Shown one piece after another: positions 1 to 64,000 of a DNA stretch of 64,000 nt. A program made the translations under genes and the position numbers. Under the pieces are notes generated by a model that searched no databases, had not been told where the DNA came from, and saw nothing but the letters and a program-made list of their open reading frames with translations. The DNA lies in NCBI GenBank assembly GCA_027484685.1, contig JAIXSO010000069.1, positions 1 through 64,000 of the forward strand, written 5' to 3'. Source of the stretch: Bacteroidota bacterium. GTDB taxonomy: Bacteria > Bacteroidota > Bacteroidia > UKL13-3. How positions within the stretch are numbered: position 1 is the first letter of the stretch; every line of letters starts with the position of its first letter.

Positions 1-1503
1 AACAAGTTATTAGATATTAGAAAACGTGCTTTAAAAGGCGAAAACTTTGATTCGTTAGCAAGCAAATATTCAGAAGATCCATCAGCTAAAAAAATGGGTG
101 CTAAATTAGGTTGGTACACTGTATTCCAAATGGTATATCCTTTCGAAAACCAATCATACAAAACAGCTAAAGGCGATATTTCAATGCCTTTCCGTACACA
201 ATTTGGTTACCATATTTTAAAAATTAATGATAAACGTACAGCAAGAGGCGAAGTTAAATTGGCTCATATCATGATTAGAACTCCTTACGATGCTGCTCCT
301 GAACAAATTCAAGATGCTCAGAATAAAGTAGATTCAATTTACAATCAAATTAAGAATGGCGAAAATTTTGGAACTTTAGCCGAAAGATATAGCCAAGATG
401 AAGCAAGTAGCAAAAACAAAGGTGAAATGAATTGGGTAGCTAGTTTAAGTGGTTATCCTGATGAGTTTAAAGACATTGCTTTCAGTTTAAATAAAGATGA
501 AGTTTCAAGACCTTTCAAAACTAATTTTGGATACCATATTATTAAATTAATTGACAAACGTCCGTTAGGTGAATTTAAGGACGTACAAGATGTTATTAAA
601 CAAAAAACAAACAAAGATTCTCGTTCTGAAAGCTCAAAAGCTGCTGTTATAGCGCGCGTTAAAAAAGAAAATAATTACAAAGAAAATTTGGGTAATTTAA
701 GAGCATTTACTGCAACTATTGACTCAAGTTTTATTAGTGCAACTTGGAATTATGATGAAGCAAAAGTAAGTACCAATAATTTATTTACTATTGGAACGGC
801 TAGTTATAATGTGAAAGATTTTGCTGCTTATTTAAAAGCAAATCAACAACCATTAGAAAAAGCTTCAGTGCAAATGGCTGCTCAACATATGTTCCGCACT
901 TGGGCTGACGAAAAATGTTTAGCTTATGAAGAAAGCATTTTAGATAATAAATATGAAGATTTTAGAAATGTAATGCAAGAATACAACGATGGTATTTTAT
1001 TATTTGACTTAACTGATAAAAAAGTTTGGAGCAAAGCTGTAAGCGATACTATTGGTTTAGAGAAATTTTACGAAGCAAACAAAAATAACTACAGATGGAA
1101 AGAAAGAGTTTCTTACAGCATTTATACTTGCTTAAATGAAAAAACTAAAGTTGAAGCTGTTAAAATGTTTAGCAAAGGAAAAACTGAAGCTGAGGTTTTT
1201 GCCAAATTAAATAAAAAAGTAGCAGGTACTATTAGCAGCAAAGAAGTTAAAAGCGAACGCAGCGATGCTACTGCCGACAAGCTTTGGGATAAAAAAGGAA
1301 TAGTTGATATAGCTAATGCAGAAGGTAGTTTTAAATTTTATTTTGTACATGGTGTAGTAAATAGCGAAGTTAAAACGTTAAAGGAAGCAAAAGGTATTGC
1401 AACAAGCGAATATCAAAACCAATTAGAAAAAGATTGGATTAAAGAATTAAGAGCTAAATATAATATTGTAATTAATGAAGAAACTGTAAAAGGTTTATTC
1501 TAG
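1..1503 (+). CDS. Peptidylprolyl isomerase with parvulin repeats, 5'-truncated by window edge
   Basis: The reading frame is open from the first base of the window, so the true start and signal sequence lie outside. Two parvulin (PpiC/rotamase) modules are visible: the tail of one ending near base 230 with a FGYHILKINDKR motif, and a full one from about base 250 to 560 starting VKLAHIMI and ending FGYHIIKLIDKR. The last 300 residues are a helical region without a motif I recognise. Members of this family are periplasmic folding helpers for outer-membrane proteins. A second parvulin protein follows after a strong terminator, so the two are probably separate transcripts despite related function. 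The family is clear; the exact subfamily (PpiD-like or SurA-like) cannot be set without the N-terminus. Confidence 0.88.
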   Translation, partial: NKLLDIRKRALKGENFDSLASKYSEDPSAKKMGAKLGWYTVFQMVYPFENQSYKTAKGDISMPFRTQFGYHILKINDKRTARGEVKLAHIMIRTPYDAAPEQIQDAQNKVDSIYNQIKNGENFGTLAERYSQDEASSKNKGEMNWVASLSGYPDEFKDIAFSLNKDEVSRPFKTNFGYHIIKLIDKRPLGEFKDVQDVIKQKTNKDSRSESSKAAVIARVKKENNYKENLGNLRAFTATIDSSFISATWNYDEAKVSTNNLFTIGTASYNVKDFAAYLKANQQPLEKASVQMAAQHMFRTWADEKCLAYEESILDNKYEDFRNVMQEYNDGILLFDLTDKKVWSKAVSDTIGLEKFYEANKNNYRWKERVSYSIYTCLNEKTKVEAVKMFSKGKTEAEVFAKLNKKVAGTISSKEVKSERSDATADKLWDKKGIVDIANAEGSFKFYFVHGVVNSEVKTLKEAKGIATSEYQNQLEKDWIKELRAKYNIVINEETVKGLF

Positions 1504-1530
1504 AAATATAAATTACATTTAATAAATTAT

Positions 1531-1577
1531 ATTGGAAAGCTATTTGGAATGTGTTTCAAATAGCTTTCCAATTTTAA
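1531..1577 (+). terminator. Intrinsic terminator between the two PPIase genes
   Basis: A perfect 16-bp stem (left arm 1531-1546, right arm 1557-1572) with a 10-nt loop is followed by TTTT. It sits 27 nt after the stop of the first PPIase and 27 nt before the start of the second, so it should separate their transcripts. Confidence 0.85.
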
Positions 1578-1603
1578 AAAAGTGACAATTAAAATAATAA
1601 AAC

Positions 1604-2977
1604 GTGTTTAAAATAAGTAAGTTATTCATTCTTTTTGCCTTTGTGTTGTTGGCAAATATTTGCAAAGCTCAACCAGGCTCTGGCGAAACTATTGATGGTA
1701 TTGTAGGTGTATTTGCTGATAAAATTATTTTACATTCAGAAATTGAATTTGAATACCAACAATTTTTAAAAGAATACCCAGAACGTAGGAGTGATACCAT
1801 TAGGTGTGATATTTTAAAACAAAAATTAACTGAAAAATTGCTTTCAACCAAGGCCGAAATAGATAGTTTGCCTTTAAGCGATGATAGAATTGATAGTGAA
1901 TTAGAGCAACGTATTCAATATTTTGCTCGTCAGTTTGGTGGCGAAAAAGGCTTAGAAGAGTTTTACGGAAAAAGCATAGCTGAAATAAAACAAAACTACC
2001 GCGATAAAATTAGAACCAGCTTGCTAATGCAAGAAATGCAACAAAAGATATTGAAAGATATTAAAGTATCTCCAACCGATATCAAAACATTTTTTAACTC
2101 CATAGATAAAGACAGTTTACCTTATTACAGCTCCGAAGTAGAAGTAGCTCAATTAATTATTGAACCTAAAGTATCGAAAGAGGCAAAAGAAATTGCTTTT
2201 GAAAAAATAAATGAATTAAGAACACGATTAGTTAATGGAGATAATTTTAGAACCATCGCTAAAATTTATAGCGATGATAAAGGAAGTGCCGTTCAAGGTG
2301 GAGATTTAGGTTGGTTTGGACGCGGAATGATGGTTCCTGAATTTGAAGCAGCAGCTTTTAAAACTCCTCAAGATAGTATTTCTAAAGTAATTGAAACCAA
2401 GTTTGGTTATCATATTATTCAGCCAATAAAAAGACGTGGAGATGAAATAAATGCCCGCCATGTGTTAATTCGCCCGCAGATTTACAAAGCAGATATTGAG
2501 ATAGCGAGAGAAAGAATAGATTCAATTCTTAATTTAATTAGAATTGATACTATTTCGTTTGTTGAAGCAGCTAAAAAATTCAGTACCGAAAAACGTACAG
2601 GAGCTAGAGGTGGATTTTTAGCTAATCCTAACAATGGGAATACCAAAATTCCAGTTGATGAATTGCCTAAAGATGTGTTTTTAACTATTCAAGGTTTGAA
2701 ACCAGGTGAAGTAAGTGCACCTGAATTAACTACAATACAAAGTGCTACCGGTGAGCCAATTAAGGTATGGAGAATATTGTATTTAAAATCGGAAAGCAAG
2801 CCACATATTGCTAATTTAAAAGACGATTATCAAAAAATGCAAATAGCTGCTGAAGAAGATAAAAAACAAAAAACATTAAACCGTTGGATTGAAAAAAATA
2901 GAAAACAGTTTTATGTTCAAATAGCTGATGAGTATAAAACTTGCCCTAGCCTTGAATCTTGGGAAAGTAATAATTAA
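1604..2977 (+). CDS. surA: SurA-like periplasmic peptidylprolyl isomerase
   Basis: This 457-residue protein starts at a GTG and opens with a signal peptide ending ...NICKAQ near residue 23. An N-terminal SurA-type chaperone segment (residues about 30-150) precedes two parvulin domains. The first (about 175-278) contains [10 protein letters not shown] and closes with [10 protein letters not shown]. The second (about 280-395) begins [10 protein letters not shown]. SurA proteins act in the periplasm as chaperones for outer-membrane beta-barrels on their way to BAM, and the parvulin domains isomerise prolyl bonds. The many barrels and TonB receptors of this organism are likely clients. A MoxR gene starts 21 nt downstream and may be co-transcribed. 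Confidence 0.9.
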
Positions 2978-2998
2978 TTAAAACAAAATATTTACAAC

Positions 2999-3961
2999 AT
3001 GTTATACCAAAACGATGTAGAAGCAGCTAATGCTTTACACCAAAAATATACTGAATTAAAAAAAGAAATTAGTAAAGTAATAGTAGGGCAAGAGCATATT
3101 GTAGAAGCCTTATTAATTTCTATTTTTAGCAATGGACATACCTTAATGGTTGGTTTGCCAGGTTTGGCTAAAACCTTATTGGTAAAAACTTTAAGCGAAG
3201 TGTTAGATTTAGATTTTAACCGCATTCAGTTTACGCCCGATTTAATGCCGAGCGATATTACAGGAAGCGAAATTTTAAACGAAAAACGCGAGTTTCAGTT
3301 TTTAAAAGGGCCCATTTTTGCTAATATTATTTTAGCAGATGAAATAAACCGTACGCCTCCTAAAACACAAGCTGCATTACTTGAAGCCATGCAAGAAAAA
3401 ACAGTTACTATTAATGGACAATTACACCAATTACCTATTCCATTTTTTGTATTAGCTACTCAAAACCCAATTGAGCAAGAAGGAACTTATGCCTTGCCAG
3501 AAGCGCAATTAGACCGTTTTATGTTCAATGTGTTTTTAGATTATCCAAGTTTTGCAGAAGAAATAAATATTATAAAAGCTACAACTAGCAACAACAAAGT
3601 GCAATTGAATAAAATTATTCATGGAACTGAAATTTTGGCTTTCCAAGAATTAGTGCGTAAAACACCTGTAGCTGATAATGTAATTGATTATGCCGTAAAA
3701 TTAGTGAGTAAAACACGCCCTCAGAGCGAATTTGCTACTGATGAGATTAAGAAATACATTGATTTTGGAGCAGGTCCGCGTGCCGGTCAGTTTTTAATTA
3801 TTGGGGCTAAAGCTCATGCTTTATTGCATGGTAAATATTCGCCAGATATTGAAAATGTAAAAGCAGTAGCAGTTAATATTTTACGCCATAGAATGATTAA
3901 AAATTACCGTGCTGAAGCTGAAGGTATAAAAATTGAGCAGATTATTGCAGGCATAATGTAG
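2999..3961 (+). CDS. MoxR-family AAA+ ATPase
   Basis: The 320-residue sequence is a typical MoxR ATPase. The Walker A is GLPGLAKT (residues 52-59), the Walker B is ILADEI (about 110-115), and a sensor-1-like ATQNP stretch lies near residue 157, followed by the AAA lid. MoxR proteins are cytosolic chaperones that usually work with DUF58 and von Willebrand A domain partners in envelope stress or metal-cofactor insertion. No such partner follows here: the next plus-strand element is a terminator and the next gene converges. The link to the SurA gene 21 nt upstream suggests an envelope role, which is inference. Confidence 0.9.
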   Translation: MLYQNDVEAANALHQKYTELKKEISKVIVGQEHIVEALLISIFSNGHTLMVGLPGLAKTLLVKTLSEVLDLDFNRIQFTPDLMPSDITGSEILNEKREFQFLKGPIFANIILADEINRTPPKTQAALLEAMQEKTVTINGQLHQLPIPFFVLATQNPIEQEGTYALPEAQLDRFMFNVFLDYPSFAEEINIIKATTSNNKVQLNKIIHGTEILAFQELVRKTPVADNVIDYAVKLVSKTRPQSEFATDEIKKYIDFGAGPRAGQFLIIGAKAHALLHGKYSPDIENVKAVAVNILRHRMIKNYRAEAEGIKIEQIIAGIM

Positions 3962-4020
3962 TGCAAATTGCTTTTATGGACTATAACTATATACTGTAAA
4001 AAGGTATTTATAAAAACAAA

Positions 4021-4056
4021 AAGAGGTTGTCTTTCATCAAGACAACCTCTTTTTGT
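4021..4056. terminator. Bidirectional terminator between moxR-like gene and gldB
   Basis: A perfect 11-bp inverted repeat (4021-4031 and 4041-4051) with a 9-nt loop is flanked by an A-run on the left and a T-run on the right. It lies between convergent genes and can end transcripts from both sides. Confidence 0.85.
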
Positions 4057-4073
4057 TTACACGAATCAAGCTT

Positions 4074-5120
4074 TTATTTGGGTCTGTAAGCACTTTCTTT
4101 CAGTATTTCGTCCCAATTGTTATTATTCATTATTTCGTATAAAGATGCACCTGTTTTATCGGCATAGTTTTCAATTATTTTATAACCACAATACACTCCT
4201 AACATAGGAGCGCTTTCTTGCGGTACTCCTTCAGCAGAAGTAAAAGGAGCATCAGTTAGTAAACGCATATAATCATTTGGGTTTTTGTTGTACAATAATT
4301 TTTTATCAATTACAAAGCTCCAAATTTGTCCTTCACTTTCGTTACACCAATCCATTTGCGATTTGGTATAACCAAACACCAAGGTATCGGCTAATTCAGG
4401 CATCAGTTTTTTTACAAAATACCTAACTTTTCCTTCAAAAAGCATATAAGCCAAAAAGCGTTTGTCTTTAAGTTGGGTATCAAAATTCGATATAGCCATG
4501 GCCTTTAATGTATTTGGAAGAATATAATCTTTGGTCATTTTTCTGCGCATAAAATCAGGGAACTCTGCGGGATAATAAGGATAATCTTTCCCTAAATACA
4601 TATCTAAACCAATTCCAATAATGCTATCGTAAGCGCAATGAGCTTCGGTAAATTCTGAAAGATAAGATACAAATTGAGGCACCTTAGCCTTGGGAAATTC
4701 AGTTTTATATCTAGCCATAGCTACTGAAATGCCATCTTCTAGGTCATTTAAATTAGGATAAAGACTATCAATTTCGTGTTTTAACATTTGGATACTAGGG
4801 TATTTTACAAAACCAATAAGTGCTTGGGCGTAAAATGGATCTTTCGTTTCAGGTAAAATACCTAAGGTGTTTTCGCAAAAGCCAAAGTAAAACTCATTGT
4901 ATTTTTTTGCTAAATTACTAAAATGAGTTTCTGTAATATGAACTGTATCAATTGGAATTAAATCTTGCTCAAATCGTTTTATGGTAATATGTTCTACATC
5001 TTTAGCCTGTGTTGAAATAGGCGAATTATTACCACAAGAAGCTAAAAAACAAATACTTAAACCGGCTAAAAAAATCTTACTATTTTTATTAAAACTATCA
5101 ATAAATTGCAATGCTTTCAT
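4074..5120 (-). CDS. gldB: GldB-like gliding motility lipoprotein
   Basis: The 348-residue protein has a lipoprotein signal with lipobox LASC (Cys at about residue 29). The body matches the GldB family as I know it: conserved stretches such as LGKDYPYYP and PEFPDFMRRKMT in the middle, then VRYFVKKLMP and a C-terminal GVYCGYKIIENY. GldB is a Bacteroidota-specific lipoprotein required for gliding in flavobacteria and also present in non-gliding relatives. The nearby NAD synthase gene agrees with gene order I recall from flavobacteria. It is divergent from the next gene with only 12 nt between start codons. A TAnnTTTG -7 box (5126-5133, minus strand) lies 5 nt ahead of the ATG. Confidence 0.82.
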   Translation of the reverse strand: MKALQFIDSFNKNSKIFLAGLSICFLASCGNNSPISTQAKDVEHITIKRFEQDLIPIDTVHITETHFSNLAKKYNEFYFGFCENTLGILPETKDPFYAQALIGFVKYPSIQMLKHEIDSLYPNLNDLEDGISVAMARYKTEFPKAKVPQFVSYLSEFTEAHCAYDSIIGIGLDMYLGKDYPYYPAEFPDFMRRKMTKDYILPNTLKAMAISNFDTQLKDKRFLAYMLFEGKVRYFVKKLMPELADTLVFGYTKSQMDWCNESEGQIWSFVIDKKLLYNKNPNDYMRLLTDAPFTSAEGVPQESAPMLGVYCGYKIIENYADKTGASLYEIMNNNNWDEILKESAYRPK

Positions 5121-5132
5121 GGCAACAAAAAT

Positions 5133-5876
5133 ATGAGAATAAAAAACATTTTAGCCGTAATTATTTGCAGTTTTATTTTAAGTAAAACAAATGCACAAAT
5201 TACCGATGAATCTAGGTATGAATTTGGTTTACGTATTGCTCCGCAAATTAGTTGGAGTAGCCCTGATAGTAAAAGTTTAGAAAATGGTGGTGGCAGCCTT
5301 GATTGGAATTACGGATTTCATGTGGCTAAAAAATTTACTAGTAGATATGCCATAGCTTTTGAGGTAAATGTAATTAATATGACTTCTAAAATTAAGTTTA
5401 CTGATTCATTAGCTATTTACAGCGATAAATTAAGTGGAGCTAAAACCAATGATTTGGCAATTAATTATAACCTACGTTATGTTCAAGTGCCAATTATTTT
5501 TAAAATGTATACTGATGAGTTTAAAGATAAATGGCGTGTATATGGTGAGTTTGGCGTTGGTTTAAGCTTTTTAGTACGCAGCAAAGCTGATGTAAACTCG
5601 TCAGTATTAAATTTATCCAATGTAGATATAGATAATCCAGATAAAGTGGATGAGTTTTTTATTAATCAAAGTACTTTTAGCAAAAATTACAGTACTAAAG
5701 TTAACTTTTTACGTCCTTCATTTATAATTGGTGGTGGTGTGCTATACGACTTATTTGGACAGACCAAAGGCTACGTAGGCTTAAGATATGATGGCGGTTT
5801 AGTTGATTATATGGATGCTGATAAATGGATAGCTAACAATAGTTTTACTTCATTAAATCTTGGAATAATTTTTTAA
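5133..5876 (+). CDS. Outer-membrane beta-barrel protein (PorT-like family)
   Basis: I choose the ATG at 5133, because from there the protein begins MRIKNILAVI with a clean signal peptide cut after ...TNAQ. An in-frame ATG at 5106 would add nine hydrophilic residues and overlap the gldB start. The 247-residue mature body shows alternating beta-strand patterns (FGLRIAPQ, YVQVPIIFKMY, YGEFGVGLSF, GYVGLRYDGG) and ends in an aromatic residue, as in small 8-strand barrels of the PorT/OMP_b-brl family. PorT is a T9SS factor, but many family members are not, so that role is unproven. Its start codon overlaps the likely gldB -7 box. Confidence 0.72.
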   Translation: MRIKNILAVIICSFILSKTNAQITDESRYEFGLRIAPQISWSSPDSKSLENGGGSLDWNYGFHVAKKFTSRYAIAFEVNVINMTSKIKFTDSLAIYSDKLSGAKTNDLAINYNLRYVQVPIIFKMYTDEFKDKWRVYGEFGVGLSFLVRSKADVNSSVLNLSNVDIDNPDKVDEFFINQSTFSKNYSTKVNFLRPSFIIGGGVLYDLFGQTKGYVGLRYDGGLVDYMDADKWIANNSFTSLNLGIIF

Positions 5877-5925
5877 ATCAATCATAGTTTTGATTGGTTA
5901 TTGCTAAAAGCAAATTATACGAATT

Positions 5926-7569
5926 TTGAAAATTACACTTGCACAATTGAATTACCACACAGGTAATTTTGAATTGAATACTCAAAAAATATTGGATGCT
6001 ATTAATAAGGCTAAACTAGACAATGCCGATTTAGTGGTTTTTTCTGAATTATCAGTTTGTGGTTATCCTCCTCGCGATTTTTTAGAGTTTAATGATTTCA
6101 TAAATTTATGTAACGAAAGTGTTCAGTTAATTGCTAAACAATGTGTTGGGATAGCTGCTATTGTTGGTGCTCCCACCGTTAATCCAAAAGTTGAAGGAAA
6201 AGATTTATATAATTCAGCCTACTTTTTAGCAGATGGAAAAGTGCAACAAATTATTCATAAAACATTATTGCCAAATTACGATGTGTTTGATGAATACCGA
6301 TATTTTGAACCTAACAGAACTTTTGAAATAGTTAATTATAAAGGCAAAAAACTAGCTGTAACTATTTGCGAAGATTTATGGAATTTGAACGAAAATCCTA
6401 TGTATATCAACTCACCAATGGATGAATTGATAAAACAAAATCCTGATTGCATTATCAATATTGCGGCTTCGCCTTACAGTAAAGTTCAAATAAATACAAG
6501 GCTAAATGTTTTAAAAAACAATGCCGTGAAATATAATTTACCATTGCTCTACGTAAATCATATTGGAGCCCAAACTCAATTAATTTTTGATGGTGGGAGT
6601 TGTGTTTTAAATAGTAATGGCAAACTTGTTAGTCAATTGAGACATTTTGAGGAAGATGTAATTTCGGTTGATTTAAATAAATTGAATAATCAAAATTTAA
6701 TTACTGAAATACCTCAAACCACTCAAATCAATTACCAAGATATTGAGCAGGCCTTGGTATTAGGTATTAAAGAATATTTTAGAAAACAAGGATTTAGCAA
6801 AGCTATCTTAGGTCTTTCGGGTGGTGTTGATTCTGCTTTGGTAGTATGCTTAGCAGCTAAGGCTTTAGGCGCTGAAAATGTAATGGCTGTTATGCTTCCT
6901 TCTCAATATAGCAGTGATCATTCTGTTTCCGATTCGCAAAAACTGGTTGAAAATTTAGGCGTAAAAAGCGATTTGATTTCCATTGAAAATACTTTTGCAG
7001 CATTGCAACAAACATTAAGCAAGCAGTTTGAAAATACTGAATTTAATATTGCAGAAGAGAACATGCAAAGCCGCAGTCGTGCTGTTATTTTAATGGCTTT
7101 GGCCAATAAATTTGGTTATATTTTATTGAACACATCCAATAAAAGTGAGCTAGCTGTAGGTTATGGAACATTGTATGGCGATATGTGTGGAGGTATTTCA
7201 GTTATTGGTGATTTGTATAAAACGGAGGTATATGCACTTTGTGAATTTATCAATCGAAATGAAGAAATCATTCCTAAAAATATACTAACCAAAGCTCCAA
7301 GTGCCGAGTTGAGACCAAACCAAAAAGACAGCGATTCATTGCCTGATTATGAAGTTTTGGATGCTATTTTGAACCATTATATTGAAGAACGAAAAGGGCC
7401 AAATGAAATTATAGCTTTAGGATTTAGCGAAGAATTGGTAAAACGTACTTTAAAAATGGTAAATAATAACGAGTGGAAACGCCTGCAAGCACCACCAGTT
7501 TTAAGAGTTTCATCTAAATCGTTCGGCCCAGGACGCAGAATGCCTTTGGTAGCAAAGTATTTGGGGTAA
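5926..7569 (+). CDS. nadE: Glutamine-dependent NAD+ synthase
   Basis: This two-domain enzyme of 547 residues makes NAD+ from deamido-NAD+, ATP and glutamine. The N-terminal nitrilase-type glutaminase has the triad E41, K112 and C148 (in VTICEDLW). The C-terminal synthetase carries the PP-loop SGGVDS near residue 294 and the later GTLYGDMCGG stretch. The start is a TTG at 5926; no earlier in-frame start fits and the sequence from there aligns with the family's KITLAQLN opening. Length is normal for the glutamine-using form. Confidence 0.95.
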   Translation: MKITLAQLNYHTGNFELNTQKILDAINKAKLDNADLVVFSELSVCGYPPRDFLEFNDFINLCNESVQLIAKQCVGIAAIVGAPTVNPKVEGKDLYNSAYFLADGKVQQIIHKTLLPNYDVFDEYRYFEPNRTFEIVNYKGKKLAVTICEDLWNLNENPMYINSPMDELIKQNPDCIINIAASPYSKVQINTRLNVLKNNAVKYNLPLLYVNHIGAQTQLIFDGGSCVLNSNGKLVSQLRHFEEDVISVDLNKLNNQNLITEIPQTTQINYQDIEQALVLGIKEYFRKQGFSKAILGLSGGVDSALVVCLAAKALGAENVMAVMLPSQYSSDHSVSDSQKLVENLGVKSDLISIENTFAALQQTLSKQFENTEFNIAEENMQSRSRAVILMALANKFGYILLNTSNKSELAVGYGTLYGDMCGGISVIGDLYKTEVYALCEFINRNEEIIPKNILTKAPSAELRPNQKDSDSLPDYEVLDAILNHYIEERKGPNEIIALGFSEELVKRTLKMVNNNEWKRLQAPPVLRVSSKSFGPGRRMPLVAKYLG

Positions 7570-7579
7570 ATGAAGTATT

Positions 7580-8500
7580 ATGCACTATAAAAGTTTCTTA
7601 ACTATAATATTTCTTTTACTTTTAAAACTAACTTTTGCGCAACATATTATACGGCCGGAAGGAAAATACGTGATTGGAGATACTATTATCGAAGTAAAAG
7701 TTTATAAAGAAGATAATGAAATTAGAGAGTTTAAAGAAATAAAAGGAACTGAAACTGAATTTTATAATCGCTATGATTTGAACTCAAAAATATTAAGGGA
7801 AGAAGGTAAGTTCTACAAAGGTTATTGGAGTGGAATTGTTAAATTTTATGATGCAAAAGGTAAATTAGAAAAAACAATTGATTATGATAACAGCATCAAA
7901 ACCTTATTCAAAAAAAAGAAGGAACCATTTGATGAACTTTTTACAAAAATTAAATCCAAAGCAGATTCATTATTAATTCAAAAATTTGGTCTGCACTTTT
8001 TTGAAAATCATGTAATACAAAATACCAATCAAAGTTATTATTATGCTTCGGGAACTTCAGGTTCTTGGTTTGAAGTTCCAAATTACAAACCCTACGAATT
8101 TTTGATGCGTTACGACATAAAACTCAAAGATGGAGAAAGATTTTTGGTTTATGAATTTGAATTAGATAGCAATGGCAATTTAAAAAAAGAAAGTTCAATC
8201 AAAACGATTTCAAATATTAAAAATAATATTCTTTTGACTATAAAATCAGCTGATTCTATTGCTTTATTAAACGGATTAACAGAAAAAGATAAACCTTTTA
8301 CTTATGAATTTGAGTGTATAATTGATAGCCTACAAAAAAGTAAATATTATCTTCAATTTAGTATTACTGGAAAGCCTTTCGAAAGAAAAAATAATGGAAG
8401 TGAATTCACAGAATATTGTTGTAAAATAAACTTAAACCCTTTTACCAATGAGTTTATTAATAAAGAAATTATTGAAATTATTACAATTGTTTGCCATTAA
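7580..8500 (+). CDS. Exported protein of unknown function with YwqK/MORN-like segment
   Basis: A 306-residue protein with a signal peptide cut after ...LTFAQ (about residue 21). Residues 25-100 contain a repeat-like stretch (GKFYKGYWSGIVKFYD, LEKTIDYD) that resembles the antiparallel hairpins of YwqK/MORN proteins. The rest is a beta-rich region without a motif I know, ending in a Cys/His-containing tail (YCCKIN, IVCH). It starts 11 nt after nadE, so it may be read from that transcript. The function is unknown. Confidence 0.6.
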   Translation: MHYKSFLTIIFLLLLKLTFAQHIIRPEGKYVIGDTIIEVKVYKEDNEIREFKEIKGTETEFYNRYDLNSKILREEGKFYKGYWSGIVKFYDAKGKLEKTIDYDNSIKTLFKKKKEPFDELFTKIKSKADSLLIQKFGLHFFENHVIQNTNQSYYYASGTSGSWFEVPNYKPYEFLMRYDIKLKDGERFLVYEFELDSNGNLKKESSIKTISNIKNNILLTIKSADSIALLNGLTEKDKPFTYEFECIIDSLQKSKYYLQFSITGKPFERKNNGSEFTEYCCKINLNPFTNEFINKEIIEIITIVCH

Positions 8501-8528
8501 TTTTAGCTTTTATCCAATATTTAATTTT

Positions 8529-8551
8529 CGAATTTCGATATTGGAAATTCG
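8529..8551. terminator. Hairpin between convergent genes
   Basis: An 8-bp perfect inverted repeat (CGAATTTC at 8529-8536, GAAATTCG at 8544-8551) lies midway between the stops of convergent genes. It lacks a clear T-run, so the terminator call is weak. It may instead be one of the short palindromic repeats common in this genome. Confidence 0.4.
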
Positions 8552-8559
8552 AATTTAAC

Positions 8560-8916
8560 CTAAACACTATGCAGAAATACTTCAGCTGGAATACTGAAAA
8601 AATCTTTTAGTTTTTGAGCTGTTTTAAGTGTTATTTCTCGTTTTCCGGAAAGAACAGATGAAACGTGCCCTTTACTGCCAATAATAGGCTCTAAATCTTT
8701 AGCTTTTATGCCCATTTCTTGCATTTTATACTTTATAACTTCTAAAGCATTTAATTTAGGTAGTTGATAGTGCTTATCGTCATAATCTTTTACTAAAACC
8801 ATTAGCAAATCTAATTCATCGTATTCTGGTGAATTAGGTGCTGCATGAAAAATTTCCATTAATCTAATTGAAGCTTTTTCGTAATCTTCTTCAGTTTTTA
8901 TTACTTTCCAATTCAT
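8560..8916 (-). CDS. higA: HigA-type antitoxin with HTH domain
   Basis: The 118-residue protein has an N-terminal helical part and a C-terminal HTH/XRE-like domain (about residues 58-115) with the family motif KDLEPIIGSKGHVSSVLSGK followed by LKDFFSIPAEVF. This matches HigA/COG5499 antitoxins, which bind the partner toxin and repress their own promoter. It is encoded second, 4 nt after the toxin, the usual higBA order. Confidence 0.88.
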   Translation of the reverse strand: MNWKVIKTEEDYEKASIRLMEIFHAAPNSPEYDELDLLMVLVKDYDDKHYQLPKLNALEVIKYKMQEMGIKAKDLEPIIGSKGHVSSVLSGKREITLKTAQKLKDFFSIPAEVFLHSV

Positions 8917-8920
8917 ATTG

Positions 8921-9244
8921 TTATTTGTTGCTTAAAATTTTTGTATCAAATGCAATAGTTTCAACGTTGATTTTATCATATTCCTTATGTGTTCCAAACC
9001 ATATTACATAACATGCATCTTGCATAAAATTGCTTGAAACTATTAATCTAAATTCGTCTCCTTTTATATTGAAAATTACCCTGTTATTATTAACAATACT
9101 GGCATTTCCGTAAACCCTTTTTAGTTCATTAAAATTATTGAATTTTTGTTTTGAAAACTCCGTGTACCATATTAATAATTGCGTTTCTGCAAGTGGATAT
9201 TTTTTGATATAATACAAAATCGTTTTCTTTAAAAGGATTTTCAT
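8921..9244 (-). CDS. higB: HigB-type toxin (RelE superfamily mRNA interferase)
   Basis: I place the start at the ATG at 9244, giving 107 residues beginning MKILLKKTILYYIKKYP. A start at 9259 would add five residues lying in the promoter. The family signature is visible: RVIFNIKGDEFRLIVS in the centre and CYVIWFGTHKEYDKIN near residue 85, with the final conserved Asp/Lys region. HigB toxins cleave mRNA on the ribosome. A -7 box TAAATTTG ends only 3 nt before the ATG, suggesting a leaderless or near-leaderless mRNA. Confidence 0.87.
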   Translation of the reverse strand: MKILLKKTILYYIKKYPLAETQLLIWYTEFSKQKFNNFNELKRVYGNASIVNNNRVIFNIKGDEFRLIVSSNFMQDACYVIWFGTHKEYDKINVETIAFDTKILSNK

Positions 9245-9247
9245 ACA

Positions 9248-9277
9248 CAAATTTAGCAAAAGTTTTCATTTTGCAAA
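9248..9277 (-). promoter_or_regulatory. Bacteroidota-type promoter of the higBA pair
   Basis: On the minus strand TTTG (9277-9274) and TAAATTTG (9255-9248) are separated by 18 nt. Both boxes match the Bacteroidota consensus exactly, although the spacer is 1-2 nt short. The -7 box abuts the start codon at 9244. Confidence 0.6.
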
Positions 9278-9415
9278 CTTTCTGTTTTTAAATTCTAGTA
9301 TTTTTAAATTTATCAAAACATTCAAAACAAAAATCATGGTTGTAGTAACCTTTATTACAAAGCAAATAAATTACTTTCGTAACCATATTACTCATTCAAA
9401 AATACTCAACAAATT

Positions 9416-9625
9416 ATGGAAGTTAAAGACAGCAATGGAACATTATTAGCCGAAGGCGATTCAGTTACGATTATTAAAGATTTAAAAGTAAAGGGCTCTT
9501 CATCGGTTATTAAACGTGGTACAGTAGTTAAAAATATTCGTTTAACAGATGATCCAAATGAAGTAGAAGGCAAAGTAGAAAAATCGATGATGGTTTTAAA
9601 AGCTGAATTTTTAAAGAAAGCTTAA
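9416..9625 (+). CDS. PhnA/YjdM C-terminal domain protein
   Basis: A 69-residue protein made only of the small SH3/KOW-like domain found at the C-terminus of PhnA (YjdM). The motif is [21 protein letters not shown] at the start and KGTVVKN-like [11 protein letters not shown] in the middle. The N-terminal zinc ribbon of full-length PhnA is absent. This short form is one I recall from other Bacteroidota under the name alkylphosphonate utilisation protein, although a role in phosphonate use is not supported by any neighbour here. Confidence 0.75.
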
Positions 9626-9661
9626 TTTTATTTTTAGGATTAAATTAAGAGTTGCATATAA

Positions 9662-9669
9662 TACATTTG
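9662..9669 (+). promoter_or_regulatory. -7 box upstream of the copper-type operon
   Basis: TACATTTG matches TAnnTTTG. No good -33 TTTG is seen at 19-20 nt. It ends 6 nt before the TTG start at 9676, which would make the operon mRNA nearly leaderless. Confidence 0.4.
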
Positions 9670-9675
9670 TAATAC

Positions 9676-10056
9676 TTGAAAAAAGGAATTGCCATATTGT
9701 TAACATTGGTTTTTATTAGCCAAATAATAGCTAAAATAGCTGTTATAAGCTATTACCATGCCAATAAAACATATATTGCCAATACACTTTGTATTAATAA
9801 ATATAACCCACGTTCATGCTGCGAAGGAAGTTGTTTTTTAAATGATAAACTTTCAAAAACAGAAGAACCTGCATCAAAAAAATTACCAACTACAATTAAA
9901 GATATTAATGAAATAGTAACGGTATTGGAAGTTTATAAATCAATTGATTTTAAGTTTTCAATATCATTAACTGTACATTTTTCTGATTATAAAAACTTAT
10001 ATAATTATTTAAGTTTTTCATCAGTATTTCACCCACCCAATTTATTATTTGTTTAA
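9676..10056 (+). CDS. Small membrane protein with CCxGxC motif
   Basis: A 126-residue protein starting at TTG; no ATG lies in frame nearby, and the TTG gives a proper KK-hydrophobic signal/TM (residues 4-28). Behind it lies a cysteine cluster, N-P-R-S-CCEGSCFLNDKL, at residues 46-60. Related small Bacteroidota proteins with a K/E-G-x-C-x-L-K/N motif sit beside metal-uptake and cytochrome genes, so the cysteines probably face the periplasm and may bind metal. The C-terminal part is hydrophobic (FHPPNLLFV). It is the first gene of a run of eight same-strand envelope genes. Confidence 0.6.
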   Translation: MKKGIAILLTLVFISQIIAKIAVISYYHANKTYIANTLCINKYNPRSCCEGSCFLNDKLSKTEEPASKKLPTTIKDINEIVTVLEVYKSIDFKFSISLTVHFSDYKNLYNYLSFSSVFHPPNLLFV

Positions 10057-10141
10057 ACAAACTGTTTGATATTTCTCTCAAACAAATAATTGCTTCATCG
10101 AAGCAACATTTTCAATCTTTTAAACTTAAACAAATAATTTT

Positions 10142-10975
10142 ATGAAATTTAATAAATTAGCCACAATTGCTTTTGCAATTGTTTTGGTTGCACTTAATGC
10201 GTGCAAAAAAGAAGAATCTAAAACAAATAATACGCCTACAGTTAATACTGATACTATACCAAGTAGTTATGTTAAAATAGGCGAAACTTACATAATTGGC
10301 GCATCGGCCAAAGCAGTAGTTTATAGCACAGGAAATCTTTTTGTGGGATATAATCAACTATTTGTAGCCATGTACGATTCGGTTACAAATACACGTTTAA
10401 ATGATGGACATTTTGAAGCAGAGCCTATGATGGTGATGGGAGATATGGAACATTCGTGCCCAACAGAAAACCAAGATGTTTCTATTCCTACTGATAAATT
10501 TTGGAAAGCCAATATCATATTTACTATGGCTGGAAATTGGCATTTACATATGCATTTTCATAACCATAAAGTAGATATGGAAGGGGAGGGTGAATTAGAC
10601 ATAAATGTAGTTAGTCCAACCTTGCCATTAGTTAAAAGTACTGTAATTGCAGCTGATGACAGCTCATTATTATATGTAACTTTAGTAAGTAGTAAAAAAC
10701 CAATTGCAGGTTTAAATAATTTTGAAGTTGCATTGCATAAAGCTGAATCATTAACAAGCTATGCTGCGGTTAATGATTATACTGTCGAAATCGAACCTCT
10801 TATGTTGAGCATGGGTCATGGTTCTACAGGTAATATCAATCCAACATTTACTGCTGATGGTCATTATAAAGGAACAGTAAATTACAGTATGCCTGGCGCT
10901 TGGCGTGTGAAAATTACATTGAAGAAAAATGGTAATGTAATGGACAATACCATCTATTTTGATGTAACTATCTAA
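10142..10975 (+). CDS. FixH/YtkA-like lipoprotein
   Basis: A 277-residue lipoprotein with lipobox LNAC (Cys 21). It appears to hold two beta-sandwich segments of the YtkA/FixH type: residues about 55-160 and 165-277. The first contains a Met/His-rich stretch (PMMVMGDMEHSCP, then GNWHLHMHFHNH) and the second a matching LSMGHG...MPGAWRVKI. The Met/His content fits copper or other soft-metal binding. The family accompanies cytochrome oxidase assembly and copper handling. Its place before SCO and cytochrome c genes supports the same theme. Confidence 0.68.
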   Translation: MKFNKLATIAFAIVLVALNACKKEESKTNNTPTVNTDTIPSSYVKIGETYIIGASAKAVVYSTGNLFVGYNQLFVAMYDSVTNTRLNDGHFEAEPMMVMGDMEHSCPTENQDVSIPTDKFWKANIIFTMAGNWHLHMHFHNHKVDMEGEGELDINVVSPTLPLVKSTVIAADDSSLLYVTLVSSKKPIAGLNNFEVALHKAESLTSYAAVNDYTVEIEPLMLSMGHGSTGNINPTFTADGHYKGTVNYSMPGAWRVKITLKKNGNVMDNTIYFDVTI

Positions 10976-11043
10976 TTATAAATTTTCAATTAATGCAATT
11001 ACAGCTAGTTGCTGTTAAAACAATCAAACAAAGAACTTTCAAA

Positions 11044-11439
11044 ATGAAAAAAATAATATTATTATTATCGTTAATAACTGTATTAATAGGTGCAAAAGCA
11101 CAAAATGCCATGAGCAAATGGCCTGAATTAAAATCATTTCATGGTGTAATGTCACAAACTTTTCACCCAAGTGAAGAAGGTAATTTACAACCAATAAAAG
11201 AACGTAGCAAAGAATTGGCAACAAAAGCAAGCGCTTTATCAAAATCAAATATTCCAAACGAATTTAAAAATGATAAGGTAAAAAAAGCCATTTTAAAATT
11301 AGCTGAAGATTCGAAAAAACTAAATAAACAAATTGAAGGTAAAAAGATTTCAGATCCTGATATCATTAAGTCTTTAAATAGTTTGCATGATGTTTTTCAT
11401 CAAATAGTTGGTTTGTGCAATAAAGAGAACGAAAACTAA
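11044..11439 (+). CDS. Secreted helical protein with conserved His residues
   Basis: I start at the ATG at 11044, which gives a classical signal peptide (MKKIILLLSL...GAKAQ) and 131 residues; the earlier TTG/ATG at 10993 adds a non-signal leader. The mature protein is helical. It has an N-terminal FHGVMSQTFHPSEEGN and a C-terminal LHDVFHQIVGLC. The paired His, Met and Cys suggest a metal site. I recall similar proteins from other Bacteroidota next to barrels and SCO genes, but no function is established. The next gene starts 3 nt after its stop. Confidence 0.62.
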   Translation: MKKIILLLSLITVLIGAKAQNAMSKWPELKSFHGVMSQTFHPSEEGNLQPIKERSKELATKASALSKSNIPNEFKNDKVKKAILKLAEDSKKLNKQIEGKKISDPDIIKSLNSLHDVFHQIVGLCNKENEN

Positions 11440-11442
11440 AGT

Positions 11443-12357
11443 ATGTTTAAAAAAAGTATAAAGCTAGCCTTGGCTAGCTTTTTTGCTGTTCTTGTAATTA
11501 TTGGTAATTCATTGGCTTGCGATTTATGCGGAAGTGCTGTAACAAGCAGTTATTTAGGTATTTTGCCACAGTTTAAACAGCATTTTATTGGTGTTAGACA
11601 TCAATTAAATAGTTTTGAATCAAAGCCTTTGGCATCTTTAAGTTTAGGCTCTGGAAGCAATGCTTTGTCAACCGATTTGCTGCAAAGAACAGAAGTTTGG
11701 GGGAGGTTTTATCCTGTAAATCGCGTTCAATTATTTGCATTTGTTCCTTATCAAATTAATACCAAAACAGAAGTAGGTATTTCGGAAACCACTCATGGCT
11801 TGTCTGACATAAGTATTTTAGCCAATTATTTACTCATAAATACAGGCGATACAAGCCGATTAAGTTGGAAAAATACACTTTCGGTAGGAGCAGGTATTAA
11901 AGCGCCAACAGGTAAGTTTGATAAAGATGGTGTACCAGCCTTACAAATTGGAACCGGAACTTGGGATTATTTATTTACAACAATTTATACCAGTCGGTAT
12001 AAAAAATGGGGTATAAATATTGATGCCAATTATAGACTGAATGGTGCCAATGAAAATTATCAATTTGGCAACCGTATATCGACTAGTTTGAGGTTTTTTT
12101 ATTGGCAAAAAAAACGCATTACATCATATATACCAAACTTAGGAATATTGGCTGAACATGCTGAAAAAGATTTAAAAAATAATGTAATTCAAAAATATAC
12201 TGGAGGTAAAGGATTTTACACCAGTTTAGGTTTGGATTTATATTATAAAAAAATATCAATAGGAGCGAGTTTTTCATTGCCAATTTCAGAGAGTTTAAAC
12301 GAAAACATGGTAAATACTAAATACCGAACAAGCCTTCAGGCTATTTATTTATTTTAA
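11443..12357 (+). CDS. Outer-membrane barrel with N-terminal CDLCG motif
   Basis: The 304-residue protein has a signal peptide cut before or at the sequence CDLCG (residues 26-30). The body is a beta-barrel with internal pieces such as LSVGAGIKAPTGKFD that resemble the MetA-pathway/transporter barrel family (PF13557-like). The N-terminal CxxC directly after the signal peptide is a recurrent feature of barrels next to copper-related genes in Bacteroidota, as far as I recall. It probably forms an outer-membrane pore or sensor-like barrel for the copper-type operon. Confidence 0.65.
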   Translation: MFKKSIKLALASFFAVLVIIGNSLACDLCGSAVTSSYLGILPQFKQHFIGVRHQLNSFESKPLASLSLGSGSNALSTDLLQRTEVWGRFYPVNRVQLFAFVPYQINTKTEVGISETTHGLSDISILANYLLINTGDTSRLSWKNTLSVGAGIKAPTGKFDKDGVPALQIGTGTWDYLFTTIYTSRYKKWGINIDANYRLNGANENYQFGNRISTSLRFFYWQKKRITSYIPNLGILAEHAEKDLKNNVIQKYTGGKGFYTSLGLDLYYKKISIGASFSLPISESLNENMVNTKYRTSLQAIYLF

Positions 12358-12371
12358 ACTAAAAAGAATCA

Positions 12372-13079
12372 ATGAAAAAAAATTATATAAAAATAGAAAT
12401 AGCTTTGGGCTTACTTCTGTTTATTTTTGCATGCAATAAAGACAAGCATATAACCTCAGATATACCTACAGTAACTTTTGTTACCCCAAGTATTAACAAG
12501 GTTTTTACTGAAAGCGACACTGTGTTTTTGCAAATAAAAATTGAAGCAATTAACGAAATCCACGATTATTCGATTCAAGTAATGAATTTGACTGAAGGTA
12601 CCGAAAGTTACATGTATTATGGACATTCAGATGAAAAAATGGCTTTGGCAGATATTAATTTTATACCAAATGTAATTATGGATGCAGAAATGCAAATAAT
12701 AGTTACCACCTTAAACCATAATGGCGAGAAGTTTATAACCACTCAAAATTTCAAGGTATTAAATACCATCAAAAACACCAAGCCAACTGTTGAAATTTTA
12801 TCGCCAACTGATATGTCGTTCAATAATGGTGATATTTTAAATGTAAAGGCGTCTATTAGGCATATTGATTTTTTGGAAAAGGCCTTTTTGATTTTGTTAC
12901 AAAACAATGATACCATTTTGAATTTAAAACCAAATGTAATTGGCCTAAAAAATTATACATTTGATACCTCTTATACCATAAATATTACGGCTGATGCAAA
13001 CTTTAATTTAATGGTAGGTGTTACTGATACTAATGAAATATCTAATTTAAAAACCACTAACTTTCATGTACATCGCTAA
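12372..13079 (+). CDS. Lipoprotein with Ig-like/DUF4625-type repeats
   Basis: A 235-residue lipoprotein (lipobox IFAC, Cys at about 21). Two beta-sandwich segments follow, residues about 33-130 and 137-235, the second opening with the Ig-like pattern KPTVEILSPTD...NNGDILNV. The first contains MYYGHSDEKMALAD, a His/Met stretch. It resembles DUF4625-like lipoproteins, with moderate certainty. Its 3' end overlaps the next gene by 14 nt, supporting co-translation. Confidence 0.58.
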   Translation: MKKNYIKIEIALGLLLFIFACNKDKHITSDIPTVTFVTPSINKVFTESDTVFLQIKIEAINEIHDYSIQVMNLTEGTESYMYYGHSDEKMALADINFIPNVIMDAEMQIIVTTLNHNGEKFITTQNFKVLNTIKNTKPTVEILSPTDMSFNNGDILNVKASIRHIDFLEKAFLILLQNNDTILNLKPNVIGLKNYTFDTSYTINITADANFNLMVGVTDTNEISNLKTTNFHVHR

Positions 13080-13473
13080 GTTTCCCATATTTCTATTGAT
13101 GCTTTCTTTGCTATTGGTAGCTTGTAATTCAAGTATAAATAAGGCAGAACAAATTGACAAAGAAGTGATGCAAAAACACGATGAAGCTATGGCTAAATCG
13201 GGTTATGTATTATCTTTGAAACAAAAAATAAACAACAAGCTTGATTCCGTAGGTGATTCATTTTTAAAGGACTCGTTACAAGCAATTTCTGTAAAATTAT
13301 ATACTGCCGATAGGTTAATGCTTGATTGGATGCATCAATACCAAACACCTAATTATGAAACTGATACAGCAGCAGCTTATTTGAATTTACAATTAGAAAA
13401 AATAAATAAAGTACATTCTATTACCTTTGAAAGCATTAAAGCTGCTGAGGCTATTTTAAAAAATGAAAAATAA
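13066..13473 (+). CDS. Small helical lipoprotein of the copper-type operon
   Basis: The 135-residue lipoprotein has lipobox LVAC (Cys at about 20) and is otherwise all-helical. It carries MQKHDEAMAKSGY and ADRLMLDWMHQYQTP, which place His and Met at helix turns. Similar Bacteroidota proteins are often mis-named viral A-type inclusion protein. It overlaps the genes on both sides (14 nt upstream, 11 nt downstream). The overlap with the SCO gene supports an accessory role in metal or cytochrome chemistry, by inference. Confidence 0.6.
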   Translation: MYIAKFPIFLLMLSLLLVACNSSINKAEQIDKEVMQKHDEAMAKSGYVLSLKQKINNKLDSVGDSFLKDSLQAISVKLYTADRLMLDWMHQYQTPNYETDTAAAYLNLQLEKINKVHSITFESIKAAEAILKNEK

Positions 13474-14095
13474 AATAATTCCAATTGTAATTATACTGTT
13501 TTTAACTACTGCTTGTGGTAAAAAACAATTGCCCATAATGGGCGAAAGAGCAATAGATATTAAGATGGTAGATGGTAAAGAAGTTGTAGATACTGTTTAT
13601 AAATCAGTTCCAGATTTTACTTTTATTAATCAAGATAGCGCTATAATAACGCAAGATGTGGTTAAAAATAAAATATACGTGGCTGATTTCTTTTTTGTTA
13701 CCTGCCCAACCATTTGCCCTCGAATGAAAAAGAATTTACTTACCATTTATAATGCTTACAAAGGCAATAATGATATTGTGTTTTTGTCGCATACCATCGA
13801 TCCTGAACATGATACGGTAGCAGTTTTGAAAGATTTTGCCAATCGTTTGGGAGCAGATAGCAAGCAATGGCATTTTTTAACAGGAAACAGAGATTCGATT
13901 TATGAAATTGCTACACATGGATATTATGCAACAGCCTTGCCCGATTCAACCGAACCAGGAGGTTATGTGCATAGCGGAGGTTTAATTTTAGTTGATAAAC
14001 ACCGCAGGGTGCGTGGCATTTACGATGGCACAAGTGCTAAAGATGCTGAAGTATTAATTAAAGACATTGAGATACTTTTAGATGAAAAAGAATAA
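13463..14095 (+). CDS. SCO1/SenC-family copper protein
   Basis: A 210-residue membrane-anchored or lipid-anchored thioredoxin-fold protein with lipobox TTAC. The copper site is complete: C81 and C85 in CPTICP, and H170 in VHSGG. A conserved SHTIDPEHDT loop follows at residues 109-118. SCO proteins deliver copper to the CuA centre of cytochrome oxidase or act as thiol-disulfide oxidoreductases. The gene overlaps the next one (cytochrome c) by 14 nt. Confidence 0.92.
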   Translation: MKNKIIPIVIILFLTTACGKKQLPIMGERAIDIKMVDGKEVVDTVYKSVPDFTFINQDSAIITQDVVKNKIYVADFFFVTCPTICPRMKKNLLTIYNAYKGNNDIVFLSHTIDPEHDTVAVLKDFANRLGADSKQWHFLTGNRDSIYEIATHGYYATALPDSTEPGGYVHSGGLILVDKHRRVRGIYDGTSAKDAEVLIKDIEILLDEKE

Positions 14096-14474
14096 GTTAT
14101 TAGTTCTAGGTATTTTAATAGCTGTTTATAGCAGTTGCATTGATAATAAGTTTAACAATGCAACTGTTAATTTAGCTTCTGGCTATCAATTGTACGAAAA
14201 AAATTGTAGTAATTGCCACCAAACAGATGGGAGTGGATTAGCCCAATTATACCCGCCATTGTTAAACTCTGATTTTATTAAAAACAATCCTACAGCCATT
14301 GATTCTATTATAAAATATGGTCAAAAAGGACCAATTATGGTTAATGGAATAAGTTATAATATGGCTATGCCAAGTAGTAAAAAATTAAGTGATTTTGAAA
14401 TAAAACAAATTGCCTCTTATGTATTGATTAAGTTTAATAAACTTGATAGTTTAATGCTCAATCAGCCCAACTAG
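14082..14474 (+). CDS. Small c-type cytochrome lipoprotein
   Basis: This 130-residue protein has a lipoprotein-type signal (SSC near residue 19) and one haem site, CSNCH (C42, C45, H46). The likely axial Met is in YNMAMPS (M94 or M96). The fold is class I cytochrome c. It should carry electrons in the periplasm, and coupling to the SCO gene suggests a terminal-oxidase or copper-redox link. Its 3' end overlaps the convergent PAS gene by 17 nt. Confidence 0.9.
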   Translation: MKKNKLLVLGILIAVYSSCIDNKFNNATVNLASGYQLYEKNCSNCHQTDGSGLAQLYPPLLNSDFIKNNPTAIDSIIKYGQKGPIMVNGISYNMAMPSSKKLSDFEIKQIASYVLIKFNKLDSLMLNQPN

Positions 14475-15450
14475 TTTTTTCAACTATCGATCGAATAATT
14501 TGGTCTAAACGCTTTATTTCTGTATTAATCGCTTTTAAAAGTATTTCTTTATCTTCATCAGATAAATTACTTTCTTCATTATTTAATTGAGCAGTAATTC
14601 CTAATAAATTAGCTACCGGGCTGCGAACTTCATGCGATTGTTGCCAGGCAATTTCTTTTAGTTTTTTGTTTTGTTCTAAAATTCGTTGTTGGTCTTTTTT
14701 ATGTTGGGTAATATCAGTAATGCCATAAGCTAATCCAATAGTTTTATTATCATCGGTTACCACATTAAAAATAGTTATTTGATACCAAAAGTTATTTTGT
14801 TCTTGCACAAATTGAATTTGATTTCCTTCAATAACCTTTTTATAAATAGCTTCTAGCTCAGCTTTTTCTTCTTCTGCTGAGCAGTAACTTAAAAAATTAT
14901 CAGCAGTTTTTATTTCTTGATTTAAAAAGTGTTTGGCATAATTTTCTTCGGCTGATTTGTTAAAATACAATACTTTAAAATCTTTATTTAAGAATATAAA
15001 ACCTTCGTTGGTGCTGTTAAGCAATGAGTTTAGTTTTGATTGTGTTTCGAGTAAAATATTGTTTAAATTTTTTTCTTTGGTTAAATCATAACCAATGCAT
15101 AAAATACCGATAATTTCATTTTTTGAATTAAAAAAACACGAAAACTCCCAATAACTGTAATAAAATTCATTGTTGTTATTTTGAGGTTTTCTTATTTCAA
15201 TTGCGTGTGTTTTAGTAGGTTCTTCAAAACATTTATTTACAATAGTATCACATTTTTCTATATCATCGGGGTGAATAGTATTAACAATCGATTGACCAAT
15301 AAAATTAGAGGAAATAAAACCAAATTTTTCTACAAATCGGTTATTAACATAAATATAATTGCCTTGTAAATCGGTTACAATTGCGTAAATATTGGTAGAG
15401 TTTATTACCCAATTTGGCAACAAACTGATATCAAATTCATTATTATTCAT
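14458..15450 (-). CDS. PAS-PAS protein ending after a HisKA-like helix pair (no ATPase domain)
   Basis: I use the ATG at 15450 (330 residues); the upstream alternative at 15468 is a TTG. Two PAS domains are present, about residues 20-125 (ITDLQGNYIYVN-like start, ending GYDLTKEKNL) and 140-245 (ending YGITDITQHKKD). After them comes a dimerisation helix with SHEVRSPVANLLG, where the His is the expected phospho-acceptor, and a second helix ending at the stop. The HATPase_c domain that should follow is missing. It may be a phospho-acceptor served by another kinase or simply a PAS sensor. No response regulator is adjacent; one lies 3.6 kb away at 19.0 kb. Confidence 0.8.
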   Translation of the reverse strand: MNNNEFDISLLPNWVINSTNIYAIVTDLQGNYIYVNNRFVEKFGFISSNFIGQSIVNTIHPDDIEKCDTIVNKCFEEPTKTHAIEIRKPQNNNNEFYYSYWEFSCFFNSKNEIIGILCIGYDLTKEKNLNNILLETQSKLNSLLNSTNEGFIFLNKDFKVLYFNKSAEENYAKHFLNQEIKTADNFLSYCSAEEEKAELEAIYKKVIEGNQIQFVQEQNNFWYQITIFNVVTDDNKTIGLAYGITDITQHKKDQQRILEQNKKLKEIAWQQSHEVRSPVANLLGITAQLNNEESNLSDEDKEILLKAINTEIKRLDQIIRSIVEKTSWAD

Positions 15451-15686
15451 GGTTTTAATTTGATACAATATATCAAGGAGTTTTGATTAACGCAAAGGGT
15501 ATTTAATAGTAAATAGTTATTTATATAATTTCCAAATAATAATGATTGATTACTATAATTATTTAATGCCATTTTTTATAATTTTAAATAGGTTTCGTTT
15601 TTAAAGTGTCAATTTTAAACTAATATCAAACATATCTTTTTAAAAACCGTTTATTTAATTAATATTTACCGCTGTTTAAATTTTAT

Positions 15687-18056
15687 ATGTTAAAAAAAAT
15701 AGTCTCTTTATTATTCGTATTTATAACAATTTCTGCATTTGCTCAAACTAAATTTACTTTAAGTGGCGAGCTTAGAGATAGTTCTAATGGAGAAACATTA
15801 ATTGGTGCAGTAGTAAAAATTATTGAAAATAATAAAGCTATTTCAACCAATACTTATGGCTATTTTGCTTTATCACTACCTTCTGGAAATTATACTGTTC
15901 AAATTACTTATTTGGGTTTTCAAACCAAGATTTTAAAGGTTAATTTAGATAAAGACACCAAACTAAGTGTTAAACTGAGTCCTAAAAGCATTACAGGAAA
16001 AGAATTGGTAATAAAAGGAGAACGTGCAGATAAAAATGTGCGCAGTACTGAAATGAGTACGGTGGAATTATCAGGCGAAAAAGTAAAACAACTACCAGTA
16101 ATATTTGGAGAACCTGATATTTTAAAAGCAATTACTTTACTACCAGGTATAAAAAGTGGGGGCGAGGGCGGAACAGGATTTTATGTGAGAGGTGGAGGAC
16201 CTGATCAAAATTTGATATTAATGGATGAAGCTGTAGTTTATAATCCATCGCATTTATTTGGTTTCCTTTCAGTATTTAATACAGACGCAGTTAAAAATTT
16301 AGAAGTAATAAAAGGTGGAATGCCAGCTAATTATGGTGGTCGTTTGTCATCAATTTTAAATGTAACCATGCGCGAAGGCAATAATCAAAAATATGAATTT
16401 AATGGTGGAGTAGGCCTAATAGCATCACGTTTTAGTGCAGAAGGACCGATGAAAAAAGGAAAAAGCAGTTTTTTAATTGCTGCTCGCAGAACGTATATTG
16501 ATGTTTTAGCGCAACCTTTTTTGCCTAAAAGTGCACAAGGAAATGCTTATTATTTTTATGATATAAATTTAAAGTTAAATTGGCAATTAGGACCAAAAGA
16601 TAAGTTATACTTTTCAGGATATTTTGGAAGGGATATATTAGATTTTATAAGTCCTACCAATAAAAATGTAAATTTTGATTTTGGTTGGGGAAATTCTACT
16701 GCTACTTTGCGTTGGAACCATATATTTAAACCTAAATTGTTTAGCAATACTTCATTAATTTATAACCGTTACGATTTGTTTAACGATTTTAAATTTGGCG
16801 CAAACGGCTTTAGTGTACGTTCTGGTTTAAATGATTGGAATTTAAAGTCAGATTTTACTTGGTTTGCTGCCGAAAAACATTTATTAAAATTTGGTTTCAA
16901 CTACATTTTTCACACATTTACTCCTGGTATAGCAACCGGTGCTGTTGGAACCATCAAAATTGATGAAGAAATTAGTAAACAATACGCGCATGAGTTTGCC
17001 ATTTATGCTCAAGACGAATGGCAAATAAGCCAACGTTGGAGTGCAAATGCCGGCTTGCGTGCTGTAGCTTTTAATAGAGTAGGGCCCTATACTCAAGAAA
17101 TTTATAATGAAGATAATCAAAAAACAGGTGAAGCTATAAAATATGGTGTGAATGAAAGTTTAGCTTTTTACCCAAGGTTAGAACCAAGGTTAAATATTAA
17201 TTATTTAATTAATGAAGAATCATCTGTTAAGGCATCTTACACCAAAACGTATCAGTTTATACACTTGGCTACCACCAGTGGTGCCCAATTTCCTGTTGAT
17301 TTATGGGTGCCTAGTTCTGCCAAAGTAAAGCCACAGGAAGCCAATCAAGTAGCAATTGGATATTTTAGAAACTTTAAAAATAATAGATACGAAGCAAGTG
17401 CCGAAGCCTATTATAAATTAATGGATAACCAAATTGAATTTAAACCTTTATCAACATTATTTTTCAATGCTAATTTAGAAAACGAAATGGTTTTTGGACA
17501 AGGAAAAGCTTATGGTTTAGAATTGTTTTTAAAGAAAAAAGTTGGAAGACTTAATGGATGGATTGGATATACTTGGAGCCGCGCATACCGCCAGTTCGAC
17601 CAATTAAATAACGGAGAAGCTTACTTTTTCAGATACGATAGAACTCACGATATGTCGTTGGTATTAAGTTATACCTTTAATAAAAAATGGACAGGAACTT
17701 TTGTGTTTGTATATGGAACTGGTAATGCAGTTACCTTGCCAAACTCACGTTACGCATATAGAATTGGTTATGATCCTCAAACCAACGAACCCAAATTTAC
17801 TTTTATTGATGTATATGATAAAATAAATTCATACCGTTTACCAGCATACCATCGTGCAGATTTAAGTTTTGTTTATACCCATAAAAAAACTAAAAATTGG
17901 GAAAGCAATTGGAATTTTAGCATCTACAATATTTACAACCGTGCTAATCCATATTTTATATATTTTTTACCTGATTTAGATAAGTTAGAAGTAAAAGCTT
18001 ATATGGTTTATTTATTCCCAATTTTGCCTTCGGTGGCTTGGAATTTCAAATTTTAA
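15687..18056 (+). CDS. TonB-dependent receptor with CarboxypepD_reg-like domain
   Basis: A 789-residue outer-membrane receptor. It has a signal peptide cut after ...SAFAQ (residue 20), then a carboxypeptidase-regulatory-like beta-sandwich (about 24-105) with GYFALSLPSGNYTVQITYLG. A plug domain follows (about 120-235, with GGEGGTGFYVRGGGPDQNLILMD cut into short motifs), and then the barrel to the C-terminal FKF. There is no SusD gene; instead a DUF4249 lipoprotein follows after 9 nt, the usual companion for this receptor type. The substrate is unknown. Confidence 0.9.
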   Translation: MLKKIVSLLFVFITISAFAQTKFTLSGELRDSSNGETLIGAVVKIIENNKAISTNTYGYFALSLPSGNYTVQITYLGFQTKILKVNLDKDTKLSVKLSPKSITGKELVIKGERADKNVRSTEMSTVELSGEKVKQLPVIFGEPDILKAITLLPGIKSGGEGGTGFYVRGGGPDQNLILMDEAVVYNPSHLFGFLSVFNTDAVKNLEVIKGGMPANYGGRLSSILNVTMREGNNQKYEFNGGVGLIASRFSAEGPMKKGKSSFLIAARRTYIDVLAQPFLPKSAQGNAYYFYDINLKLNWQLGPKDKLYFSGYFGRDILDFISPTNKNVNFDFGWGNSTATLRWNHIFKPKLFSNTSLIYNRYDLFNDFKFGANGFSVRSGLNDWNLKSDFTWFAAEKHLLKFGFNYIFHTFTPGIATGAVGTIKIDEEISKQYAHEFAIYAQDEWQISQRWSANAGLRAVAFNRVGPYTQEIYNEDNQKTGEAIKYGVNESLAFYPRLEPRLNINYLINEESSVKASYTKTYQFIHLATTSGAQFPVDLWVPSSAKVKPQEANQVAIGYFRNFKNNRYEASAEAYYKLMDNQIEFKPLSTLFFNANLENEMVFGQGKAYGLELFLKKKVGRLNGWIGYTWSRAYRQFDQLNNGEAYFFRYDRTHDMSLVLSYTFNKKWTGTFVFVYGTGNAVTLPNSRYAYRIGYDPQTNEPKFTFIDVYDKINSYRLPAYHRADLSFVYTHKKTKNWESNWNFSIYNIYNRANPYFIYFLPDLDKLEVKAYMVYLFPILPSVAWNFKF

Positions 18057-18065
18057 TAATTTTGT

Positions 18066-18959
18066 ATGATGAAAAATATAATTATCGTTTTAATGGTTTT
18101 GTTTACCTTTTTAGCTTGCGAAAAGGAAATTACTATTGATGTGCCTCCAGGTAAACTACAATACGTAGTGGAAGCAAGTATTAACAATCGTTTTCCATTG
18201 TTAAACTATGTATTTATTAGTACTACTATCGATTATTTTAAACCTGATTTATCGTTAAATGGTGTAAAAAATGCAGAGGTTTACATTACACCTGGAGTTA
18301 TAGTGGGCAATGATACTTTTTATAATGAAGCCAATAGAATAAGGCTTTATGGAGTTGATACATTATCTAAATTAGTTCCAGCTTTAGATAGTATCCTTGG
18401 GCCGTTTTCAGGAGTGTATATGAATCCATTTGAGTTAACTGGAACAGTTAATACTCCTTATAAACTCGATATTTTGCTAAATAATGGCGCAACAACCATA
18501 ACAGGTAAAACATTTATTCCACGAACAGTAAATATTGATAGTGTAATTTATAACATTGAACCAAAGCAAGGATCTGATACTGTTGGAAAAGCTTTCGCTA
18601 AATTTTGGTTTGTAGATGGACCCGAAAGAAACAACTATAGATTGGCAGTAAACATTAGCCCAGACTCCATTCTTTTTGGTTGGGGTGCATGCAGTTTTTA
18701 CAGAACTTTTGATGATGAGTTTACCAATAATGGCAATAGGCCTTACGAGTTTTTTAGACCTTTTAACGAAGGCGATACTTTAAATTTATACCTTTCGCAC
18801 ATTGGTAGAAAAGAATTTTTATTTTGGCAATCCTTTAGCAGGGCCAATAATAATGGTGGCCCTTTTGCTACACCAGGTTCTGTTTCATCTAACATAAATG
18901 GAGCAATAGGTTCATTCACAGGTTATTCCGTAGATTTTAAACAAGTAATTTTAAAATAA
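18066..18959 (+). CDS. DUF4249 lipoprotein
   Basis: The 297-residue protein has lipobox LAC (Cys about residue 18) followed by EKEITIDVPPG and LVVEA-like YVVEASINN, the typical opening of DUF4249 proteins. The rest matches a beta-rich extracellular domain. DUF4249 genes sit directly after TonB receptors and are thought to be surface lipoproteins cooperating in uptake. It starts at the first of two adjacent ATGs, 9 nt after the receptor. Confidence 0.85.
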   Translation: MMKNIIIVLMVLFTFLACEKEITIDVPPGKLQYVVEASINNRFPLLNYVFISTTIDYFKPDLSLNGVKNAEVYITPGVIVGNDTFYNEANRIRLYGVDTLSKLVPALDSILGPFSGVYMNPFELTGTVNTPYKLDILLNNGATTITGKTFIPRTVNIDSVIYNIEPKQGSDTVGKAFAKFWFVDGPERNNYRLAVNISPDSILFGWGACSFYRTFDDEFTNNGNRPYEFFRPFNEGDTLNLYLSHIGRKEFLFWQSFSRANNNGGPFATPGSVSSNINGAIGSFTGYSVDFKQVILK

Positions 18960-19001
18960 CATCTTTTGTTAAACTTAACAATTAACTAACAATAATCTAA
19001 T

Positions 19002-19009
19002 TAAGTTTG
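19002..19009 (+). promoter_or_regulatory. -7 box of response regulator gene
   Basis: TAAGTTTG fits TAnnTTTG and lies 31 nt before the ATG at 19041. No clear -33 TTTG is present at the proper distance. Confidence 0.4.
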
Positions 19010-19040
19010 TGCCTGATTAAAGTATAAAAAATCAATCAAA

Positions 19041-19742
19041 ATGAAAGATAAAAAGCAATATAAAATTCTTGTTGTAGATGATGAAAAAGACATTCAAGAG
19101 TTTATTGAGTATAATTTAAAAAAAGAAGGTTACGAAGTTTTTTTGGCTAATAATGGGGTAGAAGCCATAGAAGAAGCCAAGCGTATAAAACCAGATTTAA
19201 TTTTGATGGATGTAATGATGCCTCAAATGGATGGTATCCAGGCTTGCCAGCAAATAAAATCGAATCCTTCATTGAACAAAATTTTTATTGTTTTTTTAAC
19301 TGCTAGAGCTGAAGAATATAGCGAGTTAGCTGGTTTTGATGCAGGAGCTGACGATTATATAGCCAAACCAATTAAACCTAAATTACTATTAACTCGCTTG
19401 GCAGCAATTCTGCGAAGAAAAGAAAGTAATAATGGTGATAGTGCTGAAGTAGAAAACATAAAGTTAAGCGTTAAAGGTTTAATAATTGATAGAGATACTT
19501 TTTTGGTTTATAAAGGAACAGAAAAAATTCAATTAGCTCGTAAAGAGTTTGAATTACTTTATTTATTAGCAAGTAAACCTGGTAAAGTATTTAAGCGTGA
19601 AATTATTTTAGAAAAAGTGTGGGGCGATGAGGTTATTGTGGGTGATAGAACGATTGATGTTCACATTAGAAAAATTCGTGAAAAAATAGGTGAAGATTTA
19701 TTAGGAACTGTTAAAGGTGTTGGCTATAAATTTGAAGATTAA
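19041..19742 (+). CDS. OmpR/PhoB-family response regulator
   Basis: A 233-residue regulator. The receiver domain (about 7-125) has acidic pocket D15-D16, phospho-acceptor Asp in LILMDVMMPQMDG (about residue 58) and Lys in AKPIKPKLL. The winged-helix DNA-binding domain (about 135-232) has the recognition motif GDRTIDVHIRKIREKIG and ends VKGVGYKFED. It belongs to the PhoB/OmpR class. No histidine kinase is adjacent. Confidence 0.93.
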   Translation: MKDKKQYKILVVDDEKDIQEFIEYNLKKEGYEVFLANNGVEAIEEAKRIKPDLILMDVMMPQMDGIQACQQIKSNPSLNKIFIVFLTARAEEYSELAGFDAGADDYIAKPIKPKLLLTRLAAILRRKESNNGDSAEVENIKLSVKGLIIDRDTFLVYKGTEKIQLARKEFELLYLLASKPGKVFKREIILEKVWGDEVIVGDRTIDVHIRKIREKIGEDLLGTVKGVGYKFED

Positions 19743-19818
19743 TAGGTTAATTACCTCAACTAAATTTTCATTGTTTATAATTGAACATTTATAATTATAA
19801 TTGTACTTTATTTTCTAA

Positions 19819-21081
19819 ATGGATAATTATTCTCTCATTATTTTATCAAGCATTTTGTTTTCGGCCTTTTTTGCTGGAACCGAAATTGCCTTTATTTCTT
19901 CTAACAAATTACTTATTGAACTTAAAAGCAAGCAAGGAAGTGTAACTGCTAACATACTTTCTAATTTTGTTAATAATCCATCAAAATTTATTAGCACCAC
20001 ACTAGTTGGCAATAATATTGGTTTGGTAATTTATGGTATTTACATGGCCAAAGTGCTCGATCCGCTTTTGGTAAGTATTTCGCCATATTTTGAAACACAT
20101 AAATTCTTATTGCTTTTTGCTCAAACCATTATTTCTACTTTAATTGTTTTGGTTACGGCTGAGTTTATACCAAAAGTTTTGTTTCGTATAAATCCTGATT
20201 TAGTATTGCAAGTATTGGCATTACCATTTTTGTTGTTTTACTATTTGTTTTGGCCAGTTGTTCATGTAATTATTTGGCTTTCTAAAATTATTTTAAATGG
20301 TTTTTTAAAAATTAAATATACCGAAACCACTCCGGTTTTTACTAAAATAGATTTAGATGATTACATCAATCAAGTAAGTGATAACGACTTAGAGGATGAT
20401 GCAGAAGTGGATACAGAAATGTTTAAAAACGCACTTGATTTTTCAAATCTAAAAGTTCGTGATTGCATGACTCCAAGAACCGATTTGGAGATAATTGATA
20501 TTACCGAAACTCCAGAAGTTTTATATCAAAAATTTGTACAAACTGGTTTATCTAAAATATTGGTTTATGGCGGTACTCCCGATAATATTATCGGCTACGT
20601 GCACCAAAAAGAAATATTCAAAAAAGTAAATTCTATTAAAGAAATAGTTTTCCCAATTGAAATAGTGCCTGCTACTACTTCGGTTATGGATGTTTTAAAC
20701 AGATTTAGTAAAACACGTAAAAGTATTGCTTTGGTGGTAAATGAACTTGGAGGAACTGCTGGTATTGTTACTATTGAAGATGTAATGGAAGAAATTTTTG
20801 GTGAAATAGATGATGAACACGACACAGAATCGCTTACTGAAAAAACCATTTCTGAAAAAGAGTATTTATTCTCATGCAGATTAGAAATTCATTACTTAAA
20901 TAATAAATACGATTTTGAATTACCTGAAGGCGAGTACAATACTTTAGGCGGATTTATTACTGCTAACCATGAAGATATTCCCGTTCAAGGCGAAAAAATA
21001 GTAATTGAAAATTATGAGTTTATCATTCAAAAATCGAGCAGTGCTAAAATTGAAGAAGTAATTTTAAAAGTAAAGCAATAG
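19819..21081 (+). CDS. CNNM/CorC-type membrane protein (hemolysin family)
   Basis: A 420-residue protein with the DUF21/CNNM transmembrane domain (residues 1-180, opening with FFAGTEIAFISSNK), a CBS pair (about 205-330, including VRDCMTPRTDLE and GTAGIVTIEDVMEEIFGEI) and a C-terminal CorC_HlyC domain (about 345-420, TLGGFI). Members are linked to Mg2+/Co2+ efflux or envelope functions. GldE of gliding bacteria is a paralogue of this family, but nothing here assigns it to gliding. Confidence 0.92.
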   Translation: MDNYSLIILSSILFSAFFAGTEIAFISSNKLLIELKSKQGSVTANILSNFVNNPSKFISTTLVGNNIGLVIYGIYMAKVLDPLLVSISPYFETHKFLLLFAQTIISTLIVLVTAEFIPKVLFRINPDLVLQVLALPFLLFYYLFWPVVHVIIWLSKIILNGFLKIKYTETTPVFTKIDLDDYINQVSDNDLEDDAEVDTEMFKNALDFSNLKVRDCMTPRTDLEIIDITETPEVLYQKFVQTGLSKILVYGGTPDNIIGYVHQKEIFKKVNSIKEIVFPIEIVPATTSVMDVLNRFSKTRKSIALVVNELGGTAGIVTIEDVMEEIFGEIDDEHDTESLTEKTISEKEYLFSCRLEIHYLNNKYDFELPEGEYNTLGGFITANHEDIPVQGEKIVIENYEFIIQKSSSAKIEEVILKVKQ

Positions 21082-21098
21082 CTTAATTTTCAAACATA

Positions 21099-21135
21099 AA
21101 AAAGGCTCTTAAAATCAAATTTTAAGAGCCTTTTT
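21099..21135. terminator. Bidirectional terminator
   Basis: A perfect 16-bp inverted repeat (21099-21114 and 21120-21135) with a 5-nt loop carries AAAAA on one side and TTTTT on the other. It separates two convergent genes. Confidence 0.92.
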
Positions 21136-21156
21136 ACATTTTTATAGGCTGATTAA

Positions 21157-21462
21157 TTATTTAGCTTCTTCAGTTTTTACTGCTTTTTTACTGCAGCATG
21201 CTTTTTTAGCTTCACATTTTTTCTCTTCTTTTTTCTCACAGCTTTTGGCAGCCGATTTTTTGCTTGAACAGCACGATTTTTTCTCTTCTGTTTTTTTTGT
21301 GTTATCAGTAGTTACTTCATCAACCGAAGTTTGGTTTTCGTTAACTACTTCTACTGTTGCTGCTTGAGGTTTAGCGGTAGTTGTAGCGGCTGGTTTAGCA
21401 TTTTGTGCTTTGCTAGCAAATGCAAACGATGCAAAAGCAGCTATTAAAAGTATTTTTTTCAT
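21157..21462 (-). CDS. Secreted Cys/Lys-rich small protein
   Basis: The start is placed at the ATG at 21462, which gives a signal peptide (MKKILLIAAF...SKAQ) and 101 residues. An upstream start at 21534 would read through the promoter. After an Ala/Thr-rich linker the C-terminus is Lys/Glu-rich with six cysteines: CC, C, C and CC in short clusters (SCCSSK, SCEKK, KCEAKKACCSKK). It has no domain I know. The Cys doublets suggest metal binding in the periplasm or at the surface. It has its own consensus promoter. Confidence 0.7.
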   Translation of the reverse strand: MKKILLIAAFASFAFASKAQNAKPAATTTAKPQAATVEVVNENQTSVDEVTTDNTKKTEEKKSCCSSKKSAAKSCEKKEEKKCEAKKACCSKKAVKTEEAK

Positions 21463-21489
21463 ATTGTTATTATTTAAAAATTTATAATT

Positions 21490-21520
21490 CAAATGTATTG
21501 ATGTAAATTGAAAATGCAAA
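21490..21520 (-). promoter_or_regulatory. Consensus Bacteroidota promoter of the Cys-rich protein
   Basis: On the minus strand TTTG (21520-21517), a 19-nt spacer and TACATTTG (21497-21490) match the consensus at every position. The expected transcript start leaves a leader of about 20 nt before the ATG at 21462. A second -7-like box TACCTTTG overlaps the -33 element. Confidence 0.8.
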
Positions 21521-21560
21521 GGTATTTTAACCAAGCATACTTAAATTTTACTAAAATAAG

Positions 21561-22034
21561 TTATTGATGATGGTATGGTTCTCCTTTTATTATGGTAAAA
21601 CAACGGTAAATTTGCTCTATAAAAATAAGCCTAATTAATTGGTGTGAAAAAGTACAAGCCGAAAGCGATATTTTGGCATTTGCCCTATCATAAATAGTTT
21701 CGTCAAAGCCATAAGCACCTCCAATTATAAAAACCAAACCACTTTGCTGAACGCTTAGGTTTTCAATGTATTTTGCTAACTGAATTGACGTGTAAGTTTT
21801 TCCATTTTCATCTAATAAAATTACAAAATCGGTATATTTTAGCTGTTTTAAAATAATATCTGCCTCAGCTTTTTTAGTTTGGTTGGCATCTTTGCTTTTT
21901 AGTTTGGTTGGCAACTCAAAAGTTTTACTCTCAAATTTACAGTAATGAACTAATCGTTTTGAAAATTCAGCAAATCCATCCTCTACAAATTTAAAATGTG
22001 TTTTACCAAGTTGAAGCAACGTAACTTTTACCAT
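21561..22034 (-). CDS. rlmH: 23S rRNA pseudouridine-1915 N3-methyltransferase RlmH
   Basis: This 157-residue SPOUT-class enzyme methylates pseudouridine 1915 in helix 69 of 23S rRNA. The trefoil-knot motifs are present: FIIGGAYGFDETIY (about 105-118) binds SAM, and the C-terminal SACTFSHQLIRLIFIEQIYRCF...GEPYHHQ ends exactly as expected for RlmH. It overlaps the upstream M48 protease gene by 7 nt. Confidence 0.96.
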   Translation of the reverse strand: MVKVTLLQLGKTHFKFVEDGFAEFSKRLVHYCKFESKTFELPTKLKSKDANQTKKAEADIILKQLKYTDFVILLDENGKTYTSIQLAKYIENLSVQQSGLVFIIGGAYGFDETIYDRANAKISLSACTFSHQLIRLIFIEQIYRCFTIIKGEPYHHQ

Positions 22035-22831
22035 GATTTTTCAGTATTTTTGGGTAAAAGTGACTTTATTCTTGAATAATTTTCTTCAAATTTTTTCCCT
22101 TTTTTGCCACCTAGTTTTAGCCAATGTTCAAGCATTACTTGTTTTCTGTTTTCTGGAGCAGGGTGTGTGCTTAAAAACTCCGATACTTCTTGTGTTTGGT
22201 TATCTTTTTCTAACTTTTCAAAAAAGCCATTTGCTTCGCTCGCATCATATACAGTATTGTATAAATAATTTACCGAATATTCATCTGCTTGCGCTTCGTT
22301 ATCTCTACTAAATTTTAAACCAAGTAAATTTTGAGCAATATTAATTAGGCTGCTTCCATCGCCAAAAACCAAACTGATCAATGCTGCAAGTCCCATTTCT
22401 TTTGCCATATTATCAATAGAATGGCGTTTGTCGGCATGGGCTATTTCGTGGCCTATAACTCCGGCTAATTGGGCTTCGTTATCTAAATAATTTATCAATC
22501 CTGTGTAAACGTAAATTTTACCACCAGGTAAGCAAAAGGCATTTAATACGGTATCATTTATAATTTTCAAATCCCATTTAAAATCATCGGCATGCGTAAC
22601 ATTACCCGATTTTAAAATACGTTCTTTTATTAAATTGATGCTATTGTATAATTCTTTATTTTCTTTTTCATCTAAAATTTGATTGGCATAAATTGCATCA
22701 TATTGGTTTTGAGCTGATTTGCCCATTTCTACGTCTACTTCGGTGCTAATGTAGTTTTTCCAACCATCGCCACACGAACTGAATACAACCATTAAGGCAA
22801 AAAATATGACTATGTTTTTAGTAAATTTCAT
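22028..22831 (-). CDS. M48-family metalloprotease lipoprotein
   Basis: A 267-residue protein with lipobox FSSC (Cys 20). The zinc motif HEIAH has H128, E129 and H132, and the third ligand is the Glu in DNEAQADEYSVNYL (about residue 180). This is the architecture of periplasmic M48 proteases of the BepA/LoiP type, which act in outer-membrane protein quality control. It fits with the SurA gene elsewhere in the window. Confidence 0.92.
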   Translation of the reverse strand: MKFTKNIVIFFALMVVFSSCGDGWKNYISTEVDVEMGKSAQNQYDAIYANQILDEKENKELYNSINLIKERILKSGNVTHADDFKWDLKIINDTVLNAFCLPGGKIYVYTGLINYLDNEAQLAGVIGHEIAHADKRHSIDNMAKEMGLAALISLVFGDGSSLINIAQNLLGLKFSRDNEAQADEYSVNYLYNTVYDASEANGFFEKLEKDNQTQEVSEFLSTHPAPENRKQVMLEHWLKLGGKKGKKFEENYSRIKSLLPKNTEKSW

Positions 22832-22930
22832 CTTTGATTTTTTCTACGAATTTAACAACATTATTAATATTATAAATAAATGACTTTTTGCAATGGCTTA
22901 TAGTTTTATATTCGCCACACTTTTTAAAAA

Positions 22931-25285
22931 ATGAAAAAACAATATATTTTAAGTTTTATAGCGGTAATTTTTAGCATGCAATTGCTTGCGCAGCAAGGTA
23001 GAATTAAAGGTTTAGTAGTTGATAAAGATAATGGAGAACCTATCATTTCGTGTAATATTAAACTAACAGAAATTACTCCAAATAATGAAGTTAGTGTTAA
23101 GAAACCCATTATTGTTCAAACAGATAATAATGGTATTTATGTGATAACAAAAATTCCTTTTGGAAAATATACTGTTCGTTTTGCTTTTATTGGGTACGAA
23201 ATTTCAACACAAACTGTTGAAGTTAATGATGAAGAACCAATTCAGTTAAACTTTAACGTTACTAAAAAGAAAAATCAATTAAATGAGGTTACTATTAGTG
23301 GCGAAAAAGAAAAAGTTCGCGAAAACGTAAATATTTCAACTAATGTAATTACTCAAAAAGAACTTTCACGTTTGCCTACTTTTGGTGGTGAGCCTGATTT
23401 GGTTCAATATTTACAAGTATTACCAGGTGTTAACTTTAGTGGCGACCAAGGCGGACAACTTTATATTCGCGGTGGTTCGCCAGTTATGAATAAAGTTATG
23501 CTTGATGGAATGATTATTTATAATCCATTTCATTCCATTGGTTTGTTCAGTATTTTTGATGCTGATTTAATTAAAACTGCCGATGTAAGTGCTGGCGGAT
23601 TTAATGTTCAGTATGGTGGTAGAATTTCGGGTGTAATTGATGTAAGCACACGCGATGGAAATAGAAAAGATTTTTCGGGTAAAATAGCTGTGAATCCTGT
23701 TACTGCTAAGTTTCATATTGAAGGCCCCGTTTCAAAATATACTGAAGGTGGTGGATCGGCTTCGTATATTATTTCATGCAAAACATCTTACTTAGACAAA
23801 ACTGCTCCAATTTTTTATAAAAATGCTGATCCCGAAAATGGTCTTCCTTACTCTTTCCTCGATTTATTTGGTAAATATGCTTTTACCAGTTCTAATGGAA
23901 GTAAGGCAAGTTTATTTGGATTTAGATTTGAAGATAAATCTCAATTTAACCAATTAAAATACAATTGGAATAATGTTGGTTTAGGTGGGAATTTATTAAT
24001 TATTCCTGATGGAAGCAGTACATTAATTAATATTGCTGGTGGTTATTCAAATTACGGTATTACATTATTAGATGCAAGTAACAGAGAACGTTCAAGCGGA
24101 ATAAACAGCTTTAATACTTCGTTTGGATTTACCAACTTTTTTGGAAAAGACGATTTAAAATACGGATTTGAAGTAGTTGGCTTTAGTACTAATTATAATT
24201 ATTTAAACAATACTGGTAGAAAAATTGACCAAGTAAATAGCAATACCGAAGCATCAACTTATTTTAAGTATAAAAAAGTAATAGGAAGTCGTTTGGTTAT
24301 TGAGCCAGGTATTCGTATGGTTTATTACGCTTCTATTTCAGAAAGTAGCATAGAACCGCGTGTTGGTATTAAGTACAATGCTACTTCTACTTTAAGGTTT
24401 AAAGGTGCAGCAGGTTTGTATTCGCAAAATTTAATCAGTGCTGTAAGCGATCAAGATGTGGTGAATTTATTTTATGGCTTTTTATCAAATCCTGACGGTA
24501 TTTCTCGTAATGGTTCTTTGGCAGGTAATACTAGCCGTTTGCAAAAAGCATGGCATACTGCTTTTGGTTTTGAACTTGATATATTAAATACACCAAAACA
24601 AAAGTTAAACTTAAACAGTGAGTTGTTTTATAAAAACTTTAACCAAATAATTAGTATTAATAGGTATAAAATTTACGAAAACGATGCTTCTAATGCCAAT
24701 AGACCTGAACTAGAAAGATTAGATTATATAGCTGAAAAAGGCTTAAGTTATGGTGCTGATGCAACTTTAAAATACGAAAACAAAAAATTAAATATTTGGG
24801 CAGTTTATTCATTGACTTACGTAACTCGTGATGATGGAGTGGTAGGAGAATATGTTCCTCACTTTGATAGACGACATAATTTTAATATAGTTGTAAATCA
24901 AAGTTGGGGTAATAAAAAGAATCCAACTGCTTGGACAGCTAATTTACGTTGGAATTTTGGTTCAGGTTTTCCATTTACACAAACCCAAGGCTTGTACGAA
25001 AAACTTAATTTTGCTGGTGGAATTAGCTCAAATCCATTAGTGCAAAATGGAAATTTAGGTGTTTACTACGATCAAATTAATACAGGTCGTTTACCATATT
25101 TTCATCGCTTAGATATTTCACTTTCTCGCAAATTTAACATCAGCAAAACTTCAGTTTTAAACATAACTGCTGCTGCTACGAACGTATATAATCGCGAAAA
25201 TATATTTTATTTTGATGTGCTTAATTATAAAAGAATCAATCAATTACCTTTCTTGCCAACTTTAGGTTTTAGTTTAACTTTTTAA
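22931..25285 (+). CDS. TonB-dependent receptor with CarboxypepD_reg-like domain
   Basis: A 784-residue receptor. The signal peptide is cut after ...LLAQ (about residue 20), the regulatory-like domain covers 24-110 (GKYTVRFAFIGYE), the plug 120-240 (GGQLYIRGGSPVMNKVMLDG) and the barrel runs to GFSLTF. No DUF4249 or SusD gene follows; a terminator does. It differs in sequence from the receptor at 15.7 kb, so the two are paralogues, not a recent duplication. The ligand is unknown. Confidence 0.9.
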   Translation: MKKQYILSFIAVIFSMQLLAQQGRIKGLVVDKDNGEPIISCNIKLTEITPNNEVSVKKPIIVQTDNNGIYVITKIPFGKYTVRFAFIGYEISTQTVEVNDEEPIQLNFNVTKKKNQLNEVTISGEKEKVRENVNISTNVITQKELSRLPTFGGEPDLVQYLQVLPGVNFSGDQGGQLYIRGGSPVMNKVMLDGMIIYNPFHSIGLFSIFDADLIKTADVSAGGFNVQYGGRISGVIDVSTRDGNRKDFSGKIAVNPVTAKFHIEGPVSKYTEGGGSASYIISCKTSYLDKTAPIFYKNADPENGLPYSFLDLFGKYAFTSSNGSKASLFGFRFEDKSQFNQLKYNWNNVGLGGNLLIIPDGSSTLINIAGGYSNYGITLLDASNRERSSGINSFNTSFGFTNFFGKDDLKYGFEVVGFSTNYNYLNNTGRKIDQVNSNTEASTYFKYKKVIGSRLVIEPGIRMVYYASISESSIEPRVGIKYNATSTLRFKGAAGLYSQNLISAVSDQDVVNLFYGFLSNPDGISRNGSLAGNTSRLQKAWHTAFGFELDILNTPKQKLNLNSELFYKNFNQIISINRYKIYENDASNANRPELERLDYIAEKGLSYGADATLKYENKKLNIWAVYSLTYVTRDDGVVGEYVPHFDRRHNFNIVVNQSWGNKKNPTAWTANLRWNFGSGFPFTQTQGLYEKLNFAGGISSNPLVQNGNLGVYYDQINTGRLPYFHRLDISLSRKFNISKTSVLNITAAATNVYNRENIFYFDVLNYKRINQLPFLPTLGFSLTF

Positions 25286-25308
25286 AATAAGCTATTCAAT
25301 ATTTTATG

Positions 25309-25345
25309 AGCCATTACAACTAAGTTGTAGTGGCTTTTATTTTTA
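25309..25345 (+). terminator. Terminator after the second TonB receptor
   Basis: An 11-bp stem (25309-25319 and 25325-25335, one T-G wobble) with a 5-nt loop is followed by TTTATTTTT. It lies 24 nt after the receptor stop. Confidence 0.8.
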
Positions 25346-25368
25346 AAAGGAATTGACAAGAAAGAATA

Positions 25369-25400
25369 TTTTTTCTTTAATACTAATTTTGTTATGTTTG
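25369..25400 (+). promoter_or_regulatory. Promoter of the VapBC-type pair
   Basis: TTTT (25369-25372), a 20-nt spacer and a perfect -7 box TATGTTTG (25393-25400). Only 4 nt separate the box from the ATG at 25405, so the mRNA should begin at or next to the start codon. Confidence 0.6.
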
Positions 25401-25404
25401 TGAT

Positions 25405-25608
25405 ATGACAGTAAATGCGCTCAATATTGATATAAAAAAACTTCCAAAAGAACTTCAAAAGGAAGTGGCTGATTTTGTTAAAACAATAAAATTGAAGGCA
25501 AAAAATTCAAATCAATTGAAGCAACGTCAGTTTGGTTTTGCAAAGGGAAAAGTAAAGATAAGCCAAGATTTTGATACACCATTAGTTGAATTTGAAAACT
25601 ACATGTAA
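25405..25608 (+). CDS. DUF2281/VapB-type antitoxin
   Basis: A 67-residue protein with the pattern IDIKKLPKELQKEVADFVKTI at the N-terminus and a C-terminal GxAKGKVKISQDFDTPLxxFENYM, typical of DUF2281 antitoxins paired with PIN toxins. The basic N-terminal helices are expected to bind DNA and the acidic C-terminus to block the toxin. Its TAA stop overlaps the ATG of the toxin by one base. Confidence 0.88.
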   Translation: MTVNALNIDIKKLPKELQKEVADFVKTIKLKAKNSNQLKQRQFGFAKGKVKISQDFDTPLVEFENYM

Positions 25609-25991
25609 TGGCTTTTTTATTAGATACGCATACTTTTCTTTGGTTTCTTTCAGGCGATGAGCAGTTATCAAAAAAGGCGTTAGTTAAAATTCTAGATATA
25701 AACAAGAAATGCTATTTAAGTATTGCTAGTCTTTGGGAAATTACTATTAAACTTCTGTTAGGTAAATTAGAATTAAATTTTGAATTTAACGAGTTGGCAG
25801 AATATTTAACAAGAAATAATATTGAGATACTTGTTATTAACTTTGATCATTTAATGGTTTTATCAGAACTACCTTTAAACCATCGAGACCCTTTTGATAG
25901 AATAATCATTTCACAAGCAATTGCTGAGAAATTCACTATAATTTCTCAAGACTCTGTATTTAAATCTTACCAAGCAAAATTGCTTTGGTAG
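25608..25991 (+). CDS. vapC: PIN-domain toxin (VapC type)
   Basis: The 127-residue PIN ribonuclease starts with FLLDTHTFLWF, giving the first acidic residue D6. Further acidic positions are the E in SLWEITIK and the D residues of HRDPFDRIIISQA, all of the catalytic quartet region. PIN toxins cleave tRNA or rRNA. The single-base stop/start overlap with the antitoxin indicates translational coupling. Confidence 0.9.
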   Translation: MAFLLDTHTFLWFLSGDEQLSKKALVKILDINKKCYLSIASLWEITIKLLLGKLELNFEFNELAEYLTRNNIEILVINFDHLMVLSELPLNHRDPFDRIIISQAIAEKFTIISQDSVFKSYQAKLLW

Positions 25992-26042
25992 GTTTCATTC
26001 ATACACATTTTCTGCACTTATTACGCTAATTTTCAAGCATAC

Positions 26043-26073
26043 TTGATATTTGGTTTATCAAACGTTATTTTCG
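26043..26073 (+). promoter_or_regulatory. Probable ileS promoter
   Basis: TTG (26043-26045), a 20-nt spacer and TATTTTCG (26066-26073), one base off TAnnTTTG. It would give an approximately 48-nt leader, which contains a weak CCC/GGG hairpin (about 26087-26096). Confidence 0.45.
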
Positions 26074-26124
26074 CGCCACTTTTAAAAATCCCTATTGGGT
26101 TTTTATACAATTTTTTAAAACAAA

Positions 26125-29100
26125 ATGACCAAATACAAAGAATATAAAAAACTTGATTTTCCAGCTTTTGAGCAAGAAATATTAAAGTTTTGGGCCGATG
26201 AAAAAATATTTGAAAAAAGTGTAGCAAATCGTAAAAGCGCAAAACCATTTGTGTTTTACGAGGGGCCGCCAAGTGCAAATGGAATGCCTGGTATTCATCA
26301 TGTTATGAGTAGGGCAATCAAAGATATTTTTTGCAGATACAATACTTTAAAAGGTTTTCAAGTAAAACGTAAGGCTGGTTGGGATACACATGGTTTGCCT
26401 GTAGAATTACAGGTGGAAAAGGCCATGGGAATTACCAAAGAAGATATTGGTAAAACTATTTCTATAGAAGATTATAACGAAGCATGCCGCAAGGATGTTA
26501 TGAAATACACCGATGTATGGAATGAACTTACTACGCGCATTGGCTACTGGGTAGATTTGAACGACCCTTACATTACATACGAAAATAGTTATATCGAAAG
26601 CCTTTGGTGGTGTTTAAAACAGTTGCACAATAAAGGTTATTTATATAAAGGTTACACCATTCAGCCATACTCGCCTGCTGCGGGAACTGGTTTAAGTTCG
26701 CACGAATTAAACCAACCCGGCACCTACAAAGATGTAAAAGATATGACTGCTGTGGCCATGTTTAAAATAGTTAATGGTTCACAGTTGATAGTTGATAGCA
26801 ATACTTCGGTTGCTGAGCGAAGCCGAAGCACCGAACCTGTTTATTTCCTTGCTTGGACTACAACTCCATGGACATTGCCATCAAACACAGCATTGGCCGT
26901 AGGCCCCAAAATTGATTATGTTTTGGTAAAAACAATTAGCCAATTTAGTCACGAAGAGGTAAATGTAATTTTAGCTAAAAACTTAGTTGCAAAATACTTT
27001 AAACCTGAACAAGCCGAATTAAAATTTGAAGATTACAAAGCAGGCGATAAATTGGTTCCTTACCAAATTTTAGCTGAATATAAAGGCAAAGATTTAGCCG
27101 GCACTAAATACGAGCAATTATTACCATTTGATGGCATTAAAGTGGAAAACGGAAAAAGCTTTGAAGTAATTACTGGTGATTTTGTTACCACTGAAGATGG
27201 AACTGGTATTGTTCATATTGCGCCAAGTTTTGGTGCAGACGATTTCAGGGTAGCGCAACAAAATGGAATTGGTTCATTAACTCTGGTTGACAAACGTGGT
27301 AAGTTTTTAGCTGAGGTTAAGGATGATTTATTCCTATATGGCGAAGAATATGTAAAAGAAGCTTATTTAACTGAAACTCAAAAAGAAGCTGCTTTGGTTT
27401 TGCAAAAAGACAAGTTACAAGGTTTTATAAAAGATACTAGCAAGTTAAATTATTTAAGTGTAGATGAGCGTATTACCTTAAAACTTCAAAACGAAAATAA
27501 GTTATTTAAAAAAGAAAAATACGACCATACTTATCCGCATTGTTGGAGAACTGATAAGCCAATTTTATATTATCCGCTAGAAAGTTGGTTTATTAAAACC
27601 ACGGCTGTTAAAGATAAATTGGTGGAGAATAATGCCAAAATTAATTGGAAGCCAGCAAGTACAGGAACTGGAAGATTTGGAAATTGGTTAGAAAACTTGG
27701 TTGATTGGAATTTATCTCGTTCGCGTTATTGGGGGACTCCGCTACCAATTTGGAGAACTGAAGATGGTTTGGAAGAAAAATGTATTGGTTCAAAAGCTGA
27801 GTTGACTACTGAATTTGAAAAAGCTGTAAAAGCAGGGTTTAACCAAAATTCAAAATTCAAAGTTGGCGAGAACTCCAACCATGGACATAATTTAGAGATA
27901 GACTTACATAAGCCTTTTGTTGATGAAATAGTTTTAGTTTCTGATTCGGGTAAACCAATGAAACGCGAAGCTGATTTAATTGATGTTTGGTTTGATAGTG
28001 GTGCCATGCCTTATGCTCAATGGAATTTTATGGGTAAAGATTCAACTGAAGAAGCTAAGGCACAACTCGAATCAGCTTACCCAGCAGATTATATTGCCGA
28101 AGGAGTTGACCAAACACGTGGTTGGTTCTTTACATTGCATGCTTTGGCAGTTTTATTAAACGATTGTTCAGACGAAATAAAAGCATTTAATCAAAAAACT
28201 GGAAACCCGGGAATTGCTTTTAAAAATGTAATTGCCAATGGCCTTGTATTAGATAAAAATGGCCAAAAAATGAGTAAACGTTTGGGCAATGTGGTTGATC
28301 CGTTTACTACCATTGCTAAATATGGTGCCGATGCTACGCGTTGGTACATGATAAGTAATAACGACCCTTGGGACAACCTGAAATTTGATTTAGAAGGAAT
28401 AGGAGAGAGCCAACGTAAATTTTTTGGAACTTTGTACAATACCTATTCGTTTTTTGCTATTTATGCCAATATTGATGGTTTTGTTTATGATAGTAGTAAT
28501 ATAGTAGCTGTAAAAGAACGCACTGAACTTGATCGTTGGATTATTAGTAAACTAAATAGCTTAATAAAATTAGTGAGCGAGAAAATGGATGATTACGATC
28601 CAACTCCTGCAGCAAGGGCTATTGAAGAGTTTGTGGGCGATCATCTTTCTAACTGGTACGTGCGCTTAAGCCGCAGACGTTTTTGGAAAGGCGAAATGAA
28701 CGATGAGAAAAAAGCAGCTTACGAAACTTTATACGAGTGTTTAGAAACTGTTAGTCAGTTAATGAGCAGTGTTGCTCCATTTTTTGCCGATTGGTTGTAC
28801 CGTAACTTAAACGAAAGCTTAATTGAGTCAGGTAAAAACACCTTACAATCAGTTCATTTAACAAATTTAAAAATAGCTGATAGCCAATTAATTGATTTAA
28901 TTCTTGAAGAGCAAATGGATTACGCGCAGCGTATTTCATCGTTGGTTTTATCAATCAGAAAAAAGGAAAATATTAAAGTTCGTCAGCCACTGCAACGTAT
29001 TTTAATTCCTGTTGTTGACCAAAGGATAAAAGACGAAATTACGCATGTTAAAGACCTGATTTTGGCCGAAGTAAACGTTAAGGAGTTAGAATATATTGAT

Positions 29101-29628
29101 GCAATAGATAAGTCAATCAAACCTAATTTTAAAACTTTAGGTAAAAAAGTTGGTGCCAAAATGAAAGATGTTGCTGCTGCTATAACCGCTTTTGACCAAA
29201 ATAAAATTCAAGAATTGGAGCAAAATGGAGCGTTAAACCTTGAAATTGAAGGTGAAACATTCGAAATTTTACTAACAGATGTGGAAATTTTATCGAAGGA
29301 AATTACAGGATATAAGGTAGCTAATGAAGGTAAGATTACTGTGGCCTTAGATATTGAAATGGACGAAGCCTTGCTAAACGAAGGAATAGCGCGCGAAGTG
29401 ATTAGTAAATTACAAACATTAAGAAAAGAATCGGGCTTGGCTGTTATGGATAAAATAAATGTTCAAATAGCTTATAATGTTTATACAAACGCATCGTTAT
29501 CTGCTTATAATTCATATATTTGCAGCGAAATTTTAGCGAGTTCTATACAAGTAGTTGAAAATGTGGCAGATGGAGTTGATATAGATATAAACGAAAACCT
29601 TGTAAAAGTAAAAATTATTAAAGCTTAA
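26125..29628 (+). CDS. ileS: Isoleucyl-tRNA synthetase with repeat-derived insert
   Basis: A class I synthetase of 1167 residues, the long form normal in Bacteroidota. The HIGH-type motif is PGIHHV (residues 55-60), the CP1 editing domain has the Thr-rich AWTTTPWTLPSN near residue 245, and KMSKR lies near residue 714. Then follow the anticodon-binding domain and a C-terminal extension. Residues about 226-240 (SVAERSRSTEP) are encoded by a palindromic element shared with an intergenic copy at 52.0 kb, immediately before the editing motif. ileS leads the ileS-dksA-lspA gene order seen in many relatives. Confidence 0.96.
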   Translation: MTKYKEYKKLDFPAFEQEILKFWADEKIFEKSVANRKSAKPFVFYEGPPSANGMPGIHHVMSRAIKDIFCRYNTLKGFQVKRKAGWDTHGLPVELQVEKAMGITKEDIGKTISIEDYNEACRKDVMKYTDVWNELTTRIGYWVDLNDPYITYENSYIESLWWCLKQLHNKGYLYKGYTIQPYSPAAGTGLSSHELNQPGTYKDVKDMTAVAMFKIVNGSQLIVDSNTSVAERSRSTEPVYFLAWTTTPWTLPSNTALAVGPKIDYVLVKTISQFSHEEVNVILAKNLVAKYFKPEQAELKFEDYKAGDKLVPYQILAEYKGKDLAGTKYEQLLPFDGIKVENGKSFEVITGDFVTTEDGTGIVHIAPSFGADDFRVAQQNGIGSLTLVDKRGKFLAEVKDDLFLYGEEYVKEAYLTETQKEAALVLQKDKLQGFIKDTSKLNYLSVDERITLKLQNENKLFKKEKYDHTYPHCWRTDKPILYYPLESWFIKTTAVKDKLVENNAKINWKPASTGTGRFGNWLENLVDWNLSRSRYWGTPLPIWRTEDGLEEKCIGSKAELTTEFEKAVKAGFNQNSKFKVGENSNHGHNLEIDLHKPFVDEIVLVSDSGKPMKREADLIDVWFDSGAMPYAQWNFMGKDSTEEAKAQLESAYPADYIAEGVDQTRGWFFTLHALAVLLNDCSDEIKAFNQKTGNPGIAFKNVIANGLVLDKNGQKMSKRLGNVVDPFTTIAKYGADATRWYMISNNDPWDNLKFDLEGIGESQRKFFGTLYNTYSFFAIYANIDGFVYDSSNIVAVKERTELDRWIISKLNSLIKLVSEKMDDYDPTPAARAIEEFVGDHLSNWYVRLSRRRFWKGEMNDEKKAAYETLYECLETVSQLMSSVAPFFADWLYRNLNESLIESGKNTLQSVHLTNLKIADSQLIDLILEEQMDYAQRISSLVLSIRKKENIKVRQPLQRILIPVVDQRIKDEITHVKDLILAEVNVKELEYIDAIDKSIKPNFKTLGKKVGAKMKDVAAAITAFDQNKIQELEQNGALNLEIEGETFEILLTDVEILSKEITGYKVANEGKITVALDIEMDEALLNEGIAREVISKLQTLRKESGLAVMDKINVQIAYNVYTNASLSAYNSYICSEILASSIQVVENVADGVDIDINENLVKVKIIKA
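26804..26836. repeat. Palindromic element inside ileS
   Basis: This GC-rich stretch contains CTTCGG...CCGAAG arms and matches 22 of 23 bases with an intergenic copy at 52036-52058 (core TTGCTGAGCG and GCCGAAGCA). It is in frame and adds the peptide SVAERSRSTEP to IleRS. Confidence 0.75.
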
Positions 29629-29634
29629 ATTATA

Positions 29635-30756
29635 ATGGCCAAAAAAGTTGTGAAAAAAGCTGCTGCAAAAAAAGCAGTTAAAAAAGTTGTGAAAAAGCAA
29701 GTAGCCAAAAAAGCTGTTGCCAAAAAAGTTACGCCAGCTAAAAAAGCATTACCAGCTAAAGCAGTAAAAAAGGTAGTTAAAAAAGCCGTTGCTAAAAAAG
29801 CTGTTACCAAAGTTGCTCCTAAAAAAGTGGCTAAAACTATTGTAGCCAAAGGCGCCAAATCAACTCCTGCAAAAGCAGTAAAAAAAGTAGTAGCTAAAAA
29901 AGTAACAACGCCAGCTAAGAAAGTTGCTGCTAAAAAAGCAGTAGTAGTAGTAAAAAAAGCCGCTGTTAAAAAAGTAGTAGCTAAAAAAGCAGTAGTTGCT
30001 AGCAAAAAAGTTGCTACAAAAGTTTCAAAGGTTGTGACTAAAAAAGTAGTTAAAACTGTATCGAAACCAGTAGCAAAAAAAGCAGCTAAAGTAGTTAAGA
30101 AAGTAGCTGCTAAGCCAATTGTAGTTACCAAGGCAAAAGCTAAAACTACTAAAGCAATAGTTGTAACAAAAACTAAGGTAGCAGCAAAACCTACAAAGCC
30201 TGCTGTAGTAGCTAAAAAAGTTTCAAAAAAATCGGTTTTGGTTAATAAGCCTATAAGCAAAAAAGTAGTTGCTAAAAAAGTTACTCCAGTAGCAAAACCA
30301 AAAGTTGAGAAAAAACAAGCTAAAGATGCACAAGAGCCAGCTCCGTATCGTCCAGAAATGAAACAATTAGAAATGGCTACTGAGGCAAAACGTTACAGTG
30401 ATGCAGATTTAGCTGAGTTTAAGGATATCATTGTTAAAAAAATGGCTTCGGCTAAAGCTGAGTTAGCTAACTTATTAGACCAAATGCAAAATCCAAATGC
30501 AAACGGTGGAAACGATACTGACAGCAGTTACCAAACTTTAGAAGATGGACAATCAAGTAGCGAAAAAGAGCATTTAAGCCAATTAGCAGCTCGTCAGCGT
30601 AAGTTTATTGAAAACTTAGATAACGCTTTGACACGTGTTGAAAATAAAACTTATGGTATTTGTAAAGTAACAGGTAAATTAATTGCTAAAGAGCGTTTAA
30701 GAGCCGTTCCTCACACTACTTTAAGTATGGAAGCTAAGCTTCAACAGTATAAATAA
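29635..30756 (+). CDS. Histone-H1-like tail fused to a DksA/TraR-type domain
   Basis: Residues 1 to about 230 of this 373-residue protein consist almost only of Lys, Ala and Val in AKKAVxKKV-type repeats, like histone H1 or AlgP tails. Residues about 234-373 form a DksA/TraR coiled coil (LAEFKDIIVKKMASAKAEL...LDNALTRVENKTYG) and the zinc-finger region ICKVTGKLIAKERLRAVPHTT. Only one Cys remains of the canonical four, as in many Bacteroidota DksA-like proteins. DksA acts on RNA polymerase in the stringent response; the tail should bind DNA or RNA. The gene lies 6 nt after ileS and before lspA, the conserved order. Confidence 0.85.
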   Translation: MAKKVVKKAAAKKAVKKVVKKQVAKKAVAKKVTPAKKALPAKAVKKVVKKAVAKKAVTKVAPKKVAKTIVAKGAKSTPAKAVKKVVAKKVTTPAKKVAAKKAVVVVKKAAVKKVVAKKAVVASKKVATKVSKVVTKKVVKTVSKPVAKKAAKVVKKVAAKPIVVTKAKAKTTKAIVVTKTKVAAKPTKPAVVAKKVSKKSVLVNKPISKKVVAKKVTPVAKPKVEKKQAKDAQEPAPYRPEMKQLEMATEAKRYSDADLAEFKDIIVKKMASAKAELANLLDQMQNPNANGGNDTDSSYQTLEDGQSSSEKEHLSQLAARQRKFIENLDNALTRVENKTYGICKVTGKLIAKERLRAVPHTTLSMEAKLQQYK

Positions 30757-30783
30757 TTTTTTTTAAAAAATATAAAAATTAAT

Positions 30784-30818
30784 AGAGACGTAATGTATTA
30801 TTGCGTCTCTATTTTTTT
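30784..30818 (+). terminator. Terminator between the DksA-like gene and lspA
   Basis: An 11-bp stem (30784-30794 and 30800-30810, one wobble) is followed by ATTTTTTT. It sits inside the ileS-dksA-lspA order and may lower lspA expression relative to the upstream genes. It also rules out an lspA start at 30801. Confidence 0.78.
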
Positions 30819-30827
30819 AAACAAATA

Positions 30828-31472
30828 ATGAAAAACAAACATGTGGTTTACCCAATTGCTATTGGGATTATATTATTAATTATTGACCAATGGAGCAAAG
30901 TTTATGTAAAAACGCATTTTAACTTAAGCGAAGAAGTAAATGTAGCTGGAAATTGGTTTAAACTTCATTTCTTAGAAAACTACGGAATGGCCTTTGGTAT
31001 TGAGTTTGGTGGCGATTGGGGTAAAATAATTCTAACCTTGTTTCGAATTATTTTTTGTGGAGTAATAATATATTATATTATTGGTTTAATTAAAGCTAAA
31101 TCTCATTTAGGCTATACCATTAGTTGGACCATGATTTTGGTAGGAGCTTTGGGTAATATTATTGATTCGGTATTTTATGGTGTATTGTTTTCAAAAAGCG
31201 ATTATTGGAGTTTAGCTACTTTTTTACCTGCTGATGGTGGTTATGCCTCATGGTTTCATGGTTCGGTAGTTGATATGCTTTATTTCCCAATTTTTCATGG
31301 TACTTTTCCTTCATGGTTCCCAGTTTGGGGTGGCGAAAGTTTTGAATTTTTTAGACCCGTGTTTAACGTGGCAGATGCTACCATTAGCGTTGGTTTTGTA
31401 TTGATATTATTGTTTCAAAAAGAATTTGCTGAACAATCAGCACCCAAGGAACAGGTTGATACTTTAGAATAA
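30828..31472 (+). CDS. lspA: Lipoprotein signal peptidase LspA
   Basis: I place the start at the ATG at 30828, just after the terminator; this gives 214 residues. It is an inner-membrane aspartyl peptidase that cleaves prolipoproteins before the lipid-modified Cys. Four TM segments are visible, beginning IAIGIILLIIDQWSK. Catalytic Asp motifs are GNIIDSVFYG (about residue 115) and FNVADATIS near residue 185. Bacteroidota LspA is longer than the 160-residue E. coli enzyme. Its many substrates include the lipobox proteins in this window. Confidence 0.93.
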   Translation: MKNKHVVYPIAIGIILLIIDQWSKVYVKTHFNLSEEVNVAGNWFKLHFLENYGMAFGIEFGGDWGKIILTLFRIIFCGVIIYYIIGLIKAKSHLGYTISWTMILVGALGNIIDSVFYGVLFSKSDYWSLATFLPADGGYASWFHGSVVDMLYFPIFHGTFPSWFPVWGGESFEFFRPVFNVADATISVGFVLILLFQKEFAEQSAPKEQVDTLE

Positions 31473-31538
31473 GTTGAGGAATAATTAATTAGCAATAAGC
31501 AATAAGCAATTGACAAGTAGTTATATACAATTGGCAAA

Positions 31539-32156
31539 ATGACCAGTAATAAATCAAATATTGAAATTAGCAGAGCAAAAGCTAAGCAACTTTTTGATGA
31601 GGGTTATCAATTAGCTTACGAAAACAAAGCAAAAAATAAACCTTGGGATAAAATATTTGATTTATGGATTATTGCAGCCAATGCTGGAAATATTAGAGCT
31701 CAATTTTATGTAGGAGTATGTTATGATTTAGGCAAAGGTGTCGATAAAGATATTTCAAAAGCTTTTAAGTGGTATATGAAAGCTGCTAAAAGTGGTAAAA
31801 TGGAAGCGCAATACAATATTGGTTTTTTTTATAAAGAAGGTGAATTACTAAAGCAGGATTATAAAAAAGCAGTTTATTGGTATTCACTAGCAGCCAAACA
31901 AGGAGATATTGAAGCTCAAAGAGATTTAGGTTATTGCTATTTTTATGGCGAAGGTGTAAAACAAGATCATTTAAAAGCAATTTATTGGTATAAAAAAGCT
32001 GCTAAACAGGGGGATGATAAGGCACTTTACAATTTAGGTTTATGTTATGAATTTGGTGATGGTGTGAAACAATCATTTAGATGGGCTAAACATTATTTTA
32101 CCAAATCTAGTAAATTTGGAAACAAAAAAGCAACGCATAAATTAAAGAAATTATAG
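31539..32156 (+). CDS. Sel1-repeat protein
   Basis: A 205-residue cytosolic protein without a signal peptide. It contains about four Sel1-like repeats of 36 residues (for example AQFYVGVCYDLGKGVDKD and AQRDLGYCYFYGEGVKQD) from residue 45 to 195. Sel1 repeats form alpha-solenoids for protein binding. No partner is suggested by the neighbours. Confidence 0.9.
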   Translation: MTSNKSNIEISRAKAKQLFDEGYQLAYENKAKNKPWDKIFDLWIIAANAGNIRAQFYVGVCYDLGKGVDKDISKAFKWYMKAAKSGKMEAQYNIGFFYKEGELLKQDYKKAVYWYSLAAKQGDIEAQRDLGYCYFYGEGVKQDHLKAIYWYKKAAKQGDDKALYNLGLCYEFGDGVKQSFRWAKHYFTKSSKFGNKKATHKLKKL

Positions 32157-32244
32157 ATTAGATTTTATTAATCAACCGTTTAACTCTCGATGTGTCGGGA
32201 TAACAATTCAAAAATCACAACTCACAAATCAAAAATCAAAATAT

Positions 32245-33024
32245 ATGGAATTTGAATTTATATTAGTAAACCCCAATTACGATAAGCATATTGCTTTAAT
32301 TCAATTAAATAGACCAAAGGAATTAAATGCATTGAATTTACAATTGATGTTAGAGCTAAAAAAGGCTTTACAACAATTAGATGACAATGACGATGTGCGT
32401 TGTATAATTATTACTGGAAATGAGCAAGCTTTTGCGGCTGGTGCCGATATAAAGCAAATGGAAAGCAAAAATGCCATTGATTTATTAAAAATTGATCAGT
32501 TTGAAACTTGGGATCAAATTAGAAAAACTAAAAAGCCAATTATAGCTGCAGTGAGCGGTTTTGCTTTAGGAGGTGGCTGCGAGTTAGTAATGACTTGCGA
32601 TATGGTAGTAGCTAGCGAAACGGCTAAATTTGGTCAACCTGAAATAAAATTGGGCATTATGCCTGGGGCAGGTGGAACTCAACGTTTAACTAAAGCTGTT
32701 GGCAAAGCATTGGCTATGGAAATGGTATTAACTGGTAAGTTTATGAGCGCTGAAGAAGCATTAAGTGCTGGATTAATAAATAGGGTAGTACCAACTGAAT
32801 TGTATTTAGAAGAAGCTGTAAAATTGGCTAAAGAAATAACAATTCAAAGTCCTGTAGCTATTCGTTTAGCAAAGGAAAGCGTTTTGAAAGCGTTTGATAG
32901 TGGCTTACAAGAAGGTTTATATTTTGAACGCAAAAATTTCTACATGTGTTTTGCCTCAGAAGACCAAAAAGAAGGAATGAAAGCCTTTGTTGAAAAACGT
33001 AAACCTGTATTTACAGGTAAATAG
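32245..33024 (+). CDS. Enoyl-CoA hydratase (crotonase family)
   Basis: The 259-residue protein hydrates trans-2-enoyl-CoA in beta-oxidation or a related path. Crotonase motifs are clear: NRPKELNALN, oxyanion-hole AFAAGADIKQM (about 62-72), GFALGGGCELVMTCDM (about 105-120) and FGQPEIKLGIMPGAGGTQRL with the catalytic Glu pair. Length equals that of family members. No other fatty-acid gene is adjacent. Confidence 0.94.
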   Translation: MEFEFILVNPNYDKHIALIQLNRPKELNALNLQLMLELKKALQQLDDNDDVRCIIITGNEQAFAAGADIKQMESKNAIDLLKIDQFETWDQIRKTKKPIIAAVSGFALGGGCELVMTCDMVVASETAKFGQPEIKLGIMPGAGGTQRLTKAVGKALAMEMVLTGKFMSAEEALSAGLINRVVPTELYLEEAVKLAKEITIQSPVAIRLAKESVLKAFDSGLQEGLYFERKNFYMCFASEDQKEGMKAFVEKRKPVFTGK

Positions 33025-33042
33025 TTTAGATAATTTTGATAT

Positions 33043-33085
33043 AAAAAGCCCTTTCAATTTTTGCTATTGAAAGGGCTTTTTGTTT
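33043..33085. terminator. Bidirectional terminator
   Basis: A perfect 16-bp inverted repeat (33043-33058 and 33066-33081) with a 7-nt loop has A- and T-runs at its two ends. It separates the convergent hydratase and barrel genes. Confidence 0.92.
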
Positions 33086-33762
33086 TAAAACAATAAAAAT
33101 CCTACTTTAAAACCTAACAATGGGGCAATGCCCTTATAGGCATAATCCCAATACAGTTTATTAAATTCTCTGAGCTCTTTTAATTTAGAATCGGTATTGG
33201 TGTAAATATAACTGGCACCAACCCATAAATTTACTACAAAACGGCCTTCATTTCCAGTAACTCCTAAGTAAAAACTCCCGGTAGATTGATTTCCTTGAGC
33301 AGCATATTGACCGAGTCTAAATTCGTAAAAGGTTAATCCATCGTCTTGATATGGAAAATAACCGTAGTCGTTCAGTTTAAAGTTATATTGATTATACGAA
33401 AATTCAGACCCGGCAAAAAAATGTTCTCTTGATGTATTAATAAAATAATATTTGGCACCAATATTAAATCCGCTTCCATTTATTTCATCATTGGCTCGTT
33501 TGGTTTGGTCGTAAGTGGTGGTGGCTGAAACATCTGTAACCGATTTATTACCATTTCTATTGGTTAAACCTGAGTAATGTTGTCCACCCGCATAAATATG
33601 TAGATTCGGGAATAATTTATATTCAACATCAGCTTTTATGCCATTTATCAATAAAAACTGAGGATGGATATGAAATGAAAATTTAAGTGAATCGAATTTG
33701 TTTTGAGCAATTGCTAAACCACACCAAAACAAACATATAAAAGAAATAAACAGCTTTGTCAT
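33085..33762 (-). CDS. Exported beta-barrel-like protein
   Basis: A 225-residue protein with a signal peptide cut after ...GLAIAQ (residue 20). Alternating hydrophobic/polar strands (LHIYAGGQHYSG, FNIGAKYYFIN, FYLGVTGNEGRFVVNLWVGASYIY) and a C-terminal GFKVGFLLF suggest an outer-membrane barrel. It ends the three-gene group with the two LVIVD lipoproteins (5-nt gap), so they may form one surface assembly. Confidence 0.65.
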   Translation of the reverse strand: MTKLFISFICLFWCGLAIAQNKFDSLKFSFHIHPQFLLINGIKADVEYKLFPNLHIYAGGQHYSGLTNRNGNKSVTDVSATTTYDQTKRANDEINGSGFNIGAKYYFINTSREHFFAGSEFSYNQYNFKLNDYGYFPYQDDGLTFYEFRLGQYAAQGNQSTGSFYLGVTGNEGRFVVNLWVGASYIYTNTDSKLKELREFNKLYWDYAYKGIAPLLGFKVGFLLF

Positions 33763-33767
33763 TATGG

Positions 33768-34529
33768 TTATGGGGTTTTAGTTACTATTTTACTCAAAAA
33801 CCAAATGCTATCATTAGCAATACCCAATTGGGTTATGCCTTCATCTCCAACCAAAATAAGTGAAGAATCAAGTGGAATAATATCGTGGGCCGAAATATTG
33901 AAACTTTTTTTAATGACTAAGTTAGCAGGATTGGTAGCATCGTACCAACGCAATAAATTATCACAAACAAATAAGTCATCGCCATGTAAGCCAAGTCCTT
34001 TAGGTTTATTTAAATTATAGGTTTTTATTAAATAAGCACTGCTAGGGTTCGATACATTGTAGGTTAATAATTGGTTGGTGTTTCCCCAACATCTTCTGCT
34101 TGATGGCGTGCCTTCGCTGTTAAGTGTTAAAAATGCATAATCTTGATTAGCCACTACAGGATCGCACGACCTAAAATGAGGTACGGCTGCTAACTCGGCT
34201 ATTAGCAATGGATTAGATACATCGTAAATAAACATACCATTTTGCGAACCAATAAAAATTGTTTTTTCATCTCGTGCAAAAATGGTTTCAATATCTCTAC
34301 CTATATTATTAGAGCCTAACTTATTAGGCTTTAATGGATTGGTGATATCAAAAACATTTAAGTTTTCATGGTCAACGGTATATAAATGATTGCCAACTAT
34401 GGTAAAGCGGGCAGTGGAACCGCCTACACCCACACCATCGGAGCCAATGGCATTACTTTCGGTTGATTCTTTGGTGCATGCACTTAATATGGTTAAAGCC
34501 ATGCCTATTATAATAATGTACTTTTTCAT
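33768..34529 (-). CDS. LVIVD-repeat lipoprotein (C-terminal half type)
   Basis: A 253-residue lipoprotein with lipobox LSAC (Cys about 18). From residue 38 on it holds beta-propeller-like LVIVD repeats: STARFTIVGNHLYTVD, LNVFDITNPLKPN, MFIYDVSNPLL and FVCDNLLRWYDATNP. In the LVIVD proteins I recall from other Bacteroidota these blades follow the blades found in the neighbouring 175-residue protein within one chain. Here they are a separate gene with its own signal. Confidence 0.78.
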   Translation of the reverse strand: MKKYIIIIGMALTILSACTKESTESNAIGSDGVGVGGSTARFTIVGNHLYTVDHENLNVFDITNPLKPNKLGSNNIGRDIETIFARDEKTIFIGSQNGMFIYDVSNPLLIAELAAVPHFRSCDPVVANQDYAFLTLNSEGTPSSRRCWGNTNQLLTYNVSNPSSAYLIKTYNLNKPKGLGLHGDDLFVCDNLLRWYDATNPANLVIKKSFNISAHDIIPLDSSLILVGDEGITQLGIANDSIWFLSKIVTKTP

Positions 34530-34531
34530 AA

Positions 34532-35059
34532 TTAATTGGCTTTATTCCATTTTACTATAACTAAATCTGCTGGTCTATTGGTTTTTAAATGTTCAGGTCT
34601 TACCTTCAAATTATCGGGAGGAACAGGCTCAGGGAAAGCATCAACAATGCGTTCAGATACTTTTATTTGGCTGGAATTGCTCAAATCAATGGCTACTAAA
34701 TCGGTGGCATTATCTACATACATGGTATTGCCTTTTATAGCCATATCAAAACAACCCAATACTTTAATAAAACCAAGTTTTACTGGGGCTGCCGGATTGC
34801 TATTGTCAATAATATGTACACCAAGACCTGCTTCACTCACAAATAGGTAATTATCTTTGGTGTAAATTTTGGCAGGAGTGCCAATTTCTCGAGGAGCGTT
34901 TAATGAAATAGAATTTTCTAATTCAGCTCTTTTCATAAATACTGGATTGTATTCAGTATAAATTTTTGTTCGAGGCTCGGTACATTTTAAACTACTTAAA
35001 GTAATAAAAGCCAATAAACCAAAGCAAAGCTTAATGGTAATGGGTTTAAGTTTTAGCAT
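34532..35059 (-). CDS. LVIVD-repeat lipoprotein (N-terminal half type)
   Basis: The 175-residue protein has a lipoprotein-type signal with SLKC near residue 26. It carries the family opening MKRAELENSISLNAPREIG and two LVIVD blades (YLFVSEAGLGVHIIDNSNPAAPV, then MYVDNATDLVAIDLSN), and stops at VKWNKAN. The next gene starts 2 nt later and continues the propeller. The pair likely works as one split propeller at the outer membrane. Confidence 0.75.
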   Translation of the reverse strand: MLKLKPITIKLCFGLLAFITLSSLKCTEPRTKIYTEYNPVFMKRAELENSISLNAPREIGTPAKIYTKDNYLFVSEAGLGVHIIDNSNPAAPVKLGFIKVLGCFDMAIKGNTMYVDNATDLVAIDLSNSSQIKVSERIVDAFPEPVPPDNLKVRPEHLKTNRPADLVIVKWNKAN

Positions 35060-35137
35060 ATAAGTTTTAATTATTCTTAAATCAAATATGCTATAACTAA
35101 ATATAAAATACTAGTAAATTATTAATTTTATAAAAAA

Positions 35138-35548
35138 TTATGTAGTAAAATAAGGTTTTAAAGCATCAATTAACACAGCAGGGGCCATGGTTAATTTATT
35201 GGTTTTCATATCTACATTTACTAACTCCACTTCGGCTTTGGTTATTAATTCATTATTCGGATTATATATTTCGTAATAGAAATGGATTCTAACCCTTGGT
35301 AATTCTTTTATGGTGGTAATAATGGTTAACTCATCATCGTAATAGGCCGATTTTAAGTACTTGCATTGCAGGTTTAAAACAGGCATCATAATACCATTAT
35401 CTTCAAAACTTTTATACGACAAACCAATTTGTCGCAATGCTTCTGTTCTGGCTACTTCTAGGTATTGGGCGTAATTTCCATGATATACTACACCCATTTT
35501 ATCGGTTTCGGCATACCTTACCCTAATGGTGGTTTTGCTGGTAAACAT
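35138..35548 (-). CDS. Acyl-CoA thioesterase (hotdog fold, YbgC/FadM type)
   Basis: A 136-residue hotdog protein with the active-site pattern RYAETDKMGVVYHGNY (catalytic Asp at 15) and the following helix YLEVARTEALRQIG. It should hydrolyse acyl-CoA esters. It is 11 nt downstream of the PorE-like gene on the same strand. Confidence 0.92.
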   Translation of the reverse strand: MFTSKTTIRVRYAETDKMGVVYHGNYAQYLEVARTEALRQIGLSYKSFEDNGIMMPVLNLQCKYLKSAYYDDELTIITTIKELPRVRIHFYYEIYNPNNELITKAEVELVNVDMKTNKLTMAPAVLIDALKPYFTT

Positions 35549-35558
35549 TTGGCTATTT

Positions 35559-37457
35559 TTATTTAATAATTTTAAACTCGGTTCTTCTGTTTTTACTTCT
35601 GTTGGCTTCAGTTAAATTATCTACTATTGGTTTCGAATCGGCATAACCTTTATAAGTTAAGCGAGCTGCTTCAATTTTATTAGCAACCAAATAATCGTAA
35701 ACTGCTTTGGCACGGTTGTTCGATAAAGTGATATTATCTTGTTTTTTACCTTGGTTATCGGTGTGTCCACCAATTTCAATTCTAAGTTTTGGATTAACTT
35801 GTAAAAACTGCACTAATTTATCTAACTCGGCAGTAGATTCCGTTTTTAAATCGAACTTACCTGTTTCAAAGAAAATGTTTTTCAATATTACTGGCACGCC
35901 TTCAGCAATAGGAATTAAAGGCACATCTAAAAACAATGGATTGGTATTGGTTTGATCTTTTAAACTAAAGTTTTCGGAGTAAAACATATACCCAGCCAAA
36001 CTAACATTTAAAGCATAATTTTTATTGCCTTGCAAACTCATTAAAAACTCTCCAGTTGTTTTATTGGAGCGCGATTCAATAACAGTTTTTTTAGTAGCTA
36101 AATCAATTAACTCTAACTTGGCAGCTAGTTTCTTTTTGGTTAATGCATCGTAAACCACTCCTTTAACATAACCGGTTTGTTCAGGGCGTGCTTGTTTATA
36201 TAATTCAAATTGGTAAATATCTAATCCGCCAAAACCACCTTTTTTACCCGATGAAATAAAGGCATTGATACCATCGCTAGTAATGCAAAAACTTTGTTCA
36301 TCTTCGTTGGTATTAATGGGGTAACCAATATTTACTGGTGCTTGCCAACGGCCATTGGCAGCGCGTTTGCTACTAAAAATATCTAATCCGCCCATTCCAG
36401 GGTGACCATTGCTTACAAAAAATAGTGTTTTATCGTCTAATGCTATAAATGGATATTGTTCTTCACCATCGGTATTAACCTCTGGCCCTAAGTTAATAGG
36501 AGGTGCCCAACGGCCATTGTTATAACTGGTCATCCAAATATCGCTGCCACCAAATCCACCTGGTCTATCGCTAGCAAAATATACTGTTTTGCCATTAAAA
36601 GCTACACTTGGTTGGGTTTCCCACCTGCGGGTATTTACCGGAGAACCTAAGTTTTTAGGCTCGCTCCATTGGTCGCCATCCAACACACTTAACAGAATAT
36701 CGCAACTGTTTTCTATTTCGCCACAATAGGTGTAAAATATATATTGACCATCAGCACTGATAGAAGCTGTTCCTTCGTTTTTATCGCTATTAATAGGTAC
36801 ACCAATTGCTTTGGCTTTTGAATAACCTTTGCCTTCTTTTTTACTAATAAAAAAATCTTCGTTACCAGTTCTTCTATCACCAATATTACGGGTAAATAAA
36901 AGCGTTTGACCATCGGCAGTTAATACCGGAAAATAATCATCGTAAACGGAGTTAACATTTGGCCCTAAACTAATAGGATTATAAGGCACTGGTTTTTTTA
37001 AAGCTTCTACCGCAAAATCAATGTTTTTTTCTAGCTTTAAACCCACTGGTTTACGAGCAAACCAATCAGGAAATTGTACAAATTTTTTGATATTGATTTG
37101 AGCGCTATCGTACTGACCTATGGCATACATATAACTTGATAAACCCAAATAACTCAACGGGAAATTAGGATTTACTTTTACCAATTTATTGTACAATTGT
37201 TGCGCCTTATCTTCTTGTTCGTTTTTTTCGTATAAATCGGCTAAAAGCATGTGTGCATCAATATAATTGGCATCTAACTCCAATGCTTTTTTACATAAAT
37301 CAATGGCTTCGCCATAGTTTTGCAGCGTAAAATTTTGTAATGCTTGATTAAATAATTTATCAGCTTTTTTGTTTTGGGTGGATGTAAATGGCTTTTCCTG
37401 AGCAAAAACCGATACACTCAGCATGAATGCGATTATAAAAAGGGTGCTTTTAAACAT
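35559..37457 (-). CDS. TPR-PD40-CRD-OmpA protein (PorE-like)
   Basis: A 632-residue periplasmic protein. Order: signal peptide cut after ...VFAQ (residue 19), TPR repeats (about 25-130), a WD40/PD40 beta-propeller (about 140-415, repeated GGxDIWxS-like motifs such as GFGGSDIWMT, GMGGLDIFSS and GFGGLDIYQF), a carboxypeptidase-regulatory domain (about 425-510) and an OmpA C-terminal domain (about 520-632, GGHTDNQGKKQDNITLSNNRA) that binds peptidoglycan. This exact order is that of PorE of the T9SS, but similar paralogues are common, so the T9SS role is likely rather than certain. Confidence 0.85.
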   Translation of the reverse strand: MFKSTLFIIAFMLSVSVFAQEKPFTSTQNKKADKLFNQALQNFTLQNYGEAIDLCKKALELDANYIDAHMLLADLYEKNEQEDKAQQLYNKLVKVNPNFPLSYLGLSSYMYAIGQYDSAQINIKKFVQFPDWFARKPVGLKLEKNIDFAVEALKKPVPYNPISLGPNVNSVYDDYFPVLTADGQTLLFTRNIGDRRTGNEDFFISKKEGKGYSKAKAIGVPINSDKNEGTASISADGQYIFYTYCGEIENSCDILLSVLDGDQWSEPKNLGSPVNTRRWETQPSVAFNGKTVYFASDRPGGFGGSDIWMTSYNNGRWAPPINLGPEVNTDGEEQYPFIALDDKTLFFVSNGHPGMGGLDIFSSKRAANGRWQAPVNIGYPINTNEDEQSFCITSDGINAFISSGKKGGFGGLDIYQFELYKQARPEQTGYVKGVVYDALTKKKLAAKLELIDLATKKTVIESRSNKTTGEFLMSLQGNKNYALNVSLAGYMFYSENFSLKDQTNTNPLFLDVPLIPIAEGVPVILKNIFFETGKFDLKTESTAELDKLVQFLQVNPKLRIEIGGHTDNQGKKQDNITLSNNRAKAVYDYLVANKIEAARLTYKGYADSKPIVDNLTEANRSKNRRTEFKIIK

Positions 37458-38119
37458 GTTGGCAATATATTAATTTATTTGTTGTTCCGATGAATTGGAG
37501 GTTAGATGGTTGAATTGTTAGATGGCTAGTCACGCAGGGCGTGATTGTATTGTTAAATTGCTAGTTGGTTAGTCACGCAGGGCGTGATTGTATTGTTAGA
37601 TTGTTTGCAATAGTCATGCCTAATGTTTTTTTTCATAGGGCTATACCATATGTTAAACTCTATAACGCCCTTTCAGGGCTTTTGGTGCTTGGATAGCTAT
37701 CGGACTACGCTCGAACTGATCGAAATTATAGTCATTTCGAGCGTAGTCGAGAAAATATAAATTTCATCTGTTTCTATAAGTGTAAATCTATAGGGCGGCA
37801 CTTTATGTTAAACTCTATAACGCCCTTTCAGGGCTTTTGGTGCTTGGGTTTTTCATAGGACTATACCCTATGTTTAAAACTAATGACCCTTTCAGGGCTT
37901 AGTTGTATGGATAAAATTTTCAATTAATGGTGAAATAGCTTAAGTGGATATTGGTATAACAAGGTGCGGGAGCGTCATTCTGATTCCGCCTAAGCGGAAG
38001 AAGAAACTTTGGCGAGTAAATATTTATTTTTGTAATTTATTAATAATAAATTGTTTATGTTATTTGAATAAGGTTTCAACATATCTCTGCACATACAGAC
38101 AATTGATATATGAAAACTA
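37458..38119. repeat. Repeat-rich gap upstream of the PorE-like gene
   Basis: No gene is visible here. The gap holds two copies of a 30-nt unit with palindrome TCACGC-AGG-GCGTGA (37525-37555 and 37569-37598). Three copies of a unit with GCCCTTTCAGGGC or its close variant (37651-37692, 37805-37847, 37870-37905) follow, the outer two preceded by an ATAGGG...CCCTAT-type hairpin. An inverted pair with CGCTCGAA and TTCGAGCG (about 37698-37745) and a TTCCGC-TAA-GCGGAA-type hairpin (37984-37999) complete it. Confidence 0.85.
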
Positions 38120-38265
38120 AATACCATTTAAAACTATAGGAGGTAGTTTAAATAAAAATTAAATTTGGTTTGTAAAAGTGGTGGTATTAAATAAGTTTGT
38201 GGGAAATAAAATAAAGCTCACACTAAAAATCCTCTCGAGCAGAGTAGCTTGAGGGGATTTTTTTT
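38120..38265 (+). ncRNA. Candidate structured leader or small RNA with terminator
   Basis: Helices in order: AATACCA/TGGTATT (38120-38126 with 38182-38188) enclosing a 10-bp hairpin (38126-38136 with 38144-38153, one bulged A); TGTGGG/CTCACA (38198-38203 with 38217-38222); and an intrinsic terminator (38225-38240 with 38247-38264, two wobbles, eight Ts). No plus-strand gene lies upstream for this terminator to serve, so it must end a leader or a small RNA. The next ATG is 26 nt past the T-run. Computed by eye only. Confidence 0.4.
38225..38264 (+). terminator. Orphan intrinsic terminator before the defence-like cassette
   Basis: A 13-15-bp stem with two G-T pairs, a 6-nt loop and a run of eight Ts. 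The position just ahead of the start codon at 38291 suggests an attenuator for the cassette. Confidence 0.75.
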
Positions 38266-38290
38266 AGAAAAAAAAATAACAACAACAAAT

Positions 38291-38875
38291 ATGAATAAAA
38301 CAATATACCATTCCAATCTTCCCATATTTGATTATGACTTTCCTAAAGTTTATACCCAAAAAATAACTAGTTATATCAATAGTTTAAAATACAACGATTT
38401 AAAAGAAATTAGTGATTTTAACAAATTACTTGAAGATGTAAAAAAAATGTTTACTCTTTTTCAAGTGAGTTTTGGTAATCCTAAAATAACAAATCACAGA
38501 GAAGAAGAAATAAATATACAAGCTAGTTATGAATATCCAATAGCTCACAAAAGAAATGTTTTCAAGATAAATATAGAAATTCAATTTATAGGCTCTTTGG
38601 AATTATTTAATTATAGACCGAATGGCTATAATCATGGGGTTAACGATTTTGAAATATACCAACCTTACGACAACCAAATTTCTTTCGAAGTGACTTCTGT
38701 TTCACTATCTGATAAAGAAAAGATTATTCAAGAAGCTGAAAAGAAAATGCAATTGACATATCAATTTATTAATTCAAACAATAAATTTGTTGATGCCTAT
38801 AATAATCTCTTTAAGGATTATATTGAAACTAAATTATCCGAATACCGAAATAATTTATTAACCCTTTATAACTAA
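38291..38875 (+). CDS. Unknown protein, first gene of candidate defence cassette
   Basis: I use the ATG at 38291 (194 residues, MNKTIYHSNLPIFDYDF); a start at 38249 would lie in the terminator. No signal peptide, TM segment or family motif is recognised. The middle is beta-rich (VFKINIEIQFIGSLELFNY) and the last 60 residues are helical with charged faces, possibly a coiled coil. It ends 4 nt before the ATPase gene, so it probably acts with it. Confidence 0.65.
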   Translation: MNKTIYHSNLPIFDYDFPKVYTQKITSYINSLKYNDLKEISDFNKLLEDVKKMFTLFQVSFGNPKITNHREEEINIQASYEYPIAHKRNVFKINIEIQFIGSLELFNYRPNGYNHGVNDFEIYQPYDNQISFEVTSVSLSDKEKIIQEAEKKMQLTYQFINSNNKFVDAYNNLFKDYIETKLSEYRNNLLTLYN

Positions 38876-38879
38876 ATAA

Positions 38880-40394
38880 ATGAAGATAACAGCAATAAAG
38901 TTAAAAAATGTAAGAGGATTTAAAAATTTAGACAAAACGCCTTTTTCAGAATCAATTAATGTATTAATCGGTGCAAATAATTCGGGTAAATCTACAATTT
39001 TAAATAGTATATATATTTTACAAAGACAGGTATTGTTTATCAGTGATATTACATTAGGTCAAGCAAATGGAACAATCTCATTATACTTTAATGGTAACTA
39101 CCAAGATTCTATTTATGATAATATGGGGCAATATAAAAGTATTGTATTCAATTTAAATAATGGTTCAAGATCTTATGGTGATGTAAATAACAATCTTGTG
39201 ACTGGACCAAATCAAATAAATGAAAAGGAACCATATAATTTGATATATCCATATTTATCAAAAAGGAAAGTTGACAGTTACAATGAAAATATTAATGGCA
39301 GTATTGCTGATTCTGTAACAGGTAATTTAAGCAACTTGTTTTCAAAAATTGATAGATTAATTGCGCCTCAAACAGATTTATTAAATAAACAATATATCAA
39401 AGCTTGCAATGATATTTTGGGGTTTGAAATGTCAACAATTGCTAAAGGTAATGGTAAGCATGGAGTTTATTATGTTCATAATTTAGAACATATTTCATTA
39501 ACCGCAATGGGAGAAGGTGTTGCGAATATTTTAGGTTTAATAACCGATTTATGTGTTGCTGAAAATAAAATTTTTCTGATTGAAGAGCCTGAGAATGATA
39601 TTCATCCTAAAGCATTAAAAGGTTTAATGAAACTTATTATTGAAAAATCTAAAACAAATCAATTTTTTATTTCAACCCATTCAAATATTGTAATGAAATA
39701 TTTAGGCTCCGCTCCAGACAGTAAAGTTTTTAATATAACTAATGATGAAAGAGATGAAGAAAAACAGAAAATGTTTATATCTCAAATGAAAGAAGTAGAA
39801 AATAATCCAGAAGATCGAAGGCGAATACTTGAAGATTTGGGTTATGATTTTTTTGATTTTGATTTATGGAAAGGTTGGTTGTTTTTAGAAGAGTCTTCTG
39901 CAGAAGTAATCATAAGAGATTATTTAATTGATTGGTTTGTTAAACCATTAAAAAATAAGATAAGAACATTTGCCGCAGGAGGAACATCAAAAGTTATAAC
40001 TAAATTTGAAGATTTTGACAAGTTGTTCATCTTCTTGCACTTAGAACCAACTTATAAAAATAAAGTTTGGGTCTTAATTGATGGTGGAGAGCAAGAAGCG
40101 GAAATAATCAATACAATGAAAAATAAGTATGTAAATGCTGGTTGGAATGAATCAAATTTTACACAATTTAACGAGCACGATTTTGAAAAATATTACCCTG
40201 AGGAATTTCAAGAACGTGTTTCACATGTTTTAAATATTACTAATGTTCAAGAAAAAAGAAAACAAAAAAGAGAATTATTAATTGATGTAAAAAACTGGAT
40301 AAGCGCTAATGAAGACGAAGCCAAGGAAAAGTTTAAAGAAAGTGCCAAAGAGGTAATTGCAAAATTAAAAGTAATTTCTAAACAGTTGAATTAA
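38880..40394 (+). CDS. OLD-like ATPase with degenerate TOPRIM-like C-terminus
   Basis: A 504-residue protein. The ABC/SMC-type ATPase has Walker A GANNSGKS (31-38), a signature-like TAMGEGVANIL (208-218), Walker B IFLIEEPEND (231-240) and switch His in FFISTHSN (267). The C-terminal part (about 325-500) resembles a TOPRIM fold by position: LFLEESSAE (335-342) in place of the usual EG-x-x-E motif and VWVLIDGGEQE (396-406) in place of DxD. OLD-family nucleases, including GajA of Gabija, have this order. No UvrD helicase is nearby, so this is not a standard Gabija. The catalytic motifs are weak, so nuclease activity is uncertain. Confidence 0.8.
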   Translation: MKITAIKLKNVRGFKNLDKTPFSESINVLIGANNSGKSTILNSIYILQRQVLFISDITLGQANGTISLYFNGNYQDSIYDNMGQYKSIVFNLNNGSRSYGDVNNNLVTGPNQINEKEPYNLIYPYLSKRKVDSYNENINGSIADSVTGNLSNLFSKIDRLIAPQTDLLNKQYIKACNDILGFEMSTIAKGNGKHGVYYVHNLEHISLTAMGEGVANILGLITDLCVAENKIFLIEEPENDIHPKALKGLMKLIIEKSKTNQFFISTHSNIVMKYLGSAPDSKVFNITNDERDEEKQKMFISQMKEVENNPEDRRRILEDLGYDFFDFDLWKGWLFLEESSAEVIIRDYLIDWFVKPLKNKIRTFAAGGTSKVITKFEDFDKLFIFLHLEPTYKNKVWVLIDGGEQEAEIINTMKNKYVNAGWNESNFTQFNEHDFEKYYPEEFQERVSHVLNITNVQEKRKQKRELLIDVKNWISANEDEAKEKFKESAKEVIAKLKVISKQLN

Positions 40395-40426
40395 TAAAAT
40401 AAAACCAAGCATCAAACCCTAAAAAT

Positions 40427-41152
40427 ATGTTTAATAAGTTAGCTAAAAAATATAATACAGATGATACTCTATTGAAGTTTTACTTCTTTATTTTACTCAT
40501 TTTATTATTACCTATTGTTTTTACAATGAAAAGTTTTTTGAATTTTGATTTTACTAATACAGGTCAAATTGGTGACACCATAGGTGGGACTATGGGACCA
40601 TTTGCAAGTTTACTTGGCTCATGGCTTGTATATAAATCTTTCAAAGCTCAAATAGATGCTAATAAATTAATTCAAGATGAAATTAAAGAGCAAAGAGAAG
40701 AGAAGCAATTGGAAATACTTAATAACCAACTTGAAATTATCAAAAATAATTTAAACGAATTAAGCCTAAGACTTATTGATTTGGATTTGGACTATTCTTT
40801 TAAAGGTCGTGATGTTATTAATCAATTTATTAGATTTATTTGGCCCAAAATAAATGATGATGAGATTGGTTTAAACATTTATGATTTGTATGAAGTTAAA
40901 AAATTGTATAGACTATTTGATAGTATATTGTATTTCATGGATAGTACAAATGCATTTAACTTTAAATCTTTGATGTATTTTCATACGAGAGGTAAGTTCT
41001 TAGATTTTTTTGATGTTGAATTAAGAACTGATTTGATCGAACTAAATAAGAGGTTGAAAGAAAATCATCAAATAAATGGAAATGGAAGTATAATGGTATT
41101 TTCCGCAAAAATTGAAGAGGTTTTAACTAGGTTTGATGAATTTAGAAGATAA
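40427..41152 (+). CDS. Two-TM membrane protein resembling putative AbiC family
   Basis: A 241-residue protein. TM1 covers about residues 17-34 and TM2 about 49-70, where GQIGDTIGGTMGPFASLLG is close to the G-x-x-GD-x-x-GG pattern of the putative phage abortive infection (AbiC-like) family. A coiled coil follows (about 73-118), then a helical cytosolic domain to the end. It lies 32 nt after the ATPase and looks like a membrane effector. The family match rests on the TM motif from memory. Confidence 0.62.
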   Translation: MFNKLAKKYNTDDTLLKFYFFILLILLLPIVFTMKSFLNFDFTNTGQIGDTIGGTMGPFASLLGSWLVYKSFKAQIDANKLIQDEIKEQREEKQLEILNNQLEIIKNNLNELSLRLIDLDLDYSFKGRDVINQFIRFIWPKINDDEIGLNIYDLYEVKKLYRLFDSILYFMDSTNAFNFKSLMYFHTRGKFLDFFDVELRTDLIELNKRLKENHQINGNGSIMVFSAKIEEVLTRFDEFRR

Positions 41153-41200
41153 AAAATGCAAGTGGTTACTGTAAATATTAACCTTTAAATATCCCGCCAA

Positions 41201-41273
41201 GCTACTCAAAAGGTGCTTTTGGTTTTTATAAATAGGATGGTTTTAGTAAATTAAAAATGGTTAATTGCAATCA
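41201..41273. repeat. Left direct repeat flanking the DUF1573 gene
   Basis: It begins GCTACTCAAAAGGT and ends GGTTAATTGCAATCA. The right copy at 42016-42089 differs at only a few bases near its hairpin part. Confidence 0.9.
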
Positions 41274-41357
41274 ACCGCTCTCTCAAGTATTAAACCTAAG
41301 CATCACTTGTAAAATGAAAACTTCAAAAACAAAAAAAATATTTTTATGGAAAGTTTA

Positions 41358-41389
41358 TTTGCAAATATTGTAACCGTTTTTTAGGTTTG
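41358..41389 (+). promoter_or_regulatory. Consensus promoter of the DUF1573 gene
   Basis: TTTG (41358-41361), a 20-nt spacer and TAGGTTTG (41382-41389), an exact match to the Bacteroidota sigma-A-type consensus. The expected leader is about 80 nt. Confidence 0.85.
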
Positions 41390-41473
41390 GGCTACTGTTT
41401 CAATAACAATTTTTTGAACAGTTTTTGAAAACCTAATTAACAAAATTTTTAATAAACCAAAACAAACAAAAAG

Positions 41474-41917
41474 ATGAAAAAACTAATCGTAACATTATTA
41501 GCTATTACAGCAGGGGTATTTGTAGTAAATTCTCAAACAGGTGCACCTCAGCAACCCGTTAATCAAAAAACTGCGGAAATTAAATTTGATAAAGAAACCA
41601 AAGACTTTGGAGTTATACCTCAAGGAGTTCCAGCTAGTTACACCTTTATTGTTACCAATACTGGAAAAGCTCCTTTAATTATTTCAAATGCTAGTGCATC
41701 GTGCGGTTGTGTTACACCAGAGTGGACCAAAGAGGTAATTAAGCCAGGTGGTAAAGGTTATGTTAAAGCAACTTACAATGCAGCATCACCAGGTCAATTC
41801 ATGAAAACAGTCACGATAACTTCTAATGCAGCAGGTCGCGAATCGGTAACTTTAACAATAAAAGGAGAAGTTAAAACCGCACTTCAAGGGGAAGCTGTTC
41901 CCCAAAAAAATAACTAA
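41474..41917 (+). CDS. DUF1573 secreted protein
   Basis: A 147-residue protein with a signal peptide cut after ...VVNSQ (about residue 21) and one DUF1573 Ig-like domain: FDKETKDFGVIPQG, VTNTGKAPLIISNASASCGCVTPEW and IKPGGKGYVKATYNA, ending ITSNAAGRESVTLTIKGEV. DUF1573 proteins are common secreted Bacteroidota proteins of unknown role. The gene stands alone between two direct repeats inside the accessory island. Confidence 0.92.
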   Translation: MKKLIVTLLAITAGVFVVNSQTGAPQQPVNQKTAEIKFDKETKDFGVIPQGVPASYTFIVTNTGKAPLIISNASASCGCVTPEWTKEVIKPGGKGYVKATYNAASPGQFMKTVTITSNAAGRESVTLTIKGEVKTALQGEAVPQKNN

Positions 41918-42015
41918 CTATTTAAACAAATTTAATAGGTAAATAGTACACTAAAATTTCAGACTACCTTTGCTTTAAATTGGTGTTTTTATCAATCAAT
42001 TTACCGTACATACAA

Positions 42016-42089
42016 GCTACTCAAAAGGTGGCTTGTGGTGTTTATAAATAGGATGGTTTTAGTAAATTAAAAATGGTTAATTGCAATCA
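42016..42089. repeat. Right direct repeat flanking the DUF1573 gene
   Basis: This is the second copy of the repeat at 41201-41273. It ends 18 nt before the start of the type IIG gene, so that gene's promoter region includes it. Confidence 0.9.
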
Positions 42090-42107
42090 CTTTCTATTAT
42101 TTATTAC

Positions 42108-45100
42108 ATGACAGTTAACCAATACCTTGAAAATATAATAACTGCGTACAAACGCGGTAATGCTACTGAACATACTTACAGAGGGGCTTTGCAGCAGTTA
42201 ATAGAAAGCCTAGTGCCAAATATAAAAGCTACCAATGAACCTAAACGCCAAATCTGCGGTGCTCCTGATTATATTTTAACTAATAAAGACATACCTGTTG
42301 GGTTTATTGAAGCTAAAGACATTGGCGATAAAGACTTAGAAGGGGCAAAGAAAACGGGCAATAAAGAGCAGTTTGATAGGTATAAAGCATCGTTAAACAA
42401 TTTAATTTTTACCGATTATTTAAGTTTTTACCTGTATAGAGAAGGTGATTTTGTTACAAAAATATCAATCGCTGAAATTACCGATAATGGCATAAAACCT
42501 TTACCTGAAAACTTTGGAACACTAGAGAACCTAATAAAAGATTTTTGTTTACACATAGGGCAAACTATAAAAAGCAGTAAAAAACTGGCCGAAATGATGG
42601 CCGGTAAAGCTAGGTTACTTGCCGATGTAATAGAAAAGGCACTAAATAGCGATGAAGATAACCACGAAAACAGTACTTTAAAAGACCAAATGGTGGCCTT
42701 TAAGCAAATATTGATTCACGATATTACGCCTAAAGGTTTTGCTGATGTGTATGCACAAACCATAGCTTACGGCATGTTTGCAGCTAGGTTACACGACCCT
42801 ACTTTACCTACTTTTAGCCGACAAGAAGCTGCTGAATTAATTCCAAAATCGAATCCGTTTTTACGTAAATTGTTTAGCTACATAGCTGGGCCTGATATTG
42901 ATGATAGGATAAAATGGATAGTAGATAGTTTGGTAGAAATATTTTTGGCTTGTAATGTGGCTGAAATTTTAAAAAACTATGGTAAGCAAACTAAAATGGA
43001 AGACCCTATCATCCATTTTTACGAAACTTTTTTGAGTGAATACGACCCTAAACTGCGCAAGGCAAGAGGCGTTTGGTACACACCAGCACCTGTTGTAAAT
43101 TTTATAGTAAGAGCGGTAGATGATATTTTAAAAACAGAGTTTGATTTGCCACAAGGTTTGGCTGATACCAGTAAAACCAAAGTTAAAGTAAATTTACAAG
43201 GGCAAACTAAAACAGTGGAGCAAGAGGTCCACAAAGTACAAATACTTGACCCTGCCACCGGTACAGGTACTTTTTTGGCTGAGGTAGTAAAACACATTCA
43301 TAAAAAATTTGAAGGACAGCAAGGTATTTGGAGCAATTATGTAGAAACACATTTAATGCCTCGCTTAAATGGCTTTGAATTACTGATGGCTAGTTACGCC
43401 ATGGCTCATTTGCAATTAGATTTACTGCTTACCGAAACAGGCTATAATCCAACCGATTCGTCATTGCGAGGTACGAAGCAATCTCAACGACTTAGAATAT
43501 ACTTAACCAATAGCTTGGAAGAAAGCCACCCTGACACAGGAACTCTATTTGCCAATTGGTTAAGTGCAGAAGCTAACGAAGCAAACCATATAAAGAGAGA
43601 TACTCCTGTAATGTGTATTATAGGAAATCCTCCTTATAGTGGTGAAAGTGCTAATAAGGGCAAGTGGATTATGGACTTAATGGAGGATTATAAAAAGGAA
43701 CCGGGAGGCAAAGAAAAACTTAAGGAAAGAAATCCAAAATGGATTAATGACGATTATGTAAAGTTTTTGCGCTATGGGCAATACTTTATTGAAAAAAATG
43801 GAAGTGGCGTTTTAGCTTTCATCAATCCTCATGGGTTTTTAGACAACCCTACTTTTAGAGGAATGCGTTGGAACTTGCTAAAAACCTATGATAAAATTTA
43901 CACAATAGATTTACATGGAAATGCAAAGAAAAAAGAAACTGCACCTGACGGAAGTGCTGATATAAATGTATTTGATATTGAACAAGGCGTTTCGATCAAC
44001 TTATTTATTAAAACAGGGAAGAAAAAAGATAATGATTTAGGCAAGGTATTTCATTATGATTTGTTTGGTAAAAGAGATTTTAAAAACGATTTTCTTTCCG
44101 AAAACAGTTTAAAAACAGTTGACTACAAAGAGTTACCTGTTGTAGCACCTAATTACTATTTTGTAAATAAAAATTTTGATGAGCAGAAAAAATATGAACA
44201 AGGATTTAAAATAAATGAGTTGTTTACACTTGGCAATGCAGGTATAGTAACAGCAAATGACAGTATTCTAATTAATGATGCTAAGGAAAATTTATTAAAT
44301 AAAATAAAAATCCATTATTCAATTGAAACTAAGTCAGAACTAGTTTATCCAATTTCATATCGACCGTTTGATAATAAATTAATCTATTGGGATACAAATT
44401 TAATTGAGAGAAGTCGAAGCAATTTAATGAAGCATTTTATTACAGGGAAAAACATTGGATTAGCAACAATAAGGATTAACAAGGAAAAAGATTATAGTAG
44501 TCTTTTTATCACAAAATGTTTAGCTGATGCAAGATTAAGCGATAGGTTTTTAACATCCATACTGCCACTCTATCTTTACCCCGAAACCAACGCCCAACAC
44601 AAACTTGATACTTCGATAGGCTCTGATCCTCAAAGAACACCCAACCTTGATTTAAAAATAGTAAAACAAATAGAAAAGAAATTAGGGTTGACATTTGTAA
44701 GTGAAAAGGTTGTCGACTTCGCTCGAACTGATATTCGTGAAACCTTTGCGCCAATAGATATTTTAGATTATATTTATGCTGTATTGCATAGCCCAACATA
44801 CAGAGAAAAATACAAGGAGTTTTTAAAAATAGATTTCCCTAGAGTACCTTATCCAAAAGATAAAGAAACGTTTTGGCAATTAGTAAAACTAGGTGGTGAA
44901 ATACGCCAGATACATTTGTTAGAAAGTGCTGTAGTAGAAAAATACATTACCCAATATCCAATAGATGGGAACAATGTGGTGGATAAAATAAAATTTGAAT
45001 TAAATGAGCCAAAGGAAAAGGCTACAAATTCAGTTTATACTACTAGCGATGATGATGAAATAATTGCTAATAATAGAGATGATATTTCATTTCCTCAGCC

Positions 45101-45389
45101 ACATTTAAGAAATAACGATAACATGTTGCATGAACCGAGCATAGAAGAGACTGTTTCGTTCCTCGCAGTGACGGGTAAGGTTTATATTAACGAAACTCAA
45201 TACTTTAACAATGTACCAGAAGTGGCTTGGAATTTTTATATTGGTGGATATCAGCCTGCACAAAAATGGTTGAAAGACCGCAAAGGAAGAAAGTTGGAAT
45301 TTGAAGATATTTTGCATTATCAAAAAATAATAGTTGCCTTAACTGAAACAGATAGGCTAATGAAAGAAATTGATAAAATAGAATTGTAG
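42108..45389 (+). CDS. Type IIG restriction-modification enzyme
   Basis: I place the start at the ATG at 42108 (1093 residues, MTVNQYLENI). One chain holds cutting and methylation. The N-terminal nuclease has the PD-(D/E)xK residues D54 (GAPDY), E68 and K70 (IEAKD). A helical linker leads to the adenine methyltransferase with motif I DPATGTGTF (about 381-389) and motif IV NPPY (about 506-509). The C-terminus should be the target-recognition domain. Three palindromic elements are translated within it (43459-43485, 44710-44733, 45148-45175). Defence against unmethylated DNA is the expected role. Confidence 0.9.
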   Translation: MTVNQYLENIITAYKRGNATEHTYRGALQQLIESLVPNIKATNEPKRQICGAPDYILTNKDIPVGFIEAKDIGDKDLEGAKKTGNKEQFDRYKASLNNLIFTDYLSFYLYREGDFVTKISIAEITDNGIKPLPENFGTLENLIKDFCLHIGQTIKSSKKLAEMMAGKARLLADVIEKALNSDEDNHENSTLKDQMVAFKQILIHDITPKGFADVYAQTIAYGMFAARLHDPTLPTFSRQEAAELIPKSNPFLRKLFSYIAGPDIDDRIKWIVDSLVEIFLACNVAEILKNYGKQTKMEDPIIHFYETFLSEYDPKLRKARGVWYTPAPVVNFIVRAVDDILKTEFDLPQGLADTSKTKVKVNLQGQTKTVEQEVHKVQILDPATGTGTFLAEVVKHIHKKFEGQQGIWSNYVETHLMPRLNGFELLMASYAMAHLQLDLLLTETGYNPTDSSLRGTKQSQRLRIYLTNSLEESHPDTGTLFANWLSAEANEANHIKRDTPVMCIIGNPPYSGESANKGKWIMDLMEDYKKEPGGKEKLKERNPKWINDDYVKFLRYGQYFIEKNGSGVLAFINPHGFLDNPTFRGMRWNLLKTYDKIYTIDLHGNAKKKETAPDGSADINVFDIEQGVSINLFIKTGKKKDNDLGKVFHYDLFGKRDFKNDFLSENSLKTVDYKELPVVAPNYYFVNKNFDEQKKYEQGFKINELFTLGNAGIVTANDSILINDAKENLLNKIKIHYSIETKSELVYPISYRPFDNKLIYWDTNLIERSRSNLMKHFITGKNIGLATIRINKEKDYSSLFITKCLADARLSDRFLTSILPLYLYPETNAQHKLDTSIGSDPQRTPNLDLKIVKQIEKKLGLTFVSEKVVDFARTDIRETFAPIDILDYIYAVLHSPTYREKYKEFLKIDFPRVPYPKDKETFWQLVKLGGEIRQIHLLESAVVEKYITQYPIDGNNVVDKIKFELNEPKEKATNSVYTTSDDDEIIANNRDDISFPQPHLRNNDNMLHEPSIEETVSFLAVTGKVYINETQYFNNVPEVAWNFYIGGYQPAQKWLKDRKGRKLEFEDILHYQKIIVALTETDRLMKEIDKIEL
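43459..43485. repeat. Palindromic element copy 1 inside type IIG gene
   Basis: It carries TCATTGCGAGG and ACGAAGCAATCT, a repeat well known between genes in many bacteria. In this frame it reads SSLRGTKQSQ. Confidence 0.85.
44710..44733. repeat. Palindromic element copy 2 inside type IIG gene
   Basis: GTCGACTTCGCTCGAACTGA resembles the intergenic sequence at about 37697-37715 (CGGACTACGCTCGAACTGAT). It is translated as VVDFARTD. Confidence 0.65.
45148..45175. repeat. Palindromic element copy 3 inside type IIG gene, inverted
   Basis: The reverse complement (CGTCACTGCGAGG then AACGAAACAGTCT) matches the element at 43459-43485 with few changes. It is translated as ETVSFLAVTG. Confidence 0.8.
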
Positions 45390-45420
45390 GTTAAATAACA
45401 TTAGAAGTAAAAACTATTAA

Positions 45421-45690
45421 ATGGAAACAAATGAAATAACAGAACCCGAAGTATTAGCATATCTAAAAAAAGAACTTTTAAAAGCTCAAGAAAAAGACCT
45501 TGTTTTGATGATTTATGCTGTAAATGTAAAAGATATTATAAAGCTGATAGAACATCCGGAAAAATGCGGCAAATGGCCTTTTGATTTTGTTTGTCATGTG
45601 TTTAATGCCATAAAGAAAATAAAAAAGAATTATATAATTCCAAATCAAATGTTGGAAAATAAAACAGAAAAAGATGCAGAAACTGCTTAA
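45421..45690 (+). CDS. Small unknown protein after the type IIG gene
   Basis: An 89-residue cytosolic protein, helical and rich in Lys and Glu, with no motif I recognise. It starts 31 nt after the type IIG stop on the same strand and could be co-transcribed. It has no clear HTH, so a controller role is not supported. Confidence 0.55.
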   Translation: METNEITEPEVLAYLKKELLKAQEKDLVLMIYAVNVKDIIKLIEHPEKCGKWPFDFVCHVFNAIKKIKKNYIIPNQMLENKTEKDAETA

Positions 45691-45720
45691 GGTGAGCATT
45701 TTTAGTTAATTTTTTATTTT

Positions 45721-46372
45721 GCCTATGGTTGGTGTTTTTCCAACCTATTTTTTCAATCCCCAAAGCTAATTAAAAGGTAGCTTTTTTACTCTTTTTTATG
45801 TTTATCGATGTATCACCAACAAGCAATAAGTGTCGCCTCCACGAGGCTTTGGTAAACAGTTTGCAAATTTTTGTTACCATACTGTCGCTCCTATGGAGCT
45901 TGCCTAAGGATGGTTTAAATTTAACTTTGTTTTTTATACTTTTATTAGCATGTTTGAATATGCCTATAGTCGGTGTTTTCACCGACCTTTTATCACTATT
46001 GCCCAAGCTACTCAAATGGTAATTTTTTGTATAAAATAAGTGTCGCCTCTACGAGGATTTGGTAAACAGTTTGCAACTTTTTGTTACCATACTGTCGCTC
46101 CTATGGAGCTTGCCTAAGGATGGTTTAAATTTAACTTTGTTTTTTATACTTTTATCAGCATGTTTGAATATGCCTATAGTCGGTGTTTTCACCGACCTTT
46201 TATCACTATTGCCCAAGCTACTCAAATGGTAATTTTTGGTATAAAATAAGTATCGCCTCTACGAGGCTTTGGCAAACAGTTTGCAACTTTTTGTTACCAT
46301 AATGTCGCTCCTATGGAGCTTGCCGAAGCAAGTTTAAATTTTACTTTGTTTTTTATACTTTTATCCGCATGT
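45721..46372. repeat. 210-bp imperfect tandem repeat array
   Basis: Units start near 45826, 46036 and 46246 (period 210 bp, third unit cut at about 46372), and a diverged partial unit lies at 45721-45790. Each unit has hairpins GCCTC-NNN-GAGGC (mutated to GAGGA in unit 2), GCTCC-TAT-GGAGC and, in the first two, GTCGGTG-TTTT-CACCGAC. Open frames across it are by-products. No gene is seen in this gap. Confidence 0.9.
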
Positions 46373-46444
46373 TTACATTCAGTTTATCAAAAAAAACTGT
46401 ACAGCAAAGGTTAGCTTCAATTTGAAAAAATAAAACCAACTACA

Positions 46445-46985
46445 ATGAACAATCAATTGATAAGTAAACGAAATATTATTCAGACAAGACTAATTTTAGT
46501 TTTTGCAATTGGGTTTTCGCTTGCAATTTTTATTTCGTGTGGTGTGCTAAAAAATCCTAACGCCAAGGATATAACTAATAATGGCAATAACCAAACAACC
46601 CAACAAGATTCGAACTTAAAAACTGTATTTAAATTTGCTGAGCCATATTTTAATATTCATTCCATTGACAGCTTTTTGGCTTTAAAAGGTAAACCTCAAT
46701 TTTTACAAAAGGAACAAAGGGGATTTAGAAAGTATTTATTTGTTTGACAAAAATACTACCGTAGCTACTAATTTAACAATCGGAAAAACTACTAGTGAAG
46801 ATATTATTCAAACATTAGGATATCCCGACTCTGGCAAAAATGATATAGAAAAGTCAGTAACAAAATCAGGTATTAGCGATACTGTTAATTTTTCATATTC
46901 CATCAATATTGACGAATATGCAATCGGTTTTGCTTTTACTAATGATACACTTCGTAAAATAATATGGATAAAAAATATGAATTGA
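46445..46985 (+). pseudogene. Frameshifted lipoprotein (BamE/SmpA-like C-terminal part)
   Basis: Two overlapping frames appear to be one gene. The first (46445-46747) has a signal with lipobox ISC near residue 32. The second, in another frame, resumes with LESIYLFDKNTT and holds TIGKTTSEDIIQTLGYPDSG, a GxxxxxVxxxLGxPd pattern like SmpA/BamE-type lipoproteins. Removing one G from the GGGG run at 46719-46722 joins them cleanly (QRDLESIYLFD). It is either a real mutation or a sequencing error. Confidence 0.6.
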
Positions 46986-47117
46986 ATGAATTAGGAAAGT
47001 ATAACGATTGTTTAATAAAAAAGTGGACTCAGAAATAATCATAATATTTTGTAAAAATCTTGCTTATAACCATTTACTAAATATTTGCAGATATTTGAAA
47101 ACATCAACCCAACAACA

Positions 47118-47900
47118 ATGACACATCAGGAAATTTTAAAAAAGGTGGAGTGGAGAGACTTAAAAAATTTGTCTTTCAAAGAAATGTTAATTGAGAATAA
47201 CTTAACAATTCCTTGGTTTCTCATTTCATTAACACTAGCATATTTTGGGTATTATGTTTTGGCGTTGCCTTTTTCAGCTTTTTTCTTTTTAACTGGGCTT
47301 AGGCAAGTGCATAACGGTTTCCATAATTCACTTGGCACAAATAAATTTTTGACTTGGTTATCGTTATACATAAATAGTATTTTTATGATGACTTCAATTC
47401 ATGCTGTTAAGTTCAACCATATACGACATCACAAGTATTGTTTAACAGATGAAGATTATGAAGGTAAATCGGCAGGAATGACTTGGTATGGTGCCATTTT
47501 ATACGGACCTGTCCACATGTTTTTGATACATAAGGTAACTTTACAAATAGGAAATAAAGACTATAGGCGAAATGTGATTTTGGAACTTGTTTCAATTGCT
47601 ATTTTTTCAGCAGTGGTATTTTACTTTCAAATTGACTTCTTAATTTATCACATCATTATTATGGTTTTTGGGGAGTTTTTAATGGCATTTTTTGCAGTTT
47701 GGACAGTTCATCATGATACTCACGAAAACCCAGAATTTGCTAGGACACAAAGAGATGGCTGGAAAAATAAAATTACATTTAGTATGTTTTATCATTTAGA
47801 ACACCATTTGTTTCCTGCTGTTCCAACTATTAAATTGCCCGAACTTGCTAAACGTATAGACCAAACTTTACCAAACATAGAAAAGAAGCAAACATTTTAA
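47118..47900 (+). CDS. Fatty acid desaturase-family protein
   Basis: The start is taken at the ATG at 47118 (260 residues); a TTG at 47085 is possible. The three His boxes of membrane di-iron desaturases are present: HNGFHN (about 85-90), HIRHHKY and HLEHHLFP near residue 235. Four TM segments lie between them. It may desaturate acyl chains or hydroxylate a lipid or carotenoid. No partner gene is nearby. Confidence 0.88.
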   Translation: MTHQEILKKVEWRDLKNLSFKEMLIENNLTIPWFLISLTLAYFGYYVLALPFSAFFFLTGLRQVHNGFHNSLGTNKFLTWLSLYINSIFMMTSIHAVKFNHIRHHKYCLTDEDYEGKSAGMTWYGAILYGPVHMFLIHKVTLQIGNKDYRRNVILELVSIAIFSAVVFYFQIDFLIYHIIIMVFGEFLMAFFAVWTVHHDTHENPEFARTQRDGWKNKITFSMFYHLEHHLFPAVPTIKLPELAKRIDQTLPNIEKKQTF

Positions 47901-48000
47901 GAAATACAGCATAATACAATTACCAATAACACCAACTTTAAACGAGTTCTAGTGGTTATCATCCCTAATTTGAAATAAAACCATCAATAGGTAAAACGTA

Positions 48001-48582
48001 ATGACAGAAAAGGATTTTATAGACTTTTGGAATAAAGAATTTTCAGAGGCTTTGCCAATAAACCACGAGCTAAAATGGATATATCCTGAAAGATGGTTTA
48101 GAATTCATAGTCTTCCTAAGTCAAAAAGATATGCTCAATCTGAATACGAATATAAAATTATACTTGACAGACAAAACCAATTGATAAATGACTTAATAGG
48201 AGAAGGCACGGAAGTTGTCATTTCTTTTGGTCTTTACACCAACGATTTGACCAATGATAATTATAAAGAACTGGATGATTTTGAATTATTTAAGAAAATT
48301 TATTCCATAAACCTGCACAAGGAAAGACCAGAAGAATATGATAATGGAATTTTTTATGATGTTTATGTTAAAACTGAAAAGTGGAAACATGGAAAAAGAA
48401 ATGAGATTTTAAAGGCAATTGCAGATGATGAAATACGTGTTATGATTATCTGCCCTTTAAAGAAATGTATCATTGCTCCTTATGACGGTGGAGTTGATAT
48501 CATTGTTAATTCTACAGAATATCGCAATAGACTTAAAGAAAAATATAAAGACTGGCTTTCTGAAAGAGAAGATGGAATGTAG
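48001..48582 (+). CDS. DUF3885 protein
   Basis: A 193-residue cytosolic protein. WFRIHSLPKSKRYAQSEYEY near residue 32 and the C-terminal APYDGGVDIIVNS followed by KEKYKDWLSEREDGM are the hallmarks of DUF3885 as I know it. These proteins are often found among polymorphic-toxin immunity genes, but no toxin is adjacent here. Confidence 0.78.
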   Translation: MTEKDFIDFWNKEFSEALPINHELKWIYPERWFRIHSLPKSKRYAQSEYEYKIILDRQNQLINDLIGEGTEVVISFGLYTNDLTNDNYKELDDFELFKKIYSINLHKERPEEYDNGIFYDVYVKTEKWKHGKRNEILKAIADDEIRVMIICPLKKCIIAPYDGGVDIIVNSTEYRNRLKEKYKDWLSEREDGM

Positions 48583-48744
48583 AAAATTGAGATAATCAAT
48601 TATTTAACAAAAAATTCTGTTACAGCCGTTAATTCGAAGTTTATAATTGCATACAGTTTTGTGGTTCCAAATTAGTTATTGTACAAAGAGTTGAATTTTT
48701 TAAAACTTAATAAGAAATCAAAATAAAAAAGTATTCCCAACTTT

Positions 48745-49749
48745 ATGAAATTAGGCATTATATTCATTGTTTTCAACCTATTTATTGTTTGTGATTCAAT
48801 TGCTCAGAATCCATTGGGTGTGTATATTGATATAGATGGGAAAGTGAAATTTTGGACTAGCGAAGCTAATAGAAATGGCAATGTAGATGATTCTGTTTAT
48901 GTATCATTTAATGGCGAAAAACAATTGATGGATTTACGCAATTTAAAATTAGATAACCTAACATTATTGGAAGCACCTAGATACAATGCCACATCATCTT
49001 GTAATATGGATCCAAGTATTAGATATGATACAACAGAGCAGGTAAAATCAAATATTGCAATCAATTCAACAATACCTTTTTTTGATACGAGCCAATTACA
49101 TTTATTTTATTTACCAACAACAGTTATTGACAGCAACCATTTGTTTACTATAACAACAAATGATTCAATAAAGATAAGCGTTGAACAAAAAGAATTTACG
49201 GATGATATTAGAGGGGTTGGATTAAATGATTCAACAATAAAAGAAGTGAAAACAATTCTAATGGAATATATAAATCGTTTAACTGGAAAGTGGGAAGGAG
49301 AAGAGGAGAGAGAGGCGTTAAGAAGTAAACTTTCGTTGCCCGATACCATTATTGAATATAAGGCCATTTATGATTACCTGGTAGATTTGTTTGTAGTGCA
49401 TAATTATGATAACAAAAATCGTTTAACAAAAGTTATTGGTTATCATTGGAATTTGGGCGTGGAAGTTGATAGTTTAAGGTATAATAAAAAAGGCAATTTG
49501 ATTTATTTTTGTAGAGATAAAATTGGCAGTGTAAGGCACGAATATTATTTTAAATACAACAAAAATGGCCAAGTAGAAAAAGTAACATACATTTACAATT
49601 CAGTTGGTACCAATAGAAATACTACTCAATATTCACATCCTGAGACTCAAATAATGAAATTTACTTACAACAATTTAGGTATAATTAATTCGCAATCTCG
49701 CGTTCAAAAAGATGGAAAGCTGCTAACCACTTATATTGAAATAAGGTAA
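48745..49749 (+). CDS. Exported protein of unknown function
   Basis: A 334-residue protein with a signal peptide cut after ...DSIAQ (residue 21). The C-terminal 100 residues have YD/RHS-like strands (LTKVIGYHWNLGVEVDSLRY, NLIYFCRDKIGSVRHEYYF) but no full repeat. No family is recognised. It lies alone between 160- and 240-nt gaps. Confidence 0.55.
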   Translation: MKLGIIFIVFNLFIVCDSIAQNPLGVYIDIDGKVKFWTSEANRNGNVDDSVYVSFNGEKQLMDLRNLKLDNLTLLEAPRYNATSSCNMDPSIRYDTTEQVKSNIAINSTIPFFDTSQLHLFYLPTTVIDSNHLFTITTNDSIKISVEQKEFTDDIRGVGLNDSTIKEVKTILMEYINRLTGKWEGEEEREALRSKLSLPDTIIEYKAIYDYLVDLFVVHNYDNKNRLTKVIGYHWNLGVEVDSLRYNKKGNLIYFCRDKIGSVRHEYYFKYNKNGQVEKVTYIYNSVGTNRNTTQYSHPETQIMKFTYNNLGIINSQSRVQKDGKLLTTYIEIR

Positions 49750-49995
49750 ATATGCTACATGATAGCAGATTAAAGTTTATTGATTTGTAGTTTTGAGAAG
49801 TATGTTTGTTCAGCTAAATTTATTTAGGTAATAAGTTTATAAGCGTAAAAAAACAACACTTTATTATGCTATAAATGATAATATTAAAAGATGAGAATTA
49901 TATTTATTGAGATTGAATTTAATGAAACCATAACTGCTTAAATCCTGAATAAAGAGATTATTGAGCCTAAATCTTAAATTGATAGAAAAAGAATC

Positions 49996-50446
49996 ATGAA
50001 ACAACTATTTGCAATTATGTTTATGTCATTGCCAATGCTGGGTATTGGTCAGGTAAAAAATATTTCGATTGACTATGATTTATTTAAAACTGTTTACAAG
50101 GAAAACAATATAGACATAGGAAAACAAAACTTTAAAAAAATTCTTCAAGAAAATGAAAAAGCTTATAGCGTTTTCAAACAAGGAAGGTTAGTGTTAACAA
50201 ATGGGAATATAATAGTAACGCCAAGTTTTTTTGTTATTATTAGTTACTATTCAAAATAATAACAAAGGAAATACCCCATATGATTGGCAGTGGGTTGGAG
50301 GAATTAGTGGTAGCATTATAGGTACAGCTTTGTATTATATTGGGGAAAATAGAACATTGAAATCAGTTGGTATTTTTAATTCAAAAAACAAGTTAACATT
50401 TGAATTTAATAGCAAAAATTCAGTAGGTTTAGTATTAAAGTTTTAA
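49996..50446 (+). pseudogene. Frameshifted exported/membrane protein
   Basis: The first frame (49996-50259) has a signal peptide (MKQLFAIMFM...GIGQ) and a soluble part up to TNGNIIVTPSFF. The second frame (open to 50446) continues with a TM-like GGISGSIIGTALYYIG and a C-terminal tail. They meet at a run of seven Ts (50226-50232). A one-base change there fuses them into a product of about 150 residues, which resembles small Bacteroidota proteins with a glycine-rich TM segment. It could be decay, a sequencing error or phase variation. Confidence 0.55.
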
Positions 50447-50559
50447 TAACATACTTTTACCATTATGATACATTTAGTGTATTAGGTTTACGGCTTCAAA
50501 TAAAATTGATAGGAATAAAATAAACTACAAAATCGTTAAACTCTGTTATAAATGAAGTA

Positions 50560-51009
50560 ATGAAATATATAATTTACATTTTTACACTGGTTTCAATATT
50601 TACTAGCTGCATAGTAAATAGGAGCAAAGTTGAATTATCGAAACTTAAAATAAATGGTAAGTATAGAAACGACTTAATTATAGATAGAGTGCCTCAATAT
50701 GGCAACGGAAGAAAGGATGGTTGTATTATTAATAAGCAAATCAGTTTATTAATTGAGTTATCAAATGCATCAAATATTTCTGGCAAAGTAATAGATTCAA
50801 AAACAAATGAATCAATAGCATACGCCAATTTGAATATTTATGAAAAAGACGAAAACGTTAGCATAAATATGATGGCTGATAGTATTGGCTGTTTCACTAC
50901 AAATAATATTGCCAAGCCTATTAAAATAGTTGTAAAATATATTGGATACAAAACTTTAACTGTTGAACTTAGTGATATGCAGTTTAATAAATTAAAGAAT
51001 AATAATTGA
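50560..51009 (+). CDS. Lipoprotein with CarboxypepD_reg-like domain
   Basis: A 149-residue lipoprotein with lipobox TSC (Cys about 17). Residues about 72-140 form one regulatory-like beta-sandwich: ISGKVIDSKTNESIAYANLNI, then DSIGCFTTNNI and IVVKYIGYKTLTVEL. This domain usually precedes TonB receptors but stands alone here. The next gene begins 5 nt after the stop. Confidence 0.7.
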   Translation: MKYIIYIFTLVSIFTSCIVNRSKVELSKLKINGKYRNDLIIDRVPQYGNGRKDGCIINKQISLLIELSNASNISGKVIDSKTNESIAYANLNIYEKDENVSINMMADSIGCFTTNNIAKPIKIVVKYIGYKTLTVELSDMQFNKLKNNN

Positions 51010-51014
51010 AAATA

Positions 51015-51455
51015 ATGGATAACATGAATCAAAAATTTAAAACAGCATTTAACCCTGAAGCCAATTTTAAACAAGGAGTTTTGCTTGGATTTATCATATC
51101 TTTAGGATTGATATTTTTAATATACAAGCCGTATAATACTTTTTTAGAACTTGTTTTTCAAATTGTAATAGGAGTTGGTTTTATTGGTATAGTGCTTAAT
51201 GTTTTAATGATGCTAATAACGTCTACACTTTTGTCTATTTTTTCTTTTTTCTCCAAAACATTAGCAGTAAAATTTAGAAAAGAGCAACTATTTAATTTAC
51301 TGATGTTTTCTCATTTACCGCTTTTGTTAGGCATTATTATTGGAATATTCCGTTTGTTTTATTTCAATATTAATTCTATTCATGTTTTAGTGTTTTTAGA
51401 AATAGTATCAGTACTTTTTTTTATTTATAATATAAGGAAACAAATTACCAATTAG
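51015..51455 (+). CDS. Four-TM membrane protein, unknown
   Basis: The ATG at 51015 gives 146 residues. Four hydrophobic helices are visible (GVLLGFIISLGLIFLIY, VFQIVIGVGFIGIVLNVLMM, NLLMFSHLPLLLGIIIGIF, VLVFLEIVSVLFFIYN). The SHLPL motif recalls Yip1-type proteins, but I do not assign it. It is coupled to the preceding lipoprotein gene. Confidence 0.6.
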   Translation: MDNMNQKFKTAFNPEANFKQGVLLGFIISLGLIFLIYKPYNTFLELVFQIVIGVGFIGIVLNVLMMLITSTLLSIFSFFSKTLAVKFRKEQLFNLLMFSHLPLLLGIIIGIFRLFYFNINSIHVLVFLEIVSVLFFIYNIRKQITN

Positions 51456-51489
51456 GCTAAGTAAGGCTAGCTTTTGAGCTGGTATTTTG

Positions 51490-52008
51490 TTACACCAATA
51501 GCTCATAACATTTTATTATTTCGCTTATATCACTGTTGGTTTTTATGGGTGAAAGCTCAATAAATTGTCTTGCCTCGTTTACCATTTGAGTTGCAGTAGG
51601 ATTTAAATTCATTACGTGCAATGCCACAGCAGTTTTCATGGCATTGGCTTTAATACGAATGGTGTTTTTTGCATATCGGCTTGGGTGTAAATGAATGTAT
51701 TGTTGTTGTGGTAAATACCTCAATGTCATGTTGGTTTCATCCGAAATATCAAATAGCCTAAAGCCATTATTTACAGTTATCCATTGCTTATACAACGGTT
51801 CTTCGTATATCTGTAATTTGCTTAAATATTGCGTAGTTTCTTCAATAATAGTATCGGTATTTATATAACCGGTGTACATATCAAAAGTTGATTCACCTAA
51901 AGTTTTTATTTGAGGTAGTAGTTGGTTTATATCCGCCATTTTATTTGCAACTACAAATTGCTTTAATGCAAGTAAATGGTGTTTTAGTGAATGGAATATG
52001 ATTGGCAT
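51490..52008 (-). CDS. Unknown protein downstream of the MbnH operon
   Basis: I start at the ATG at 52008 (172 residues, MPIIFHSLKHHLLALKQF). The longer frame to 52059 would translate a palindromic repeat. No domain is recognised; HSLKHH and YIHLHPSRYAKNTIRIKANAMKTAVAL are notable pieces. The gene is on the operon strand but separated from mbnH by a 168-nt gap with two palindromes. Confidence 0.55.
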   Translation of the reverse strand: MPIIFHSLKHHLLALKQFVVANKMADINQLLPQIKTLGESTFDMYTGYINTDTIIEETTQYLSKLQIYEEPLYKQWITVNNGFRLFDISDETNMTLRYLPQQQYIHLHPSRYAKNTIRIKANAMKTAVALHVMNLNPTATQMVNEARQFIELSPIKTNSDISEIIKCYELLV

Positions 52009-52035
52009 TTTTGAAAAATAAAGTATATGAATAAT

Positions 52036-52058
52036 GGTTGCTGAGCGGAGCCGAAGCA
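52036..52058. repeat. Palindromic element, intergenic copy of the ileS element
   Basis: It matches the ileS element at 26804-26836 in 22 of 23 bases. It lies upstream of the 51490-52008 gene. Confidence 0.8.
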
Positions 52059-52072
52059 TGAATGTTGAATTA

Positions 52073-52096
52073 TGCCCTTCGGCAAGCTCAGGGTGA
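52073..52096. repeat. Second palindromic repeat upstream of the unknown gene
   Basis: CCCTTCGGCAAGCTCAGGG is a common intergenic palindrome (CCCT/AGGG arms). It is followed by low-complexity AAATCAATAAATC-type repeats to about 52180. Confidence 0.7.
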
Positions 52097-52176
52097 CTGA
52101 TAATAATGAATTATGAATTTTATAATCTTCAAATCAAAAATCAATAAATCGCCAAATCAATAAATCTCTAAATCAA

Positions 52177-53184
52177 TCACCTTGGGTAGCTAAATTGTTT
52201 GTTAAATAGAAATTCTTTATCGGTTAGGGTAAGTAAAAAGGCTGTAATATCTACTTTTTGGTTACTAGTTAGTATAATAGGTTGTTTTAAAGCAGGAGAG
52301 AGGTTGCTGTAATGCACTATTCCGTTAGTGTAATGATGTAACACTTGAGATAATTTTTTAAATCTACCATCGTGCATGTATGGAAACGAAAATTCAATAT
52401 TGCGTAAAGTGGGTACTTTAAATTTAAGTGAGTCTGTGGCTTTTTGTGTAATACGCATTCTTCCCCAATCGTTTAATATAGTATCAACGGGCAAACCATT
52501 GTTTTCAAACTGAAGGTTGGTAAATAATGGTTCGGTATGGCAGCTTGAGCAATGTTGTTTAAAAAGCAAATAACCGTTTTGTTCTTGTTGGGTAAAAGTA
52601 TCTTTTTGTTGCATTACCTTATCGTATTTACTGTTTGCACTAACAAGGGTTAGCATAAATTGCGACAAGGCTTTTAAAGTTCTTTCGCCTGTTATTAAAC
52701 TATCGCCATAGGCACTAAAAAATAGGTTTTTATAACGTGGTAATTGGTTAAGTTTTAAAATAACATGTTCTATTTTTTCGTCCATCTCATCGTGGTTTTC
52801 TATGGGCGCTAATGATTGAAAATCTAAATGATGTATGGCTCCATCCCACATAAAATTGGTATGCCAAGCCAAATTCATCAAGGCAGGAGTATTTCGGTTT
52901 CCAATTCTGTCTTCTATTCCATGGCTTAAAGCATGGTCAACATGTGTAAAGGCTGTGTATTGCGAGTGACACGAAGCACAAGAAATGGTATTGTTTTTTG
53001 AAAGGATTGGGTCGTAAAAAAGAACTCTTCCTAATAAAATTTTTTCATCAGTAAGCGGATTTTTACTAAAATCATAAGTAGGTTTTGGCCAGCCATTTGG
53101 AATGGTAAAATCAAAAGTTGATTGTAACTTAAAGCCACAGAAAACCACAGAAATAGCAATTAAAACAAATAAGTACTTTTTCAT
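52177..53184 (-). CDS. MbnH-family di-haem enzyme
   Basis: A 335-residue di-haem protein of the MauG/cytochrome c peroxidase superfamily. The haem sites are CASCH (C69, C72, H73) and CSSCH (C212, C215, H216), with a GIEDRIGNRNTPALMN loop after the first and MHDGRF near residue 275. A signal peptide or anchor opens the protein. MbnH partners oxidise a Trp in MbnP to kynurenine, helping MbnP bind copper. The gene overlaps mbnP by 4 nt, so they are translationally coupled. Confidence 0.85.
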   Translation of the reverse strand: MKKYLFVLIAISVVFCGFKLQSTFDFTIPNGWPKPTYDFSKNPLTDEKILLGRVLFYDPILSKNNTISCASCHSQYTAFTHVDHALSHGIEDRIGNRNTPALMNLAWHTNFMWDGAIHHLDFQSLAPIENHDEMDEKIEHVILKLNQLPRYKNLFFSAYGDSLITGERTLKALSQFMLTLVSANSKYDKVMQQKDTFTQQEQNGYLLFKQHCSSCHTEPLFTNLQFENNGLPVDTILNDWGRMRITQKATDSLKFKVPTLRNIEFSFPYMHDGRFKKLSQVLHHYTNGIVHYSNLSPALKQPIILTSNQKVDITAFLLTLTDKEFLFNKQFSYPR

Positions 53185-53870
53185 TTTACTTTAAATAGTT
53201 CTGCTAATTTTTTTGAAAGTAAAACACTGTTTTCGCTTGGCGACATGATTTGATATACCTTACTCATATCTAAACCTGTTAAGAATTTATTTACCTCTAT
53301 TACAAAAGTAATTCTTTGTTTTTTATTGGTTTTAAAACGCAAGGTTTGCAACGCATTATTTGGATATAAATACCCACCTAAATGGTATTGAAACTGCTTG
53401 TATCTTGATGGACTTTTTTTGCTTTTGCCTTCTATTTTAAAATTGATATAACCACTTTGCCAAGTCCAATACATGCCTTTGGTTGGGTCCAAATCACCAC
53501 TTAATACTTCTGCCACATTCAAACTACTATCAATTCCTAAATTAAATTGAATGGCGTTGTGTTTTTTGTTTAGAGGGTATAATAAATTGATGGTTAATGA
53601 TGTTGGATTTGCTAAATCAATTAAATAGGCCAAAGTTGAATCGGCAAATACTACTTGGTTGTTATTGAATAACTGAATTTTTGAAACATAAAATCTGCAA
53701 GTTTCAATGCTGATGGTATCGTTATTAGGTAAAATATAGTTACTATCTAATTGTAAAGGTAAATTATTAAACAATCCCTTGAAATTAAGTTGAATAGATG
53801 CGTTTTTTTGAGCAAATACCAATGAACAAGAAATACATAAAATCAATACAATAAACCTACTTAACTTCAT
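53181..53870 (-). CDS. MbnP-family protein
   Basis: The ATG at 53870 gives 229 residues with a signal peptide cut after ...LVFAQ. Family motifs include ETCRFYVSKIQLF, FNLGIDSSLNVAEVLSGDLDPTKGMYWTWQSGY and YQFHLGGY-like QFQYHLGGY. Two Trp residues in MYWTWQSGY are candidates for modification. MbnP proteins bind copper in the periplasm. The gene lies between the sensor gene (4-nt gap) and mbnH (4-nt overlap). Confidence 0.85.
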   Translation of the reverse strand: MKLSRFIVLILCISCSLVFAQKNASIQLNFKGLFNNLPLQLDSNYILPNNDTISIETCRFYVSKIQLFNNNQVVFADSTLAYLIDLANPTSLTINLLYPLNKKHNAIQFNLGIDSSLNVAEVLSGDLDPTKGMYWTWQSGYINFKIEGKSKKSPSRYKQFQYHLGGYLYPNNALQTLRFKTNKKQRITFVIEVNKFLTGLDMSKVYQIMSPSENSVLLSKKLAELFKVK

Positions 53871-53874
53871 GCTT

Positions 53875-54324
53875 TTATTGTTTTGGTTTACGGTTAAATA
53901 ATTGTGCAATTTCGGTAGTTAATAGCTCAAATTTTTGCATTTGTTGGCCAGGTTTGCAAATAGCTTTTATTTTTTCAAAATGTTTATAATGAGTATTTTC
54001 AATTTGTATTTGGACTTTGCCAATTTCTGTAATAAGTGAGTCTTTTAATGTTTCATTTGTATTATTATTCAAGCCTTTATACAATTCATTTTTTAATTGC
54101 ATTATTTGTCTATCCGCTTCTTTAATGGCTTTTCTGTGTTCTAAAATGATACCATCATAAGCAGTTGTTTGTTCGGGAGTAAAATCCAATTTTTGAATAA
54201 TCTCATCTCTTGGTCCTTCGTGCTTTGGCCTGTTGTTTCTGCCTAAAAATAAAAATACAATCAATATAATATTTGCAACCAATAATCCAATTACCAGTAT
54301 GCTTAAAAGTTTTATTTTATTCAT
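53875..54324 (-). CDS. CpxP/CnrR-like periplasmic sensor protein
   Basis: A 149-residue protein with one N-terminal TM helix (about 5-27) and a helical periplasmic domain with LDFTPEQTTAYDG and a C-terminal HYKHFEKIKAICKPGQQ. This is the Spy/CpxP/CnrR fold that senses metal or envelope stress. Next to an anti-sigma-like and a sigma gene it resembles the CnrYXH sensor layout. It overlaps the next gene by one base. Confidence 0.82.
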   Translation of the reverse strand: MNKIKLLSILVIGLLVANIILIVFLFLGRNNRPKHEGPRDEIIQKLDFTPEQTTAYDGIILEHRKAIKEADRQIMQLKNELYKGLNNNTNETLKDSLITEIGKVQIQIENTHYKHFEKIKAICKPGQQMQKFELLTTEIAQLFNRKPKQ

Positions 54325-54593
54325 TAATATAACTCGTTATTAGGAACCAAATGCATAGCTTTTACTAGACTATTTTCTTGCTTTTGTGTTTTTAAATTAA
54401 TGGTAATTACAGCAGCGTTTATTAATAAAATAAATACCATAGCAATACTCAATTTCCAAACTAATTTAGGCTCAAACTTTTGGTTTTGGTGGTTAATTTT
54501 AGCTTGTATGCGCGTAAACAAAAATGGAGGAGCATCTACTTTTTGTATATGTTCTAATTTATCTAGCTCGTTATCTATTATCTCTTTATTCAT
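54324..54593 (-). CDS. Small membrane anti-sigma-like protein
   Basis: The 89-residue protein has a cytosolic N-terminus with charged helix (IIDNELDKLEHIQKVDAPPFLFTRIQAKI) and one TM segment at about 44-66. PPFLFTRIQAKI is a pattern I know from anti-sigma-type partners of Bacteroidota ECF genes. It sits between the sigma and sensor genes (7-nt gap to sigma). Confidence 0.75.
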   Translation of the reverse strand: MNKEIIDNELDKLEHIQKVDAPPFLFTRIQAKINHQNQKFEPKLVWKLSIAMVFILLINAAVITINLKTQKQENSLVKAMHLVPNNELY

Positions 54594-54600
54594 GGCGATA

Positions 54601-55146
54601 TTATTTTAGACTTTTATTATCTTGTTTTCCTTCTATATTGGTTAACTTTTTTTGTAAATTAACTTTGGCTCGTTGCACTAGGGATTCTACAGCTTTGGGG
54701 CTTAACTCCATAATATCAGCAGTTTCTATTTGCGATTTTTGTTCAATTTTGGTCAATATCAAAGCAGTTTTTTGTTTTTCAGGTAATTGATTAATTAATT
54801 CAAATAAATTTTTTAGTGCTTCTTTGTTTTCTAACTGCACTCCAGGATGGTCAAAATTGGCAGGTTCGTGCATCAATTTATCATCTTCTAAATTAAATAA
54901 ACTTGTAAGAAAGGCAAAACGTTTTTTACGTTTACGTTTATTGATGAGGTCAATAGATTTATTGATAGTAATTTTATAAATCCAAGTACTTAGTTTGGCA
55001 TCTGCTCTAAATCCATCCATTGATTGGTAAACAGATAAGAATACATCTTGCGTAATTTCCTCAGCATCTTCCATGTTTTGAACATACTGAAGCGCAAGGT
55101 TATATACCAAGTTTTTGTATTCGTTATATATCTTTTCTATTTCCAA
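54601..55146 (-). CDS. ECF-type RNA polymerase sigma factor
   Basis: A 181-residue sigma-70 family protein starting at TTG. Region 2 spans about residues 8-75 (YNLALQYVQNMEDAEEITQDVFLSVYQ, then AKLSTWIYKITINKSID) and region 4 about 115-165 (LPEKQKTALILTKIEQKSQIETADIMELS, ending VQRAKVNLQKKL). It is the promoter-proximal gene of the five-gene operon and should drive it when released by the membrane partner. Confidence 0.92.
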   Translation of the reverse strand: MEIEKIYNEYKNLVYNLALQYVQNMEDAEEITQDVFLSVYQSMDGFRADAKLSTWIYKITINKSIDLINKRKRKKRFAFLTSLFNLEDDKLMHEPANFDHPGVQLENKEALKNLFELINQLPEKQKTALILTKIEQKSQIETADIMELSPKAVESLVQRAKVNLQKKLTNIEGKQDNKSLK

Positions 55147-55294
55147 TTATGATCTGCAATAAACAATTTTTAAGCATAATTAGAGCTAATCAATTGAAAC
55201 AGTTTAGTTATAAGTAAGTATTTTAATTTTGCATAGAATAGTTTTTTAGTTTGGCATACCTAACATATATTTGACAAATTTAACCACTCACTCC

Positions 55295-56830
55295 ATGTTT
55301 AAAAAAGATAATTTTTCATCTGACTTATCTGCCTCTGTTGTCGTCTTTTTTGTAGCTCTGCCATTGTGTTTAGGTATTTCACTGGCCTCTGGTGCTCCAC
55401 TAGTTTCTGGTCTTATTGCAGGTATTTGCGGAGGAATAGTTGTTGGTTTTTTTAGTGGCTCACATACCAGTGTTAGTGGTCCTGCGGCTGGTTTAACAGT
55501 AATAGTTTTAGTAGCGATTCAGCAATTAGGTGGCTTCGAAGTTTTTTTAACAGCTTTACTTTTAGCAGGTATTATGCAACTTGTTTTAGGGTTTTTAGGA
55601 GCTGGTATTATTGGAAATTTTGTTCCATCAGCTGTTATTAAAGGTATGTTGGCTGCAATTGGCATTATTTTGATTTTTAAACAATTGCCCCATGCGGTTG
55701 GTTACGATATTGATTTTGAAGGTGATGAATCGTTTGATCAATTAGATCACCAAAATACATTTACTGAGTTGCTAAATGTATTTAGTAGGTTTACTATAAC
55801 AGCAGTCTTAACAAGTGTGGTAACTTTTGCTGTATTGTTTTTTGGTGAAAATGATAAAATTAAAAAGTTTAGTCTTTTTAAAGCAGTCCCTATTTCGCTT
55901 TTGGCTGTAATAATTGGCACATTATTTAGTATTATTATAGGAATAGTTTCGCCCAATATGGCTTTGGCTAGTGAGCATTTGGTACAAATTCCACCTGTTT
56001 TAAATAAAGAAAATTTTCATTTCCCTAATTTTTCAAAAATTGCTGAAATTGGAGTAATAATAGTAGCAATAAAAATAGCCTTAGTGGCTAGTTTAGAAAC
56101 ATTACTTAGCATAGAAGCTACTGATAAATTAGACGAACAAAAAAGATTGACTCCAACCAGTAAGGAGTTAATTGCACAAGGTATTGGAAATATTGTATCG
56201 GCATTAATTGGTGGATTGCCCATAACGGCAGTTATAGTAAGAAGCAGCGCAAATATTGTAGCAGGTGCAAAATCAAAAATGTCGGCAATTTATCATGGTA
56301 TTTTATTGTTAATTAGTGTTTTGTTTTTAACTGCTGTAATGAATAGAATTCCATTATCTAGTTTAGCTATATTATTACTTTTTGTGGGTTATAAACTAAC
56401 CAAACCTGTATTGTATAAAGAATTGTATAAAAATGGTTTAGACCAATTTTTACCATTTATAATTACTGTTATTGCCATTGTTTTTACCGATTTGTTAAAG
56501 GGTGTTGCTGTTGGGTTATTGGTATCAGTTTATTTTATTATAAAAAATACATATAAACGCTCCGTTTCATTAACTAGCGATGCTGATAATTATTTAATTC
56601 GTTTAAAAGGAAATGTTTCGTTTTTAAACAAAGCAGTTTTGCGTAATCACTTCGAAAAAATGCCTAATGGTGCATATGTTATTATTGATGGAGCAAGTGC
56701 TTTATTTATTGATAAAGATATTATTGAAATAATTGAAGAATTTATATTGATGGCGCCCTTTAAAAATATTACTGTTGAAAAAAAATTATCTTCCTCAAGT
56801 CCTAATCTATATTTTAAAAAACTAAACTAA
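55295..56830 (+). CDS. SulP-family anion transporter (bicarbonate type)
   Basis: I place the start at the ATG at 55295 (511 residues). The SulP core has [26 protein letters not shown] (residues about 8-33) and [22 protein letters not shown], then ten or more TM helices. The usual C-terminal STAS domain is short or degenerate ([28 protein letters not shown]). The adjacent carbonic anhydrase gene, 1 nt after the stop, indicates bicarbonate rather than sulfate transport. Confidence 0.9.
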
Positions 56831-56831
56831 C

Positions 56832-57479
56832 ATGAACGAATATGAAAAATTAATTTTACAAAACAAATCATGGGTAAGCGATAAACTTGATTTAGACAAG
56901 GATTATTTTAATAATTTAGCAGGAATTCAAAAACCAGAGTTTTTATGGATTGGTTGTTCAGATAGTAGGGTACCTGCAAACGAAATTACCAACACAGAAC
57001 CTGGAGAAATTTTTGTACATAGAAATATAGCTAACTTGGTGGTTAATACTGATTTTAATATGTTAAGCGTATTACAATATGCAGTTGAGGTATTAAAGGT
57101 AAAACACATCATAGTTTGTGGTCATTATGGTTGTGGAGGGGTTAAAGCTGCCATTACCAATCATCATTATGGCATGTTAAATAAGTGGTTGCGAAATATA
57201 AAAGATGTTTACCGTTTACATCACGATGAATTAAGTAAAATTACCGATGAAGAGCAAAAAACTGATGCCTTGGTTGAATTTAATATAATAGAACAAGTAA
57301 ATAATTTAGCCAAAACATCTATTGTTCAAAAGGCATGGCAAAATGGTGAATTTCCTATTTTACATGGATGTGTGTATGGTTTAAAAAGTGGAATCTTAAA
57401 AGACCTAATTAGCCTTGACAGAAATTCGCCAATGGATAGTTTATATAAATTTGATTTTGAAGATGGTTTAGAAGATTAG
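56832..57479 (+). CDS. Beta-class carbonic anhydrase
   Basis: A 215-residue enzyme converting CO2 and bicarbonate. Zinc ligands are C42 (GCSDSR), H98 and C101 (CGHYGCGG), and the D44-R46 dyad is intact. HRNIANLV follows at about residue 63. Fusion-like spacing to the SulP gene (1 nt) points to co-translation and channelling of imported bicarbonate to CO2 for carboxylases. Confidence 0.95.
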
Positions 57480-57525
57480 TACATTTTTGTTTTAAACCTT
57501 TTGTTAGTTTTCTTATCTACTTTTC

Positions 57526-58836
57526 ATGAATAAAAAATTACTTTTTCTCTTATTAGTTACCATAAGTTTAAACAAAGTATTAACTGCACAAAGTTTATAT
57601 TTCCCTCCTGTAAATAATTCAGCTAATTGGAATAACGTTTCACCTGATTCATTGGGTTGGTGTGTTCAAAACATGGATTCTCTTTATGGTTTTTTAGAAC
57701 AGCAAAACTCCAAAGCTTTTATAGTTTTAAAAGATGGAAAAATTGCTTTAGAAAAATATTTTGGAAGTTTTACCAAAGATAGCATTTGGTATTGGGCTTC
57801 GGCAGGTAAAACGATTACTTCGTTTTTAATAGCAAAAGCGCAAGAAGAAGGTTTTTTGAAAATTACAGACACCAGTTCAAAATATTTAGGTGTAGGCTGG
57901 ACAGATTGCACTTTACAGCAAGAAAATAAAATCAGCATTTTGAACCAAATAACTATGACAACAGGCTTGGACGATGGTGTAATTGATAACCATTGCACTG
58001 ATAAAAGTTGTTTGGTTTTTAAAGCAACTGCTGGCAATAGATGGGCTTACCATAATGCGCCATACACCTTATTAGAAAAAGTAATAACAACTGCTACTAA
58101 TAAGCCAATTAATACTTATACAGCTTCTAAACTTTCGCTAAAAACAGGTATAACCGGTGCTTGGTTAACAACTGGTTACGACAATGTATTTTATAGCAAA
58201 CCTCGGAATATGGCAAGGTTTGGTTTATTGTTTCAAAATAATTGTATTTGGAACGGAGAGGCTTTACTTAACGATACCAATTACATAAACCAAATGACCA
58301 ATTCATCGCAAAATATCAATCCTGCCTATGGTTATTTATGGTGGTTGAATGGAAAATCATCGTTTATGATTCCAACACTGCAAACTTCTTTTCCTGGTTC
58401 ACTAGCTCCTCAAGCACCTGCTGATATGTTTGCAGCGTTAGGTAAAAACGGGCAGATAATAAGTGTATCAAAAAGTAAAGGTTTAGTGGTGGTAAGAATG
58501 GGCGATGCGCCTGGAAATTTTGGAGAAGTACCAACGGTGTTTTTAAATCAAATGTGGCAAAAATTGAATGCAGTTATTTGTAATAAAACCAATGCGGCTG
58601 CAATTGAAAAGGATTTAGATTTTAACATTTATCCAAATCCTGTTGATGGTGAATTAAATATTTTAGGATTGGATAATTCAGACTTTAAGATAGAAATATA
58701 CAACACCATTGGGCAATTGCAATTAGCTGTAAATAATTCAAATAGAATTGATATTTCTGCTTTATCAAAGGGTATTTACTTTTTAAAAATTGAGGTAGAG
58801 AATAGTTCAAAAATTATCAAGTTTGTGAAGGAATAA
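57526..58836 (+). CDS. T9SS-secreted serine hydrolase (class C beta-lactamase family)
   Basis: A 436-residue protein with a signal peptide cut after ...LTAQ (about residue 22). The penicillin-binding/beta-lactamase fold has SAGK (S92, K95) and YHN (Y175, N177). After a linker, residues about 364-436 form a T9SS type A signal: NIYPNPVDGELNILGL, IEIYNTIGQLQL, DISALSKGIYFLKIE and the final KIIKFVKE. It should be exported and attached at the cell surface. The substrate is unknown; a peptidase or esterase activity is more likely than beta-lactam hydrolysis. Confidence 0.9.
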   Translation: MNKKLLFLLLVTISLNKVLTAQSLYFPPVNNSANWNNVSPDSLGWCVQNMDSLYGFLEQQNSKAFIVLKDGKIALEKYFGSFTKDSIWYWASAGKTITSFLIAKAQEEGFLKITDTSSKYLGVGWTDCTLQQENKISILNQITMTTGLDDGVIDNHCTDKSCLVFKATAGNRWAYHNAPYTLLEKVITTATNKPINTYTASKLSLKTGITGAWLTTGYDNVFYSKPRNMARFGLLFQNNCIWNGEALLNDTNYINQMTNSSQNINPAYGYLWWLNGKSSFMIPTLQTSFPGSLAPQAPADMFAALGKNGQIISVSKSKGLVVVRMGDAPGNFGEVPTVFLNQMWQKLNAVICNKTNAAAIEKDLDFNIYPNPVDGELNILGLDNSDFKIEIYNTIGQLQLAVNNSNRIDISALSKGIYFLKIEVENSSKIIKFVKE

Positions 58837-58960
58837 ATGATTTTGCTTTAGAATTAATTATTTAAAATATGTACAATACTAAATTTTATTAATTATTTTT
58901 GAATATTATCAAGTTAATTGCAGAAAATTTAAAAAATCAAATAGTTTAAATAGTAAAAGC

Positions 58961-59125
58961 ATGGGTAATAAAATATCATTTATTCCAAAGCAAACAGTAA
59001 AATTTGTAGAAACAGAAACAACTTATGATATAGGTATTTTTCCAATAATAATTTTTACTTTTATTGCAACAGTTATTTTGTATTGGTTTCTTAAGAAAAG
59101 AAAATCTTCAAAGTTAAAGGAATAA
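58961..59125 (+). CDS. Small single-TM protein
   Basis: A 54-residue frame from ATG to TAA. Residues 1-24 are polar, 25-44 form one TM segment (GIFPIIIFTFIATVILYWFL), and the end is basic (KKRKSSKLKE), giving a positive-inside C-terminus. It lies between the hydrolase and another small gene. No family is recognised, so expression is uncertain. Confidence 0.5.
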   Translation: MGNKISFIPKQTVKFVETETTYDIGIFPIIIFTFIATVILYWFLKKRKSSKLKE

Positions 59126-59152
59126 ACAAGTTTTAAATAATTGAATACTTAG

Positions 59153-59698
59153 TTGAATAGAGCAATAATAAAAAATATAAAACCTGTTTTTGCAGTTCTA
59201 TTCACGTTTTTTTGTTCAAAAATAATGTGTCAAAATAACATAACTACATTAAATGATTCTTGCAATATTTCCTACAAAATTGAAAGTATTTACCAAAGGC
59301 CATTTCATCCATTTGATTTTTTTAAATATAAACGATTTACAAAAAAAGAACCTGTCATCTTACCTTTATTGCGTAAAGAAAAGAAGGGGATTCTGTTAAC
59401 TATTCGTGATGATGTTGATGATTCAACAATAGTTTGTTTTAATAACGATACTATTGTAAATAATTACCTAAAATATGAATTTTCAGCAGGTATAAATAGG
59501 AAAGAAATATGGCTAAATTTAACACAGAATTCAACATTGGATAACTATATTTATGTTTTTCTTGTGAATAAGAATCTGTTTCTAAGTTTTAAAATAAACC
59601 CATATTACGATAGTGTAATGCTTTATTTTAACGAAAGGTATAAAATATGGTCAATAAAGTATTCTTTACGAGGAAAAAAGATTCAATATTATTATTAG
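59153..59698 (+). CDS. Exported protein of unknown function
   Basis: A 181-residue protein starting at TTG with a signal peptide cut near ...SKIMCQ (residue 26). The mature part has no motif that I know and is rich in aromatic and Lys residues. It follows the 54-residue gene by 27 nt. Confidence 0.5.
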   Translation: MNRAIIKNIKPVFAVLFTFFCSKIMCQNNITTLNDSCNISYKIESIYQRPFHPFDFFKYKRFTKKEPVILPLLRKEKKGILLTIRDDVDDSTIVCFNNDTIVNNYLKYEFSAGINRKEIWLNLTQNSTLDNYIYVFLVNKNLFLSFKINPYYDSVMLYFNERYKIWSIKYSLRGKKIQYYY

Positions 59699-59790
59699 GG
59701 CATATATTTTTTATAACGGAACTAACATATTTCTCAAAAATCGTATCAATCAAAAATCATCAAGTTTGTGAAGGAATAAATGGTTAAATA

Positions 59791-60426
59791 ATGAATGAAA
59801 CTTTAAAGGATAATTTTGTAAAATTAGTTTCAAAATTTACCCAAAATAATTCATTGATAAATGAACTTTGGAGTGAAATAGAGCAGCATTACAGTGAACC
59901 TACAAGGCACTACCATAACTTAGCACATATTGCAGCGGTTTACAATAAACTATCAGTAATTAAAGGACTTTTGGTTGATTGGGACATGGTTCAGTTTTCG
60001 GTATTTTACCACGATATTTTTTACAATACCAACAAAAACGACAATGAACTAAACAGTGCGTTATTGGCCAAAAGCAATATGCAAAAGTTAGCAATTGAAG
60101 ACTCAAAAATTGGAACTGTTTTTAACCAAATTTTAGCTACGCAATCTCACCAAAATACCAACGATACCGATACCAATTATTTTACTGATGCCGATTTAAG
60201 TATATTGGGTGAAAGTTGGGATAATTACCAAGTTTACTCACAACAAATTAGAGCAGAATACATTCAACATGCTGATGAAATATATGTTTTAGGAAGAATA
60301 AAAGTATTGAACCATTTTATAGCAATGGAGTGGATTTTTAAAACATCTCATTTTTATAATTTATACGAAACTAATGCGAAGCAAAACTTAGAAAATGAAA
60401 TAAAATTACTGAAACAATATTTATAG
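59791..60426 (+). CDS. HD-superfamily predicted phosphohydrolase (COG4339 type)
   Basis: A 211-residue cytosolic protein. The metal site is suggested by RHYHNLAHI (about 38-45), FSVFYHDIFYN (about 70-80) and DTNYFTDADLSILG near residue 130. This matches the family often mis-named NMDA-receptor-like in bacteria, a predicted HD hydrolase. Substrate unknown. Confidence 0.82.
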   Translation: MNETLKDNFVKLVSKFTQNNSLINELWSEIEQHYSEPTRHYHNLAHIAAVYNKLSVIKGLLVDWDMVQFSVFYHDIFYNTNKNDNELNSALLAKSNMQKLAIEDSKIGTVFNQILATQSHQNTNDTDTNYFTDADLSILGESWDNYQVYSQQIRAEYIQHADEIYVLGRIKVLNHFIAMEWIFKTSHFYNLYETNAKQNLENEIKLLKQYL

Positions 60427-60456
60427 CCTTTAATTTATTACTTTTGGCTTTTATTT

Positions 60457-61038
60457 ATGATTTTATTAGAAAATACCATTGTTTCGGAAGATATTTTAGA
60501 GAAAAATTTCATTTGCAATTTGTCTGCATGTAAAGGTGCATGTTGCATTGAAGGCGATTCAGGCGCACCAATAACGCAAGATGAACTAGAAATATTAGAA
60601 GCAGAATTAGAAAACATAAAACCTTATTTAACTGCTGTTTCGTTGGAAGCAATAAAAACGCAAAACTTTTGGGAAAAAGATACTGATGGCGATTTGGTTA
60701 CTACTTGTTTGCCAACTGGCGAATGTAATTTTTCATTGCGAGATGAAGCTGGTATGCTAAAATGTGGCATTGAGCAAGCTTACCGTGATGGAAAAGCCAG
60801 CATACAAAAACCTTTATCGTGCCATCTATACCCCATTAGAATTAGCAATGTTGGCGAATTTGAAGCTTTGAATTACCATCGTTGGGATATTTGTAAACCG
60901 GCATGCAAGCTAGGCGAAGAGCATCAAGTGGCAGTTTATCAGTTTTTAAAAGAGCCTCTTATTCGCAAGTTTGGAGCTGATTGGTATAACGAGTTAGATG
61001 AAATTGCAAAGCAATGGAAAGCGGAGACTAAATCATAA
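60457..61038 (+). CDS. DUF3109 protein
   Basis: A 193-residue protein with a Cys-rich pattern: FICNLSACKGACCIEGDSGAP near residue 18, CNFSLRDEAGMLKCGIEQAY around 88, PLSCHLYPIR and ICKPACKLGE. These are the eight Cys positions of DUF3109, likely to hold an Fe-S or zinc site (related to YkgJ). Function unknown. Six nt separate it from the ABC ATPase gene. Confidence 0.88.
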   Translation: MILLENTIVSEDILEKNFICNLSACKGACCIEGDSGAPITQDELEILEAELENIKPYLTAVSLEAIKTQNFWEKDTDGDLVTTCLPTGECNFSLRDEAGMLKCGIEQAYRDGKASIQKPLSCHLYPIRISNVGEFEALNYHRWDICKPACKLGEEHQVAVYQFLKEPLIRKFGADWYNELDEIAKQWKAETKS

Positions 61039-61043
61039 ATTGC

Positions 61044-61658
61044 ATGCAGGTAGTTTTAAAAAGTTTAACCAAAAAATATAACAAGCAAGTTATTTTCACC
61101 AACCTCGATTACACTTTTGAGGCGAATCAAACTTATGCTTTGGTGGGGCATAATGGAAGTGGAAAATCAACTTTAATACAAATAATTTACAACTATAATA
61201 CCATAAGCAAAGGCGAAATAAACTACTATTTGAACAATGAATTGGTAGAAGAAAATGCCCAGCGTTTTATGGCTTTTGCTGCTCCTTATGTTGATTTGCC
61301 AGAAGAATTAACTTTGCAGGAAATAATAGATTTTCATTTTAGTATAAAACAAAAACGAACTAATTTAAACATTGAGCAATTACTAGTTGATGCTAATTTA
61401 AGCGAGCATACTGATAAAATGATTAAGCATTTTTCGAGCGGAATGAAGCAACGTGCTAAGCTTATTTTGGCTTTTGCTACTCAAGCTGATTTATTGCTTT
61501 TAGACGAACCGTGCAGTAATTTTGATAATGCTGGAATAGCTTGGTATCAACAATGTATCAATTTGCTTTTGGGTAAATGCACTATAATAGTGGCTAGCAA
61601 TCAACTATACGAATACGAGTTTTGCCAACACACTTTAGATATTTTAAAATATAAATGA
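61044..61658 (+). CDS. ABC transporter ATP-binding protein
   Basis: A 204-residue ATPase with Walker A GHNGSGKS (35-42), signature FSSGMKQR (about 135-142) and Walker B LLLLDEPCSNFD. It has the short form typical of CcmA-like or ABC-2-type ATPases. No permease gene is near, so the partner is encoded elsewhere. It overlaps selD by 4 nt (ATGA). Confidence 0.88.
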   Translation: MQVVLKSLTKKYNKQVIFTNLDYTFEANQTYALVGHNGSGKSTLIQIIYNYNTISKGEINYYLNNELVEENAQRFMAFAAPYVDLPEELTLQEIIDFHFSIKQKRTNLNIEQLLVDANLSEHTDKMIKHFSSGMKQRAKLILAFATQADLLLLDEPCSNFDNAGIAWYQQCINLLLGKCTIIVASNQLYEYEFCQHTLDILKYK

Positions 61659-62701
61659 CAGCAATAAAACTTACGCAATTTAGCCATGGTGCTGGGTGTG
61701 GTTGTAAAATTGCTCCTGATAAATTGGAGCAAATATTAAGCAATAATAAATCAACAGGTGTGTTTGCAAATTTATTAGTTGGGAATCAAACCAACGATGA
61801 TGCAGCTGTATGGGATTTGGAAAATGGTCAAGCACTGATAAGCACAGTTGATTTTTTTATGCCTATAGTTGATGATGCTTTTAACTTTGGAAGAATTGCT
61901 GCTACCAATGCCTTAAGCGATGTTTATGCCATGGGAGGTAAACCCATTTTTGCCAATGCCATATTGGGTTGGCCAATTGATAAATTGCCTTTAGAATTAG
62001 CTTCTAAAGTAATTGAAGGTGCGCAATCAGTTTGTAAGCAAGCTAATATTCCAATTGCTGGTGGACATAGTATTGATAGTTTAGAACCCATGTTTGGCCT
62101 AGCTGTAAATGGATTAATTAACAAACAAAATATCAAACAAAACAGCGGAGCAAAAGCTGGCGATTTATTGTTTTTAACCAAACCTTTAGGAACAGGAATA
62201 ATTGGAACTGCTATTAAACGAGGTTTAATAGAAGCGGAAGCACATGCTGAAATTTGTATTGAAAGTATGTGTACATTAAATAGCATTGGTTATGATTTAG
62301 CAAAACTAAATGGAGTATCTGCACTCACTGATATTACGGGTTTTGGTTTATTGGGACATTTAATTGAAATGGCAGAAGGAGCACATTTAACCGCAGAATT
62401 AAACTGGAAAAATGTTCCTTATTTTGAGTTTATAGATTCGTATTTACAAAAAAATATAATCCCTGATAACACTTATAGGAATTGGAATGCTTATGAGAAA
62501 AAAGTTTTTGGATTAAACGATATGAAAGCCTTTCAAATTTTAAACGATCCTCAAACAAGTGGTGGTTTATTAGTCAGCATTCATCCTGATGCTGTTAATG
62601 AGTTAGAAGAATTATTTAAATCGAATAATTTAACTTCGTTTATAAAACCTGTAGGTTGTTTTAAAAATGAAACATCCAATAGGGTGGAGGTAATTTTATA
62701 A
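61655..62701 (+). CDS. selD: Selenophosphate synthase (selenide, water dikinase)
   Basis: A 348-residue enzyme that makes selenophosphate from selenide and ATP. The catalytic pair is C15 and K18 in SHGAGCGCK, which corresponds to C17/K20 of E. coli. QTNDDAAVWDL and the C-terminal LNDPQTSGGLLVSI are further family motifs. The active residue is Cys, not selenocysteine. selA/selB are not in the window, so use for selenouridine in tRNA (MnmH) is a possible role. Confidence 0.95.
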   Translation: MTAIKLTQFSHGAGCGCKIAPDKLEQILSNNKSTGVFANLLVGNQTNDDAAVWDLENGQALISTVDFFMPIVDDAFNFGRIAATNALSDVYAMGGKPIFANAILGWPIDKLPLELASKVIEGAQSVCKQANIPIAGGHSIDSLEPMFGLAVNGLINKQNIKQNSGAKAGDLLFLTKPLGTGIIGTAIKRGLIEAEAHAEICIESMCTLNSIGYDLAKLNGVSALTDITGFGLLGHLIEMAEGAHLTAELNWKNVPYFEFIDSYLQKNIIPDNTYRNWNAYEKKVFGLNDMKAFQILNDPQTSGGLLVSIHPDAVNELEELFKSNNLTSFIKPVGCFKNETSNRVEVIL

Positions 62702-63286
62702 ACTAAAGTTCGGATTAAATAATTAATTATATTAAAGTTTGAATTATGTTCCGATAAATTAGTATTTGTGTTAGGCTCAGGAAAACTCCGGAGGAGTTTA
62801 ATATTAATAGCCACCAGTGAAACTGGTGGTAAGATAAAAAAATTAGACATGATGAAAACCCCAAAATCTTTGAGAAAGCTGGAGGCTTTCTCAAAGATTT
62901 TGAGGTTTTCGTGTAGAAACTCCTGTTTGTTTTTTTCAACGGTTTAAAACCCGTTGTTACAAAAGTATCGTTCCTACGGAACTAAAATGTTTATAGGTAA
63001 AAATTAAATTGATGCAGATTAGATAAATAAGAAATAAATAATGAAGTATGAAAAATTTATTGAGTACAAGTTATCAAAATAGCCTCGTAGAGGCGAACTT
63101 ATGGTAGCACAGCAAGCGCAAAAGCTTTACTAAAGTCCCATCGGGACGAGCCTATTTCTTTAATTATAAAATATTGCATAATAATTAGTAAAATTTGCAT
63201 CCCGAATTTAGGAAACAAAATTTATTGAACTAGATTAAGTATTTAAGTCAAATAACAGTTCTAATTTTGTTTAAAAATTAAACAAC
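62702..63286. repeat. Palindrome-rich gap between selD and the pirin gene
   Basis: No gene is supported. Hairpins in order: AAACTCC-GGA-GGAGTTT (62783-62799), CCACCAGT-GAA-ACTGGTGG (62811-62829), a 26-bp stem with one mismatch (62854-62910), CAACGG/CCGTTG (62938-62956), GTTCC-TAC-GGAAC (62970-62982), GCCTC-GTA-GAGGC (63082-63094) and GTCCC-ATC-GGGAC (63135-63147). Confidence 0.88.
63262..63269 (+). promoter_or_regulatory. -7 box of the pirin gene
   Basis: TAATTTTG matches TAnnTTTG, 17 nt before the ATG at 63287. The -33 position is poor. Confidence 0.4.
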
Positions 63287-64000
63287 ATGTCAAATAAAAT
63301 AAAAAATGTAATCAATGCAGATTGGGTTGAAATGGGAGGAATTCCATTACGCCAACCGCTGCCAAATAGATTGGTGAATAATATTGGTCCATTATTATTA
63401 ATTCATCACCATAAATCAACCATTCCCTCTGGTTCAAAGCCTGGAGATGTAGGAGTAGGGCCGCATCCTCATACTGGTTTTGCACCAGTCACTTTTATTT
63501 TTGAAGGTAATGTTAATCACAGAGATTCAAGAGGTCATAATTCAATAGTAGAAGCTGGTGGTGTACAATGGATGAATGCTGGAAAAGGAATTATTCATAG
63601 CGAAAGACCATCAACTGAATTTGCCGCAAAAGGTGGCGTACAAGAAATTATTCAAATTTGGATTAATTCGCCAGCTAAATTTAAACAAGAACAACCTAAG
63701 TATTTTGCTTTAAACAAAACCGAAATTCCGGTTATTGAAGAGGATAATTTAACTATTAAAGTAGTTGCAGGTAAATATAATCAAATTCATGGTTTTAGCG
63801 AAGCACAGAGTCCTATGACTATTTTGGAGGTTCATAGTAAAGGAATAGCAAGTCATACTTTTAAGTTTACCGAAGGTTTTGAACATGCTATTTATAATTT
63901 AGATGAAACTATAGATGCTGAGGGAAATACTGTAAATGGCTCGCATTTAGTAATTATTGATAATGAAACAACGGAGTTAACTGTAAATTTTGATAAACCA
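63287..64000 (+). CDS. Pirin-family protein, 3'-truncated by window end
   Basis: The first 238 residues of a bicupin. The N-terminal metal site has PHPHTGFAPVTFIFEG (about 58-75) and GKGIIHSE, providing His ligands and one Glu. Pirins act as quercetinase-like dioxygenases or redox regulators. The stop lies beyond the window. Confidence 0.92.
   Translation, partial: MSNKIKNVINADWVEMGGIPLRQPLPNRLVNNIGPLLLIHHHKSTIPSGSKPGDVGVGPHPHTGFAPVTFIFEGNVNHRDSRGHNSIVEAGGVQWMNAGKGIIHSERPSTEFAAKGGVQEIIQIWINSPAKFKQEQPKYFALNKTEIPVIEEDNLTIKVVAGKYNQIHGFSEAQSPMTILEVHSKGIASHTFKFTEGFEHAIYNLDETIDAEGNTVNGSHLVIIDNETTELTVNFDKP

Follow-up and report, generated by a model that had tools for sequence, protein, structure and literature searches.

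The type IIG-like restriction gene described here contains three short peptides that are very probably the translations of single units of two dispersed repeats, REP-A and REP-B, which entered an intact gene in at least three separate insertions and survived in frame in tolerant, disordered linkers that serve as recurrent landing sites. The gene lies in a 64,000-nucleotide stretch of Bacteroidota DNA, hereafter the window, which holds the following features:

42108 to 45386, forward strand: type IIG-like restriction-modification gene encoding a single chain of 1093 amino acids (ORF, Pfam, PDB sequence matches and Foldseek)
43459 to 43485, forward strand: REP-A copy 1 (ATTGC type), within the peptide SSLRGTKQSQ (genome matches; about 8 extra residues compared with relatives)
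44709 to 44732, forward strand: single REP-B unit, read as VVDFARTD (genome-wide matches and unit comparison)
45147 to 45173, reverse strand: REP-A copy 2 (ACTGC type), inverted and read as SFLAVTG (3 residues longer than the sister gene)
37703 to 37748, no strand assigned: intergenic inverted pair made of two REP-B units

An earlier note on this DNA had reported three elements in the gene, and all three are present; its coordinates were one base off, and the true ones are those given above. Translation bears out its reading of the three peptides as in frame, and the intergenic DNA at 37.7 kb to which it had related the third element is the inverted REP-B pair.

The ORF starts with an ATG and its frame runs unbroken through all three repeat units. 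A TTG upstream, at 42081, is likewise in open frame with it. The protein has an N-terminal nuclease-like part, an N6-adenine methyltransferase and a Type_ISP_C specificity domain, for which Pfam returned matches to Type_ISP_C (1.2e-75), N6_Mtase and Eco57I; the nuclease motif is read from the conserved residues D54, E68 and K70 and has no separate Pfam match. Nuclease, N6-methyltransferase and specificity domain are thus joined in one chain without a helicase, as in the type IIG layout. Sequence matches in the PDB were to DrdV (7lo5/7lvv), LlaGI and LlaBIII. DrdV, which we take to be a type IIG enzyme, is the best match in both sequence and fold (Foldseek top match 7lo5, E = 2.1e-39), with almost the whole chain aligned, although identity across the fold alignment is only about 20%. 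This agrees with the type IIG identity proposed from the sequence in the earlier note.

The gene is intact and under purifying selection. Against the sister gene (L087), dN is 0.15 and dS is 1.35, the latter near saturation. In one homologue, L092, the REP-like insert finishes with a stop codon in frame. Insertion can thus do harm, and on this model the inserts in the window gene could be read as the sign of a decaying, inactive gene. We consider this very improbable, since the window frame is open, the catalytic positions D54, E68, K70, D381, N507, P508, P509 and Y510 are invariant in the alignment, and the dN and dS values speak against a dead enzyme over the span that they cover. In a FastTree tree of 84 proteins, the nearest relative of the window gene by path is found in a Crocinitomicaceae genome, so the gene probably travels between lineages.

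Both repeats are dispersed families. Allowing at most 1 mismatch, the REP-A sequence CGTCATTGCGAGG has 31 matches genome-wide compared with 1 for a reversed control, and the REP-B sequence GACTTCGCTCGAACTGA, allowing at most 2 mismatches, has 39 compared with 0. Within the window, TCATTGCGAGG has 3 matches with at most 1 mismatch, where shuffles gave an expectation of 0.39. The units as read from their genomic contexts are CGTCATTGCGAGGNACGAAGCAATCTC for REP-A and GTTCTCGACTTCGCTCGAACTGAC for REP-B. Both families are mostly intergenic and often paired: 6 inverted pairs with a spacing below 100 bp were found among the 31 REP-A matches and 10 inverted pairs among the 39 REP-B matches. Inverted pairs between genes have folding energies near -33 and -28 kcal/mol. 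The units in the gene, at -2.4, -1.6 and -1.3 kcal/mol, fold no better than shuffles; in REP-A copy 1 the stem measures 5 bp and the loop 10 nt, with CTC as the tail, and in copy 2 a bulge breaks the 6 bp stem. The in-gene copies are single units, each half of a paired element, so that the term palindromic elements, used for them in the earlier note, suits the families with their strongly folding pairs and not the copies inside the gene.

Inspection of all 31 REP-A and 39 REP-B matches placed 7 inside ORFs of at least 120 aa. Three of these are in the window gene, and there is one each in L023, another Eco57I-type enzyme in which the repeat reads as the same peptide (SLRGTKQSQS), in L048, an HsdM whose gain over the nearest solved HsdM is only about 4 residues, in L314, a PIG-L-like ORF, and in L313, a DUF4842 protein. 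The REP-B match in L313 has 2 mismatches and is probably due to chance. Five of the 7 intragenic copies therefore lie in restriction genes (3 such genes). In the sampled genomes, intragenic copies were also found in genes for HsdS, HsdM, LeuRS, an aminotransferase of class V and a glycosyltransferase; restriction genes are therefore common hosts, though not the only ones.

The sites of the units are empty in relatives. At the site of REP-A copy 1, the alignment shows 8 codons more than in the closest relatives; the unit is missing from relatives at 51-84% identity, and its peptide occurs in none of 84 full-length proteins except the window's own. At the REP-B site, where the window gene reads VVDFARTD, the sister gene has a different repeat, read as FDYAQDD, and remoter relatives have neither. 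The FDYAQDD repeat family has 16 matches in the sister genome and 5 in the window's genome (the sister-genome counts rest on our treating L087, G087 and G004 as one genome, inferred from agreement in contig number, length and coordinates), so two species of one genus have different repeats in the same linker. The two REP-A copies look like two separate insertions because copy 1 is of the ATTGC type and copy 2 of the ACTGC type. Of their 27 bases 23 are identical, and the longest exact run common to both is 7 nt, which makes the recombination between inverted copies suggested in the earlier note unlikely.

It could be held that the peptides are ancestral protein sequence or resemble the repeats by chance, but this is scarcely credible. 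We found no point in support of it for any of the three units, and it is contradicted by the counts of the repeat families against their controls as well as by the empty sites, relatives in the homologue alignment lacking all three peptides. Distant species with these peptides in corresponding positions, which would have spoken for ancestry, were not seen among the 84 full-length proteins and 22 further genes. The inserts are thus dispersed repeats in frame in a gene whose orthologues lack them, as in intragenic insertions of the REP and Rickettsia palindromic element (RPE) kind.

PMC3733652 describes REPs with a CGTC tag in Bacteroidetes among other phyla, places REPs inside ORFs as well, and reports at least two REP inserts per gene in uvrA and uvrB and, in recB, different REPs at roughly the same position in two Xanthomonas species. 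The window case is of the same kind as the intragenic REPs described in that text. REP-A resembles the CGTC super-family treated there in that it starts with CGTC, outside the stem, and its stem opens with A/T; like them it is also short, forms frequent inverted dimers, and lies mostly outside genes and sometimes in ORFs. However, super-family members as described there have a stem of 8-9 bp, a loop of 4-5 nt and a CCA tail, whereas REP-A has 5 bp, 10 nt and CTC, and because stem, loop and tail differ from that description we do not file REP-A as a member. The same text describes the RPEs as repeats inserted in frame in protein genes, and by that description the likeness to Rickettsia that the earlier note had drawn holds, with dispersed repeats, in-frame translation and empty sites in relatives. 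The present case differs in its organisms and in that one gene family has been hit repeatedly, in many genomes and by unrelated repeat families.

A further resemblance is to RAYT/REPIN systems, as the genome with these short palindromic repeats gives 15 Y1_Tnp (RAYT-like) matches as well. However, none of the 10 RAYT loci fetched from these 15 matches has a REP-A or REP-B unit nearby, and we therefore reject the RAYTs as mobilisers of the two repeats.

The three units are located in the least confident segments of the predicted structure. The model has a mean pLDDT of 72, and its long segments below 50 are residues 450-499, 826-841, 870-875 and 970-1019, in the linkers R3, R5, R6 and R7 respectively, with the caveat that alignment gaps at the inserts account for part of the low pLDDT in the linkers. 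In the window gene these linkers are:

43440 to 43499, forward strand: linker R3, an insertion hot spot in the methyltransferase part (protein lengths and pLDDT)
44589 to 44639, forward strand: linker R5, containing ACTTCGATAGGCTC at 44610-44623 (protein alignment)
44685 to 44756, forward strand: linker R6, an insertion hot spot in the specificity domain (protein lengths and pLDDT)
44967 to 45197, forward strand: linker R7, an insertion hot spot before the C-terminal domain (protein lengths and pLDDT)

ACTTCGATAGGCTC resembles TTCGA-class repeats of other genomes, and it was considered as a fourth in-gene repeat; with 2 genome-wide matches, itself included, we do not claim it as one.

We followed the linkers through the family using 80 loci from named genomes together with relatives from a genome search; 87 genes were aligned, and leaving out the partial genes L074, L168 and L170 gave the 84 full-length proteins. 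Extra residues in these proteins concentrate in linkers R1, R3, R5, R6 and R7. At R7, 36 of the 84 proteins are at least 5 aa over the median length, one of them with an in-frame DUF559 domain, and the same holds for 25 of 84 at R6; at R3, 7 of 84 besides the window's own are listed at 4 or more over the median. Repeat-like palindromes occupy the same five linkers in 20 of 81 homologues, with up to several per gene, so three in one gene is not the singular case that the earlier note had supposed.

For the count of repeat motifs we used a motif list together with palindromes of stem at least 13, because a hairpin scan at stem at least 10 was too noisy over genes, where the AAAATGGA hairpin common to many homologues recurs. 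In 81 genes the linkers contain 37 motifs in 22,638 nt, compared with 1 in the 235,845 nt that make up the remainder of these genes (with which R2 and R4, also variable in length, were counted), 15 in other ORFs (743,243 nt) and 97 outside ORFs (345,431 nt). The enrichment in the linkers is strong relative to the rest of the genes (Fisher p = 3e-38) and to other ORFs (p = 7e-45), for a motif list drawn up after the inserts had been seen. Palindromes with a stem of at least 13, taken alone, number 7 in the linkers, 0 in the rest of the genes, 8 in other ORFs and 84 outside ORFs (p = 4e-8 relative to the rest of the genes and 1e-7 relative to other ORFs). Further, the same motif list was applied to 22 new genes from 395 genomes (29 loci read, from which 6 duplicates and 1 that was too short were dropped). 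Here 4 matches fell in 4,767 nt of linkers, compared with 2 in 58,494 nt elsewhere, one of these in the linker R2 stretch (p = 4e-4; 3 of the 22 genes with matches).

Several unrelated families are represented among the inserts, which have arisen many times on the gene tree. Near-perfect palindromes are found in L091, L137, L151 and L157, CCCTCC..GGAGGG units in L102, L109, L111, L134, L138, L144 and others, TTCGA-class units in L090, L134, L145 and L149, and REP-A-like units in L163. On the tree of 84 proteins, the presence of any insert requires 15 changes for 20 genes, R3 inserts require 7 changes for 7 genes, and R6 inserts 12 changes for 14 genes.

The linkers could also be hot because the peptides are selected for, as inserts in linkers of the specificity domain might shift domain spacing and retune the recognised sequence. 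This would fit the position of R5 and R6 in, and R7 beside, the Type_ISP_C specificity part, and a hot spot that is far denser in the motif count than other ORFs. However, R1 lies in the nuclease-side part and R3 in the methyltransferase part, housekeeping genes such as the LeuRS gene have such inserts too, and the insert sequences are mutually unrelated, as mere tolerance predicts; we therefore hold selection for the peptides to be unlikely. Under the insertion and tolerance that we favour, single units of the mostly intergenic REP-A and REP-B would have been copied into the gene on at least three separate occasions, presumably by a mobility enzyme. They would have survived since they landed in frame and in disordered linkers tolerant of extra residues, with a probably near-neutral effect on the enzyme. 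Insertions that break fold or frame would be lost by selection, and the insert of L092 may be one on its way out. Because the linkers of homologues have been struck repeatedly by unrelated palindromic repeats, these segments would act as recurrent landing sites.

When inserts were compared with their own genomes, 7 of 34 matched elsewhere better than all 20 same-length controls (score at least 18), namely all 4 of L091 and a single one in each of L163, L149 and L134. The other 27 of 34 were not refound in the genome samples (12 genomes, 0.02-0.22 Mb each). Matching of inserts across loci was weak, as controls often matched other loci too, perhaps through related genes. One reason for non-recurring inserts is provided by the GGAG/GTGTCC family, represented by GGAGGGGTGTCCGCAGGACGGGGTGGT, which in 12 whole genomes has 16 matches with at most 3 mismatches: 12 fall within genes of this restriction enzyme family and the other 4 on the flanks of two free DUF559 ORFs, with no match outside these two settings. 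The linkers are thus used by at least two kinds of repeat, the dispersed kind, as in the window, and one that is nearly private to this gene family and DUF559.

As far as our searches reach, two things are new: that linkers of a type IIG enzyme serve as landing sites throughout its family, and that one family of repeats is linked to DUF559. The mainly open-access literature searched yielded nothing on repeats in this enzyme family or its linker hot spot, nothing tying DUF559 to repeats in Flavobacteria, nothing joining very short patch repair, palindromes and Bacteroidetes, and nothing on homing endonuclease, Vsr and in-frame insertion together; the word 'restriction' is absent from the main text of PMC3733652. 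REPs inside genes have so far been known as scattered cases. A restriction enzyme family in which a few linkers are hit independently in many genomes is a natural map of insertion tolerance, and its linkers provide a fixed target for watching repeat mobility.

DUF559 domains are themselves found inside proteins. The R7 insert of L111 contains one in frame by Pfam, and a search of 8 genomes gave 33 DUF559 matches, many within long frames. Pfam analysis of ten of these long frames plus L193 and L111 located in-frame DUF559 domains inside 3 enzymes of this family, 3 LeuRS (at the same site), MetH, RecG, PurL and a UvrD-like helicase, and one at the end of a BioF-like protein, with MetH, PurL and BioF named from our reading of the Pfam domains; one frame, L335, is DUF559 alone. 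In L211, a fourth LeuRS, the LeuRS insertion site is occupied by a palindrome alone, and a Polaribacter LeuRS combines DUF559 with a REP-A-like unit. Flanking inverted repeats exceed the 99th percentile of 2,829 control positions at 10 of 26 located DUF559 domains (of 27, L327 was not located).

Together with the confinement of GGAGGGGTGTCCGCAGGACGGGGTGGT to these restriction genes and the flanks of the two free DUF559 ORFs, these data suggest that DUF559 moves repeats of this kind. We put forward only as a tentative possibility that some or all of the repeats in these genes are, or once were, mobilised by a DUF559 (Vsr-like) nuclease, which would be an addition to the insertion and tolerance argued above and not its opposite. 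In such a scheme, a palindrome, a DUF559 ORF and an inverted palindrome would insert as one element into protein linkers, keeping the frame; its solo ends or internally deleted forms would be the short repeats. However, 16 of the 26 domains have no such strong flanking inverted repeat, REP-A and REP-B do not systematically adjoin the 3 DUF559 matches of the window's genome, and an association of DUF559 with repeats does not equal transposition. About as tentative is the proposal that Bacteroidota have an unrecognised class of mobile element that inserts in frame, a DUF559 ORF with inverted palindromic ends, which would enter coding genes without self-splicing and be translated as an internal domain of the host protein (LeuRS, RecG, MetH, PurL, restriction enzymes), leaving solo ends as peptides, with one lineage homing to the linkers of this restriction enzyme family. 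In the window's genome, the distance between one DUF559 match and an ACTGC-type REP-A is about 330 bp, which could be chance. At L124, a DUF559 ORF is located between inverted GGAG units just upstream of the restriction gene.

In-frame DUF559 domains, which are Vsr-like nuclease domains, were found within both housekeeping and restriction proteins (L323, L336, L339, L322, L326, L327, L347, L344, L345, L350 and L111, of which L336 is the same gene as the locus L193). The host proteins include LeuRS, which carries the domain in three cases at one common site, as well as MetH, RecG, PurL, a UvrD-like protein and a BioF-like protein. The family of the window's type IIG restriction enzyme itself hosts an in-frame DUF559 three times. 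Palindromic repeats often adjoin these in-frame domains.

Two loci, L335 in the window's own genome (C14:18934-19239) and L329, represent an ORF of 303 aa with a DUF559 domain. In its C-terminal part, this ORF shows weak similarity to the window enzyme's C-terminal domain. Across the 12 genomes searched, the 27-base repeat of G092, G088, G093, G096 and G097 was observed only within genes of the enzyme's family and around free DUF559 ORFs.

The dispersed repeats of the window's genome were also identified in further restriction genes there: a second Eco57I-type enzyme (L023) contains REP-A, encoding the peptide SLRGTKQSQS as in the window enzyme, and an HsdM gene (L048) contains REP-B. Among homologues of the enzyme, a REP-like insert in linker R3 of L092 is terminated by an in-frame stop. 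In linker R7 of the Kaistella homologue L149, DIPFLQP-like repeats form a tandem peptide array. In Polaribacter (G103:C1, ~319.8-320.5 kb), many copies of CGTCATTGCGA form a regular array with a spacing of 58-59 bp.

Two further features lie in the window:
38880-40394, a gene for an AAA_15/AAA_21 ATPase, located upstream of the type IIG gene
45825-46354, an intergenic tandem repeat with a unit of ~210 bp, present as two complete copies at 98% plus part of a third
The ATPase gene is possibly another defence gene.

Follow-up and report, generated by a model that had tools for sequence, protein, structure and literature searches.

A probable CnrYXH-like, copper-responsive sigma factor unit preceding MbnP and MbnH genes in Bacteroidota

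Five genes on the minus strand at positions 52177-55146 of a 64,000-nucleotide stretch of a Bacteroidota genome (the window; contig JAIXSO010000069.1, assembly GCA_027484685.1) encode, in order, an ECF sigma factor, a small membrane protein, a membrane-anchored sensor, an MbnP-family protein, and an MbnH-like di-haem protein. We have moderate confidence in reading them as one transcription unit, in which a transmembrane sigma switch is coupled to a periplasmic copper-binding pair. The first three genes are probably a CnrYXH-like, copper-responsive switch for the MbnPH module. Gene layout and family assignments have strong support, and the function put forward for them is a good hypothesis. The features of the region are as follows.

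54601..55146, minus strand: ECF sigma factor gene, 181 aa, TTG start (PF04542 and PF08281)
54324..54593, minus strand: small single-pass membrane protein, 89 aa, probable anti-sigma factor (position, topology)
53875..54324, minus strand: membrane-anchored periplasmic sensor of the CnrX/CpxP/Spy superfamily, 149 aa (predicted fold, profile matches)
53181..53870, minus strand: MbnP-family periplasmic protein, 229 aa (PF20243, fold match to 7l6g)
52177..53184, minus strand: MbnH-like di-haem MauG/CcP-family protein, 335 aa (PF03150)
55147..55270, minus strand: intergenic region between the sigma gene and the divergent SulP gene, presumed promoter region (sequence)
55271..56830, plus strand: SulP-family permease, divergent neighbour, outside the operon (PF00916)

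The tight packing described in the initial annotation is borne out, with all five open reading frames at the positions claimed for them. Successive gaps are 7, -1, 4, and -4 nt: the membrane-protein gene starts 7 nt past the sigma gene, the sensor gene overlaps it by 1 nt, mbnP follows the sensor gene after 4 nt, and mbnH overlaps mbnP by 4 nt. These values take as the likely MbnP start the ATG at 53870, within a longer TTG open reading frame from 53909. About 80 related operons have median gaps of 30, -4, -4, and -4 nt. Beyond the divergent SulP gene, within 55271-57479, lies an ORF that reads from its sequence as a beta-carbonic anhydrase-like protein; the two are probably a bicarbonate uptake pair.

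The gene order sigma factor, membrane protein, sensor, MbnP, MbnH is found again in relatives across Bacteroidota and Ignavibacteria, in dozens of genera. Across the class, 100 of the 395 genomes searched contain sensor homologues. A sigma gene lies just upstream at 78 of 81 sensor loci, and MbnP and MbnH lie downstream at 36 and 44 of the same 81. Because all three recur around these loci, the five-gene order is not a product of chance. The initial annotation had named loss of this neighbourhood in relatives and failure of MbnP against its family model as refutations, and neither came about.

Both proteins of the pair belong to their Pfam families and fall outside the NCBIfam equivalogs. MbnP scores 142.3 bits against PF20243 (cut-off 27, E 2e-41) but only 46.4 against TIGR04052 (cut-off 140), and MbnH scores 178 bits against PF03150 (E 2e-52) but 207 against TIGR04039 (cut-off 362.85). 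The family names given in the initial annotation thus stand at the level of Pfam and not of NCBIfam, where TIGR04052 and TIGR04039 are nevertheless the top models for the two proteins despite the missed cut-offs. The NCBIfam cut-offs are likewise missed by members from other Bacteroidota (relatives in Flavobacterium) and by both paralogous MbnPH pairs of the same genome, and the window proteins are divergent members of the Pfam families. After one paralogous pair (L069:1305-5836, contig C25) come genes for an HMA metal-binding protein and a TonB-dependent receptor; the other (L068) has a gene for an M36 peptidase bearing a secretion tail in its vicinity. In one relative, Flavobacterium sp. JAD_PAG50586_2 (L256), MbnH appears as two adjacent ORFs (186 and 105 aa), which may reflect a sequencing error or a broken gene.

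An AlphaFold2 model of MbnP (pLDDT 93, from a 62-row alignment) matches only 7l6g, MbnP of M. trichosporium, significantly by Foldseek, at E about 3e-9 to 9e-9. VIA-align superposes the two over 206 residues (Z 17.8, rmsd 2.6, next unrelated hit 4.6), which agrees with the original call; searches of PDB sequences with MbnP, single or as a profile, gave no MbnP match, and the relationship was found by fold search alone. The motif M133-Y-W135-T-W137 has its M133, W135, and W137 invariant among 62 relatives, in which H163 is 98% conserved; the protein thus retains a WxW site and candidate ligands for copper. MbnH aligns over residues 23-334 with 6e1c, a "Di-heme enzyme," and carries two CxxCH motifs, CASCH and CSSCH. 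In M. trichosporium, MbnH reportedly oxidises a tryptophan of MbnP to kynurenine, and the modified MbnP is said to bind copper. The initial annotation saw no methanobactin genes beside the pair. MbnB and MbnC are indeed unmatched in the whole 4.5 Mb genome, with the MbnC half of that result weakened by a silent control.

The first gene of the cluster is an ECF sigma factor as had been proposed, with region 2 (PF04542, 63 bits) and region 4 (PF08281, 47 bits) both above cut-off and no other regions. Its TTG start, also noted earlier, is confirmed, and is immediately preceded by an in-frame TAA. TTG is the sole start option in about 27 of about 70 MbnPH-linked sigma genes (orthologues at loci L033, L050, L057, L060, L119, L121, L124, and others), and 13 further genes offer only GTG or TTG; the gene after sigma in such operons starts with ATG in 61 of 64 cases. 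The TTG start may keep sigma levels low. The 89-aa protein encoded next has one hydrophobic stretch, at about residues 49-67, and matches no family in Pfam or NCBIfam and no PDB chain. In relatives, too, its gene sits between those for sigma and sensor, and from position and topology only we take it to be a probable anti-sigma factor. A sequence search linking it to CnrY gave no match, and its short single-pass form is compatible with CnrY. Both here (54324-54350) and in homologues, the periplasmic tail has a conserved NNxLY at its end, where the sensor might dock.

The third protein misses the gathering score of PF13801 (13.0 vs 29.2 bits, E 0.12), a model that matches 8 of 10 members of the sensor alignment at E up to 1 (best 4e-9). 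Its predicted structure, built with 57 homologues (pLDDT 90.5), starts with a membrane helix at the N terminus and continues as a four-helix unit. CnrX entries take ranks 1-8 in VIA-align, with Z up to 11.8 over 106 of 109 residues; this falls short of the 13 recommended for helical bundles, though one coherent superfamily heads the list, with a VirG-like protein, Spy, CpxP, NccX, and ZraP ranking next. The fold search therefore supports the CnrX/CpxP-like nature suggested for this protein by the initial annotation, which had called it CpxP/CnrR-like. Independently, the sequence profile gives Spy at E 4e-8, NccX at 0.003 (over 1-139), and CnrX at 0.014. Two LTxxQ-like motifs are present (FTPEQ52 and CKPGQQ), and Q52 and Q128 are invariant among the 57 homologues. 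H63 and H115 are conserved at about 95% and C123 at 86%, and the two histidines are kept regardless of cargo type. By a count of residues, H63 would face H115 across an antiparallel hairpin that turns near residue 88.

In the mechanism we propose, this inner-membrane sensor would detect metal in the periplasm (copper being the likeliest) at a site to which H63 and H115 contribute, and would relay the signal to the small membrane protein, which would otherwise hold the ECF sigma factor. The freed sigma factor would transcribe its own operon, so that MbnP and MbnH are made. MbnH, di-haem and MauG-like, would then oxidise a tryptophan of the WxW motif of MbnP, probably to kynurenine if the methanotroph precedent applies, and the modified MbnP would bind copper. 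As to the sign of the response, the analogy with CnrX suggests induction by metal.

An unlikely competitor keeps the same switch and makes peroxide or envelope stress its signal, sensed in the manner of CpxP and Spy or through the conserved Cys123, with MbnH acting mainly as a peroxidase. Spy is, after all, the best profile match to the sensor, C123 is well conserved, MbnH belongs to the MauG/CcP family, and some related operons include genes of the AhpC/TSA family. Yet leucine replaces C123 in 9-27% of sensor homologues, and two near-invariant histidines together with copper-linked cargo suit a metal better. Were the signal a metal, it might still be nickel, cobalt, or zinc, as for CnrX, ZraP, and NccX, with the MbnP-like protein handling that metal. 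The nearest folds to the sensor are nickel/cobalt sensors. CnrX binds metal through ligands that include His42, His119, and Met123, the last a nickel/cobalt ligand. Mapped by alignment end-points, sensor H115 falls near CnrX His119, the CnrX His42 position has no histidine in sensor homologues, and the Met123 equivalent is nearly always aliphatic in all groups. This lack of the methionine, the absence of RND efflux genes from the related operons seen, and the copper proteins among the linked families (MbnPH, SCO1, multicopper oxidase) make these other metals an improbable choice, and copper stays our preferred signal.

The sigma unit and mbnPH are also found apart. Named genomes contain 558 MbnP relatives. 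Among the best 80 of these, MbnH is nearby in 79, and the sensor unit stands directly before mbnP in 43 of the 76 that could be assessed (among them the isolates Flavobacterium lotistagni and Flavobacterium sp. WG47, together with Ignavibacteria and a Kapaibacterium) and is lacking in 33; some genomes are common to this set and the 81 sensor loci, so the counts are not additive. The 33 loci that stand without it indicate that the unit is not essential to mbnPH. Within the genus of the window, two of the genomes examined have the unit; in others, which lack it, mbnPH still stands next to the same genes for SulP and carbonic anhydrase. On a tree of MbnH, presence of the unit is clustered, with at least 5 changes on well-supported branches. 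From these changes, and from the same-genus loci that lack the unit, we conclude that the sigma/sensor unit is a separable control module. There is no need to suppose that a source outside the genus replaced the locus, with MbnH (68%) and SulP (76%) not far apart in their divergence within the genus and only MbnP fast (41%), and a plasmid origin was set aside when the sensor found no match in plasmid records. The regions upstream of 65 sigma genes, searched for a two-box promoter, scored 51.9 against 47.4 and 40.5 for shuffles and yielded no usable motif. It is very improbable that the sigma unit runs another regulon, with mbnPH merely co-transcribed or under its own promoter, since the missing promoter motif, the tree changes, and the unit-free relatives that would fit so loose a link are set against genes that overlap and an order that recurs so widely.

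The same control unit also precedes other cargo. MbnP, MbnH, YHYH (PF14240), multicopper oxidase, or SCO1 lies downstream at 58 of the 81 sensor loci, and no copper-linked cargo is nearby for 22 of 123 sensor homologues. The gene after MbnH usually encodes, whether or not the sigma unit is present, a YHYH protein of about 450 aa with a type IX secretion (T9SS) tail (e.g. L118:3834-5201), and 65 of 80 named loci contain a YHYH gene. An alternative cassette behind the sigma/sensor unit consists of a YHYH-like protein, a MORN-repeat-like protein, and SCO1/SenC (observed at L136, L145, L135, L152, L153, L160, L163, and L195). The genome of the window has one sensor homologue only and a single YHYH gene, on another contig, so mbnPH is the only adjacent cargo of the unit there. 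Read from family membership, the cargo found elsewhere (YHYH, multicopper oxidase, SCO1) has a copper theme. One may tentatively go further and suppose a phylum-wide, undescribed class of CnrX-type sigma switches that has its own anti-sigma family (marked by NNxLY), is tuned to copper, and has a modular set of copper cargo under its control, made up of MbnPH, multicopper oxidase, SCO1, and the T9SS-tailed YHYH proteins. We regard this broader reading as possible and somewhat less than likely.

Three relationships to described systems help place the unit. CnrYXH of Cupriavidus metallidurans comprises a sigma factor, an anti-sigma factor, and a periplasmic nickel/cobalt sensor (PMC7689651). The likeness to CnrYXH claimed in the initial annotation holds for architecture (a three-gene unit of an ECF sigma factor, a small single-pass membrane protein, and a membrane-anchored sensor) and for the sensor fold, whose best match is CnrX. 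It does not extend to the known metal site. The window unit also has sigma first, and its cargo is MbnPH rather than an RND pump. Because the sensor lacks the CnrX Met123 ligand and sequence comparison detects no relationship between the membrane protein and CnrY, we have not filed the unit as a CnrYXH system. The cargo itself resembles MbnP and MbnH of M. trichosporium OB3b in MbnP fold, WxW motif, and adjacent di-haem MauG-like partner, and differs from the methanotroph pair in falling below the equivalog cut-offs, in having no methanobactin genes found with it, and in its regulator; the window MbnP is also shorter, with 229 aa in the precursor against about 287 residues for the chain in 7l6g. 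Methanotrophs, finally, have an ECF/anti-sigma pair, MbnI/MbnR, with TonB-transporter genes beside isolated mbnPH pairs (PMC3621798; PMC9601215). That pair, of FecI/FecR type, is likewise tied to copper loci containing mbnPH, but it goes with a TonB-dependent transporter, whereas in the window the partner is a CnrX-like sensor and a TonB transporter is absent.

The mbnPH pair has been known since 2013 to extend far beyond methanobactin producers (PMC3621798). The literature searched, mostly outside subscription journals, contains no description of a conserved CnrX-type sigma unit before mbnPH, and a search on YHYH and MbnP found no work on Bacteroidota. Because the operon has a sigma switch of its own, it would offer a handle on the signal to which mbnPH responds outside methanobactin producers, and the recurring five-gene order makes the copper role of the pair outside methane-eaters testable. 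A class I anti-sigma partner accompanies only 6% of Bacteroidetes ECF sigma genes (PMC7406223), so other partner classes should be expected, and the 89-aa membrane protein is a candidate for one of them. The recurring neighbour with a YHYH domain and type IX secretion tail gives the uncharacterised YHYH family a functional hypothesis: if the phylum-wide copper switch is real, YHYH would be a secreted member of a copper pathway.
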